From contig DATFYX010000041.1 in NCBI GenBank assembly GCA_035314825.1, forward strand, positions 1 to 46,170: a stretch of DNA of 46,170 nucleotides. Reading direction: 5' to 3'. Source of the DNA: Candidatus Eremiobacteraceae bacterium. Lineage in GTDB: Bacteria; Vulcanimicrobiota; Vulcanimicrobiia; Eremiobacterales; Eremiobacteraceae. Both the position numbers and the translations under genes were made by a program. How positions within the stretch are numbered: the stretch's first letter is position 1; every line of letters begins with the position of its first letter. Under the pieces are notes generated by a model. The model had not been told where the DNA came from. It saw only the letters and a program-made list of their open reading frames with translations, and searched no databases. Of the stretch, positions 1-46,170 are shown piece after piece.

Positions 1-1358
1 CACCGCAAGATCTGCAACCACCGGGGGACCGGCGAGGCCACGCGGTGTTCGGCATGACACCCGACGGCGCGACGAACGGTCCGGCGGTGGACTGGAAGAC
101 GCTGGCGCCGGGTGTCGGCTACCTGCGCATCTCGTCATTCCCTGATTCCATGCAGAGCGTGCTGCGATGGGCCATGAGCGACGTCGGGCGCGACCGCGCG
201 CTCGTGCTCGATCTGCGCGGCAATCCGGGCGGCTTGGTCGACTCGGTCGATGCCGTCGCGGGTGTGTTCTTACCGGTGGGGACGCTGATCTCGACGGGCA
301 CGCGACGCTATCACTTTTTTGGATCCCAACGCTTCACGGCGACCAGCGACGCGGGCGTCACGTACGGCGGACGCTTGGTGGTGCTGGTCGATACGAACAG
401 CCGCAGCGGCGCCGAGTCGCTCGCACGCGCACTGCAATACTATCACCGTGCCACACTGGTCGGCACTCAGACCGCAGGCAAGGTGTTGGGCGTGGACGTC
501 GAGATGGCGCTCGACGACGGCGGATTGTTGAGAGTCGCGACGCTTGACATGCACGCGCCCGACGGCCAGCGTTTAGAGGGTCACGGCGTATCTCCGGACC
601 TCACCGTGAGCGCCGCCACGCGACAGGTCCCGGCGGCATTGGCCTTGCTCGATGAGACGACGACGACGGCTCCCACGGCGGCCCCCGATGCGTTCGGCTG
701 TCCGATCGGTGTGAAAGGTCTGTGGCGCAGAGCGATCGGGTCGGTCCATGGCTACATGATTTACCGGTTGGAGATCGAGACAACCGGTCGCATCGATCGA
801 GCTCGGCTCCTCGCCCAGGGCGCCAAGGGCACGGAGCCTAGTTCGATATTAGCTCGTGGCTTGACCGGCAAGCAAACGGTCTACTTTACATGGCCAAGCG
901 ATGACGTAATCGGGTTAGAGGTCGTCGAGGTCGGTGGCAATGGCATTGCGGAAATGACGGGTTGTCTTGGGGCGCCTGGTCATTCGATAGAGATCGATAA
1001 GGACTCTTTGCGCTTCCCCGAAACGCAGACGTTTGACGATAGCCAAGTCAGCTTGGGACCCGAAATTATGACTACCCAGAAGGTCACCGACGCGGACTTC
1101 TTGACGAAAGTGTCTCCCAAGTATCCTGAGCTTATCAGAGAGCAAGGTATACAGGGTTTCGCGACAGTCGTCGTGATCGTCGAGAAGGGAGGCGATCTGA
1201 TCGACGCAAGAATTTATCGATCTTCGGGAAACAAGGTGCTCGATCAATCCGCAATCGACGCTGCTCGCGCATCTACTTATTCGGAACCACGGATAGGCGA
1301 CACACCGATTGTGGAAGCCTATCTCGCGGAATATCGCTGGGGCCTAGAGCCTAGGTAG
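1..1358 (+). CDS. S41-family C-terminal processing peptidase with TonB-type C-terminal domain (5' truncated)
   Basis: The reading frame is open from base 3, so the gene begins upstream of the window; the GTG at 45 is only the first start-like codon inside it. Numbering from that codon, the tail-specific-protease core is seen as LDLRGNPGG (about 55-63), a probable catalytic Ser121 in NSRSGAES and Lys146 in TQTAGK, 25 residues apart as in the S41 Ser-Lys dyad. Residues about 355-437 (GFATVVVIVEKGG, then VLDQSAIDAARAS) match the TonB C-terminal fold. The enzyme probably acts outside the cytoplasm; the PDZ and signal regions would lie upstream. Its stop overlaps the convergent receiver gene by 8 bp. 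The peptidase call is firm; the role of the TonB-like tail is inference. Confidence 0.85.
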   Translation, partial: PQDLQPPGDRRGHAVFGMTPDGATNGPAVDWKTLAPGVGYLRISSFPDSMQSVLRWAMSDVGRDRALVLDLRGNPGGLVDSVDAVAGVFLPVGTLISTGTRRYHFFGSQRFTATSDAGVTYGGRLVVLVDTNSRSGAESLARALQYYHRATLVGTQTAGKVLGVDVEMALDDGGLLRVATLDMHAPDGQRLEGHGVSPDLTVSAATRQVPAALALLDETTTTAPTAAPDAFGCPIGVKGLWRRAIGSVHGYMIYRLEIETTGRIDRARLLAQGAKGTEPSSILARGLTGKQTVYFTWPSDDVIGLEVVEVGGNGIAEMTGCLGAPGHSIEIDKDSLRFPETQTFDDSQVSLGPEIMTTQKVTDADFLTKVSPKYPELIREQGIQGFATVVVIVEKGGDLIDARIYRSSGNKVLDQSAIDAARASTYSEPRIGDTPIVEAYLAEYRWGLEPR

Positions 1359-1725
1359 TGCCGGCGAGTTTTTCCGTCAGCTTCTTATAGACCGCGTCGT
1401 GCAAGTCTCGGCGTTCGACGATCACTGCGGTGGGCGCCGACTGCCGGCACTTGTCGATGTCCTTCGCGGGCACGTCAGTCAGGAACACCGGCACATTGCG
1501 CGAGTTGAAGCCGTCTTTGATATATCGCGCCGCTTCGCGGCCATGCGAGGGGATGCGCCCGAGCGAGATGACGATGACATCGGGCCGCTCGCGGTTGAGG
1601 ACATCGAAGAACGTCGGCCAGCGCGGCTCGGCTTCGACCAGTGACGCGCCCAATGCGGTGAGCGCCTCGCGGCGCGCAGCGCAATCCGGGTCGCTATCGA
1701 ACTGGAGCAATAGTATCTTGGCCAC
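1351..1725 (-). CDS. Degenerate receiver-domain (response-regulator-like) protein
   Basis: About 124 residues with the beta-alpha pattern of a CheY-like receiver: ILLLQFDSDPD at the N-terminus, then RPDVIVISLG, then VPVFLTDV. The strand that normally ends in the phospho-acceptor Asp reads VIVISLG, with Ser or Leu there, and the conserved Lys near the C-terminus is not evident (VIVERRD). It is therefore probably a phosphorylation-independent receiver or an output fragment. I chose the GTG at 1725 because the domain starts there. A longer frame reaches ATG at 1818 and would translate the palindromic element at 1726-1750 as an N-terminal extension. No good ribosome-binding site is visible for either start. 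The target is unknown. Confidence 0.65.
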   Translation of the reverse strand: MAKILLLQFDSDPDCAARREALTALGASLVEAEPRWPTFFDVLNRERPDVIVISLGRIPSHGREAARYIKDGFNSRNVPVFLTDVPAKDIDKCRQSAPTAVIVERRDLHDAVYKKLTEKLAGTT

Positions 1726-1750
1726 GGTCGGATAAATTCGACCGCTCCAT
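1726..1750 (-). repeat. Family 1 REP-like palindrome, copy A
   Basis: The core is GGTCGGAT-AA-ATTCGACC followed by GCTCCAT. The arms pair except for one G:T position. Read on the minus strand it begins ATGGAGC, giving a GGAG head. It ends exactly where the GTG start of the receiver gene begins. Confidence 0.9.
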
Positions 1751-1856
1751 AGTTTCGGCCTGGGCAGCCTTGGCAAGGAAAGCGCAACCGCCGCCGAATC
1801 CCCCGTGCCCGGCGTCACAAGCCGGCCCCGTTATGGAAAGTTTGAGGAGTATTCTG

Positions 1857-2225
1857 ATGGCAACCGCTGGAGCGACCAAAGTCAAAGGCATGGATGCGTC
1901 CTACTACACCGTGAAGGACATCAAGCGCGCAACTAAGTTCTACAACGCACTCCTGGGCCAAGAGCCTACGGTAACGGTCGGCGAGACCGTTGTCGAGTAC
2001 ACGTTCCCGAACGGCGAAACGTTCGGCCTGTACCAGACCGAAGAGTGGACGCCGCATGGCGGCATCTTGTTCTCGGTCGATGACGTCGGCGCGGCCGTCG
2101 CGGAGCACAAAGCGCGCGGCGTGAAATTCGACGGCGACGGTCACATCGAAGACACGCCGGTGTGCCACATGGCCTTCGGCGAGGACAGCGAAGGCAACAC
2201 GTTCATCCTGCACCGGCGCAAATAG
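1857..2225 (+). CDS. VOC-family (glyoxalase/bleomycin-resistance fold) protein, first of a tandem pair
   Basis: A 122-residue single vicinal-oxygen-chelate domain. The N-terminal half carries YYTVKDIKRATKFYNALLG; the C-terminal half carries GGILFSVDD and ends [15 protein letters not shown], where the Glu and His positions are typical VOC metal or ligand sites. GAGGAG at 1844-1849 places the start at ATG 1857 rather than at the upstream ATG codons. The substrate cannot be told from sequence. The next gene starts 3 bases after the stop and encodes a clear paralogue, so the two are probably cotranscribed and may form a heteromer. Confidence 0.85.
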   Translation: MATAGATKVKGMDASYYTVKDIKRATKFYNALLGQEPTVTVGETVVEYTFPNGETFGLYQTEEWTPHGGILFSVDDVGAAVAEHKARGVKFDGDGHIEDTPVCHMAFGEDSEGNTFILHRRK

Positions 2226-2228
2226 ACG

Positions 2229-2624
2229 ATGGCCACAGCTGAAGCGACAAGCGTCTGGGGCGTCGACGCGATCTACTACAGCGTCCGCGACCTAGACCGC
2301 GCGACCAAATTCTACACGGACCTGCTCGGCATGGAGCCCACCATGCCCATGCCGGGCTTCGGCGCCGAGTGGACGCTGCCAAACGGCGAGGCGTTCGGCA
2401 TCATGAAGCTTCCGGAAGGCATGGAGGCCGAATTCGGCCGCTACTGGCGCGGCGGCTCGGGCGTCATGTTCGCGGTCCAGGATCTCGACGCGATCGTCGC
2501 CGCGGCCAAAACTCGCGGCGTCAAGTTCCACGATGATGGGAAGCTCGCCGAGACCCCGATCTGCTTCATGGTGTTCGGCGAGGATAGCGAAGGCAACACC
2601 TTCGCCTTGCATAAGCGCAAGTAG
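2229..2624 (+). CDS. VOC-family protein, second of a tandem pair
   Basis: A 131-residue paralogue of the preceding protein. The two share the pattern RATKFY..LLG.EPT, the stretch TRGVKF or ARGVKF, and a near-identical end ([13 protein letters not shown]). This copy has an insertion of about nine residues in the middle loop ([13 protein letters not shown]), which may change the binding pocket. It probably arose by tandem duplication. The substrate is unknown. The acyl-CoA carboxylase operon follows after 44 bases, and no terminator is obvious between them. Confidence 0.85.
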
Positions 2625-2668
2625 CCCCTGAGCGGGGACGCCCGGCCCGCACACGGAAACCCGCGTCC

Positions 2669-4219
2669 ATGTCGCACGAGTCCGAACTCGATCTTCTTGC
2701 GAAGAAGCGGGCGCAGTCGCTCGCGCCCGCGGGCGAAGCCGCCATCGCCAAGCAGCACGAACGAGGCAAGCTGACCGCGCGCGAGCGCGTCGAGCGCCTG
2801 CTCGATGGCGGCAGCTTCGTCGAGCTTGACGCCTTTGCGGTGCACCGCACCGACGCATTCGGGCTGGGAGAGCGCCGCTTCGTCGGCGACGGCGTGATCA
2901 CGGGCCATGGCACCATCGACGGCCGGCGCGTCTGCATCTTCTCTCAAGACTTCACCGTGCTGGGTGGGTCGCTAGGCGAAGTCTTCGCTGAGAAGATCTG
3001 CAAGGTCATGGACCTGGCGGTCAAGATCGGCTGCCCGATGATCGGCATCAACGATTCGGGCGGCGCGCGCATCCAAGAGGGCGTGGTCAGCCTGGGCGGT
3101 TACGCGGAGATCTTCTGGCGCAACGTGCAGGCGTCGGGCGTCATCCCGCAGATCTCGCTCATCGCCGGACCGTGCGCCGGCGGCGCCGTCTACAGCCCCG
3201 CCATCACCGACTTCATCATCATGGTCGACAAGATCTCACAGATGTTCATCACCGGACCCGAGGTCATCAAGACGGTCACCGGCGAGGAGGTCTCGTTCGA
3301 AGAGCTCGGCGGCGCGGTCACGCATAACGCCAAGAGCGGCGTCGCGCAATTCGTGGCGGCAGACGAAGACGAAGCGTTCGAGCAGATCAGGCACTTGCTC
3401 TCGTTCTTGCCTCAGAACAATTTGGACGATCCACCCTCCGTCGAGCCCGAGGACGACCCGAAGCGCACCGACCCGGGTCTCATCGATCTCATCCCGGCGG
3501 CGCCGAACCTGCCATATGACATGGTCAGCGTGATCACGCGGGTGGTCGACGACGGCGACTTCTTCGAGGTGCAGGCGCTGTATGGCGGTTCGTTGGTGGT
3601 CGGCTTTGCGCGTCTAGGCGGCCAGCCGGTCGGCATCGTCGCCAATCAGCCGAAAGTGCTGGCGGGCGTGCTCGACATCGCGTCGTCCGTCAAGGGCGCG
3701 CGCTTCGTGCGTTTCTGCGACGCGTTCAACATCCCGCTGGTCGTGTTCGTCGATGTGCCCGGCTTTCTGCCCGGCACGAGCCAGGAGTTCGGCGGCATCA
3801 TCAAGCACGGCGCCAAACTGCTCTACGCGTTCGCCGAGGCCACCGTGCCCAAGGTCACGGTGGTCACGCGCAAGGCGTATGGCGGCGCGTACGATGTCAT
3901 GAACAGCAAACACATCCGCGCCGATTTCAACGTCGCGTGGCCGACCGCGGAGATCGCCGTCATGGGACCGCCAGGGGCGGTGAAGATCATCTTCCGCGAT
4001 GAGATCGCTGGCGCGGCCGATCCGGCCCTCAAGACCGACGAGCTGGTCAACGAGTACGTCGAGCGCTTCGCCAACCCGTACGTGGCGGCCGAACGCGGCT
4101 ACCTGGACGACGTGATCGACCCAGCCAACACGCGCCCGGTGCTGATCGACGCCCTGCGGACCCTGCGGACCAAGCGCGTGGCGCGCCCGGCGCGCAAACA
4201 CGGCAACATCCCGCTTTGA
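2669..4219 (+). CDS. pccB: Acyl-CoA (propionyl-CoA) carboxylase beta subunit, carboxyltransferase
   Basis: 516 residues, the normal length for the biotin-dependent carboxyltransferase family. The N-terminal crotonase-like half contains [17 protein letters not shown] and [15 protein letters not shown]; the C-terminal half contains [14 protein letters not shown] and [13 protein letters not shown]. The two oxyanion-hole regions, GGARIQEGV and the glycine-rich VPGFLPG/YGGAYD loops, are intact. It transfers carboxyl from biotin to the acyl-CoA. With methylmalonyl-CoA epimerase and mutase genes downstream, propionyl-CoA is the likely substrate, though acetyl-CoA or mixed specificity cannot be excluded. 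The stop overlaps the TTG start of the small epsilon-like subunit by four bases (TTGA). Confidence 0.93.
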
Positions 4220-4401
4220 AGATCCTCGATGTGACGCCGCAGCCGACGGCCGAAGAGCTCGCGGCGATCGAGGCAGCGTTGAAAATCGTCGAGGAGAATG
4301 CGCGGACGAATACATTCGACGGTCGAATAAATTCGACCGCTCCATCGCGCACGGCGTGGTTGGAGGCGGCGCGGCGCGAGGCGCTCGATGACGGCGTTTA
4401 A
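4216..4401 (+). CDS. Acyl-CoA carboxylase epsilon-like small subunit carrying a REP-like insertion
   Basis: A 61-residue protein starting with TTG in the TTGA overlap with the beta subunit and overlapping the alpha-subunit start by 14 bases. [14 protein letters not shown] near the N-terminus and [12 protein letters not shown] near the C-terminus resemble the small epsilon subunit that stabilises actinobacterial acyl-CoA carboxylases. Its position between the beta and alpha genes supports this. Residues 36-43 (GRINSTAP) are encoded by palindromic element copy B, which sits in the linker between the two conserved parts without breaking the frame. The family assignment is from pattern and context and is less certain than for its neighbours. 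Confidence 0.7.
4321..4345 (-). repeat. Family 1 REP-like palindrome, copy B (in frame inside a gene)
   Basis: The core is GGTCGAAT-AA-ATTCGACC with perfect 8-bp arms, followed by GCTCCAT (GGAG head on the minus strand). It lies wholly inside the epsilon-like subunit gene and is read as GRINSTAP. Confidence 0.95.
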
Positions 4402-6154
4402 GAAGATCCTCGTCGCCAATCGCGGCGAGATCGCGTTGCGCGTCATCCGCGCGTGTCGCGAGCTCGGGATCCCGACAGTGGCCGTCTACTCCGACGCCGA
4501 CCGCGGAGCTGTCCACGTGGGCGCCGCCGACGAGGCCTATCGGCTGGGCCCCGCGCCGGCTGCACAATCGTACCTCAACGTCGAGCGGCTGATGGAGGTC
4601 GCGGCCCAGTCGGGCTGCGACGCCGTCCATCCCGGCTATGGCTTCCTTGCTGAGAACGCGCGGTTCGCGCGCACCTGCGCCGAGCACGGCCTGACGTTCA
4701 TCGGACCGTCAGCAGACCTGATCGAGATGATGGGCGGCAAGATCGCGGCGCGGCGCGCGGCGACGGCGGCGGGCATCCCAGTCGTGCCGGGAACGATCGA
4801 GCCCGTCACCAACGCCGACGCCGTGCGCACACTCGCCAAGCAATTCGGCTATCCGATCGCGATCAAGGCGGCAGCGGGCGGCGGCGGCAAGGGTCTGAAG
4901 GTCGCGCACGACGCCGGCGAAGTCACGCACGCGATCGAGATGGCTCAGCGCGAGGCGTCGGCCTATTTCGGCGACGGCACGCTCTATGTCGAGAAATATC
5001 TCGCGCGGCCAAAGCATGTCGAGGTCCAGATCTTCGGCGACAAGTATGGCAACGTCGTCCATTTTGGCGAGCGCGATTGCTCGATGCAGCGGCGCCACCA
5101 AAAACTCGTCGAGGAGACGCCGGCCTCCATCTCTGCGCAAGTGCGCGATGGCCTGCTCGCTGCGGCAGCAAAGCTCGCGCGCTCGATCAAGTACGACAGC
5201 GCGGGCACGATCGAATGCCTTGTCGATGATGACGACTTCTACTTCCTCGAGATGAACACGCGCATCCAAGTCGAGCACACGGTGACCGAGATGGTGTGGG
5301 GCTTGGACTTGGTCAAGGCGCAGATCCGCGTCGCGGCGGGCGAGCGGCTCTGGTTCTCACAGTCCGATCTCTCGCCGCGCGGGCACGCCATCGAGTGCCG
5401 GATCAACGCCGAGTCGCCAGCCGACGATTTCCGGCCGCACGCAGGGCGCATCGAGCGTTACAGGGAGCCCGGCGGTCCGGGCGTGCGCGTGGACGCCGCT
5501 GGGGTCGCGGGCACCGTCATCCCTCAAGAGTACGATTCGCTCATCGGCAAACTGGTCGTGTGGGGCCAGGACCGCGACGAAGCGCGCGCGCGGATGCAGC
5601 GCGCGCTCGGCGAGTTCGACATCGCCGGCGTGGAGACGACCATCCCGTTCTTGCGCATGCTGCTCGCCGATCCGGCGTTCGCACGCGGCGACTATACCAC
5701 GCTGAGCGTCGACGAGTTCAGGCGGCTGCACGCAAGCGCTATCGAAGCGGCGTACCCGCGCGCGTCGAGCGAGGGCGGAGAGGGCGCCGCGGAGCCCAAG
5801 CCGACGACGCTCGCAGTCGAAGTGGACGACAAACGCTTCAACGTGCGCGTGCTGGGCCTGAACGGCGCCCGGACGGCCGCGTCGCGGCGCGCGCCGCGTT
5901 TCAAACCTGCCAAGCGCGTGAGCACGAACTCCGCGTCGGTCGCCGCGCCCATGCACGGCATCGTCGCCGAGATCCGAGTCAAACCGGGCGATAACGTGCA
6001 AGATGGCCAGGTCGTGGCGGTCATCGAGGCGATGAAGATGATGAACGAAGTGATCGCGCATCGAGCCGGCGTCGTCGCGTCGATCAGCGCCAAGGCGGGC
6101 GATACGATCGAGACCGGTTCGCCCCTCCTCGCACTCGAGACCCTCGGGGAGTGA
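4388..6154 (+). CDS. pccA: Acyl-CoA (propionyl-CoA) carboxylase alpha subunit: biotin carboxylase plus biotin carrier
   Basis: 588 residues, the short actinobacterial-type length. The biotin carboxylase domain covers about 1-450: [19 protein letters not shown] at the N-terminus, HPGYGFLAEN, the ATP-grasp glycine-rich loop AAGGGGKGLKV, and EMNTRIQVEHTVTE. The C-terminal biotinyl domain covers about 515-585 and carries EAMKMMNEV, with Lys550 as the biotinylation site. It carboxylates its own biotin with ATP and bicarbonate and passes the carboxyl to the beta subunit. A linker rich in Ala, Gly and Glu separates the domains. The gene completes the beta-epsilon-alpha operon. Confidence 0.94.
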   Translation: MTAFKKILVANRGEIALRVIRACRELGIPTVAVYSDADRGAVHVGAADEAYRLGPAPAAQSYLNVERLMEVAAQSGCDAVHPGYGFLAENARFARTCAEHGLTFIGPSADLIEMMGGKIAARRAATAAGIPVVPGTIEPVTNADAVRTLAKQFGYPIAIKAAAGGGGKGLKVAHDAGEVTHAIEMAQREASAYFGDGTLYVEKYLARPKHVEVQIFGDKYGNVVHFGERDCSMQRRHQKLVEETPASISAQVRDGLLAAAAKLARSIKYDSAGTIECLVDDDDFYFLEMNTRIQVEHTVTEMVWGLDLVKAQIRVAAGERLWFSQSDLSPRGHAIECRINAESPADDFRPHAGRIERYREPGGPGVRVDAAGVAGTVIPQEYDSLIGKLVVWGQDRDEARARMQRALGEFDIAGVETTIPFLRMLLADPAFARGDYTTLSVDEFRRLHASAIEAAYPRASSEGGEGAAEPKPTTLAVEVDDKRFNVRVLGLNGARTAASRRAPRFKPAKRVSTNSASVAAPMHGIVAEIRVKPGDNVQDGQVVAVIEAMKMMNEVIAHRAGVVASISAKAGDTIETGSPLLALETLGE

Positions 6155-6246
6155 CCGATTGTGCCGTTGCCTTGAAGCTCGAGGTGTGCTGCATCGACTG
6201 ACCGAAAAGCCCCAAGCCATCGGCGTGGCTCGTGCTGGGAGGCCCT

Positions 6247-7161
6247 ATGAGTTCGAAGCCGGTCATCACGTTCGTCTTATCCGCATTGGTCATGGGTCTT
6301 GCCGCATGCAGCAGCAGCTCCACCAGCACGCCGACGCCAACGCCGCTTGCGCAGAATCTGTACGCCGTCGACTTCAACTCGGGCAAGCTTTACGTCTACC
6401 CACTGCCCGCCTCCGCCGCATCCATGCCGACGGTCACCGTCGCCACCGGCTTCACGGCGCTCTACGACGCGGAGTTCGATTCGTCCGGGATGCTTTGGGT
6501 CGACAACGATTTGAATCCATCGATCATCTACGGGTACATGCTGCCTTTGACATCCGCGAGCGTGCCGGCCGCGACGGTCAACATGACCGGTACGAACAAC
6601 GCGCTCAGTTTCACCTTCGATCCGACCGGCACTCTGTGGGTGGTGGACGATGGGAACGGCGCGCTGCTGGGTTTCCATGGACCGTTCATGGGTGTATCGA
6701 CCCCCGCAGCGTTCGCCGACATCGCGATCACCGCCCCAGCCAACGTCATCTCGGACAGCAGCGGCGACCTGTATGTGGCCGCGAACGACCACGTGGTCCG
6801 GCTGAACGCCCCGCCGACCACGATCAATGCGAATCTTTCGCCGCTGACCCAACCGATCGCGATGCTGCTCGACACCGCGGGCAATCTGTACGTCGGCGAC
6901 TTCGCGAATGGCAATCTGTATCGCTATAACGCGCCGGTCAGCGACGGCGCGACGCCGGCGATCACGGACCTGCAAGCGACGAGCGCTCTTATCCATCCCT
7001 ACTACATGGCGCTCGACCACGCGGGCAATCTGTACATCTCCGACTGCTCGAGCACGATCAAGGTCTACGCCACGGCGTCGTTCAGCGCCACCTCTGCGCC
7101 GGCATATACGCTACCATTCCCGGGCGGCACGGGCTGCTCGACCGGGCTCGCCGTCCGCTAG
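6247..7161 (+). CDS. Secreted lipoprotein with NHL/SMP-30-like beta-propeller repeats
   Basis: 304 residues from ATG 6247, preceded by GGGAGG at 6237-6242. A short positive N-terminus, a hydrophobic stretch and the lipobox LAAC at about residues 17-20 predict a lipoprotein, followed by a Ser/Thr/Pro linker. The rest is a repeated unit such as [28 protein letters not shown] and [13 protein letters not shown], typical of NHL or SMP-30-type beta-propellers. No catalytic residues are recognisable, so it may be a binding or scaffold protein. It sits between the carboxylase and mutase genes with no obvious metabolic link. Confidence 0.8.
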
Positions 7162-7195
7162 GCTGCGGCATCGGGAGCGCCGAACGGCTCTTCTG

Positions 7196-8782
7196 ATGCA
7201 CGAACGAGAGACCGACAGCGGCATCCCGATCAAGCCGGTCTATACGGCTGGGGATGTCGCCGATCTCGACCTGGCGCACCAGCCGCTGCCGGGCGAGTAT
7301 CCGTTCACGCGCGGAATCCAGCGCGAGATGTATCGCGCGCGCTTGTGGACGATGCGCCAGTACGCCGGCTTCGCCACAGCCAAAGAGTCGAACGAGCGCT
7401 ATCGTTATCTGCTGGCACACGGGCAGATGGGACTGTCGGTAGCGTTCGACCTCCCGACGCAGATGGGCATGGATTCGGATGCGCCGTTGGCTTCCGGTGA
7501 GGTGGGCCGCACCGGCGTCGCCATCGACACCATCGAGGATATGTCGACGCTCTTCGACGACATCCCGTTGGATCAGGTCAGCGTCTCGATGACGATCAAT
7601 GCGCCGGCGGCCATCCTACTGGCGTTGTATCTCGCGCTCGCACGGCGGCGCGGTATACCGTTCTCGAAATTGTCCGGCACGTCGCAGAACGATATCCTCA
7701 AAGAGTACGCCGCGCGCGGCACGTACATCTATCCGCCGGAGCCGTCGATGCGGCTGGTCACCGATCTGATGGCGTATTGCGCGCGCGAAGTGCCCAAGTG
7801 GAACACCATCAGCGTCAGCGGTTATCACATCCGCGAGGCCGGCTCGACGGCCGCGCAAGAGCTCGCGTTCACGCTCTCCAACGGGCGCGCCTATTTGCGC
7901 GCCGCCGCCGACGCCGGGCTGCCGGTGGACGACGTCGCCGCGCGCATGTCGTTCTTCTGGAACGCGCACAACGATTTTTTCGAGGAGATCGCCAAGTTCC
8001 GCGCAGCGCGGCTGCTGTGGGCGCAGATCGTGCGCGACGGTTTTGGCTCGAAGTCCTCCAAAGCGTGGCTCATGCGCTTCCACACCCAGACCGGCGGCTC
8101 GACGCTTACCGCCCAGGAGCCGGAGAATAACGTCGTGCGCGTCGCGCTGCAGGCGCTGGCCGCGGTGCTGGGGGGCACGCAATCACTGCACACCAATAGC
8201 ATGGACGAGGCGCTCGCGCTGCCGACGCAGGCCGCGGCGAAACTCGCGCTGCGCACGCAGCAGATCATCGCCTATGAGAGCGGTGTCCCCAACACCGCCG
8301 ATCCGTTGGCCGGCTCGTACTTCGTGGAGCGCCTGACCTGCGAGCTGGCGGACAAGGCGCGAGAGATCATGGCCGAGGTCGACAAGCGGGGCGGTGCGGT
8401 CGCGACGATCGAGAGCGGTTGGATGCAAGAGCAGATCGCCGACAGCGCGTACCGCGCGCAAGCGCGGCTTGAGCGCGGCGAGGCGACGGTCGTGGGCGTC
8501 AACAAGTTCGTCGAACCCGGGTCTTCTTCTGCCGCGCCGGCGCTGCAGCGCATCGATCCGTCGGTCGAGCGCGAACAGCGCGAGCGGCTGGCGGCGTTTC
8601 GCGCGCACCGCGACGGCTCGGCGGCCGCAGCGCGGCTGGCCGCCGTCAAACGCGCGGCCTCATCGGGTGCGCCGCTCATGCCCGAATTCGTCGAGGCGGT
8701 CGACGCCGGCTGCACGCTCGGCGAGGTCGCCGATGCGCTGCGCGAAGTCTTCTCAGTCTATCATCCGGCGGCCGTCGTGTGA
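7196..8782 (+). CDS. Methylmalonyl-CoA mutase large (catalytic) subunit, without B12-binding domain
   Basis: 528 residues from ATG 7196; the longer open frame upstream is arginine-rich shadow sequence over the lipoprotein gene. The whole mutase TIM-barrel is recognisable: [68 protein letters not shown], and [16 protein letters not shown]. It ends without the C-terminal cobalamin-binding domain, so it is the split type and needs a separate B12-binding subunit, which is not in the window. It isomerises (R)-methylmalonyl-CoA to succinyl-CoA, downstream of the carboxylase. Its stop shares one base with the epimerase start (TGATG), implying translational coupling. Confidence 0.92.
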
Positions 8783-9195
8783 TGCACGAGCCGCACCTTG
8801 ACCACATCGCGCTCGTGGTGGCCGATCTCGAGCGCAGTGCGGCGCTGTACGCGTCCCTCGGCTTCGAGCAGCGCTACCGCGAGACGGTAGCCGATCAGGG
8901 TGTGGAGATCGTCGGCATGCGCGCGGGCGACTCTACGATCGAGCTCTTGCGGCCGCTGTCTGCAGATTCGCCGTTGGTGCGCTTCTTAGGCGACAAGGAA
9001 TCCCGCCTGCACCATATCGCGTACCGAGTCGCCGACATCGATGCCGAACTATCGCGGCTGCGATCGCACGGCGTTCGCCTCATCGACGAACGCCCGCGCC
9101 GCGGCGCGCACGGCAACCTGATCGCGTTCATCCATCCGAGCGCGACCGGAGATGCTCTCATCGAGATCTGCCAGCCACCCACACCTGCCGCTTAG
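8782..9195 (+). CDS. mce: Methylmalonyl-CoA epimerase
   Basis: 137 residues with two VOC half-domains: LDHIALVVADLERS at the N-terminus and LHHIAYRVADID in the middle, ending HGNLIAFIHPSATGDALIEICQ. The His, Gln/Glu and Glu positions that bind the metal in epimerases are present (LDHIA, LHHIA, LIEIC). It interconverts the (S) and (R) forms of methylmalonyl-CoA, linking the carboxylase to the mutase encoded just upstream. ATG 8782 overlaps the mutase TGA by one base; a GTG at 8779 is the only alternative start. Its stop overlaps the convergent DUF4127 gene by four bases. Confidence 0.9.
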   Translation: MHEPHLDHIALVVADLERSAALYASLGFEQRYRETVADQGVEIVGMRAGDSTIELLRPLSADSPLVRFLGDKESRLHHIAYRVADIDAELSRLRSHGVRLIDERPRRGAHGNLIAFIHPSATGDALIEICQPPTPAA

Positions 9196-10655
9196 GGCGA
9201 GGCGGTCTTCGGCGCCAAGCGAGAGTCCACGCGCACTTCGAATGTGCGCTGCCACGGCAGGTACAGCCCTAGCTCGCTTTGCGTCCAACCGTCGGGCGCG
9301 AAGGAGCCGTCGAAGATATCGATGGCCAGCGGCCACAGCATGCGGCGCATCTGCGACTCGGCGTTTTGCGTGCCGACACCCAGCGCGTAGGTGTCATACC
9401 CTCGCGCGCGCAGGTCGGCGTTGAGCGGCGGCCGGACGAGCAAGCGGTACGCGTAGTCATCGACGTAGCGGTCGAACAGGAAGTTCGCCCGTGCCGACAC
9501 CGGCGAGCTACCGAAACGCTCGCCGAGCGAGAAACACGTGCCGGCCGCGAGCGCCGTGCCGGCCGAGTTCGCGGTCGTGTTCCATGAGGCGTAGGCGACC
9601 GGGCGGGCGGCCACTCCCGCCGCGCGCAAAGCGTCAACGGTCATGCGCTCCTGTTCGGGGGCGTCGGCAATAAAGGTCAAGTCCGCGATCGCGATGCGGT
9701 ATCCGTGGCGCACATCGTCGGTCAGCGAATCCAGATAGCTGCGCAAATCCGGCGTCGTCGATGGCACGATGACGTAGAGCCTGAGATCCACCAGATAGCC
9801 AGTCCTGGGAAGGTTCAACGCCCGCACCAGCCCGTCGATCGTCTGTCCGACCGGCGCATCCTCAAGCGGGTCTTGCATCTGCGGGCCGCGCGGAGTCGAG
9901 TACTCGATTGAGATCGGGGGATACCACGCCGCCGCGTCCTCGATCGCGCGAGTCACCGCCACCATGCCCATCTCATCCGCGCCGGAACTGATGGTCACGC
10001 GGTCGCCGACCCGCAGCCGGCCGATCAGCGCGCGCAGACGGCCTTGCTCGCTGATCTGGAGACCGTCGGGGGATCCGGCGTCATCCTGCGTGATCGCCAG
10101 CCAGGCGACGCTGCCCTGTGCGGCCATCGTCACAAGCGATTCGTCCGTGTCGATATCACGCGCACGCGCGCCGATGTAATCCCAATACGCGCTGTCGGGG
10201 ATCTGCCTGCGGTAATCCGCCAACTGGACGGCCTGGTCGGGCGACGGATGCGGTGCCCCCGCGAGGCGAGCGTACGATGCAAGCGCGTCGAGGTATGCCT
10301 CGCTTTGCGGCGTCTCGGTCGGCGTGAGGCGCATGATCGTGCCGAACACGTAGATCGGAACCGTAGGATGGAGCTCGTGAAAGCGGGCCAGCGCGCCAAT
10401 CCTGGTGCGTGCGTCGGCGAGCGGCGTTGCTGCGGTGCGCGAGGCCACGAGGCCCCCATACGCGAGCATATCGGCGGAGACCACCAGCGCGCTCAGGCCC
10501 GTCGTGTCGAGACCGAGCAGCCAGCGCGTGAGCCCGTCGGCATCGCCGGCCTGAATGAAATGCCCGAGCAGGCCAGGCGGCGGCAGGATCAGTTGCGCGC
10601 CGCAAATCGCCGCCGTCCGCTGCGGGAAAAGCTCGGTCGCGGGGCGATCGTCCAT
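9192..10655 (-). CDS. DUF4127-family protein (start uncertain; true N-terminus lies upstream)
   Basis: 487 residues from the first ordinary start codon, with the DUF4127 pattern: MDDRPATELFP, LILPPPGLLGHF, ADMLAYGGLVASR, ISSGADEMGMV, FLFDRYVDDYAYR. The family usually begins a few residues earlier with a strand ending in DDRP. The same frame stays open upstream of 10655 and reads SSIRIAFIPMDDRP, preceded by a hydrophobic Ala-rich stretch (about 10695-10760) that looks like a signal peptide. That extension has no ATG, GTG or TTG codon, so the real start is either unusual or hidden by a frameshift. The function of the family is not known to me. It follows livF on the same strand with two palindromic elements in between. 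Confidence 0.75.
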   Translation of the reverse strand: MDDRPATELFPQRTAAICGAQLILPPPGLLGHFIQAGDADGLTRWLLGLDTTGLSALVVSADMLAYGGLVASRTAATPLADARTRIGALARFHELHPTVPIYVFGTIMRLTPTETPQSEAYLDALASYARLAGAPHPSPDQAVQLADYRRQIPDSAYWDYIGARARDIDTDESLVTMAAQGSVAWLAITQDDAGSPDGLQISEQGRLRALIGRLRVGDRVTISSGADEMGMVAVTRAIEDAAAWYPPISIEYSTPRGPQMQDPLEDAPVGQTIDGLVRALNLPRTGYLVDLRLYVIVPSTTPDLRSYLDSLTDDVRHGYRIAIADLTFIADAPEQERMTVDALRAAGVAARPVAYASWNTTANSAGTALAAGTCFSLGERFGSSPVSARANFLFDRYVDDYAYRLLVRPPLNADLRARGYDTYALGVGTQNAESQMRRMLWPLAIDIFDGSFAPDGWTQSELGLYLPWQRTFEVRVDSRLAPKTASP

Positions 10656-10890
10656 CGGGATGAACGCGATGCGTATCGAGCTAGGCGGCGTCGCCGCGGC
10701 CGCGGGTGCGACGAGCGCGCCTGCGATCGCGGCGCAAGAGATCGCAGTCGTGAGAAGCGCCCGGGCGGACCACGCCGATAGCCGAGGCGTTGGCGACGGC
10801 GAGAGCCGGAGCCACCGAGCGAAGGAGTCAAAATATCCCGAAGATCCGAGCGTCCTCGGCGCAGGCGTGGTCCGCCCGGCGCGAGCCGGC

Positions 10891-10915
10891 GGTCGAATGA
10901 ATTCGACCGCTCCAT
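10891..10915 (-). repeat. Family 1 REP-like palindrome, copy C
   Basis: The core is GGTCGAAT-GA-ATTCGACC with perfect arms, followed by GCTCCAT. It is the first of two tandem copies (39 bases start to start) between livF and the DUF4127 gene, in the same orientation as copy D. Confidence 0.95.
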
Positions 10916-10929
10916 ATCGCCGTGTGGGC

Positions 10930-10954
10930 GGTCGAATGAATTCGACCGCTACAC
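10930..10954 (-). repeat. Family 1 REP-like palindrome, copy D (supplies the livF stop codon)
   Basis: The core is GGTCGAAT-GA-ATTCGACC followed by GCTACAC, giving a GTAG head on the minus strand. The TAG in that head (10949-10951) is the stop codon of the LivF reading frame. Arms extend to 10 bp. Confidence 0.95.
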
Positions 10955-11647
10955 CGAGAGGTAGCGTTGCATCAGCTCCTGATCCGCGCGCAGCTGCGCC
11001 GATGTATCGGAGGCTACGATCTGCCCGTCGGAGAGGACGTGGGCGCGATCGGCCACCGCGAGCGCAACGCGGGCGTTCTGCTCGACCAGCAGCATCGTCA
11101 GGCCCTCAGTCTTCATCTCCATGATGGCTTTTTGGATCGCCTGCGCGATGACCGGCGCGAGGCCCTCGAGCGGCTCGTCGAGCAAGATGATCGCCGGGTT
11201 CTGGATCAGCGCCCGCGCGATCGTCAACATCTGCTGCTCGCCGCCTGACAGCGACTTCCCTTCGTTCGTCTTGCGCTCTTCAAGCCGCGGAAAGAACTCG
11301 AACACCTTCTTGTAATCCCACGGGCCTTTGCGGCCTGCAAGCGTGGCAAGCTTGAGGTTCTCCAGCACCGTCAAGTTCGGGAAGATGCGCCGTTCCTCGG
11401 GCACGTACGCCACGCCGCGGCGCGAGATGGTGTACGGCTTGAGGCCGGTGATGTTCTGCCCGTCGAGGGTGACGGTTCCACTGCGTGGCGGCGTGACGCC
11501 GGCAATCGTCTTGAGCGTGGTGCTGCGGCCCGATCCGTTGCGTCCGATCAGAGCGACGACCTCACCGCGATCGACGTCGATCGAGACGTCTTGCAAGATG
11601 TGGCTCTTGCCGTAGTACGTGTTGAGCCCGCGCGCTTCGAGGAACAT
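10949..11647 (-). CDS. livF: Branched-chain amino-acid-type ABC transporter ATP-binding protein LivF
   Basis: 232 residues, normal for LivF. The signature SLSGGEQQMLTIARAL, Walker B IILLDEPLEGLAP and the H-loop region (MLLVEQNARVAL) are intact. The P-loop reads GRNGSGRSTT: the Walker A lysine is replaced by Arg (codon CGC), so ATP binding may depend on Arg here or on LivG. It would energise uptake with LivG, LivH and LivM. The start overlaps the livG stop by one base (TGATG on the minus strand). The stop codon comes from palindromic element D. The actual substrate (branched-chain amino acid, amide, urea or other) cannot be told. Confidence 0.92.
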   Translation of the reverse strand: MFLEARGLNTYYGKSHILQDVSIDVDRGEVVALIGRNGSGRSTTLKTIAGVTPPRSGTVTLDGQNITGLKPYTISRRGVAYVPEERRIFPNLTVLENLKLATLAGRKGPWDYKKVFEFFPRLEERKTNEGKSLSGGEQQMLTIARALIQNPAIILLDEPLEGLAPVIAQAIQKAIMEMKTEGLTMLLVEQNARVALAVADRAHVLSDGQIVASDTSAQLRADQELMQRYLSV

Positions 11648-12393
11648 CAGATGGCGGTCCCCAGGTACGCTTGCTGCACCTGCGCATTGCCCTTGATCTC
11701 GGCGGGCGAACCCTCTGCGATCTTGCGCCCGTTCTGCAACACGGTGATCGTGTTCGAGAGCGACATCACGAGATCCATGTCATGTTCGATGAGCACGATC
11801 GTGTGCTGCTTGCTCAGGTCTTGCAGCATCTGCATCGTCTGCTTCGACTCGTCAAGCGACATGCCGGCGGTCGGCTCGTCGAAGAGCAGCAGGCTAGGAT
11901 TGGCCGCGATGACCAGGCCGATCTCCAGACGCTTCTCGTCGCCGTGCGAGAGCGTGGCGGCTTGGGCGTACGCGAAGCGCGTCAAGCCGACCCGCTCCAT
12001 GATCGCCTCGGCTTTGTCGTCGACCTCGCCCAACCACTTCGGCCGCACCAGGATCCCCGGCGCGTCGCCGTACGTCGCCTGCACGGCCACGCGCACGTTC
12101 TCGAACACGCTCAGCCCGCCGAAGATGTTGCTGATCTGGAACGAGCGGCCGATGCCTTTGCGCGTGATGAGGTGCGGCGGTAGACCCGTGATGTCCTCAT
12201 CGCGGAAGAATATCTTGCCGGCCGTCGGCGCGAAATTACCGGTGAGCATGTTGAAGAACGTCGTCTTGCCCGCGCCGTTGGGGCCGATGATCGCGTGGAT
12301 CTCGCCCTCTTCGACCGCGAAATCCACGCCGTCGACGGCCTTGAGCGAATCGAAGTACTTCGAAAGCCCCTCGGTGCGGAAGATCGTGCTCAT
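11647..12393 (-). CDS. livG: Branched-chain amino-acid-type ABC transporter ATP-binding protein LivG
   Basis: 248 residues from ATG 12393, which overlaps the livM stop as ATGA; an upstream in-frame ATG at 12420 would add nine residues but lies within livM. Walker A is GPNGAGKTTFFN, the signature is LSHGDEKRLEIG and Walker B is LLLFDEPTAGM, followed by IVLIEHDMDLV. The insertion typical of LivG between the Q-loop and signature (GRSFQISNIFGGLSVFENV) is present. All catalytic motifs are intact, in contrast with LivF. It belongs to one tightly overlapping minus-strand unit livH-livM-livG-livF. Confidence 0.92.
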   Translation of the reverse strand: MSTIFRTEGLSKYFDSLKAVDGVDFAVEEGEIHAIIGPNGAGKTTFFNMLTGNFAPTAGKIFFRDEDITGLPPHLITRKGIGRSFQISNIFGGLSVFENVRVAVQATYGDAPGILVRPKWLGEVDDKAEAIMERVGLTRFAYAQAATLSHGDEKRLEIGLVIAANPSLLLFDEPTAGMSLDESKQTMQMLQDLSKQHTIVLIEHDMDLVMSLSNTITVLQNGRKIAEGSPAEIKGNAQVQQAYLGTAI

Positions 12394-13391
12394 GCGCGCC
12401 TCGCGCGCAGGCTGCGCCACGCGGTTTCAGCCAGACCCCAGATGCCTTGGGGCGCGAACAGCACGAAGCCGACGAACACGATGCCGATATAGCCTTCCCA
12501 GAACTGCGTGTACGTCGAGATGTACTGCTGCATGAACTTGAACAGGCCGGCGCCGAGGATCGGCCCCCAAAACGTCGGCGCGCCGCCGAGCAGCGTCATC
12601 ATGACGATGTCGCCCGACTCCGTCCAGTTCAGCTCGCCCGGGTTCACCGCACCGTTGTAGTAGCCGAGCAGCACGCCGCCGACCGCCGGCAGCAGCGCCG
12701 ACAGAACGAAACTGTTGATCTTGTAGCGCGTGACGTCGAAACCGAGGAACTCCGCGCGCTGACGGTTCTCGCGGATCGCGTGCAGCACCGCGCCGAAGGG
12801 CGAGTGGATGATGCGCCACATGAAGAGGGTGAGCAGCCACGCGACGATCGCGCAGAACACGTAGAAATGGAGCTCGTTGTTCATGTCGAGGTGCGCGTGG
12901 CCGAGCACGTGCTGCGGCCGCGGAATGCCCTGCAAGCCGTCATCGCCGCCGGTCACCGCGTTCCAACGCTCGCCGACGAAGTTGAGCACCTGGCCGACGG
13001 CCAGCATGATCATCGAGAAATAGATACCGGTGCTGCGCGGCACGATCGCTCGCGCGAGGACAAAGGCCAGCAGCATCGTGGCGGCGAGCGCAAGCAGCAT
13101 CGAGGGCCAGAACGTCCAGCCGTGATTGAGGATCACAAATGCCGCGAAGTAACCGGCAAGGCCGACAAACGCCGCGTGCCCGAACGACAGCTCGCCCGTG
13201 TGGCCGTACAGCAGATTGAAACCGAGGGCGATCATGCCGAAGATCACCATATTGGTGGCCAGCGCGACGTTGCTCTTGAGCAGATGCTGCATCACCCACG
13301 GCAGGACGAGCAATACGAGCGCCCAGGCGATCAGCGGCACCAGGCCGTTCCAGCCGCTGCGCGGTCGCTGGACCGGTATCGTCGCCGCCAT
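12390..13391 (-). CDS. livM: Branched-chain amino-acid-type ABC transporter permease LivM
   Basis: 333 residues with about nine to ten hydrophobic segments. The conserved LivM core is FNLLYGHTGELSFGHAAFVG in the N-terminal third, and the EAA-like coupling region HAIRENRQRAEFLGFDV lies at about 215-230. It forms the inner-membrane channel with LivH. The start shares one base with the livH stop, and the stop overlaps livG by four bases, so translation is probably coupled through the cluster. The C-terminus (WGLAETAWRSLRARRA) is short and basic, as expected for a cytoplasmic end. Confidence 0.92.
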   Translation of the reverse strand: MAATIPVQRPRSGWNGLVPLIAWALVLLVLPWVMQHLLKSNVALATNMVIFGMIALGFNLLYGHTGELSFGHAAFVGLAGYFAAFVILNHGWTFWPSMLLALAATMLLAFVLARAIVPRSTGIYFSMIMLAVGQVLNFVGERWNAVTGGDDGLQGIPRPQHVLGHAHLDMNNELHFYVFCAIVAWLLTLFMWRIIHSPFGAVLHAIRENRQRAEFLGFDVTRYKINSFVLSALLPAVGGVLLGYYNGAVNPGELNWTESGDIVMMTLLGGAPTFWGPILGAGLFKFMQQYISTYTQFWEGYIGIVFVGFVLFAPQGIWGLAETAWRSLRARRA

Positions 13392-14269
13392 CAGTCGAAC
13401 AGGCCTTCCGTGCCGAACAAGCCGCGCGGCCTGATCAACAAGATGAGCAGCATGAAGGCGAACGGCACGATATCTTCGGCGGACGAACCGCCTGGGATCA
13501 GCTGGACCGTGAATTCCTGCAGCAAGCCGATGATGAGCCCGCCGACCACCGCGCCCCAGAACGAGCCGATGCCGCCGACGATCACCACCAGGAACGCGAT
13601 GATGATGTAGGTGGCGCCCATGTTCGGATCGATGTTATAGAGCGGCGCTTCAAGCCCGCCCGCCAGGCCGCCCAGCAGCGACCCGAGGCCGAACACCACG
13701 GTGAACGTCAGCGGCATGTTGATGCCCAAGATGCTCACCATCTCGCTGTCGCGCGTGCCGGCGCGGATCGTCAGCCCGAGATTGGTGCGCTCGAGCATGA
13801 GGTAAACCAAGATGACCACGACGATGGTCACGAGAACGACGATGAGACGGAAGGTCGGGTACTGCATGAAGCCGAGATTGATCGATCCCGCAAGCCAGCC
13901 GCTGGGCGAGAGCGGTTCGGGCGTGTCGCCCCACACCTTGCGGATGATCTGGACGAAGATCAAGAACGCGCCGAACGTGAACATCAGCACGTGTTCCGGC
14001 GGCCGGCCGTAGAGGCGGCGGATGAACACGCTCTCCATGAGCATGCCGAGCACCGCCATGCACAGCGCGGCGACGATGATCGCCGGGAACAGACCGATCT
14101 TGGTGGAGAGCGTAAACGTGATGTACGCGCCCAGCGCGAAGAACGCGCCGTGCGAGAAGTTGATAACGCCCATCAGCCCGAGGATGATGTTAAGACCGAG
14201 GGCCAGCAGCACGTAGAGCATGCCGCGCGTGAGCCCGTCGAAGACGGTCTCAGCGATCTGGTTCGGCAC
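13391..14269 (-). CDS. livH: Branched-chain amino-acid-type ABC transporter permease LivH
   Basis: 292 residues, typical for LivH. The family block LALGLNIILGLMGVINFSHG near the N-terminus and the coupling-loop region RAGTRDSEMVSILGIN at about 190-205 are clear, with about eight hydrophobic segments. The start is GTG at 14269. The frame stays open upstream to a stop near 14338 and would add one more hydrophobic segment, but no ordinary start codon is present there. A strong hairpin at 14344-14371 separates it from the upstream livK-type gene. Confidence 0.9.
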   Translation of the reverse strand: MPNQIAETVFDGLTRGMLYVLLALGLNIILGLMGVINFSHGAFFALGAYITFTLSTKIGLFPAIIVAALCMAVLGMLMESVFIRRLYGRPPEHVLMFTFGAFLIFVQIIRKVWGDTPEPLSPSGWLAGSINLGFMQYPTFRLIVVLVTIVVVILVYLMLERTNLGLTIRAGTRDSEMVSILGINMPLTFTVVFGLGSLLGGLAGGLEAPLYNIDPNMGATYIIIAFLVVIVGGIGSFWGAVVGGLIIGLLQEFTVQLIPGGSSAEDIVPFAFMLLILLIRPRGLFGTEGLFD

Positions 14270-14343
14270 GATCGCGACGTAACTCAGCGCGATGGTGAGC
14301 AGCGGTAATGCGTTCAGCGTCGTCTTCGGGCTCCGCTACGTGA

Positions 14344-14371
14344 GAGGCGCCGGTTTGGCGGCCGGCGCCTC
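14344..14371 (-). other. Strong intercistronic hairpin between livK-type gene and livH
   Basis: GAGGCGCCGG and CCGGCGCCTC form a perfect 10-bp stem around an 8-nt loop. No T run follows on the minus strand, so it is not a standard intrinsic terminator. In operons of binding-protein transporters such a hairpin often protects the upstream message, giving more binding protein than permease; that role is inferred. It ends in CTCC like the REP-like elements but has a different sequence and a longer loop. Confidence 0.6.
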
Positions 14372-14399
14372 CTGATGGTCCAACCGATCGCGCGCCGGC

Positions 14400-15731
14400 T
14401 TACGCCTTGGTCTTCGGGGTGTAGCCTTCGCGCGTTGGGATGGTCTGGGTCGCCAGCTTCGCCGGCGCATCGCTTTGGCTGCACGGCTCGAGGGTTTCGC
14501 TGGCCGGCACGATCTGCGTGATCTTGAAGAACTGGTTGGTGTATTTCCATTGCGACTTGGGGATGGCTTGCTGGACGACCACATCGAGCTCGTTCTGGTG
14601 GTCGCACGCGCGGATGTGGCAGAACTTCTTCTGCAGGCCGTTGAACGTGAGGTCTTCCATCGCGTGCACCAGGCGCGTCGCCTCGGTCGTGCCGGCGCGC
14701 AGGATGCCGGTGATCGCGGCCTCGGTCGCCAGCCAGCCCAGGTACATGCGCCAGTCGACGTACGTGGCACCGGCCGCTTTGAGCTTGGCGACGAGCTGCT
14801 GGGAGCCTTCGGTCGGATAATCGGGCGACCACGGTGCGCCCCAAATGCCGCGGTTGTTCTCCGGACCATACCCGAGTCCGACCTCGACGCCGTTGAGCGG
14901 CCCTCCGACCTGTTTGAACACCTTGTCCAGGCCCAGCTGCACGTACTGCTTCAATCCGTTGACGAGATCGCCGCCGTACCAGCTCAGCACGAGCACATCG
15001 GCGCCGCTGTTCTTGGCCTTGGTCAGCTGCGCGGTGAAATCGCCGGAGTTGACGGGGAACGCGGTGAGCTCGTTGCCGAGCGACTGGCCGCCGTTGGCTT
15101 CAAGGACGGTTTGGAAACCGGCTTGCGCCGAATGTCCGTACGCGTAATCCGGGGTGATGAAGAACCACTTCTTGCCGAACGGCAGCAGCGCTTTGGCGGT
15201 GGCGTTGGCGAGCATCGAGTTGGCGGCCGTGGTGCGGAAGCAGCACAGGCGCGCGTTGCTGCCGGTGATCGTCGTATCGTGCGTTCCCGCGGCGACGTAG
15301 ACGATGCCGAGGCGCTGCGCCAGCGCCGAGAGGGCTAGGCCGACGCCTGACGAGACCTCGCCGACGAGGACGTCGACCTGATCCTGCTCGATGAGCTTAG
15401 TGGCGTTGGGCACGGCGACGTCGGGCTTGGCCGCGGTGTCGGCGTGGATGAGCTGGATCTTGCGGCCCAGCACGCCGCCCCTGGCGTTCCACTCGTCGAC
15501 GCAGACCTTCTTGCCGAGCGACTGGCTCGCGCCGCTGACCGCATAGACGCCGCTGGTCTCGTCGACGTCGCCGATCAGGATGGGCGCGTTGTCGGCCACG
15601 GTCGCCGGCGCATAGCCGAGCGAGGTCGCGACGCCTGTGCTCGCGCCCGCGGCGGCGGCGGCGGCGACGCCGATGCCGCCGAGAAAATCTTTGCGGGTAA
15701 GCGACTTATCGGGGCGCTCGGATTTCGACAT
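14400..15731 (-). CDS. Branched-chain amino-acid-type ABC transporter substrate-binding protein
   Basis: 443 residues from ATG 15731, preceded by GGGGAGA; the ATG at 15746 is less well placed. The N-terminus carries SLTRKDFLGG followed by an Ala-rich hydrophobic run, a Tat-like signal with RK in place of RR. The mature part is a periplasmic-binding-protein type 1 receptor: ILIGDVDETSGVYAVSG, the central YVAAGTHDTTITGSN ligand-loop region, and ITPDYAYGHSAQAGF. It delivers substrate to LivHMGF encoded downstream. It is longer than E. coli LivJ/K and resembles the extended amide/urea-type receptors, so the ligand is open. Confidence 0.9.
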   Translation of the reverse strand: MSKSERPDKSLTRKDFLGGIGVAAAAAAGASTGVATSLGYAPATVADNAPILIGDVDETSGVYAVSGASQSLGKKVCVDEWNARGGVLGRKIQLIHADTAAKPDVAVPNATKLIEQDQVDVLVGEVSSGVGLALSALAQRLGIVYVAAGTHDTTITGSNARLCCFRTTAANSMLANATAKALLPFGKKWFFITPDYAYGHSAQAGFQTVLEANGGQSLGNELTAFPVNSGDFTAQLTKAKNSGADVLVLSWYGGDLVNGLKQYVQLGLDKVFKQVGGPLNGVEVGLGYGPENNRGIWGAPWSPDYPTEGSQQLVAKLKAAGATYVDWRMYLGWLATEAAITGILRAGTTEATRLVHAMEDLTFNGLQKKFCHIRACDHQNELDVVVQQAIPKSQWKYTNQFFKITQIVPASETLEPCSQSDAPAKLATQTIPTREGYTPKTKA

Positions 15732-16016
15732 GGTCTCCCCTTTCACGTGGGCCGCTCGCTCTACGCACGTTTGACGCCGTCACATGAGCATGTGCGACGA
15801 CGGCGCCATTCTTCGTGCGAGCAGAACGGAGCGTAACGGTTGCTCGGTATTATGCCCGCTTTTTGCCGTCTCCTGTGGGGCGGCCTGGGGCCTGGACGCC
15901 CGCCGGCCTGGGAACCGCCCAAGACCCGCCGATCGGCGTCGCGATAATGTAACCTTATGCGCGAAGCGTTAGTATACCCGGGGTAAGCACATCACGGCGA
16001 AAGGAGACTCATCCTC

Positions 16017-16538
16017 ATGCTCGCAGGTCCCAAAATCGGCTTTCATCGCGTGGCGGCTGCCGCAGCGGCCCTTTCCTTGTGCACGGCGTTGATCGCTCCC
16101 ATGACCGCCGCAGCTTCTCCTACGCCCGCACGAATGGTCGCCGACGGCGGCGGCGTGTGCGGCAGCCTGGAGATCGGCAACAGCAACAGCGCGGCGGTGC
16201 TCGCCGCAGAGAACTGCTTCTCCAAAGCCTTCACGAACTGCGACGCCGCGGTGATCTCGGTCGCCTATCACGGCGGCGATGCAGGCGTCGCGCGGACCTT
16301 CCAGACGATGCGCACCAACACCGACTCGTGCGAAGTCGCTGAGGTCGTCGATCACTACAAGGGCTCAAACGTCGCATCAAGCGACACGTATCTGTGCAAC
16401 GACGTCAAACAAGGCGGCGATGGTCTGACCTTCACGAACTGTGGCGCCGATGGCACCGTCTTCGTGCCGGCCAATCTCACGGCCAGCAACTCGCAGAAGC
16501 TGCTGACCATATCGTTCAAGTACCGCCAAACGGCGTAG
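16017..16538 (+). CDS. Small secreted Cys-rich protein of unknown function
   Basis: 173 residues from ATG 16017, with AAGGAG at 16001-16006. A hydrophobic N-terminal segment (about 12-33) ending near TAAAS predicts a Sec signal peptide. The mature part has six cysteines (in GGGVCGS, AENCFSK, TNCDAA, DSCEVA, YLCNDV and TNCGAD), probably paired as disulfides in the periplasm. I recognise no family. The roughly 285 bases upstream contain no other gene. It is convergent with the TonB receptor gene, and a palindromic element with a T run follows its stop. Confidence 0.7.
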   Translation: MLAGPKIGFHRVAAAAAALSLCTALIAPMTAAASPTPARMVADGGGVCGSLEIGNSNSAAVLAAENCFSKAFTNCDAAVISVAYHGGDAGVARTFQTMRTNTDSCEVAEVVDHYKGSNVASSDTYLCNDVKQGGDGLTFTNCGADGTVFVPANLTASNSQKLLTISFKYRQTA

Positions 16539-16562
16539 ACGATCGGAGTCGGTGGAAAACGC

Positions 16563-16592
16563 GTAGCGGTCGAATGAATTCGACCGCTACAC
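16563..16592. repeat. Family 1 REP-like palindrome, copy E (fully symmetric)
   Basis: The core GGTCGAAT-GA-ATTCGACC lies inside perfect 13-bp arms (16563-16575 and 16578-16590). Both ends carry a GTAG/CTAC head, so its orientation cannot be assigned. Confidence 0.97.
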
Positions 16593-16599
16593 TTTTTTT
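16563..16599 (+). terminator. Probable intrinsic terminator built from element copy E
   Basis: The 13-bp stem of copy E is followed on the plus strand by a run of seven T (16593-16599). On the minus strand the same stem is followed by TTTT after CGCG. It lies between two convergent genes (stops at 16538 and 16610) and could terminate both, more efficiently on the plus strand. Confidence 0.7.
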
Positions 16600-16609
16600 G
16601 GCTGGGCTC

Positions 16610-19501
16610 TTAGCCGCCGACTTGGTAGTGGATGAACATCCGCACCACGCCGGGCCCGACCACGTTGCCGTTCGTCAAGCCGAGCTTGCCGTTGGCCAGC
16701 GGCTGCGCGTTGCCCGCGAACTGGTTGATGGCCACTCCCGACCAGATGCCGAAGAGGTTGTCGACCGAGACCTGCGCATATGCGTTGCGCACGATCGGAA
16801 AGCGCGCGGTCGCATTCCAGACGAAGAACGGCGGCACGTTGTATGAGTTGTTGTTGCCGTAGTACGTCGTGCCGAGCGAATAGTAGTATCCATTAGAACC
16901 GGTGTAGTTGAGCTCGCCGTATCCCTGCGCATAGGGGATGCTCTGGTTCGAGATCGCGTTAAAGCCGCCGGGCGATCCTGAGTTGCCGCTGCTCAGGTAG
17001 TTCAGGCCGGGCAGAATCGCCAGGTTCGTGGTGTACGGCCCCGCGGTCGTGGCGTAGAACGACGGCTGCATGCCGTACGGGAAGGCGCGCAGCAGCGCGC
17101 CCTGGACCGTCCAGCCCAACCCGATCGGCGGGGCGCGGCGCAGCGAGCCTTCGATGCCGCCGTAGTACGCCGTGCCCAAGTTCTGGTTCTGGGTCGTGAA
17201 GACCGGCATGACGATGCAAGCGCCGCCGCCTGACGGCACGACGCACGCCGTGCCGTTGGAGAATTGCGAGGTCAGGAACTGGTTCTTCAGCCCGGTGGTG
17301 TAGACGTCCCACGAGATGATGTTGAAGCCGTCGCCGTAGCGGATGTCCTCGCCGAGGTCGCCGCCGAACGCCGTCTCCGGCTTGAGGTTCGGGTTGTTGA
17401 GCGTGTCGGTGGCGAACGTGTTGGTCTTGTTGGGCACGGGCGTCGAGTTGGGCGTCGAGACCAGCGCGAGATAGGGCGGCGCGATCGACGTGCCGGCCGA
17501 CAAGCGCCACGAATCGTTCGGGTTGGGATGGTACGTGATGCCGGCCCGGACGTCGTAATGGTAGTTCGTGACGGTGTTGAACGTCATGCCGGCGTCCGGC
17601 GACGAGTGCGTCGTGTAGATCTCGTAGTAGTTGGACAGGATGTACTGCCAGTCCGAACCGCCCTGGAAGATGCCGCGCAACAGCACGGTGCCGAAATGCT
17701 GGTACGAGCCCGCCGGCACCGTGTTGGTCACGGTCAGGCCGGTCGGATTCGGGATCGCCGGCGGCGACGGCGTCGGATTCGGGTTCGTCGCGCCGTAGCT
17801 ATAGGCGTTGGTCGTCGAGTTGGTCTGATCGTAGCCGAGGGTGATGACGTCATCCTCGCCCATCGGATGATCGTACTCGAACGAGCCGCCGTGCAGCTTG
17901 TCCTCTTCGGTCTGCTGGAAGTATTGCTGCGGGATGACGAGGTTGGCCGGCTGGCCGCGGAACGTGGTGAGCACGGGCGGCGGCGCCGGCGTGGAGGTGT
18001 TCGCCGGATTCGGCGTGGCCTGCACCGTGACCGTGCCGTACAGGTTCATGGTCGAGCCGGTGAGCTCTTGCGGCGTGGTCAGGCCGTTGTATTGCAGGCG
18101 GTTGATGCTCGCAGAGTACCAGCGGACCAGCATCGTGTCTTTCTTGATCGCCGTGCGGACCTCGGCCTGGAAGATCGGCTCGTTGTTGACCTCCCACTCG
18201 CCGGGCGGGAAGAAGATGTTCTGCCACACCTCCATGGGGCCGGCGGGCACCGGGCCGTTGTAGTTGCCGGCGCTCGCCGGTGCGAAATTCGTCAGGATCT
18301 GGCTGAGGTGGTTGCCGTTCTGTTCGGTCCAGGTCTGGCTGCCCAAGTAGCTCACCGTCGCCGACGTCGAATTCGAGAAGTTGTAGCGGAACTTCGCGAG
18401 TTCGTTCTTGTTGTCGAACGTCGTGCTGACCGGGAAGCAGCATGCGATGAGGGTCGAATTGCCGGCGAACGGATTGTTCTGGTAGATCGGGTTGTTGGTC
18501 GCGCTCGTCGTGAAGCCGACCTGTTTCATGCCGTTGATGATGGGCGCAGTCGAGAGCGTCGTGAAGTAGCCGTCTTGGTTCAGCGGTCCGTTCGTGCCGT
18601 TGACCGCGTAGTCCAACACGTAGCCCAGTTTGCCGCGGTCGACCGTCCCCGAGGCGAGGAAGTTCGAAAAAGTGCCGCCGTAGCCGTAGACGCCGAAGTC
18701 GACCGCTTCGATCTGCTTGCGCGTCGGCTCGCGGGTACGGAAATTGACCGTGCCGTTGATGGCGTAGTTGATCTCCGGCTCCGATGCGCCTGGGCCTTTG
18801 ATCACCTCGACGTCGCTGAGCAGGTACGAGTTCAAGAACGTGGTCACGTAGTCGCCGAAGGCGCCGACCGACACCGGGTGGCCGTCGATCAGGGACGCCG
18901 TCTCGAACGAAAGGCCGCCGCGGATGTTGGGGAACGTGATGGCGCCCGGTGCGGCTGCGTTCGCGCTGGTGCCCGGGTGGCCGGTGACGATGCCGGGCGT
19001 CTGATCCATGAGGCGCGCCACCTGGAGCTGCCCCTGATCGCGGAACATCTGCGGGGTGACCACGGCGACCGACGCGGGCGTCGTGTTGAAGCCGCCGCGA
19101 TGAGCGGTCACGACGGTGCGGCCCAGCGAACGGATCGACGAGAAGGACGACTGGGCCAGCGTGATGGTCACCTGGACCGCTGAACCTGCTAGGACGAAGA
19201 TGTCGGTCACGCTGGTCGAGACGTAGCCGCCTTTGGAAGCGCTGAGGGTGTAGATCCCGGGCGCAAGCGACAAGAACGCGAAGCCGCCCTTGTTGTCCGT
19301 GGTGGTCGACGCCTGGGACGCGCCGTTGGCTGAGACGACGACGCCCGCCAGCGCCGTGCCGGAACTGTCGCTCACCGTTCCGGCGACGGCGCCGACGCTT
19401 GAAGAGGCGGGCACGGGTGCGGGCGCTGACATCGCCGGCGCCGCCAGCAACTCGACCGACGCGCACACCGCTGCGCACGCGCTAAGAATAGCTTTACTCA
19501 C
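16610..19501 (-). CDS. TonB-dependent outer-membrane receptor with N-terminal carboxypeptidase-like regulatory domain
   Basis: 963 residues from GTG 19501, which follows GGGGAGGA; ATG 19528 is less well placed. A signal peptide is followed by a CarboxypepD_reg-like beta-sandwich (about 40-115: VAGTVSDSSGTALAGVVVS), a plug domain (about 130-260, with VARLMDQTPGI, FPNIRGG and DVEVIKGPGA) and a barrel of alternating aromatic strands. It imports a scarce ligand using TonB energy. The neighbouring divergent gene encodes a cobalamin-type binding protein and the window has a B12-dependent mutase, so cobalamin is one possible ligand. No substrate motif is visible. The C-terminus ends in a polar-hydrophobic strand (VRMFIHYQVGG) typical for barrel insertion. 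Confidence 0.88.
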   Translation of the reverse strand: MSKAILSACAAVCASVELLAAPAMSAPAPVPASSSVGAVAGTVSDSSGTALAGVVVSANGASQASTTTDNKGGFAFLSLAPGIYTLSASKGGYVSTSVTDIFVLAGSAVQVTITLAQSSFSSIRSLGRTVVTAHRGGFNTTPASVAVVTPQMFRDQGQLQVARLMDQTPGIVTGHPGTSANAAAPGAITFPNIRGGLSFETASLIDGHPVSVGAFGDYVTTFLNSYLLSDVEVIKGPGASEPEINYAINGTVNFRTREPTRKQIEAVDFGVYGYGGTFSNFLASGTVDRGKLGYVLDYAVNGTNGPLNQDGYFTTLSTAPIINGMKQVGFTTSATNNPIYQNNPFAGNSTLIACCFPVSTTFDNKNELAKFRYNFSNSTSATVSYLGSQTWTEQNGNHLSQILTNFAPASAGNYNGPVPAGPMEVWQNIFFPPGEWEVNNEPIFQAEVRTAIKKDTMLVRWYSASINRLQYNGLTTPQELTGSTMNLYGTVTVQATPNPANTSTPAPPPVLTTFRGQPANLVIPQQYFQQTEEDKLHGGSFEYDHPMGEDDVITLGYDQTNSTTNAYSYGATNPNPTPSPPAIPNPTGLTVTNTVPAGSYQHFGTVLLRGIFQGGSDWQYILSNYYEIYTTHSSPDAGMTFNTVTNYHYDVRAGITYHPNPNDSWRLSAGTSIAPPYLALVSTPNSTPVPNKTNTFATDTLNNPNLKPETAFGGDLGEDIRYGDGFNIISWDVYTTGLKNQFLTSQFSNGTACVVPSGGGACIVMPVFTTQNQNLGTAYYGGIEGSLRRAPPIGLGWTVQGALLRAFPYGMQPSFYATTAGPYTTNLAILPGLNYLSSGNSGSPGGFNAISNQSIPYAQGYGELNYTGSNGYYYSLGTTYYGNNNSYNVPPFFVWNATARFPIVRNAYAQVSVDNLFGIWSGVAINQFAGNAQPLANGKLGLTNGNVVGPGVVRMFIHYQVGG

Positions 19502-19668
19502 GAGTCCTCCCCGCAAAGCGTCGACCACCGCCTGTCATCGGACGGCGTGGCATAAATGTACGAGGGCGAGCTTATCGGGCGGTTAACGGCGCGTTGTGCA
19601 AATGCAACCTAGTTTATGCGGCCGTTAAGGGAATCGACGCGCCTTAATTCAAAGGCAGGCGCATAGCC

Positions 19669-20622
19669 ATGCGCATCGTCAGCCTCTTGCCAAGCGCCAC
19701 CGAGATCCTCTACGCGATCGGCGCAGGCGGCCATGTCGTGGGCGTCACCCACGAGTGCGATTTTCCCGCTGCGGCGCGCGCCAAACCGCGCCTCACGCGC
19801 AGCGCGCTGCCGCCGGGCGGCGGCGCGGGCGACATCGATCGCCACGTGCGGGCGTCGCTGCACGCCGGTTCCTCGATCTATGCGCTTGACGCCGCATTGC
19901 TCGAACGGCTGCGCCCGGATCTTATCCTCACGCAAGAGCTCTGTCCGGTGTGCGCGGTGTCGTACGATACCGTCTGCGCGGCGACGCGGCGCTTGAGCGG
20001 CGACCCGCGACTGGTCTCGCTCGAACCGTCGAGCCTGGATGACGTGTATGCCACCATCGGGTCGATCGGCGAGCTCACCGGACATGTGGGCGAGTCCGAG
20101 GCTGTGGTCGAGGGGCTGCGGACCCGCGAGCGGCACTTGCGCGCTCTTACGTCAGGTCTTGCCAGGCCGCCAACGCTGGTGTTGGAGTGGACGGATCCGC
20201 CGATGAGCGGCGGCCACTGGACGCCGGGACTGGTCGAGCTCGCCGGCGGCACTCCCGTGCTTGCGAATCCCGGCGCGGATTCTGCGCGCTTGGAGTGGGC
20301 CGCGATCGCGGCAGCTGACCCCGACGTCATCATCATCGCGTCGTGCGGCTTCGATCTGACCGCCGCCGCGGCAGCGGCGCGCGACCTGAGCGCCACTTCC
20401 GTGTGGGACGAGCTGCGCGCCGTGCGCTCGGGCCGGGTCGCAGTCGTGGACGGCAACGCATACGTCAATCGCCCTGGTCCGCGTCTGTTAGATTCCGCAG
20501 AGATATTCGCCGCCGCGATCCATCCTTCGCTTGCGGCCGAGCTGCCCGCGTACCTTGGCGGCTGGACGTGGCTTGCGGACGCTGCGCTATTCGCCCGCGC
20601 TCAAGAGCGCGGGACTACATAG
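19669..20622 (+). CDS. Cobalamin-type ABC transporter substrate-binding protein (BtuF-like)
   Basis: 317 residues of the class III (BtuF/FhuD) binding fold. MRIVSLLPSATEILYAIGAG, VGVTHECDFP, LILTQELCPVCAVSY and ADPDVIIIASCGFDL are family signatures. It begins at the fold without a signal peptide, as do many annotated cobalamin-binding relatives, so its location is uncertain. The upstream gene, divergent across about 170 bases, is the TonB receptor. No BtuC or BtuD partner is in the window. The C-terminal residues ARAQERGTT and part of the stop are encoded by family 2 element copy 1. The stop overlaps the convergent murQ gene by eight bases. Confidence 0.8.
   Translation: MRIVSLLPSATEILYAIGAGGHVVGVTHECDFPAAARAKPRLTRSALPPGGGAGDIDRHVRASLHAGSSIYALDAALLERLRPDLILTQELCPVCAVSYDTVCAATRRLSGDPRLVSLEPSSLDDVYATIGSIGELTGHVGESEAVVEGLRTRERHLRALTSGLARPPTLVLEWTDPPMSGGHWTPGLVELAGGTPVLANPGADSARLEWAAIAAADPDVIIIASCGFDLTAAAAAARDLSATSVWDELRAVRSGRVAVVDGNAYVNRPGPRLLDSAEIFAAAIHPSLAAELPAYLGGWTWLADAALFARAQERGTT
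20592..20620 (-). repeat. Family 2 REP-like palindrome, copy 1
   Basis: CCCGCGCTC-AA-GAGCGCGGG with perfect 9-bp arms, followed by ACTACAT; on the minus strand it has a GTAG head. It encodes the last residues of the cobalamin-type binding protein, and its final T begins the TAG stop. Copy 2 at 42083-42111 is identical apart from one base over 29. Confidence 0.9.
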
Positions 20623-21514
20623 CTTCGAGGGCGCGTCGCAGGCTGCCCCCGCTGCGCTCCAACAGCGCCGTCGCTTCGTCGCGCGCGACGCCGCGGCGCA
20701 GCATCAGCACCGCCGGCTTGACCCTGTAGTCGCACGCCGTGAGCGCCGCGCGCGCTTCTTCTTCTTCTTTGCCGGACAGCAGCGTCGTGATGCGCAGTGC
20801 CCGGGCGCGCAGTTTCGCGTTGCTCGCGGCGACGTCTACCATCAGATTGCCGTGCACGCGGCCGAGCTTGACCATCACGGCAGTGCTGATGGCCGCCAGC
20901 GCCATCTTCTGGGCCGATGCGGCCTTCATGCGCGTGGAGCCTGCCACCACTTCGGCGCCGGTCAGCAGCGCGATCGGGATCTGCACGCTGCGCGCCAGCG
21001 GTCCGTTCGCATCGTTGGTTATGCCGACGGTCAACGCGCGCACCGCTGCCGCCGCGCGCATCGCGCCGAGCACGTAGGGCGCCTGCCCGCTCGCCGAAAG
21101 CCCGACGACCGCATCCCGCTCCACGATGCGCGCAGCCGCGACCTCGTCGGCGCCTGCTTGAGCGTCGTCCTCGGCGCCTTCGACCGCTCTCACGAGCGCA
21201 GAGGGACCGCCGGCGATGTGCGCTACCACCAGATCCGGCGCCACGGAGAACGTCGGCGGCATTTCGGCGGCGTCGCCAAGCGCGATGCGGCCGCTCGTGC
21301 CGGCGCCGAAGTAGTGCAGCCGGCCGCCCCGTGCCAGGCGCTGCGCGATCGCGTCTACGGCGGCGCCGATGACGTCGAGCTCCCGTTCGACCGCCCAGGC
21401 GGCGCGCCGATCCTCGTCATTGATGCGGTGCAACAGTTCGTGGGTGTCGAGGACGTCCAGATCCGCGGTCGATGGATTGATCTCTTCAGTCAAAGGAAGC
21501 GGTGTGTCATCCAT
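20615..21514 (-). CDS. murQ: N-acetylmuramic acid 6-phosphate etherase
   Basis: 299 residues, the standard length. Family motifs are LTEEINPSTADLD at the N-terminus, YFGAGTSGRIALGDAAEMPPTF, VVGLSASGQAPYVLGAM and VVAGSTRMKAASAQKMAL. The SIS fold and the catalytic Glu region (DAAEMPPTF) are intact. It cleaves the D-lactyl ether of MurNAc-6-phosphate to GlcNAc-6-phosphate in the cytoplasm. It is the last gene of the peptidoglycan-recycling unit and overlaps the upstream kinase stop by eight bases. Confidence 0.95.
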   Translation of the reverse strand: MDDTPLPLTEEINPSTADLDVLDTHELLHRINDEDRRAAWAVERELDVIGAAVDAIAQRLARGGRLHYFGAGTSGRIALGDAAEMPPTFSVAPDLVVAHIAGGPSALVRAVEGAEDDAQAGADEVAAARIVERDAVVGLSASGQAPYVLGAMRAAAAVRALTVGITNDANGPLARSVQIPIALLTGAEVVAGSTRMKAASAQKMALAAISTAVMVKLGRVHGNLMVDVAASNAKLRARALRITTLLSGKEEEEARAALTACDYRVKPAVLMLRRGVARDEATALLERSGGSLRRALEAM

Positions 21515-22427
21515 GCCGGAGCGCCTCGAGCGCCAGCGCGGCGGCTCCCAACGCCGCCTCGACCTGCAGACGGGTGACGACGCACGGATGAGCGCCCAGT
21601 GTCCGAGTCACCACGTGCGCGAGCTGCGGCACGGCTTCGAAGGCGCCGCCGGCCAGCGTGACCGGCAGCGGCCGATCCCCATCGCGAACGGCGCCGGCGA
21701 CGCGGACCGCGAGCGCGCCCAGGAGCGCCCCTTGCCGTTCGACGATCTGCGCGGCGATCGGATCGCCTTGCGCGTGCGCCGGCCCCACCAACATCGCCAG
21801 ACGCGCGATCCGCGCCACCGGCGCGCGCTCGCGCTCGAACTGCGCGATGAGATCCGTCACGCTTGCCGCGCCGAGCTCGCGGAGGAGCGCAGCGCTGAGC
21901 AGACCGCTTGGTTCGATCCCGTCCAAGACGCGCGCGCCGTGACGAAGCACCGCGCGACCTATCTCGTATGCGCTGCCGTCGTCGCCGATCTGCGGACCGT
22001 AGCCGCCCGCACGCACGGGCGTGCCGTCGGCGCGCTCACCGTATGCGAGCGAACCGGTCCCGGCGATGACGGCCATCGCGGGCCGGGCGGCGGTCGCGGC
22101 GCGCAGCGCGATGCGCCCGTCGTGCACGACGGTCAGCACGGTCCGTGCCGGCACGAGCGGGCGCAGCAGTTCTTCAAGCCGGCCGGCCCGCTGCGCGTCG
22201 CCCGCACCGGCGGCGCCGACGCAGAGCGCGCGCGCACCGCCGCGGGCCAGCAACGGCCGCAAGACCTGCGCGAAATTGCGGACGATGACGGACTCCTCGG
22301 CGCTTGAGACGTTCGCGCCGCCGGCCTTCGCCCACGCGATCGGCAAACCGTCGGCGGCGGCGAGGACTCCCGTCATCGCGCTCGCGCCCGCGTCCACGCC
22401 GATGACCGTGTCTAGGTGGTCGACCAT
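21507..22427 (-). CDS. BadF/BadG-type sugar kinase, probable N-acetylglucosamine kinase
   Basis: 306 residues from ATG 22427; the longer frame upstream is arginine-rich shadow of anmK. The ASKHA fold shows as VIGVDAGASAMTGVLA (phosphate 1), VVHDGRIAL, then MAVIAGTGSLAYG (phosphate 2), GGYGPQIGDDGSAYEIG, and VTLAGGAFEAV near the adenosine site. The GDDGSAY-EIGR block is typical of GlcNAc kinases of this group. Lying between murQ and anmK, it probably phosphorylates the GlcNAc released by NagZ. It overlaps the anmK stop by 16 bases. MurNAc or glucosamine kinase activity is the main alternative. Confidence 0.82.
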   Translation of the reverse strand: MVDHLDTVIGVDAGASAMTGVLAAADGLPIAWAKAGGANVSSAEESVIVRNFAQVLRPLLARGGARALCVGAAGAGDAQRAGRLEELLRPLVPARTVLTVVHDGRIALRAATAARPAMAVIAGTGSLAYGERADGTPVRAGGYGPQIGDDGSAYEIGRAVLRHGARVLDGIEPSGLLSAALLRELGAASVTDLIAQFERERAPVARIARLAMLVGPAHAQGDPIAAQIVERQGALLGALAVRVAGAVRDGDRPLPVTLAGGAFEAVPQLAHVVTRTLGAHPCVVTRLQVEAALGAAALALEALRHG

Positions 22428-23593
22428 AGCGCCCGCATGAGTTTGGGGAAATTCTTGCCCGGGGCGATGACGCCCATGACGACGCCGCTGCGCGCGCCGG
22501 TCGCGGACGGCAGATTGTTCGGTCGTCCGTACAGCGCTTCGTGCGCGAGCACCGCGAACACCATCGCCTCCTTGGCGTCGACCGGCATGCCGAACGCGTC
22601 GGAGCGCTCGATCACCGCGCTTACCGAGCGGCGGTCGAGCTCGTCCTCGAACATCTTCATGAGCGCGCGGTTGTGCACGCCGCCGCCGGAGACGATCACG
22701 CGAGCGCAGTCGCGCGGCACCGCGGCCGCGATCGTGCGCGCGGTCAGGGCGGTCACGCTGGCGATGAGATTGGGGCCGCTGACGCCCAGGTTCGCAGCCC
22801 GCTGCAGCACGTCGCCCGCGTAGGCTTCGCCGAACTCTTCGCGTCCGGTCGACTTCGGGCTTGGCCGGCGGAACCACGGCTCTTCCATCAATTCGTCGAC
22901 CAGCGCCTCGGAGACGCGGCCGCTTTGCGCGAGCGCGCCGCCCCGGTCGTAACGCTGCACGCCGTGCGATTCGAATCGCACGCACGCGTCGATCAGCATA
23001 TTGCCCGGACCGGTGTCGAACGCGCGCACCTGCTCGGGGCCACGCCCCGCCGGCAGCCAGGTGACATTGGCGATGCCGCCGATGTTGAGCGCCAGACGGC
23101 TTTCGGTGTCGCTGCGCAGCAAGAGGTAGTCGACGAACGGGACCAACGGCGCGCCTTCGCCGCCGGCGGCGACGTCGGCCACGCGGAAATCGCCCACGGT
23201 GGTCACGCCGGTCGCCTGCGCGATGATGGCGGGCGAGCCGATCTGCAGGGTGGCGCGGGTCTCAGGACGTCCTGACGTCATATGATACATCGTCTGGCCG
23301 TGCGAACCGATCGCATCCACGCTTGCCAGGTCGATGCTGGCGCGTGCGCACAGGCGCGTGGCGGCTTCGGCGAATGCGGTCCCGACGCGCGCGTTGAGCG
23401 CGCACACGTCGCGCGTGCTGCCCTGCTTGGGTGGGAGCGCGGCTTCCAAAGCAGCGCGAAGTTCGGCGTCGTACGGCGAGGTCGCATGCCCGAGCAATGC
23501 GATGTCGAGGCGGTCGCCGTGGCGCTCGAGGTCGATCGCCGCTGCGTCGATGCCGTCCAGCGAGGTGCCTGACATCAGACCGATGACGCGCAT
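22412..23593 (-). CDS. anmK: Anhydro-N-acetylmuramic acid kinase
   Basis: 393 residues; full-length AnmK. Diagnostic motifs: VIGLMSGTSLDGIDAA at the N-terminus, IGSHGQTMYH, VGDFRVADVAAGGEGAPLVP, LNIGGIANVT, FDTGPGNMLIDA and VSGGGVHNRALM. It phosphorylates and hydrates 1,6-anhydro-MurNAc to MurNAc-6-phosphate, the substrate of MurQ encoded downstream. ATG 23593 follows directly after the TAG of the serine hydrolase gene, so the two are probably translated in sequence. Confidence 0.95.
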   Translation of the reverse strand: MRVIGLMSGTSLDGIDAAAIDLERHGDRLDIALLGHATSPYDAELRAALEAALPPKQGSTRDVCALNARVGTAFAEAATRLCARASIDLASVDAIGSHGQTMYHMTSGRPETRATLQIGSPAIIAQATGVTTVGDFRVADVAAGGEGAPLVPFVDYLLLRSDTESRLALNIGGIANVTWLPAGRGPEQVRAFDTGPGNMLIDACVRFESHGVQRYDRGGALAQSGRVSEALVDELMEEPWFRRPSPKSTGREEFGEAYAGDVLQRAANLGVSGPNLIASVTALTARTIAAAVPRDCARVIVSGGGVHNRALMKMFEDELDRRSVSAVIERSDAFGMPVDAKEAMVFAVLAHEALYGRPNNLPSATGARSGVVMGVIAPGKNFPKLMRALWSTT

Positions 23594-24715
23594 CTACGGG
23601 TGACGGTCGAGTAAACTCGACCGCTCCATGGGTCTTAGAGGTTCGAGCTCGGCGATCACCGCGTCGTGCACGGCGGCGCGCAGGTCCGCGATCGGGCCGG
23701 GCTCGCGAGTCACGTACACCCGATTGGTCAACAGCACGACGGTGAGCGCGCGTTTGGGATCCACGATCAGCGAGGTCCCTGTATACCCGGTATGTCCGTA
23801 GGTGTTGGGCGAAAGCGATCGGCCCCACGGCCGTGCGTTTGAGGACTTGAGCGCCCAGGCCAGGCCGCGCCGCTCGTCGTGCGAGCGCGCGTGCTCTTTG
23901 ACGGCGCTCTGCGACGTCGCTCGCGACAGCACGCGCCGCCCCGCATACTGCCCCGCTTGCCGATACAGCTCGCTGAGACGGCCGACGTCCGCCGCCGCGC
24001 CGAACAGGCCCGCGTGCCCGGCCACGCCGCCCATCGACCAGCACGTCTCATCGTGGACCTCGCCCCGCAAGAGTCTGCCGCGCCATTCGTCGCGTTCGGT
24101 GACGACGGTGCGATCGAGGATCGCGCCTTGCGGAACGTAGCCGCAGCTGGCGATCGCGAGCGGGTCGAACACCAGGCTTTGCAGCGCGATCGGCAGCGGC
24201 ACGCCCGATAATCGCGCCACCGCCTCGCCTGCGAGGATGAACCCGCAATCGCTGTACACGACTCGCTCGCCGGGCGCATTGGTCAGCGGCGTCGCGCATA
24301 CGCGTTCGATGACGCGCGCTGCACTGCTCTCCGCGCGCGCGTTCACGCTCGGCGGCAAACCGGACGTGTGGGTGAGCAGATGCCTGAACGTGACCATCGC
24401 GCGTCGCGCGTCGCGGCCGGCGAACTCGGGGAACGTCGCCACGATCGGATCGTCGAGCGCGAACCGGCGCTGGTCGAGCAGCACGAGCAGCGCCGTCCCG
24501 ACGGCGATCTTGGTCAGCGACGCAAGATCGAAGATCGCATCGTTGCCCGCCACCGCGCCCCCGGGCGCGACCTCGCCGAACGCGGCTTCGCACACGATGT
24601 CGCCGGAGAGCCGCACGTGCAGCACCGCACAGGAGCACACGCGTCCGATCGAGCTCTCGACGAGCGCGCGCGCAGCGGGCAGGGAGCGGTCCAATGTACC
24701 TGCGGGTCGGGTCAT
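23594..24715 (-). CDS. Serine hydrolase of the class C beta-lactamase family, in peptidoglycan-recycling operon
   Basis: 373 residues. The nucleophile motif is SLTK (in FDLASLTKIAVG), the second motif YSD (in VVYSDCGF) and the third region HTGYTG near the C-terminus; FRHLLTHTSGLP is the usual helper motif. No clear signal peptide is seen. Bacillus recycling operons also pair NagZ and MurQ with a beta-lactamase-family protein, so it may act on peptides or muropeptides; this is inference. The last 11 residues (MERSSLLDRHP) come from palindromic element copy F and extend past the normal domain end. The start overlaps the nagZ stop (ATGA). Confidence 0.85.
   Translation of the reverse strand: MTRPAGTLDRSLPAARALVESSIGRVCSCAVLHVRLSGDIVCEAAFGEVAPGGAVAGNDAIFDLASLTKIAVGTALLVLLDQRRFALDDPIVATFPEFAGRDARRAMVTFRHLLTHTSGLPPSVNARAESSAARVIERVCATPLTNAPGERVVYSDCGFILAGEAVARLSGVPLPIALQSLVFDPLAIASCGYVPQGAILDRTVVTERDEWRGRLLRGEVHDETCWSMGGVAGHAGLFGAAADVGRLSELYRQAGQYAGRRVLSRATSQSAVKEHARSHDERRGLAWALKSSNARPWGRSLSPNTYGHTGYTGTSLIVDPKRALTVVLLTNRVYVTREPGPIADLRAAVHDAVIAELEPLRPMERSSLLDRHP
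23605..23629 (-). repeat. Family 1 REP-like palindrome, copy F (compensated variant)
   Basis: The core is GGTCGAGT-AA-ACTCGACC, followed by GCTCCAT. Relative to the consensus both arms have changed together (A to G on the left, T to C on the right), so pairing stays perfect. It encodes the C-terminal tail of the serine hydrolase. Confidence 0.93.
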
Positions 24716-26298
24716 ACCGTCGGCACCGCGTGAGGAGCCGCCGCGAGCGCGACCGGCAACCGTCCCTGCGCCGGCGCGCGGCCGAGCAGCACCGCGGCGG
24801 CGGCTTCCAGCTCGACGTCGCCGTCGCCGAATGACGCGATGACGGCGACCTCGTCCGGCAGATGCGACGCGTCGTACGGCTCGAGCGCCGCAACCGCGAC
24901 GACCGGTTTGCCGAACAGCGCGAGATCGGCCACCGCTCGCGCCTGCAGCGGGTGCGCGAACGCGCGGCGCGTGAGCGCGACGAATGCATCGGCGGTCCCG
25001 GCTGCCAGCAGCAGCTGCTTGTATTCGTGACCGGCCGGATCGAGATCGCGCAGCTGTTCGGTGACGCGATACCCGGCGGCGGCGATCGCCTTGCCGAGCG
25101 CGCTTTCGACGCGCGCTCCCGTGGACTTCGCAGGACCGCCTTCGATGAAATTGACGACCAGCACGCGCGCGCCCGCGTGCAGCGCAAGCGGCGGCGCTCC
25201 GCCGCGCGCGCGCACGAGCGTCACCGATCGGCGCGCGACGTCGCGCGCGAGCACGGCGCGGTCGCGCTCGAACGCCGCGCGATCGACCGGCCGCTCGCGT
25301 GCGCCCGCCGTCAGCATCTGCGCGCGTGCGCGCAGCGCCTCCACGCGCGCAAGACTCGCCTCGATCTCTGGCGCGCTCAGCCGGCCGGCGGAGACAGCCG
25401 CGTGCAACGCGGCCAGCGCCCGGCGCGCCGTCTCGACGTGGGCGAACAAGAGCAGATCGGCTCCCGCCGCAAGTGCGGCCTCGGCAGCTTCCTCGATGGT
25501 CCGATCACCGAGCCCCTTCATCTCCAGATCATCGGTGCAGATGACGCCCTTGAACTTGAGCTCGTCGCGCAGCAGGCCGCGCAGCAGCGCGCGCGACTGG
25601 GTTGCGGGGCTGCCGGCAGGGTCGAGTGCCGGTGCGGCGATGTGACCTGCCATGACGACGTCGACATCCGCATCGATGGCCGCGCGGAACGGCGCGAGAT
25701 CCACCGCGCGCAGATGCTGCTCATCGCCGGACGCGGTGGCTGGCACGAGGTGCGAGTCCAGGCTCGTGCCGCCGTGGCCGGGAAAATGTTTGGCGGTCGC
25801 GACCACACCGGCGTCTCGCAGCCCGAGCACGGCAGCGACGACGTGGGTGCTCACCGCGCCCGCCTCTCCGCCGAACGAGCGCAACCCGATCACGGGATTG
25901 TCGGGGTCGGTGTTGACGTCGGCGTCGGGCGCGAGGTCGAGCGTGATGCCGAGCGCCTGCAAGTCCGTGCCGATCGCGCGATAGACGTCGCGCGTCAACG
26001 CCGTGTCGCCCGCGGCCCCGAGCGCCATGGCCGACGGCGCCGACACGCCGAGCGCATCGAGACGCTGCACCGTGCCGCCTTCTTGGTCGATCGCGATCAA
26101 TAGCGGCGGCCGTCCTGGCGGGCGGGCGGCTTGCAGCACATCGGCGAGCGCGCGAGTCTGCTCGGACGTCGCGATATTGCGGCGAAAGAGGACGGCCCCT
26201 GCCGTCCCCGCAATGAACGAAAGCGTTTCGTCCGAAACGGTGGTCCCGTCGAAACCCGCCAGGATCAGACCGCTGAGCCGGCCCGAAAGCTCTTCCAC
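24712..26298 (-). CDS. nagZ: Beta-N-acetylhexosaminidase NagZ-like (GH3) with C-terminal GH3 domain
   Basis: 528 residues from GTG 26298, chosen because GGAGG lies seven bases upstream; the longer frame to 26538 is antisense to the M16 gene. The TIM-barrel domain (about 1-340) has LIAIDQEGGTVQRL, the active-site loop KHFPGHGGTSLDSH and the nucleophile block CTDDLEMKGL. The C-terminal half (about 370-525) is an alpha/beta GH3 domain, as in the two-domain Bacillus type. It releases GlcNAc from muropeptides. No signal peptide is evident, suggesting cytoplasmic action. It is the first gene of the nagZ-hydrolase-anmK-kinase-murQ operon. Confidence 0.92.
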   Translation of the reverse strand: MEELSGRLSGLILAGFDGTTVSDETLSFIAGTAGAVLFRRNIATSEQTRALADVLQAARPPGRPPLLIAIDQEGGTVQRLDALGVSAPSAMALGAAGDTALTRDVYRAIGTDLQALGITLDLAPDADVNTDPDNPVIGLRSFGGEAGAVSTHVVAAVLGLRDAGVVATAKHFPGHGGTSLDSHLVPATASGDEQHLRAVDLAPFRAAIDADVDVVMAGHIAAPALDPAGSPATQSRALLRGLLRDELKFKGVICTDDLEMKGLGDRTIEEAAEAALAAGADLLLFAHVETARRALAALHAAVSAGRLSAPEIEASLARVEALRARAQMLTAGARERPVDRAAFERDRAVLARDVARRSVTLVRARGGAPPLALHAGARVLVVNFIEGGPAKSTGARVESALGKAIAAAGYRVTEQLRDLDPAGHEYKQLLLAAGTADAFVALTRRAFAHPLQARAVADLALFGKPVVAVAALEPYDASHLPDEVAVIASFGDGDVELEAAAAVLLGRAPAQGRLPVALAAAPHAVPTV

Positions 26299-26362
26299 GC
26301 GCCCGCCTCCACGGACCCGTACAAGAGCGCTCGTCCCGCTCCCTCTTGAGGAGAACCATCGC

Positions 26363-29041
26363 TTGAACCGACTCTCGATAGCCCTTGCCTGCGCATGCGC
26401 GGCGCTCTGCGTGCTCGAGACCCTGCCTGAGCGCGCGTCTGCCGATGCAAGCGCGAGCACCCTGCGCGCGACGCTGTCGAACGGCTTGCGCGTCATCATC
26501 GTGCGCGACGCGCTCGCACCGGCTGTGACGGCGGACATGGTCTACCTCGTGGGCTCGGATGAGGCGCCGGCCGGCTTCCCCGGCATGGCGCACGCGCAAG
26601 AGCACATGGCGTTCGGGCGCAGTTTCAAGGGCTTGAGCGCGAGTCAGCTCGCGGACATCGGCACGTTGATGGGATCGGACAGCGATGCGGAGACCCAGAA
26701 CACGATCACGCAATACTACTACACCGTGCCGGCCAAAGATCTGCCCTACGCGCTGAAGGTCTTCGCGCTGCAAGCGCACGGCGTGCTCGACGCGCAAGAC
26801 GAATGGGCGCAAGAGCGCGGCGCAATCGAACAAGAGGTCGCGCGGGATCTTTCCAATCCCTTCTATCGCTTTTTCTCGCAAGCGCAGTCGCATATGTTCG
26901 CCGGCACGCCCTACGAGCACGACGCGCTGGGCACGCGATCCTCGTTCGACAAGACGACGGGCGCGATGCTCAAGACGTTCTACGGAACCTGGTACCAGCC
27001 GAACAACGCGGTGCTGGTCATCGCCGGCGACATAGATCCGCAGGCGACGCTGGCCTCGATCAAGACGCTTTTCTCACCGATCACGTCGCATGCGGTGCCG
27101 GCGCGGCCCGCGGTGCATCTGCAGCCGCTCAAAGCGCAGACCATCACACTCGACAGCGATCAACCATTCGCCATCGCCTTCGTCGGGTATCGCCTGCCCG
27201 GGCTCGACAGCCCGGATAGCGCTGCGACGCGCATTCTGGGCGCCGTGCTCGCAAGCCAGCGCGGCGATCTCTACGCGCTGGGCATGCAAGGCAAGGCATT
27301 ACAGGCGGGGTATTTCCCGGGCGATCCGCTGCCCAAAGCGAGCTCGGGCTTCACGTACGCGGCCATGCCGCCGGGCGCCGATATGCCGGCGATCGTCGCC
27401 ACCCTCAAGAGCTCGATCGACGCGTACAAGAAAAACGGCGTGCCGCCCGACCTGGTCGACGCGGCCAAGCGCCAGGCTGTGGCGCAAGTCGAATTCAATC
27501 GCAACTCGATCTCCGGGCTAGCCAGCGCGTGGGTCGACGCGGTCGCGGTCGAGGGCGTGTCGTCGCCCGACGACGACGTGAACAAGCTGCAAAAGGTCAC
27601 CGTCGATGACGTCAACCGAGTGCTGCGCAAGTATTTCGACAACTCGACCGCGCTCGTCGGCATACTCAATCCGAAACCCGCCGGACAACCGAGCGCGTCC
27701 AAAGGATTCGGCGGCGCGGAATCTTTCGCGCCGGCCAGCCCGGTGAAGACCACGCTGCCTGCGTGGGCCCAGGGTCTGCTGGCGACGGTCAGCGTGCCGC
27801 AATCCACCCTCAACCCGACTGCGATCACGCTGCCTAACGGGCTGCGGCTCATCGTGCAGACCGAGACGATCACGCCGACCGTCACGGTGGTCGGCGCGGT
27901 GAAGAACAACCCAGACCTTGAGGCGCCGACTGGCCAAGAAGGCGTCGACGGCGTGCTCGACGGGCTGTTCGAGTACGGCACGACCTCGCTAGACCGCCTT
28001 GCCTATCGCAAAGCGCTCGACGACATCGCCGCCAATACGTCGCTCGGCACCGACTTCGCGCTGACCGTGCTCTCGTCGAAGTTCGATCGCGGCATGGAGC
28101 TGCTGGCCGATGGTGAGCTCCACCCGGCGCTGCCGGCGCAAGCGTTCACGATCGTGCAGCAGCAGACCGCCGGTTTTGTCGACGGCCAGCTCAAGAGCCC
28201 CGACTATCTCACCGACGTGGCGCTCGTCAAAGCGCTGTATCCGCCGGCGGACCCGCAGCAGCGCGAACCGACGGTCGACAGCGTCAAAGCGCTGACGCTC
28301 GACGACGTCAAAGCGTACTATGGAGTCGTCTTCCGCCCCGATCTCACCACGATCGTCGTCATCGGAGACATAACGCCCGACGAGGCCAAAGCGTCGGTCG
28401 AGAAATGGTTTGGGTCCTGGAGCGCGACCGGACCCACGCCGGCTACCGATTATCCGGCCGCTCCCAACAACGTGGCCTCAGCCGCCGACGTGCCTGCGAC
28501 CGGACGCGTGCAAGACACGGTCACGCTCAAGGAGACGATCGGCGTGCTGCGCAGCGATCCAGACTATTACCCGCTGCAGCTAGGCGGATCGATCCTCGGC
28601 GGCGCGTCTTTCTCGTCGCGGCTCTACAGCGATCTGCGGGTCAAAGGCTCGCTGGTCTACTTCGTCCAGCAAGGCTTTGACATCGGCAAGACGCGCAGCA
28701 CGTTCGAGGTCGGCTACGGCTGCGACCCGCCCAATGTGTCCAAGGCGCGGGCGCTCATCGAAAGCGACGTGCATGACATGCAGACCGCGCTGGTGACGCC
28801 TGAAGAACTGCAGCGCTCCAAGGCTGGCCTGCTCGCGGATCTGACCCTTTCCGAATCCAGCGAGCAAAGCGTTGCGGGCGGGATGTTGCGCCGGGCGCTG
28901 TTGGATCTGCCGTTGGACGAGCCGACGCGCGCTGCGAACCGCTATGCGGCCACGTCTGCAGAACAGATCCGCGATGCCTTCGCGAAGTGGGTGCGCGTGC
29001 CCGACCTGGTCCAAGTGACCACCGGGCCGCCGCCCAAATGA
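26363..29041 (+). CDS. M16-family zinc metallopeptidase (two-domain, secreted)
   Basis: 892 residues from TTG 26363, with GAGGAG at 26348-26353; upstream sequence in this frame is antisense to nagZ. A signal peptide (about 1-30) precedes the first M16 domain: LSNGLRVIIVRD, then the inverted zinc motif HAQEH (in GMAHAQEHMAFG) and a downstream Glu in RGAIEQEVARD. The second half (from about 490: ITLPNGLRLIVQTE) repeats the fold without HxxEH and is the non-catalytic partner, as in pitrilysin-type and periplasmic M16 proteins. It probably degrades peptides in the periplasm. It is divergent from nagZ with 64 bases between starts. Confidence 0.92.
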   Translation: MNRLSIALACACAALCVLETLPERASADASASTLRATLSNGLRVIIVRDALAPAVTADMVYLVGSDEAPAGFPGMAHAQEHMAFGRSFKGLSASQLADIGTLMGSDSDAETQNTITQYYYTVPAKDLPYALKVFALQAHGVLDAQDEWAQERGAIEQEVARDLSNPFYRFFSQAQSHMFAGTPYEHDALGTRSSFDKTTGAMLKTFYGTWYQPNNAVLVIAGDIDPQATLASIKTLFSPITSHAVPARPAVHLQPLKAQTITLDSDQPFAIAFVGYRLPGLDSPDSAATRILGAVLASQRGDLYALGMQGKALQAGYFPGDPLPKASSGFTYAAMPPGADMPAIVATLKSSIDAYKKNGVPPDLVDAAKRQAVAQVEFNRNSISGLASAWVDAVAVEGVSSPDDDVNKLQKVTVDDVNRVLRKYFDNSTALVGILNPKPAGQPSASKGFGGAESFAPASPVKTTLPAWAQGLLATVSVPQSTLNPTAITLPNGLRLIVQTETITPTVTVVGAVKNNPDLEAPTGQEGVDGVLDGLFEYGTTSLDRLAYRKALDDIAANTSLGTDFALTVLSSKFDRGMELLADGELHPALPAQAFTIVQQQTAGFVDGQLKSPDYLTDVALVKALYPPADPQQREPTVDSVKALTLDDVKAYYGVVFRPDLTTIVVIGDITPDEAKASVEKWFGSWSATGPTPATDYPAAPNNVASAADVPATGRVQDTVTLKETIGVLRSDPDYYPLQLGGSILGGASFSSRLYSDLRVKGSLVYFVQQGFDIGKTRSTFEVGYGCDPPNVSKARALIESDVHDMQTALVTPEELQRSKAGLLADLTLSESSEQSVAGGMLRRALLDLPLDEPTRAANRYAATSAEQIRDAFAKWVRVPDLVQVTTGPPPK

Positions 29042-29120
29042 ACGGGGAGGCTGAAACATCGCGGCGCAGGCCGCCGTATATGCAGTAGCACGATCACGGC
29101 GAAGGATCACGCGCAGGGGC

Positions 29121-31343
29121 ATGTCGTTCCGATCCGTCTTGGCTGGAGTTGCATTCGCCGTTTTCTGCTTCGGCGCGGGCGCGAGCGGCGCGTTCGCGAC
29201 CGTTGACCGGCTGACCAAAGTCCCCGCGGCGCGCGCGACCGCCCCGCTCCCGCCCGACGCTTCGCTCACCGATCCGCAATGGCAAAGCGGCCGCCTGGCC
29301 GACGACTTCTACAATTTCACCACGCAGCGGCCGGCGGCGATGAAGACCGTGGGCTACGTGCTCTATGACGACACCGATCTGTACGTCGCCTTTCATTGCG
29401 AGCAGCCCGGCGCGCCGATCGTCGCAAGCCAGACGACCAACAACATCGGCGAAGGACTCGACGACTACGTCACGATCAGCATCGACCCGAGCGGCAACGG
29501 ATCGCGCGTCTACGAATTCAGCACTACGCCCAAAGGCGTCCAGTACGCGACGTCAAGCGAATCCAATCGCTACAACCCGTCCTGGCAGACGGCGGCGAAG
29601 ATCGACGGAAGTTCGTGGAACGCGGTCATGGTCATCCCGCTCAAGGATCTGCGCGCGTCGCCGGGTTCCTGGCGCATCAATCTATCGCGCCACCTGTCGT
29701 CCTCGGATGAGGATCTCACGTGGGCCTACGAGCGGCAGATGGACGCCATCGAGGATTCGACGTATTGGCCGTATTGGACCGGGCTTTCTTTCAAGGCGCT
29801 CTCCGCGCGTCCGTCGCCATATGCGAACATCTTCGGGCTGGCAAGCGCGGGGGCCGACCGCAACGTCTTCCCGCAGCTCAACGGCACGGCAGGTCCATCG
29901 CACGCCCCACACCTGGGCGTCGACGGCGCGATACCATTCACCGACACGCTTGCGCTGGTCGGCACCGTCAACCCGGACTACTCCAACGTCGAGTCCGATC
30001 AACAGACGATCACGCCGCAGCAGTTCCAGCGCGCACTGACCGAATACCGCCCGTTCTTCTCCGAGGGCGAGAGCTTTCTCACCCCCAACGTGCAGTTCGG
30101 CATCAACGGGCCGTCCGACGAACCGTTCTACACGCCCTCGATCGGACAGTTCAACGGCGGCGCAAAGGTGGAGGGCACGGCGGGCCTCAACGCGATCGGC
30201 GCGCTGGCCGCCGTCGGCCCGGGCTTCAACGACGAGGCGTACGGTTTCAACCATCGCACCGCCGATCAGGCCTCGCGCTACTGGTTCAACGGCGTCGAGG
30301 CGCACCACACGGACAACGGCTCGAGCGTGACGCCGTGCCCGTTCGTCAACGCAGTCGAACTGACGTCATGCACCGATTCGCTGTTCGAGTTCGGCACGCG
30401 CATCTCGAGCCTGAAGACCGGCGTCGAGGAGGCGTTCGACTACGCGACCGAGACCGGGCAGTACGTGCCCGACGCCGCTAAGGGCCATAACTTCATCGTC
30501 TTCGAGGCGGTCAACCGCGCCCACTACAGCGTCGCTGCGGCATACCGCGACGTCCAGCCCTACTATGCGCCGGTGGACGGCTTTACCCTGATCGACGACA
30601 TCCGCGGACCGGCCTTCACTGCCAGCGCCGTCGGCCAAGGCAAGCCGGGCAGCCCATTCAAGTCCTACAGCGCGAGTTTCAACGCGGAGCGCTATCTCGA
30701 CGAGTCGGGCAACGTGCACTACAGCGAGTACAGCTGGTTCGTGCAGGCTCAACTGCGCGATCTGCTGTCGTTCAGCGCCGGACCGCTCGACAGCTCGATC
30801 CGCCAATACGACATCGGCTACCCCGTCTACCTCAACGGACAGACGTTCGCGTCGCACACCAACTTCTTCGGGCTCAACTACCGCGACGGCACGCCGCAGT
30901 CGATCGACGCCGGCTGGACCTACGGGCCGAACGCCGGTTTCCTCGCACCGGGCGGAGTCCAGCAGACGACGTACTCCTCCTTCTATTTCAATGAGGTCAC
31001 GATCGACGTCGCGGACCAGTTGAACGCGCGCTGGAATCTAGGCGCGGGCTATGCGGGAGACAGCTCCCGCTGCTTCTTCACCGGCTGCTACGTGCAGCAG
31101 TCGCTGCGCCGCGTGAACCTCGGTTATAGCCTCGGGCCGGACTCCAACGTCTCGCTCGCATATCGGACGATCTCAGGCACGGGATATTCGCCGACCGCCG
31201 TCAACTTCGCGGCCGCGTACCATCGCAAGTTCATCAACGGCAACGAGCTGTATGTCGAGTGGGGCACACCGCAGACGACGTCGCAGCTCGACCGCTTCGT
31301 GCTGAAGTACGTGCTTCACATCGGGGGCGGTTCGGGGACCTAG
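29121..31343 (+). CDS. CBM9-like domain plus DUF5916 outer-membrane beta-barrel protein
   Basis: 740 residues from ATG 29121 with AGGGG just upstream. A signal peptide (about 1-27) is followed by a carbohydrate-binding-9-like sandwich (about 45-195: VGYVLYDDTDLYVAFHCEQP, DDYVTISIDPSG). The rest is DUF5916: VGTVNPDYSNVESDQQ and LTEYRPFFSEGESF are the family hallmark, followed by amphipathic barrel strands. Proteins of this type are predicted outer-membrane proteins often linked to glycan or peptide handling; the exact role is unknown. It follows the M16 peptidase by 79 bases on the same strand. Its stop shares bases with the convergent cyclodeaminase-like gene (CTAG). Confidence 0.88.
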   Translation: MSFRSVLAGVAFAVFCFGAGASGAFATVDRLTKVPAARATAPLPPDASLTDPQWQSGRLADDFYNFTTQRPAAMKTVGYVLYDDTDLYVAFHCEQPGAPIVASQTTNNIGEGLDDYVTISIDPSGNGSRVYEFSTTPKGVQYATSSESNRYNPSWQTAAKIDGSSWNAVMVIPLKDLRASPGSWRINLSRHLSSSDEDLTWAYERQMDAIEDSTYWPYWTGLSFKALSARPSPYANIFGLASAGADRNVFPQLNGTAGPSHAPHLGVDGAIPFTDTLALVGTVNPDYSNVESDQQTITPQQFQRALTEYRPFFSEGESFLTPNVQFGINGPSDEPFYTPSIGQFNGGAKVEGTAGLNAIGALAAVGPGFNDEAYGFNHRTADQASRYWFNGVEAHHTDNGSSVTPCPFVNAVELTSCTDSLFEFGTRISSLKTGVEEAFDYATETGQYVPDAAKGHNFIVFEAVNRAHYSVAAAYRDVQPYYAPVDGFTLIDDIRGPAFTASAVGQGKPGSPFKSYSASFNAERYLDESGNVHYSEYSWFVQAQLRDLLSFSAGPLDSSIRQYDIGYPVYLNGQTFASHTNFFGLNYRDGTPQSIDAGWTYGPNAGFLAPGGVQQTTYSSFYFNEVTIDVADQLNARWNLGAGYAGDSSRCFFTGCYVQQSLRRVNLGYSLGPDSNVSLAYRTISGTGYSPTAVNFAAAYHRKFINGNELYVEWGTPQTTSQLDRFVLKYVLHIGGGSGT

Positions 31344-32311
31344 AGGTCGACGGTGGTACCGGTGCCGCGCTCGACGGCGCGCTCGTAGACCAGCGCCGCG
31401 CACGCGAGGTCCTCGATCGCGATGCCGAGCGATTCGAACAGCGTGATCTCCTCCGGCGCGGTGCGCCCGACCGTCCTGCCCGCGACGACGTCGCACAGCA
31501 ACGTCAGCCGTGGCGCGGCGGGTAGGGCGCCATCGCGCATCGCGAGGACGATGTCGCCCGCCTCGTGCAGCGCGCCGTCGATCGAGTCGACGAAGATCGA
31601 TGCGAGCGCCATCAGCTCGGGCGGGATCTCGCGCGCGTGCGGCGTGCATGCGCCGACCGCATTGACGTGGGTGCCCGGAGCGATGCTGCCGCTGCTGACG
31701 ACCGGCACGGGGGACGACGTCACCGTGCAGACGATGTGGGCATCGCGGCACGCCTCGTCGCTTGTGTCCGGCGCGCGCGCCTGCATGCCCTCCGCGCACA
31801 GCTGGCGCACGAGCGTCTCCGCGCGCAGACGGTTGTGCCCCCACACGCGGATGTCGTCCAGGTTCGCCACGAGAGCGAGTGCGCGCGCATGTGCGAGCGC
31901 CTGTACGCCGGTCCCGATGATCGCAAGCGTGCGCGCCGTCTCGGCGGCCAGCGCGCGCGTGGCGACCGCGGACACCGCGGCGGTGCGCAACTCGGTGATC
32001 AGCCGGCCATCCATGAGCGCGGCGGGCCGACCTGTGCTGGGATCGAAGAGCGCGATCAGCGCTTGGTGCGTGTGCTCGCCGCGTTGCGCGTTGCCTGCGA
32101 AGACGCTGACCAGCTTCGAGCCGAGCGCTGCCGGATCGGATGCGATCGTACCCGGCATCGAGGCGAGCAGACCATCTGAGTTGGCGACGACGCCGCGCAG
32201 CGGGAAGATCGCGCGCCGCTCCGCTTGGGCGTGCAGCGCCCGCTCGACCGTGTCGATCGCGTCCTGCATGGTGAACAGCGAGGCGACCTGTGCCTCGTCA
32301 AGCGTCAGCAA
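31340..32311 (-). CDS. Ornithine cyclodeaminase / mu-crystallin family protein
   Basis: 323 residues starting at TTG 32311 inside the upstream MaoC gene (14-base overlap). The N-terminal substrate domain has MQDAIDTVERAL and LRTAAVSAVATRALA; the Rossmann part has LAIIGTGVQALAHARAL. The family includes ornithine cyclodeaminase, alanine dehydrogenase and ketimine reductases, all NAD(P)-dependent. The residues that fix specificity are not decisive by eye, so the exact reaction is open. It is the third gene of a thiolase-MaoC-cyclodeaminase unit. Confidence 0.85.
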   Translation of the reverse strand: MLTLDEAQVASLFTMQDAIDTVERALHAQAERRAIFPLRGVVANSDGLLASMPGTIASDPAALGSKLVSVFAGNAQRGEHTHQALIALFDPSTGRPAALMDGRLITELRTAAVSAVATRALAAETARTLAIIGTGVQALAHARALALVANLDDIRVWGHNRLRAETLVRQLCAEGMQARAPDTSDEACRDAHIVCTVTSSPVPVVSSGSIAPGTHVNAVGACTPHAREIPPELMALASIFVDSIDGALHEAGDIVLAMRDGALPAAPRLTLLCDVVAGRTVGRTAPEEITLFESLGIAIEDLACAALVYERAVERGTGTTVDL

Positions 32312-32711
32312 GATCGTCCAACAGCACGCGCGCCTCGCCGTCGAGCACGATGTGAGCGGCTTGATTCGCGCATTGCGTGCGCAGGGTGAGGAGCGGCTCG
32401 TCGGCCGCGATCGCGGTGACGGTCACCGTCGCGGTGATGCGATCGCCGACGAAGACAGGCCTGCGGAAATAGAGCGTTTGCGAAACGTAGATGCAGCCCG
32501 GACCTGGAAGCTTGGTGCCGATGACCGCGGAGATGAGCGTCGCGGTGAGCATGCCGTGCGCGATCGGACGTTTGTAGCGGGTGTGGCGCGCGAAGTCCGC
32601 GGACAGGTGCATCGGATTGGTGTCGCCCGAGACGGCGGCAAAGGCGGCGACGGCCGCCTCGTCGATGGTCTTGCTGATCTGGGCGCTGGCTCCGATCTCC
32701 GGCGCCTTCAC
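32298..32711 (-). CDS. MaoC-family (R)-specific enoyl-CoA hydratase-like protein
   Basis: 137 residues from GTG 32711. The hot-dog fold hydratase signature is SGDTNPMHLSADFA, with the catalytic Asp and His, followed by RPIAHGMLTATLISAVIG. Proteins of this size hydrate trans-2-enoyl-CoA to (R)-3-hydroxyacyl-CoA (PhaJ type) and may feed polyhydroxyalkanoate or other acyl-CoA pathways. It begins one base after the thiolase stop, supporting a shared acyl-CoA function. Confidence 0.88.
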   Translation of the reverse strand: MKAPEIGASAQISKTIDEAAVAAFAAVSGDTNPMHLSADFARHTRYKRPIAHGMLTATLISAVIGTKLPGPGCIYVSQTLYFRRPVFVGDRITATVTVTAIAADEPLLTLRTQCANQAAHIVLDGEARVLLDDLADA

Positions 32712-32712
32712 C

Positions 32713-33903
32713 TCACACGCGCTCGAGCGCGATCGCCGTCGCCCCGCCGGTCCCGTGACAGATAGAGGCGATACCGCGCTTGCCGCCCGACTGCGACAAC
32801 GCGTTGAGCAGCGTCACGATGATGCGCGAGCCGGACGATCCGAGCGGATGGCCGAGCGCGATGGCGCCCCCATTCACGTTGAGCTTCTCGTAGGGCACGT
32901 CGAGCAGCTCGTGATAGAGCACGTTGTTGAGCGCGTAGGCTTCGTTGTTCTCGAACAGGTCGAAGTCGTCGATCTTCATGTGCAGCTTCTCGAGCAGCCG
33001 CTTCACCGCGGGCACCGGCGCTTCTGGGAACCGATAGCCGGGGCCGGCGGCCCAGGCCGCGCCTAGGATGCGCGCTTGCGGCTCAAGGCTGTGCTTTTTC
33101 ACACCTGCCGCGCTGGCCAGCACGAGCGCCGACGATCCGTCGGAGAGCTGGCTCGAGTTGCCGGCGGTGAGCACCCCGTCTTTGGAAAACGCAGGGCGCA
33201 GCGAAGCGAGCCCTTGCGCCGTCGTGTCGGCTCGGATGCCTTCATCTTGATCCACGACCGTCGGGCCCTTGCGCCCTTCGAGCGTGACGGGAGCGATCTC
33301 GCGCGCGAAGGCGCCGTTTTGCGTCGCCGCGTGCGCCCGCTGCTGCGACCATAACGCGATTTGGTCGAGCTGGTCGCGCGTGACCTCGAACTCGCGCGCG
33401 AGCCGTTCGGTCTGGATGCCCATGCCCTCGCCGGTCAGCGGATCGGTGAGACCGTCGACGACCATGACGTCGCCGACCTGCTCGGGCGCGCCGAGCAGCG
33501 TCTTGTAGCCCCAACGCGCGCGGGCCGAGATGGTGAATGCAGCTTGCGACATCGACTCGAAACCGCCGGCGAGGACGACATCGGCATCGTCGAGCTTGAT
33601 GAGGTTGCTCGCGTTCATGACGGCTTGCATGCCGGACGCGCAGACCATGTCCACCGCGTAGCCGTCAATCGTGTCGGGAATGCCCGCTTTGATAGCGGCT
33701 TGGCGGGGGACCAATTGGCCGAAGCCGGCGCGCAGCACGTTGCCGAAGATGAATAGATCGAGGTCGTCGCCGCGCACGCCCGCTTTGTCAAGCACGGCCT
33801 TCATAGCGTGTGCGCCGAGATCCACCGGCGACACGTCCTTGAGCGCGCCGCCGAACTTGCCGATTGGGCTGCGTACCGCCGCAGCCACGAACGTCTCTGA
33901 CAT
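32713..33903 (-). CDS. Acetyl-CoA acetyltransferase (thiolase)
   Basis: 396 residues from ATG 33903, with GGAGGG just upstream; the longer open frame is not coding. The acyl-accepting Cys is in MVCASGMQAV, the second catalytic region is NVNGGAIALGHPLGSSGSR with its His, and the last is CHGTGGATAI with the C-terminal Cys. The length fits type II biosynthetic or degradative thiolases. It condenses or cleaves acetyl-CoA and acetoacetyl-CoA. It leads the unit with MaoC and the cyclodeaminase-like gene and is divergent from the YmdB-like gene across 75 bases. Confidence 0.93.
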   Translation of the reverse strand: MSETFVAAAVRSPIGKFGGALKDVSPVDLGAHAMKAVLDKAGVRGDDLDLFIFGNVLRAGFGQLVPRQAAIKAGIPDTIDGYAVDMVCASGMQAVMNASNLIKLDDADVVLAGGFESMSQAAFTISARARWGYKTLLGAPEQVGDVMVVDGLTDPLTGEGMGIQTERLAREFEVTRDQLDQIALWSQQRAHAATQNGAFAREIAPVTLEGRKGPTVVDQDEGIRADTTAQGLASLRPAFSKDGVLTAGNSSQLSDGSSALVLASAAGVKKHSLEPQARILGAAWAAGPGYRFPEAPVPAVKRLLEKLHMKIDDFDLFENNEAYALNNVLYHELLDVPYEKLNVNGGAIALGHPLGSSGSRIIVTLLNALSQSGGKRGIASICHGTGGATAIALERV

Positions 33904-33978
33904 ATGTCCCTCCGAGCCCATGGTCTTAATCCGAGCGCCGGAGCAGTCCTTGGCGGCCGCGTTCCCGAACGACAGGGC

Positions 33979-34776
33979 ATGCGACTTCTGTTCTTCGGCG
34001 ATATCGTGGGGCCACGCGCGGTCGCCGCGCTGAGCGAGCGCATCCCAGGCTGGCGGCGCGAGCACGCGATCGACGCCGTCGTCGCCAACGCCGAAAACGC
34101 CGTCGTCAGCCGCCCTTCCGACCCCAGGACCGGCTTCGGCATGAGCGCGCAGGCAGTCGAAGCTTTGCTCGAGGCAGGCGTCGACGTGATCACCGGCGGC
34201 AATCACTCGTGGGATGCGCCGGATCGCGAAAGCGTGCTCGATTCAGCGCGCGTGCTGCGTCCGCATAACGTCGTCGGCGCGTTGCCGGGGCACGGCGTGG
34301 TGGAGTTCACAGCCGGCTCGCAACCGCTGACGATCATCAATCTCATAGGAGAATCCGCGGCCGGAGAGCGCTACACCGTGTCGAATCCGCTTGCCGCGTT
34401 CGAAGGGCTCGCGCTTGGGCACGCTCGCGTGCTCGTGGACTTCCATTCAGACTCGGTGACCGAGAAACAGACCTTCGCGCACGCGGTCGACGGCAGGGTC
34501 GCCGCGGTCCTCGGCACGCACACGCACGAGCCGACGTCGCTGCTGCACACGCTTGCGCGCGGTAGCATATTCGTGGCCGAGGTCGGGATGGTGGGGCCGC
34601 TGGGCGGCGTGCAGGGCATCGCCCCGGAGTTCTTCGTACGCGAGATGCGCGAGTTCAGGGAGCCGCATCATTTCGAGCTGGCTCGAGGCGCACTGACATT
34701 GGGCGCGGTGTTGCTGGAGATCGGCGAGGATGGCGTGAATTCGGCGGCGCGGTTCGCGCCGCGCGATTGGCCGTGA
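33979..34776 (+). CDS. YmdB-family metallophosphoesterase (calcineurin-like)
   Basis: 265 residues from ATG 33979, where the domain begins; earlier in-frame starts overlap the thiolase promoter region. Metal-binding motifs are FFGDIVG, VANAENAV, GGNHSWDA and VDFHSDSVTEKQ followed by GTHTHEPT. In Bacillus, YmdB hydrolyses 2',3'- and 3',5'-cyclic nucleotides and affects gene expression; the same chemistry is likely here. It is cytoplasmic by sequence. The stop directly abuts the convergent DUF5666-like gene with no gap. Confidence 0.92.
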   Translation: MRLLFFGDIVGPRAVAALSERIPGWRREHAIDAVVANAENAVVSRPSDPRTGFGMSAQAVEALLEAGVDVITGGNHSWDAPDRESVLDSARVLRPHNVVGALPGHGVVEFTAGSQPLTIINLIGESAAGERYTVSNPLAAFEGLALGHARVLVDFHSDSVTEKQTFAHAVDGRVAAVLGTHTHEPTSLLHTLARGSIFVAEVGMVGPLGGVQGIAPEFFVREMREFREPHHFELARGALTLGAVLLEIGEDGVNSAARFAPRDWP

Positions 34777-35154
34777 CTACTTGATCTCTATCGTGACCGC
34801 GACGTGCTGACCGTTTTGCACCACGCCGGTGACGACGACGTGTGCGCCGGGGCGGATGTCGGAAATGCTGCCCGTCTCGCCGTGCTTGGCGATGGAGGTG
34901 GTCGGCGTCACGTGGATCGATTGCTTGACGCCTGCTGCCAGCACTTCGATCACGTTCTGATCGTACGATACGCCCTGGACGACGCCGGTGATGTTGAAGT
35001 TCGTATCTGCGGCGAGGGCGACAGACAGCGCCCCGCTGGGCCGCAAAGCGGCCTGCCAGGCGGGCCCCGCCGTGCCGGCCAACCCGACGACAGCAGCCGC
35101 CAGCCCAAAGGCCACGAGGCCGCTCGCGAAACGAACGATGATCCTGTTCGACAT
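34777..35154 (-). CDS. Small exported protein with DUF5666-like domain
   Basis: 125 residues from ATG 35154; in-frame ATGs at 35166 and 35163 are alternatives. A hydrophobic signal segment (about 5-30) is followed by one beta-rich domain: ITGVVQGVSYDQNVIEV, IHVTPTTSIA, DIRPGAHVVVTGVVQNG. This alternation resembles OB-like DUF5666 domains of exported proteins. No ribosome-binding site is clear. TATACT lies six bases upstream of ATG 35166, so a leaderless transcript is possible. The function is unknown. Confidence 0.7.
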   Translation of the reverse strand: MSNRIIVRFASGLVAFGLAAAVVGLAGTAGPAWQAALRPSGALSVALAADTNFNITGVVQGVSYDQNVIEVLAAGVKQSIHVTPTTSIAKHGETGSISDIRPGAHVVVTGVVQNGQHVAVTIEIK

Positions 35155-35282
35155 CCCAAACATCATACGCCAGTATAACGCCCCGTGCAACCCGAGCGTT
35201 GCGTCGGACGCGCATCCAGTTGCTTCCTTTATCGTATCCTCATCGCCGAGGCGGCGACCGGCGCAGGCGCGAACGCGCCGGC

Positions 35283-36140
35283 ATGGACGGCGAAACGCTG
35301 CCCGTTCGGCCGCTCGGCCGGACCGGCGAATTCGTGACCGCGCTGGGGCTCGGCGGCGAGGGCGTATTGCGCTCGTTCGCGCGCGACGAGCAGGCTCGCG
35401 ACGTCATCGAAGCCGCGCTTGACGAAGGCGTCACGTATTTCGATTGCGCTCGCGCGTACGCCGGAAGCGAGCAGTACTATGGCGCGGCACTGGGAGCTGC
35501 TCGCGACCACATCTTCTTATGTTCGAAAGCCCACGACCGTTCGTTCGCCGGCGCGCTCGAATCGCTCGATCAGACGCTGGCGAACATGCGCACCGATCAT
35601 CTGGATCTGTGGCAGTTGCACGACGTACGCACCGAGGAGGACCTCGACCTGCTCGATGGCGAGCGCGGCACGTATGCCGCGTTCGCGCGTGCCAAGCGCG
35701 AGGGCAAGGCGCGTTTCATCGGCATCACCGGGCATTACGACCCACAGGTCATGCTCGCGGCGATCCAACGCTTCGCGTTCGACACGGTGATGCTACCGGT
35801 CAACCCGTGCGAGGCGACGGTGGATTCGTTCGCATCGGTCGTGATCCCGGAGGCGGCGGCGCGCGGCATGGGCATCATCGGGATGAAGGTGCTCGGCCGG
35901 GGCTTGCTTTTGGGGATGAAGGAGGATCCGCCGGTGGAGGCGCTGATCGACTACGCGCTGTCGGCGCCGATATCGGTCGCCATCATCGGCTGCGACGACG
36001 TTGCGCAGGTGCATGCAGCAGCGCGTGCGGCACGCGCGTTCGCGCCGATGTCCGCCGAACATCAGCGCGCGCTTGAGAAACGTCTGAGCGCGGAGAGCAA
36101 ACGCACGCTGTATTACAGACGGAGCGTCAGTCGTCCATGA
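35283..36140 (+). CDS. Aldo/keto reductase family protein
   Basis: 285 residues from ATG 35283, where the fold begins with LPVRPLGRTGEFVTALGLGG. The catalytic tetrad is visible: Asp and Tyr in YFDCARAYAGSEQYYG, Lys in CSKAHDR and His in LWQLHDV. The NADPH-binding end has PISVAIIGCDD. The closest general type is the short bacterial AKR group related to YdjG-like proteins; the substrate is unknown. The C-terminus (about 250-285) lacks the Cys-rich ferredoxin extension seen in some relatives. The stop overlaps the convergent prolyl oligopeptidase gene by 14 bases. Confidence 0.9.
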   Translation: MDGETLPVRPLGRTGEFVTALGLGGEGVLRSFARDEQARDVIEAALDEGVTYFDCARAYAGSEQYYGAALGAARDHIFLCSKAHDRSFAGALESLDQTLANMRTDHLDLWQLHDVRTEEDLDLLDGERGTYAAFARAKREGKARFIGITGHYDPQVMLAAIQRFAFDTVMLPVNPCEATVDSFASVVIPEAAARGMGIIGMKVLGRGLLLGMKEDPPVEALIDYALSAPISVAIIGCDDVAQVHAAARAARAFAPMSAEHQRALEKRLSAESKRTLYYRRSVSRP

Positions 36141-38286
36141 GCTTGCGCGTGAAGTAGATCATCTCCAGCGCGGTCGTGTGGGCTCGCTCGTTGAGGTTGG
36201 CGCCGGCGCCGTGGCCGCCTTCGGTCACTTCATAGAAGTAATACGGGATGCCCATCGCCTGGAGCTTGGCCGCAAATTTGCGCGCGTGCTGCGGGCCCAC
36301 GCGATCATCTTTGGTCGTCGTCCAGATCAGCGGCTGCGGGTAGGCGACTCCGGGCTTGATATTGTTGTACGGGGAGATCGAGGCCAGGAACGCGCGCTGC
36401 TCCGGGTTTGAGACGCTGCCGTACTCGGCGACCCACGAAGCGCCGGCTGCGATCTGCTCGTAGCGCAGCATGTCGAGCAGCGGCACCTGGATGTCGACGG
36501 CATTCCACAATTCCGGATGCTGCGTGAATTCGACGCCCATCAGCAAGCCGCCGTTCGAACCGCCCTGGATGCCGAGCCGGCGAGGACTGGTGATCTTTCT
36601 CGCGATCAGGTCTTGCGCGACCGCTGCAAAATCATCGTAGATGCGTTGGCGGTGCACCGTCAGACCTGCATCGTGCCACGCCGGACCGAATTCGCCGCCC
36701 CCGCGGATGTTGGCCAGCACGTAGACGCCGCCGCGCTCCAGCCACAGCTTGCCGAGAAGCCCCGAGTACGCCGGGGTCTCGGAGATCTGGAATCCACCGT
36801 ACGCGTACAGGATCGTCGGATTCGAGCCGTCGAGCTTCATCTGCTTTGGATGGACGATGAAGTAGGGGATCTGCGTGCCGTCTTCGGACGTCGCTTCGTG
36901 CTGCTCGACGACGTCGCCGGATGCGTCGAATCTCGCCGGCGACGCTTTTGTCATGGCAAGCGATCCGCTGCCGGCGTCGGTGAGCCACAGCGACGTGGGC
37001 GTGAGGAAGCTCGTCACGTACAAGAAGGCGTTCTCGTCGTGCTGATCGGCGGCTGCCAGCGAGATCGCGGAGTTGTCGGCAAGCGCCAGCTGCCGCTTCG
37101 ACCAGCCGCCGTTCGCGAGCGGCGTGTACACGTAGGCGCGACCTCTCACGTTGTCCAGCGTGGTGATGATCAGATGTGCGCGCGTATCGTCGACGCCGTC
37201 GAGCGATTCGCGAGGGCCGGGGGCATAGACGAGCGTGGGCACGAGGTGTTCAGGGTCGGCCGTCACCGCGGCCAGATCGAGTGAAACGAGAGAGCCTTGT
37301 ATGAACGCGGTGCCGTTCACGGCCCAGTCCTGCCGCAGACGCAAGAGCAGGCGCCCCGCGATCATCGCGCTGACGTCCGCTTTGGGCGGGACCTCTAACT
37401 TGCGAGTGCCGGCAGATGTGACCAGATAGTACTCGCTGGTGAAAAATGTCGTATTGCGGACGATCATCACCGCACGGTGTCCCTGGCCGTCGTGCAGCGC
37501 GAACGGTGAGACGCCGACGTCGCTTGGCATTCCGCGGAAGACTTCGGTCGCGCCGGCGAGCGGCTGCCCCCGCTTGAGGCGCTTGACGACGTATGGATAA
37601 CCGGAGGTCGTCATCTCGCCCGGGTTCCATTCGCGTGCTGCCAGCAGCGTGTCGCCGTCTTCCCAGGCGACGTCTTGCTTGCCGCGCGGCAGGACGAAAC
37701 CGCCGGCTGGGAACTGCTCGTTCGTCAGATCGAATTCGCGGATGGTGTCCGCGTCTTCGCCGCCGTCGGACAGGTGGAGGAGACAACGCCGTTCCTGAGG
37801 CCAGTAGCAATCGGCGCCGTGCCACACCCAATTGGCGTTCTCGGACTTTGCCAGTGCATCGAGATCGAGGACCGTATCCCACGCGGGCGAGGTCTTGGAA
37901 TAGTCGGCGAGCGTCGTGCGCCGCCAGATCCCGCGCACGTGATTATTATCCTGCCAATAATTGAAAATCTGGCTCTGGATGAATTCCGGCGCCGGGATGC
38001 GATCCTTCGCTTCTGCGATCTTCAGCGCGTTTGCGTAAAACTCGGCGAAACGCGGATCCTTCTCGAGCACGCCGAGCGTCTTCGCGTTCTCGGCCTCCAC
38101 CCACGCCATCGCCTTGGCGCCGTGCACGTCTTCGAGCCAGATGTACGGGTCGGTCGCTTCGGCGCTTGGCGCCGATGGACTCCCTGCTGCCGCAGGTGAA
38201 GCGGACGGAGCCGGCGTCGTCGCTGCCGCCGAAACGCTCGCAAGGAGCGCGAGAAGCGAAAGCCCGATAATGAGATAGCGAACCAT
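36127..38286 (-). CDS. Prolyl oligopeptidase (S9A), secreted
   Basis: 719 residues from ATG 38286; the in-frame ATG at 38322 lies within the upstream gene. A signal peptide (about 1-22) and an Ala/Ser/Pro linker precede the propeller domain, which opens with DPYIWLEDVHG. The hydrolase domain carries the nucleophile Ser577 in GIQGGSNGGLL, Asp in TTTKDDRVGP and His692 in VTEGGHGAG. It cleaves short peptides after proline, probably in the periplasm, and could work with the M16 peptidase on peptide nutrition. It starts one base after the flavoprotein stop. Confidence 0.92.
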   Translation of the reverse strand: MVRYLIIGLSLLALLASVSAAATTPAPSASPAAAGSPSAPSAEATDPYIWLEDVHGAKAMAWVEAENAKTLGVLEKDPRFAEFYANALKIAEAKDRIPAPEFIQSQIFNYWQDNNHVRGIWRRTTLADYSKTSPAWDTVLDLDALAKSENANWVWHGADCYWPQERRCLLHLSDGGEDADTIREFDLTNEQFPAGGFVLPRGKQDVAWEDGDTLLAAREWNPGEMTTSGYPYVVKRLKRGQPLAGATEVFRGMPSDVGVSPFALHDGQGHRAVMIVRNTTFFTSEYYLVTSAGTRKLEVPPKADVSAMIAGRLLLRLRQDWAVNGTAFIQGSLVSLDLAAVTADPEHLVPTLVYAPGPRESLDGVDDTRAHLIITTLDNVRGRAYVYTPLANGGWSKRQLALADNSAISLAAADQHDENAFLYVTSFLTPTSLWLTDAGSGSLAMTKASPARFDASGDVVEQHEATSEDGTQIPYFIVHPKQMKLDGSNPTILYAYGGFQISETPAYSGLLGKLWLERGGVYVLANIRGGGEFGPAWHDAGLTVHRQRIYDDFAAVAQDLIARKITSPRRLGIQGGSNGGLLMGVEFTQHPELWNAVDIQVPLLDMLRYEQIAAGASWVAEYGSVSNPEQRAFLASISPYNNIKPGVAYPQPLIWTTTKDDRVGPQHARKFAAKLQAMGIPYYFYEVTEGGHGAGANLNERAHTTALEMIYFTRKLMDD

Positions 38287-38287
38287 A

Positions 38288-39250
38288 CTACGAAGCACGA
38301 CGCGTGGTCCGTGCGAGGGCATCTGCTTCTTCGCTGAGCAGCTCGCTGCAGATCGCCATCGCGGCGCGCACGCCGCTCGACGCCGCGAGGATCACCTGAT
38401 GCACGTTTGTGACCGCGTCGCCGGCCGCGTAGCAGCCGCGGATATTGGTCCGGCCCTTGTCATCGACGACGATGGAACCCCACCAACCGGCTTTGCATCC
38501 GAGCGACTTCGCGATCCCGCAGCTCTGGCGCAGCGGAGCAGAGAGGAACAGCGCGTCGCACTCGATGCGCCTGCGGTCTTCGAATTCGAGCTCTTTGAGC
38601 GCGCCCTTGTCGTTGCCGACGAGCCGCCTGATCGGCCCCTTGATGAGCCGGCAGTGCGTCGCCTCGAGCCAACGGCGCTGTTTCGGACTCACGGTCAGCG
38701 ATCCGTCCTCGGTGCACACGGTGAGGTGTTTGCTCCAACCGTAGAGCTCTTGTGCGAGGCCGACCGCCGCCTTCGCATTGCCGTACACCGCGATCTTGCG
38801 ATCGCGGAATTCCCAGCCGTCGCAGAACGGGCAGACGAAGACGCTCTTACCCCACAGCTTGTCGAGATTCTTGATGCTGGGCAGTCTATCCCGAAGCCCG
38901 TTGGCGAGCAGCAGGCGCCTGCCGGCGAACTGCTCGCGGGATTCCGCCGTGACCACGAATCCGTGGGCCGTGCGCTTCGCGCGCTTGACCGTCGCCGTGA
39001 CGAGCTTCACGTTCGGATAGTGTTTGAGTTCGGCGCGGGCGAGATCGAGCAGCTTTGCCGGCGGCGTGCCATCGCGCGACAAGAAGCCGTGCATCCGCTC
39101 GGCGACCGCATTGCGAGGTTTGCCTGCGTCGAGGATCAGCACGTCGCGGCGGGCGCGCCCGAGCACGAGCCCCGCATTGAGTCCGGCCGCCCCGCCTCCG
39201 ACGATGATCACGTCATACGGAGGCACGGCGCTACGCGACGAAGTCGACAT
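38288..39250 (-). CDS. Thioredoxin-reductase-like FAD/NAD(P) oxidoreductase
   Basis: 320 residues from ATG 39250; a TTG at 39256 is possible. The FAD-binding GxGxxG is in VIIVGGGAAGLNAGLVLG, the redox pair is Cys-Pro-Phe-Cys in VCPFCDGWEF, and the C-terminal FAD motif is GCYAAGDAVTNVHQV. The NAD(P) motif is atypical (IAVYGNAKAAVGLAQEL). It belongs to the TrxB-like family with CPxC in place of CATC, so its partner may not be ordinary thioredoxin. It overlaps the mqnD stop by 20 bases. Confidence 0.88.
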   Translation of the reverse strand: MSTSSRSAVPPYDVIIVGGGAAGLNAGLVLGRARRDVLILDAGKPRNAVAERMHGFLSRDGTPPAKLLDLARAELKHYPNVKLVTATVKRAKRTAHGFVVTAESREQFAGRRLLLANGLRDRLPSIKNLDKLWGKSVFVCPFCDGWEFRDRKIAVYGNAKAAVGLAQELYGWSKHLTVCTEDGSLTVSPKQRRWLEATHCRLIKGPIRRLVGNDKGALKELEFEDRRRIECDALFLSAPLRQSCGIAKSLGCKAGWWGSIVVDDKGRTNIRGCYAAGDAVTNVHQVILAASSGVRAAMAICSELLSEEADALARTTRRAS

Positions 39251-40070
39251 CCGCAACAGCCGGGATCACGCCGGCCTGCGCGCCGCGTTCCAAGAACAGC
39301 CTGATGCTTGCCCGGCCGTCCTCGCCCAGATCGACCGTGCGCCGGTTGACGTACATGCCGACGAACGTGTCGGCCGTCTTGGCCTCCATGCCGCGCGCGT
39401 AACGCAGCGCCCAGGCCAGCGCTTCGTCTCGATGCGCCAGCCCGTATTCGATGCTCGCTTTGAGCTCGCGCGACGCGCGCTTTTTCACGTCGTCCGGCAG
39501 CGAGCGCTTGATCGTGTTGACCCCGAGCGGCAGCGGCAAGCCGGTCTGCTCGAACCACCACGTGCCGAGGTTGACGATCGAGCGCAAACCGTGCTGCTCG
39601 TGGGTGAGCTGGCCCTCGTGGATGAGCAGGCCGTAGCGCGCATCTCCGGCGGCGACGGCTTCCATGATCTGGTCGAACGGCATGACGACAGGCGTGAAGT
39701 CGCCGACACAAAGCCGCAGCGCGAGGTAGGCGCTGGTCATGAGCCCGGGGACAGCGATGGTCGCGCCGCGCAACTCGTCGAGCCCGATCTGCTCGCGTGC
39801 GACGACCATCGGGCCGTAGTCGCGCTCGCCCATCGACGCTCCATGATTGAGGATCGCGTACTTGTCGGCGACATACGCGTAGGCGTGGACCGAGATCGCC
39901 GTCGTGTCGAGCTTGCCCTCGCGCGCCCACTCATTGAGCGTCTGGATATCTTTGAGGATATGCTCGTACGCGAGCGCGCCGTCGCCGACTTTGCCGGCGG
40001 CCAGAGCGTAGAACATAAATGCGTCGTCAGAGTCGGGCGAGTGGCCCAGCGTCAGGGTCTTGGTCATCAT
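39231..40070 (-). CDS. mqnD: 1,4-dihydroxy-6-naphthoate synthase (futalosine menaquinone pathway)
   Basis: 279 residues; ATG 40070 or the adjacent ATG 40067 may start it. The MqnA/MqnD periplasmic-binding-like fold is recognised by LTLGHSPDSDDAFMFYALA, ISVHAYAYVADKYAIL, GATIAVPGLMTSAYLALRL and LLIHEGQLTHEQHGL. It converts cyclic de-hypoxanthine futalosine to 1,4-dihydroxy-6-naphthoate, so this organism probably makes menaquinone by the futalosine route. No other mqn gene is in the window. MqnA/D-type proteins of unclear function also exist, which lowers certainty slightly. Confidence 0.82.
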   Translation of the reverse strand: MMTKTLTLGHSPDSDDAFMFYALAAGKVGDGALAYEHILKDIQTLNEWAREGKLDTTAISVHAYAYVADKYAILNHGASMGERDYGPMVVAREQIGLDELRGATIAVPGLMTSAYLALRLCVGDFTPVVMPFDQIMEAVAAGDARYGLLIHEGQLTHEQHGLRSIVNLGTWWFEQTGLPLPLGVNTIKRSLPDDVKKRASRELKASIEYGLAHRDEALAWALRYARGMEAKTADTFVGMYVNRRTVDLGEDGRASIRLFLERGAQAGVIPAVADVDFVA

Positions 40071-40125
40071 CGCGCGTGCGCTTCGCGCAGGACCATGCCT
40101 TCCCCGCCCCTAAACACCTAAGCCC

Positions 40126-40539
40126 ATGACTGACGAAGAGACCACTGCGGCAGCGGCGGACGGTCGAATGAATTCGACCGCTCCAACGCCTGCCGTGAAT
40201 TCGGCCGCTCCGGCGACTGAGACCGCTGAATACCCCGTCACCGAAGAGGTCGTGCGCGAGGCGCTGCGCAGCGTCGTCGATCCCGAGATCGGCCTCGACA
40301 TGGTGAGCCTCGGATTGCTCTACGGCGTCGCGGTCGACGGATCGAAGGTGAAAGTCACGATGACGCTCACCACGCCCGCCTGCCCAGTGGGTCCGATGTT
40401 CGTCAATGCGGTGCACCAAGCGGTGATGGCGATCCCAGGCGTCTCCGAATGCGACGTCGATCTGACGTTCTCGCCGCCGTGGGATCCGCGCACCATGGCC
40501 AGCGACGAAGTCAAACTCCAAATGGGGTTCTATTATTGA
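40126..40539 (+). CDS. MIP18/DUF59-family metal-sulfur cluster assembly protein with REP-like insertion in N-terminus
   Basis: 137 residues. The conserved domain occupies about 40-137: EALRSVVDPEIGLDMVSLGL, TLTTPACPVGP with the family Cys, and LTFSPPWDPRTM, ending in LQMGFYY. Such proteins (PaaD, SufT and relatives) help assemble iron-sulfur or metal centres. The N-terminal extension of about 38 residues is low-complexity, and within it residues 13-20 (GRMNSTAP) come from element copy G and residues 25-29 (NSAAP) from a degenerate half copy. The extension is probably disordered and dispensable. The ABC ATPase start lies 11 bases after the stop. Confidence 0.88.
   Translation: MTDEETTAAAADGRMNSTAPTPAVNSAAPATETAEYPVTEEVVREALRSVVDPEIGLDMVSLGLLYGVAVDGSKVKVTMTLTTPACPVGPMFVNAVHQAVMAIPGVSECDVDLTFSPPWDPRTMASDEVKLQMGFYY
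40162..40185 (-). repeat. Family 1 REP-like palindrome, copy G (in frame inside a gene)
   Basis: The core is GGTCGAAT-GA-ATTCGACC with perfect arms, followed by GCTCCA. It lies inside the MIP18-family gene and is read as GRMNSTA-P. Confidence 0.95.
40197..40211 (-). repeat. Degenerate right half of a family 1 element
   Basis: GAATTCGGCCGCTCC matches the right half of the element at 14 of 15 bases. It lies 12 bases after copy G in the same orientation and is read as NSAAP, echoing the NSTAP of copy G. Confidence 0.6.
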
Positions 40540-40543
40540 GTTC

Positions 40544-40568
40544 GGTCGAATGAATTCGACCGCTCCAT
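40544..40568 (-). repeat. Family 1 REP-like palindrome, copy H (contains a start codon)
   Basis: The core is GGTCGAAT-GA-ATTCGACC with perfect arms, followed by GCTCCAT. The ATG at 40550-40552 at its centre is the only ordinary start codon in frame with the ABC ATPase. Confidence 0.95.
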
Positions 40569-41317
40569 CCGACGGCGCCACCAGCGGCGCCGTTTGCGTT
40601 CGCAACCTGGTCAAGCGCTATGGCGCGGTCGTCGCCGTCGACGACCTTTCGTTCGACGTCGCGCCGGGCGAGTTCTTCGGGTTCCTCGGGCCCAACGGCG
40701 CCGGCAAGACGACGACCATCAACGCGATCGTCGGATTGGCGACGTTCCAATCCGGATCGATCAGCGTCTTCGGCGCCGACGCCGTCAAGCAGTTCCGCGC
40801 GGCGCGCTCGTACATCGGCCTCTCGCCGCAGGAGTTCAACTTCGACCGTTATCTGACGGTCGAAGAGATCCTCATCTATCAAGCCGGCTACTACGGCATC
40901 CCGCCGTCGCGGGCGAAACCGCGCGCCGAGGAGCTCATGGCGCAGTTCGAGCTGAGCGACCGCCGCACGTCGACGTACCTGCAGCTCTCGGGCGGATTCA
41001 AACGGCGCCTCGCGCTGGCGCGGGCGCTGGTGCACGAGCCGCGCCTGCTGATCCTCGACGAGCCCACCGCCGGACTCGACGTCGAACTGCGCATCGAGCT
41101 GTGGGAGTTCTTGCGGCGCATCAACGCGGGCGGCATGACGATCTTCTTGACCTCGCACTACCTCGAAGAGGTCGAGATGCTGTGCTCGCGCATCGGCATC
41201 ATCAACCGCGGAAAGCTGGCGGCGCTCGCCGACAAGGACACGTTGATCGCCAAACACGGCCGCGGGTCGCTGCAAGACGTGTTCTTGGAACTGGTGGGCA
41301 AGGGCGCCGAGGCATGA
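40550..41317 (+). CDS. ABC-2 type transporter ATP-binding protein
   Basis: 255 residues. Walker A is GPNGAGKTTT, the signature LQLSGGFKRRLALARAL, Walker B LLILDEPTAGLD and the H-loop FLTSHYLEEVEML. It pairs with the permease encoded next (ATGA overlap) to form a small exporter of the Nod/DrrA type. The conserved domain begins at residue 15 (VCVRNLVKRYG). The only ATG, GTG or TTG upstream of it in frame is the one inside palindromic element H, so the protein begins MNSTAPSDG. No Shine-Dalgarno is visible, so initiation may depend on coupling to the MIP18 stop 11 bases away. Confidence 0.9.
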   Translation: MNSTAPSDGATSGAVCVRNLVKRYGAVVAVDDLSFDVAPGEFFGFLGPNGAGKTTTINAIVGLATFQSGSISVFGADAVKQFRAARSYIGLSPQEFNFDRYLTVEEILIYQAGYYGIPPSRAKPRAEELMAQFELSDRRTSTYLQLSGGFKRRLALARALVHEPRLLILDEPTAGLDVELRIELWEFLRRINAGGMTIFLTSHYLEEVEMLCSRIGIINRGKLAALADKDTLIAKHGRGSLQDVFLELVGKGAEA

Positions 41318-42078
41318 GCAATTGGATCGGCTTCGCGACGCTGGTGCGGCGCGAGTTCAAGCGCACGATGATGACCATCAACCAAGTCGTCTGGCCGCCG
41401 ATCATCACGACGCTGCTCTTCTTGTTCATCTTCGGCGTGGGCTTAAGTTCGTCGATGCGCCAGATGGGCGGCGTGCCGTACGTCCAGTTCTTGCTGCCCG
41501 GCCTGGTCATGCTCAACGTCATCTCGTCGAGCTATGACGAGGCGGCATCCTCGCTGTTCCAACAGCGTTTTCAGCTCTCGATCCAGGAGCTGCTCATCGC
41601 GCCGCTGTCGGATCTCGAGCTGCTGCTCGGCTATCTGACCGGCAGCATCTTGCGCGGCGTGGTCATCGGCGGGCTGATCATGCTGATCGGGCTGCTCGTC
41701 GTGCACCTCGAGCCGCGCAACGGTCTCGCGCTCGCGTACTTCATGTTCTTCACCGCGCTCCTCTTCTCGTCGGTCGGCATGATCGGCGCGCTGCTGGCCA
41801 AGACGTTCGACAATCTGGCCATCGTCACGACCTTCTTCATCACGCCGCTGACGTACGTCGGCGGCGTGTTCTCCAGCATTCACGTCTTGCCGCCCCTCGT
41901 GCAGCATGTGTCGTTGTTCAACCCGATGCTCTACATGGTCGACGGCTTGCGCTTCGGCTACATCGGGCAGTCGGATATCGCGCCATGGATCGACGCAGCG
42001 GTCGTCACCACGCTTGCGGTGATCGCGTTCGTCGTCGCGTACTTGATGGTCAAGAAGGGCGTCAATCTGCGGGTGTAG
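41314..42078 (+). CDS. ABC-2 type transporter permease
   Basis: 254 residues from ATG 41314, which overlaps the ATPase stop as ATGA; the longer upstream frame is shadow of the ATPase gene. Six hydrophobic segments alternate with short loops, beginning VVWPPIITTLLFLFIFGVG. The ABC-2 signature region lies near residues 135-190 (FSSVGMIGALLAKTFDN, then FFITPLTYVGGVFSSIHVLP). It is the membrane half of the exporter. The substrate (drug, polysaccharide or lipid) cannot be told. Confidence 0.9.
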   Translation: MSNWIGFATLVRREFKRTMMTINQVVWPPIITTLLFLFIFGVGLSSSMRQMGGVPYVQFLLPGLVMLNVISSSYDEAASSLFQQRFQLSIQELLIAPLSDLELLLGYLTGSILRGVVIGGLIMLIGLLVVHLEPRNGLALAYFMFFTALLFSSVGMIGALLAKTFDNLAIVTTFFITPLTYVGGVFSSIHVLPPLVQHVSLFNPMLYMVDGLRFGYIGQSDIAPWIDAAVVTTLAVIAFVVAYLMVKKGVNLRV

Positions 42079-42082
42079 GCGC

Positions 42083-42111
42083 GCCCGCGCTCAAGAGCGC
42101 GCGACTACATC
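42083..42111 (-). repeat. Family 2 REP-like palindrome, copy 2
   Basis: CGCGCTC-AA-GAGCGCG with 7-bp perfect arms, then GACTACAT (GTAG head on the minus strand). It differs from copy 1 at one base in 29. It fills most of the 47-base gap between the convergent permease and thioesterase genes. Confidence 0.9.
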
Positions 42112-42125
42112 AGTGCGAAATTACA

Positions 42126-42584
42126 TCAGGTCTTGGTGGCGCGTTTGGGAGCGGTCGTCAGCGTCTTGCCTTCGAACGCCTCGACCTGCGCTCGGCGCAG
42201 GTCCGAGATCGGGATCGAGCGCTCGGCTGCGAAATCGTACATCACCTGGACGGAATTGACCTCGGCCACGAGCGCGTGCGAGTTCGCGTCCACGATCTGC
42301 AGCTCCATCAGGAATGACGAGCGGCGCAGGTCGGTGACGCGGCAGCCGACGAGCAGCTCATCCCCGAGCTTGGCCGCGGCATGATAGCGCACGGTCAGCT
42401 CTGCGAGCACGAAATCGAAATCCTCGACGCCGGAGAGCTCGCACACCCGCATCCAATACTCGTTGCGCGCGGTCTCGCAATAGGTCAGATATGCGGCGTG
42501 ATTGACGTGCCGAAGGCCGTCGATGTCGCGGAAGACGACTGTGACCGGCCGGACGAATTTGAACCTCGATAGATCGGCGTTCAT
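42126..42584 (-). CDS. Acyl-CoA thioesterase, 4HBT hot-dog family
   Basis: 152 residues from ATG 42584, which overlaps the upstream small membrane protein stop as ATGA. The 4-hydroxybenzoyl-CoA thioesterase/YbgC signature is FRDIDGLRHVNHAAYLTYCETAR, with the catalytic Asp and the His-Val-Asn block. ELTVRYHAAAKLGDELLVG is the second conserved strand pair. It hydrolyses acyl-CoA thioesters in the cytoplasm; the chain-length preference is unknown. The C-terminal 15 residues (FEGKTLTTAPKRATK) are a basic tail. Confidence 0.88.
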   Translation of the reverse strand: MNADLSRFKFVRPVTVVFRDIDGLRHVNHAAYLTYCETARNEYWMRVCELSGVEDFDFVLAELTVRYHAAAKLGDELLVGCRVTDLRRSSFLMELQIVDANSHALVAEVNSVQVMYDFAAERSIPISDLRRAQVEAFEGKTLTTAPKRATKT

Positions 42585-42931
42585 TCGAGCTCCGGCGGCG
42601 GAGGCGGCGGCAGCCAGCGGTGCAGGATCGCGCCGGAGTACACGCCGAGAAACGGCGGCACAAGCGCGATCAACGGCTGCAACAGTTGCCCGGCAGACGG
42701 CGCGCCGAAGGGCAGCGACATGCGGTACACGATCTCCGCGATGGGCACCCAGATACCCAGCACCAGCGCCCAGCGCCATGGCGCGTCCGGGCCGATGTAG
42801 CCCAGAAGCCCGCCGAACATGAACAGCAGGACGTAGACCAGCACATCACCGGCGCCATGCAATGCTGCGTACGCGGTGATGAAGCCCAGCACGATAGAGA
42901 GGGCGGTCAGCCACAGAGTCGCGGTCCTCAC
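42581..42931 (-). CDS. Small integral membrane protein, unknown function
   Basis: 116 residues with about four hydrophobic segments: LWLTALSIVLGFITAYAAL, VLVYVLLFMFGGLLGYI, WALVLGIWVPIAEIVY and LIALVPPFLGVYSGAIL, ending in a proline-rich tail (PPPPPPELE). I recognise no family. It is coupled to the thioesterase gene by a four-base overlap. Confidence 0.75.
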   Translation of the reverse strand: MRTATLWLTALSIVLGFITAYAALHGAGDVLVYVLLFMFGGLLGYIGPDAPWRWALVLGIWVPIAEIVYRMSLPFGAPSAGQLLQPLIALVPPFLGVYSGAILHRWLPPPPPPELE

Positions 42932-42962
42932 GGGCGGCTACTTCAGCGGCCCGGCGGGACAT

Positions 42963-43355
42963 TCATGCCCCCCCGACGATGGCGTCGGCCTCTATCTCCA
43001 CGAGCACATCGGGTGCGATCAGCCGCCTCACCTCGACCATCGTGCACGCGGGCCGAACGCCGGCGAACATCTCCGCGTGCGCCCGGCCGACCGCTTCCCA
43101 TTGCGCTGCGATATCTGTGACGTAGATGCGTGTTCGCACGACGTCCTCCGGCCGGACGCCGGCCTCGTGCAGCGCGTGCGCGATGCGAGCAAGCGCCGCT
43201 TTCGCCTGCGCGTATGGGTCGGACGCGACCACCGACCCGGTCTCATCGGTGCCGGTGGTACCGGACACAAACACGTGGGCGCCCGCCCGTACGGCCCGGG
43301 CGTAGCCGACGCGACCCTCCCACGGCGAGCCGCTTGCGATGTGAAGCCGCTCCAT
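42963..43355 (-). CDS. RidA/YjgF-family protein
   Basis: 130 residues with the RidA pattern: GYARAVRAGAHVFVSGTTGT, QAKAALARIAHALHEAGVRPEDVVRTRIYVTD, and RPACTMVEVRRLIAPDVLVEIEADAI. The conserved Arg of the active pocket (RIYVTD) and the C-terminal Glu (VEIEA) are present. RidA proteins deaminate reactive enamine/imine intermediates; divergent members can have other roles. It lies 31 bases upstream of the membrane protein gene on the same strand and is divergent from the phosphorylase gene. Confidence 0.9.
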   Translation of the reverse strand: MERLHIASGSPWEGRVGYARAVRAGAHVFVSGTTGTDETGSVVASDPYAQAKAALARIAHALHEAGVRPEDVVRTRIYVTDIAAQWEAVGRAHAEMFAGVRPACTMVEVRRLIAPDVLVEIEADAIVGGA

Positions 43356-43468
43356 GGACCCCCCTTCATTAAGGACGCGGCGCGAAGGGCGCGCGCGCGC
43401 GCGTTCAAAAGAACGTGCTCATCACGCCCGCCCGCGCGTCCGAGGCGATGCGCTTTCGAAGGTCGGTC

Positions 43469-46006
43469 ATGGCCGCTACTGAGTTCACGATCGAGATCCA
43501 GCCAAAGATCCCGGAGCGGCTGGAACGCCTTGGCGAGCTGGCGCACAACCTGCGTTTCAGCTGGGACCGGACGACGCGCTCGCTCTTCGCACGGCTGAAC
43601 ACGCAGCTGTGGGAAGCGGTCGGTCATAATCCCAAAGTCTTTCTGCGCCGCGTCGAGGAGCGCCGCCTGCAGCAGGCGGCTGAGGATCCGGTCTACCTCG
43701 ACTCATACGACCGCGCGGTCTCTCGTTTCGACACGTACTTGCGCGAGACGCCGCGCGCCGACGGTGCGACGCTGGGTGCTAGCGATCTCGTGGCGTATTT
43801 CTCGGCGGAGTTCGGGTTTCACGAAAGCTTCCAGATATACTCGGGCGGCCTGGGCATCCTCGCGGCCGACCAGTGCAAGGCCGCCAGCGACATGGGGCTG
43901 CCGTTCGTCGCGGTCGGCCTGCTCTATCGCCAGGGCTACTTCCAGCAGACGATCGACGGCGACGGCAATCAGCACGCCACCTACATGCCGTCCGACGTCG
44001 CCGATCTTCCGGTCTCGCTGCCGCGCGACGCGGACGGCGAAGAGATCCGCGTGCGCGTCAACATCGGCCAGCGCGAGGTCGTGCTGCGGCCGTGGCTCGC
44101 GGAAGCAGGGCGCGTGCGGCTCATCCTGCTCGACAGCGACGTGCCCGAGAACGCGGAGGCCGATCGGCGCATCACGTATCAATTGTACGGCGGCGACATA
44201 GACACGCGCATCAAACAGGAGATCGTGTTGGGCATCGGCGGCGTGCGCGCATTGCGCGCGCTCGGGCTTGAGCCAACCGTCTGGCACATCAACGAAGGCC
44301 ACGCCGCGTTCTCGGTGCTCGAACGCTGCCGCGAATTCGTCACCTCCGGCCTCGACCTGCCGAGCGCGCTCGAGGCGGTGGCATCTGCGACGGTCTTCAC
44401 GACGCACACCCCGGTCCCGGCCGGGCATGACGTCTTCAGCATCGAGATGATCGACCACTATCTGGGTGACATCGCAAAAGAGATGGGTCTCGGCCTCAAG
44501 GACATCTCGGCGTTGGGCCTCAAGCCGGGCGATCCAGGCGGTTTCAACCAGACCGCGCTGGCGATACGCGGGTCGCGCTACGACAACGGCGTGAGCCGGA
44601 TCCATCGCGACGTGTCCGCCCAGCTGCTCGCCTCGATGTGGCCGCAGCTGCCACCCGATGAGAGCCCGTTATCGTACGTCACCAACGGCGTGCACGTCGG
44701 CACGTTCCTTGCGCGCGAGTGGGTCAATCTGTTCGACACGACGCTCGGCGCCGAATGGCGCGGGGCGCAAAAGGATCCCGAATTCTGGTATCGCCTCGAC
44801 ACCATCCCCGACCAGCTCTTCTGGAGCGTGCGCCAGCAGATCAAGGCGAACCTCATCACCGAGCTGCGCAACCGCTTGACCACGCAGTTCCGCCGCAACG
44901 GCGTGTTCGAGACGCAGATCGAGCGCACGCTGCGGCTGCTCAATCCTGACGACCCGAACGTGCTGCTCGTCGGTTTCGCACGCCGCTTCGCGACGTACAA
45001 GCGCGCGACGCTGCTGCTCACCGATCCCGAACGCTTCGCGCGCATCGTCAACGACCCGGAGCGGCCCGTCGTCTTCATCTTCGCCGGCAAGGCGCATCCC
45101 GCGGATATGCCCGGCCAAGACATGATCCGCAAACTGTACGAAGCCTCGCGCGAGCCGCAGTTCGACGGCCGCATTCTCTTGGTCGAAGGCTACGATCTCA
45201 GTCTGGCGCGCCACATGGTGTCAGGGGTCGACGTCTGGCTCAACACGCCGCGCTATCCGCTGGAAGCCAGCGGCACGTCCGGACAAAAGGCCGGCATCAA
45301 CGCGGTGCTCAACTTGAGCGTGCTCGATGGCTGGTGGGGCGAAGGCTACGACGGGCATAACGGCTGGGGCATCCGGCCGTACCCGGTCAATGCCGACATA
45401 GAGCGGCGCGATCGCGAGGAGGCCGCCAATCTGTACGACATCATCGAACACGAAGTGCTGCCGCTGTACTACGAGCGGCACGCGCTCGGCTATTCCAAAC
45501 GCTGGGTCGAGAAGTCCAAGCGCTCGATGCGCACGCTGCTGCCGCGCTTTTCCGCGTCGCGCATGGTCGCCGAGTACACGGAGAAGTTCTATCAGCGCGC
45601 GGCCGAGCACGGGCGCAAGCTCACCGCTGCCGGCGGGGCGGCGGCCGTGCAGCTAGCCGCATGGAAGGCCAACGTGCGTGCGAAGTGGGATGGCGTCGGG
45701 ATGCGCTTGCTCGACGAGCCGCCGCGCCGCGTCTCGTTCGGCAGCCATGCGCGCATCGAGACGGCCGTCAACCTCAACGGCCTCGCGCCGCAGGACGTGC
45801 GCATCGAGTGCCTGTTCGGCGACCACTCGTATCAATTCGTCGAGGCCGGACCGCTCGATGCGGGCGAGCATCGCTTCACGTTGGATCTGCGCCCCGAGCA
45901 CTGCGGGCTGGTCACCTACCGGATCAGGATGTACCCGTTCCACGAGCTGCTGGCGCATCCGCATGAGGTCGGCCTGATGATCTGGCTGTCGCACAACAAA
46001 GACTGA
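43469..46006 (+). CDS. glgP: Alpha-glucan (glycogen) phosphorylase, GT35, with N-terminal DUF3417
   Basis: 845 residues from ATG 43469, with AAGG upstream; ATG 43448 and the TTG/ATG near 43415 are alternatives. The DUF3417 domain is first (ERLERLGELAHNLRFSWD), then VAYFSAEFGFHESFQIYSGGLGILAADQ, WHINEGHAAF, and the PLP-lysine block EASGTSGQKAGINAVLNLS. This is the short bacterial/archaeal phosphorylase type, shorter in motif spacing than the E. coli enzyme. It releases glucose-1-phosphate from glucans. A glycan enzyme on the opposite strand follows, so the region is probably a glycogen-metabolism locus. Confidence 0.93.
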   Translation: MAATEFTIEIQPKIPERLERLGELAHNLRFSWDRTTRSLFARLNTQLWEAVGHNPKVFLRRVEERRLQQAAEDPVYLDSYDRAVSRFDTYLRETPRADGATLGASDLVAYFSAEFGFHESFQIYSGGLGILAADQCKAASDMGLPFVAVGLLYRQGYFQQTIDGDGNQHATYMPSDVADLPVSLPRDADGEEIRVRVNIGQREVVLRPWLAEAGRVRLILLDSDVPENAEADRRITYQLYGGDIDTRIKQEIVLGIGGVRALRALGLEPTVWHINEGHAAFSVLERCREFVTSGLDLPSALEAVASATVFTTHTPVPAGHDVFSIEMIDHYLGDIAKEMGLGLKDISALGLKPGDPGGFNQTALAIRGSRYDNGVSRIHRDVSAQLLASMWPQLPPDESPLSYVTNGVHVGTFLAREWVNLFDTTLGAEWRGAQKDPEFWYRLDTIPDQLFWSVRQQIKANLITELRNRLTTQFRRNGVFETQIERTLRLLNPDDPNVLLVGFARRFATYKRATLLLTDPERFARIVNDPERPVVFIFAGKAHPADMPGQDMIRKLYEASREPQFDGRILLVEGYDLSLARHMVSGVDVWLNTPRYPLEASGTSGQKAGINAVLNLSVLDGWWGEGYDGHNGWGIRPYPVNADIERRDREEAANLYDIIEHEVLPLYYERHALGYSKRWVEKSKRSMRTLLPRFSASRMVAEYTEKFYQRAAEHGRKLTAAGGAAAVQLAAWKANVRAKWDGVGMRLLDEPPRRVSFGSHARIETAVNLNGLAPQDVRIECLFGDHSYQFVEAGPLDAGEHRFTLDLRPEHCGLVTYRIRMYPFHELLAHPHEVGLMIWLSHNKD

Positions 46007-46170
46007 TCGCGCGCTCGGCCCGCTCGCCCGCTGCGAGCGATACGTCCCACGAGAGCGTCACGGTGGCCGCCTGCGTGATCTTCTCGAATCCCGACTCCGA
46101 ACGCGAGACCGTCACCAGCGGAGCCGTCGCAAGCGTGCATGGCGGCTGCATGGTGAGATCGACCCGGCCG
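45924..46170 (-). CDS. 3' end of a probable GH57 glycoside hydrolase (DUF1925/DUF1926 type), partial
   Basis: The minus-strand frame is open from the window edge to a stop at 45924. The part outside the phosphorylase gene reads GRVDLTMQPP, then VTVSRSESGFEKITQAATVT, then LSWDVSLAAGE, which resembles the C-terminal beta-domain of GH57 glucanotransferases/amylases (the pattern TVS.SE.GFE..YQ). Codons are GC-rich at third positions up to about 46010 and then less so, where the frame overlaps glgP by 83 bases, so the true end could be earlier or this tail may be unconserved. I recall the family from general knowledge; the fragment is short. Confidence 0.45.
   Translation of the reverse strand, partial: GRVDLTMQPPCTLATAPLVTVSRSESGFEKITQAATVTLSWDVSLAAGERAERAISLCCATARSSGRPHADAPAARGTGTS

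Follow-up and report, generated by a model that had tools for sequence, protein, structure and literature searches.

The closest described counterparts of the repeat analysed here are the GTAG-tagged REPs, which in many cases provide stop codons and can sit within genes (PMC3733652; their anatomy is also treated in PMC2817692). The likeness covers a 24-nt tagged palindrome with the tag abutting the stem, some 150 dispersed and mostly extragenic copies, stop codons provided by tag or loop, tandem or paired copies, and complementary arm changes between subfamilies. However, published heads are GTAG or GT[A/G]G, whereas the main tag here is GGAG with GTAG in the minority, and the host belongs to the phylum Ca. 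Eremiobacterota and has an assembly in which no RAYT (REP-associated tyrosine transposase, HUH/Y1 class) was found. Group 3 REPtrons, which combine perfect-palindrome REPs with a TnpA-REP (e.g. Stenotrophomonas Sm; PMC8266576), share with our host the bulge-free palindrome directly preceded by a tetranucleotide, and share with its family relatives RAYTs flanked by inverted copies; unlike them, our host has no detectable tnpA-REP. REPs inside genes (PMC3733652) also offer parallels, namely in-frame read-through that adds residues and a location within or next to DNA-repair genes (mutS here), but the copy considered below, copy F, sits at the extreme C-terminus of its gene and so appends a tail instead of breaking up a domain. 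Our literature search found no paper mentioning both REPs and Eremiobacterota, and a search for orphan GGAG-tagged REPs returned only unrelated papers. The present case extends GTAG/GGAG REPs and RAYTs to this candidate phylum, and provides both a natural example of REPs amplified on a large scale, seemingly recently, where the assembly shows no recognisable RAYT and a clear instance in which a REP encodes the end of a conserved enzyme.

The window, i.e. the whole stretch of 46,170 nucleotides that was analysed, is contig C41 of a Ca. Eremiobacterota MAG (G000; 2.55 Mb, 89 contigs, 97% complete). Copy F lies at the junction of two cell-wall-recycling genes, a serine hydrolase gene and anmK (Table 1). 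On the + strand its palindrome reads CGGTCGAGTAAACTCGACCG (23604-23623), with 9-bp arms that pair perfectly (GGTCGAGT/ACTCGACC included), and is followed directly by CTCC, so that 23604-23627 is CGGTCGAGTAAACTCGACCG-CTCC; on the gene strand the order is GGAG and then the palindrome, and the sequence through to the anmK start is ATGGAGCGGTCGAGTTTACTCGACCGTCACCCGTAG-ATG. The 36-bp interval singled out in the preliminary description does contain the repeat, but it also takes in bases that are not part of it: what actually repeats is the 4-nt tag together with the 20-nt palindrome (23604-23627), in most cases with T or AT ahead of the tag. The same description held that copy F departs from the consensus in both arms with pairing intact, and this is what we see, the arms being GGTCGAGT/ACTCGACC against a window consensus of GGTCGAAT/ATTCGACC. 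Its further claim, that the palindrome replaces or lengthens the hydrolase C-terminus by 11 residues up to a stop abutting anmK, is borne out by the end of the ORF (...PLRPMERSSLLDRHP*, with TAG at 23594-23596 against the anmK ATG at 23593), and by the tails of relatives discussed below. The REP-encoded tail falls outside the PF00144 domain, which ends at residue 346 of 373. Copy F is an ordinary REP insertion, an event of a known kind, through which the upstream hydrolase acquired a short new tail.

Table 1. Positions of copy F, its two neighbouring genes and the other intact REP copies in the window
Feature	Position	Strand	Remarks
Copy F REP element	23604..23627	-	tag GGAG (23624-23627), then palindrome CGGTCGAGTTTACTCGACCG (23604-23623); pair 8/13 is G-C, the commoner form A-T
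Hydrolase C-terminal end	23594..23629	-	last 11 residues MERSSLLDRHP, mostly REP-encoded, and TAG stop
Serine hydrolase	23594..24715	-	PF00144 beta-lactamase family, 1.6e-48, residues 27-346 of 373
anmK, anhydro-N-acetylmuramic acid kinase	22412..23593	-	PF03702, NF007148
REP copy	1725..1748	-	GGAG tag; one one-sided mismatch
REP copy (4320-4343) with fused second palindrome	4303..4343	-	GGAG tag; second palindrome (4303-4322) untagged
REP copy	10890..10913	-	GGAG tag; next same-orientation copy 39 bp away; junction without REP in G001
REP copy	10929..10952	-	GTAG tag, its TAG at the stop of an ABC-transporter gene (10949-11647); no REP in G001
REP copy (from 16567)	16563..16590	.	GTAG on both sides; site empty in G001
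REP copy	40161..40184	-	in frame in the N-terminus of a PF01883 Fe-S assembly protein (40126-40539, +)
REP copy	40543..40566	-	3 nt past the PF01883 gene stop; at the same place in G001 a diverged tagged palindrome, GCAG-CAGCCGA...TCGGCTG

Besides copy F, the window holds seven intact copies, whose arms are mostly GGTCGAAT/ATTCGACC. Across the host genome, matches to CGGTCGANTNNANTCGACCG (exact outer arms) number 148, as do matches when GKAG is required as the tag and six inner bases are left free; the reversed control gave 0 for each, so the palindrome is not a product of chance. We found 91 non-overlapping copies (0-5 mismatches, where the reversed-sequence background begins at 6) from 423 kb, or 17% of the genome, in stretches picked where copies had been seen and hence no basis for a density. 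The tag is GGAG in 53 and GTAG in 26 of these, a T precedes it in 83/91, and the loop is 2 nt long, mostly TT or TC, giving the consensus 5'-(T)G[G/T]AG-CGGTCGA(A/G)T-TY-A(T/C)TCGACCG-3'. Although 94% of the DNA is coding according to a crude codon-usage gene caller, only 12 of the 91 copies lie well inside an ORF; about a dozen times the stop codon of a neighbouring ORF is supplied by the TAG of the tag or by a TAA/TGA in the loop. What emerges is a short, high-copy, dispersed and mostly extragenic palindrome with a conserved end tetranucleotide, as in GTAG-type REPs, the tetranucleotide being G[G/T]AG and its majority form a variant of the published tag. We are highly confident that the palindrome is a REP element, by which we mean a tagged DNA hairpin that is non-autonomous and most likely owes its spread to a RAYT.

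Could such hairpins instead be intrinsic terminators or attenuators between genes? They are short, they sit at gene ends, and their median distance is 13 nt to gene 3' ends as against 47 nt to 5' ends. However, copies occur in both orientations relative to genes (33 vs 18), no T-run follows the copy F hairpin in either direction (the gene strand continues with TCACCCGTAGATG), and copy F is part of the hydrolase ORF and immediately precedes anmK, which is read from the same strand and would be shut off by a terminator at this place; we regard this explanation as extremely unlikely.

Several further palindromes were seen alongside the main family. Fused double palindromes with a 17-bp period and an untagged second unit occur in the window (4303-4343) and elsewhere in the host genome (C11:58271, C11:72175, C77:4951), and may have arisen as a side product of the way in which the elements are copied. 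A second, rarer GTAG-tagged family, GTAG-T-CCCGCGCTCTTGAGCGCGGG, is present in the window at 20592-20620 and 42082-42110, with about 5 copies in the stretches examined; one of them sits between the convergent genes 19669-20622 and 20615-21514. A third tagged type, GTAGTAGCGCGTT...AACGCGC, has about 5 copies in the 423 kb (L106:17571, L107:2020, L108:12942, L119:2175).

For comparison we used the nearest same-genus genome, G001, which is collinear with the window. Twenty-four host copies have both flanks in the examined DNA of that genome, and orthologous sites that are occupied in one species prove empty in the other for 19 of them, as is expected of a mobile element; the other 5 copies, at 4 sites, are shared. 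The in-frame copy in the PF01883 protein is missing from the G001 orthologue. The N-terminus of the host protein reads MTDEETTAAAADGRMNSTAPTPAV... (window 40126-40220), and a partial second copy, GTGAATTCGGCCGCTCC, follows the in-frame REP. At the end of mutS, by contrast, both species carry a REP (G001 C100, L121:3713-3736; host C34:39912-39957): the mutS stop in G001 is the TAG of the REP loop, whilst the host shows an outer pair changed from G-C to C-G in its first palindrome and has gained a second copy, tagged GTAG. Matches to the tagged pattern number 148 in the host, 5 in G001, 0 in G002, 1-2 per genome in genus g4 and 0 in the other 112 genomes of the class that were searched. With 148 copies set against 5 in G001 and 0-2 in each of the 115 others searched, the family was therefore amplified in the host lineage.

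These counts also bear on the idea that the palindrome is a protein-binding site, for a repressor, a nucleoid protein or a gyrase-type factor, spread by selection and not by transposition. Its perfect dyad symmetry would suit such a role, and REPs elsewhere are reported to bind host proteins (PMC2817692). But a one-sided G[G/T]AG tag and a species-specific amplification are not expected of a regulon, and copies are also found in tandem, fused and inside ORFs, which leaves this reading scarcely credible.

How, then, did copy F come by its paired change? The complete 24-mer, GGAG-CGGTCGAGTTTACTCGACCG, stands at 18 places in the host genome among the matches listed, and 5 more have it with GTAG. 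It is thus a REP subfamily copied as a unit, and the paired change is not a local repair; most likely copy F inherited its difference from the source element. The preliminary description had proposed that the hairpin is either maintained or copied as a unit, and that covariation between the arms of all genomic copies would tell. Covariation is strong at pair 8/13, which across the listed tagged copies of the genome is A-T in 106, G-C in 30, C-G in 3 and one-sided in 7 (Fisher 3e-26, a value that counts copies and not independent events). At the remaining stem pairs of the 91 copies, however, changes are mostly one-sided (22 vs 4 compensated), an excess as expected of copies that decay after insertion with no sign of being repaired. 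Pairing is thus preserved in the elements that amplify and not locus by locus: copying as a unit stands, whereas maintenance applies to the amplifying lineages only. The sister RAYT loci repeat this pattern on a larger scale, since nearly every RAYT has well-paired palindromes of its own. At one old site, C2:53200, host and G001 share an identical, fully paired copy with a change at pair 4/17 (CGGCCG).

Paired changes could also arise if intrastrand or quasi-palindrome template correction restored a decaying hairpin, with no subfamily copying. The mutS end offers a candidate, since the untagged host copy there is CCGTCGAATAAATTCGACGG where G001 has CGGTCGAATAGATTCGACCG, the two differing by the G-C to C-G swap; yet such correction leaves the 18 identical copies with the copy F sequence unexplained. 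At most it would account for rare single cases, and as an explanation for copy F we find it unlikely. The broader lesson is that a paired arm change in any single copy needs to be compared with the rest of its repeat family before local selection on a hairpin is invoked.

Turning to the junction in relatives, the hydrolase tail past the last aligned domain column (Glu358 here) is 1-7 residues long in nine REP-free relatives, 9 in G001 and 15 in the host. The comparison of C-termini that had been suggested at the outset therefore goes the way of an inserted tail, REP-free tails being shorter (1-7 residues, n=9, vs 15). The tails of these nine, which are more distant relatives than G001, are unrelated in sequence, and in most of them the stop overlaps or adjoins the anmK start. 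The REP has therefore either lengthened a variable tail or taken its place. At the G001 junction, one of the 4 shared sites, there is a degenerate REP, GGAG-CGGTCGACTCGATTCGACCG, unpaired at 8/13, and the hydrolase ends DLERSTRFDRSG*; a scan of the relatives' contigs revealed distant hydrolases but no other same-genus hydrolase/anmK junction. Because G001 has only about ten REP relics, an ancestral insertion common to both species is likely here. The host copy, on the other hand, looks like a fresh member of the amplified subfamily; the older copy may have been replaced or converted, or a second one may have inserted near it.

The shared position invites a further reading, in which selection acts locally on the junction hairpin as an RNA element, for mRNA stability or for translational coupling of hydrolase and anmK, and the arms compensate in place. 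GGAG and a hairpin do stand just upstream of the anmK start, and a GGAG-tagged palindrome is also present there in G001, the distance to the ATG being 9-10 nt in both species; taken by itself the G001 junction REP would also fit a conserved local role, which, like GGAG as the commonest tag and the negative RAYT searches described below, speaks against reading the palindrome as a RAYT-spread REP. Against local selection, 17 further copies in the host genome (among the matches listed) have exactly the sequence of copy F, so that its paired change needs no local cause; the G001 copy is mismatched (C-T) at positions 8/13 and its hairpin is the weaker one (-7.1 vs -9.0 kcal/mol), and nine other relatives do without any REP at the junction. 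We consider local selection decidedly improbable. A narrower possibility is co-option, in which the GGAG tag would act as a Shine-Dalgarno sequence, placed some 10 nt from the anmK start by folding of the hairpin, and the element would keep translation of hydrolase and AnmK in ratio. The spacing from GGAG-hairpin to ATG is 10 nt in the host and 9 nt in G001, while the upstream side differs by ~15 nt; we think co-option very unlikely.

The REP reading leaves the question of the enzyme. RAYTs are present in 10/11 other-genus genomes of the family. All four of those tested against NCBIfam score above the NF047646 cut-off of 80 bits, and a direct NF047646 search gave matches in 6 of the 7 other-genus family genomes included; scores range over 82.8-109.7 bits. 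These RAYTs keep the HUH motif and the conserved Tyr (motifs seen in profile A1) and are flanked by inverted tagged palindromes, so that sister genera have REPtrons. In genus g4 the inverted flanks are GTAG-CGGTCGAGCTTTAGCTCGACCG and GGAG-CGGTCGAGATTCATCTCGACCG, one base pair longer than the host element, with the same outer arms and tag. By contrast, no RAYT was found in G000, G001 or G002 with PF01797, the family-specific profile A1 (up to E = 10 in G000) or NF047646; the host REPs therefore have no detectable RAYT gene in their own assembly, at 97% completeness and in 89 contigs, and by analogy with the RAYTs of relatives we infer how they were amplified. The host family is seemingly a recent amplification, yet an orphaned one. 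It is possible that the driving RAYT was lost, or that it is absent through a gap at a repeat-flanked locus of a fragmented assembly. In published models, REPs remain and decay once their RAYT is lost (PMC3686654).

We would picture the events as follows. A RAYT would have recognised tag and hairpin in single-stranded DNA and copied the unit into new sites; the subfamily with G-C at position 8 would have been amplified beside the A-T family, and copy F would have taken its paired change from a source element of that kind. An insertion at the junction in the common ancestor of G000 and G001 may later have been replaced or converted in G000, or there may have been two separate insertions. Either way, the hairpin would have come to lie within the last codons of the hydrolase, where an 11-residue tail has no expected catalytic role, and translation of anmK would stay coupled; we infer that the tail is neutral. 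The RAYT behind the amplification would then have been lost, or be missing from the assembly. Elsewhere in the family, the RAYT genes of G009 (L076, L087) and G013 (L079) are embedded in arrays of tagged REPs at regular intervals, and every RAYT has a palindrome of its own.
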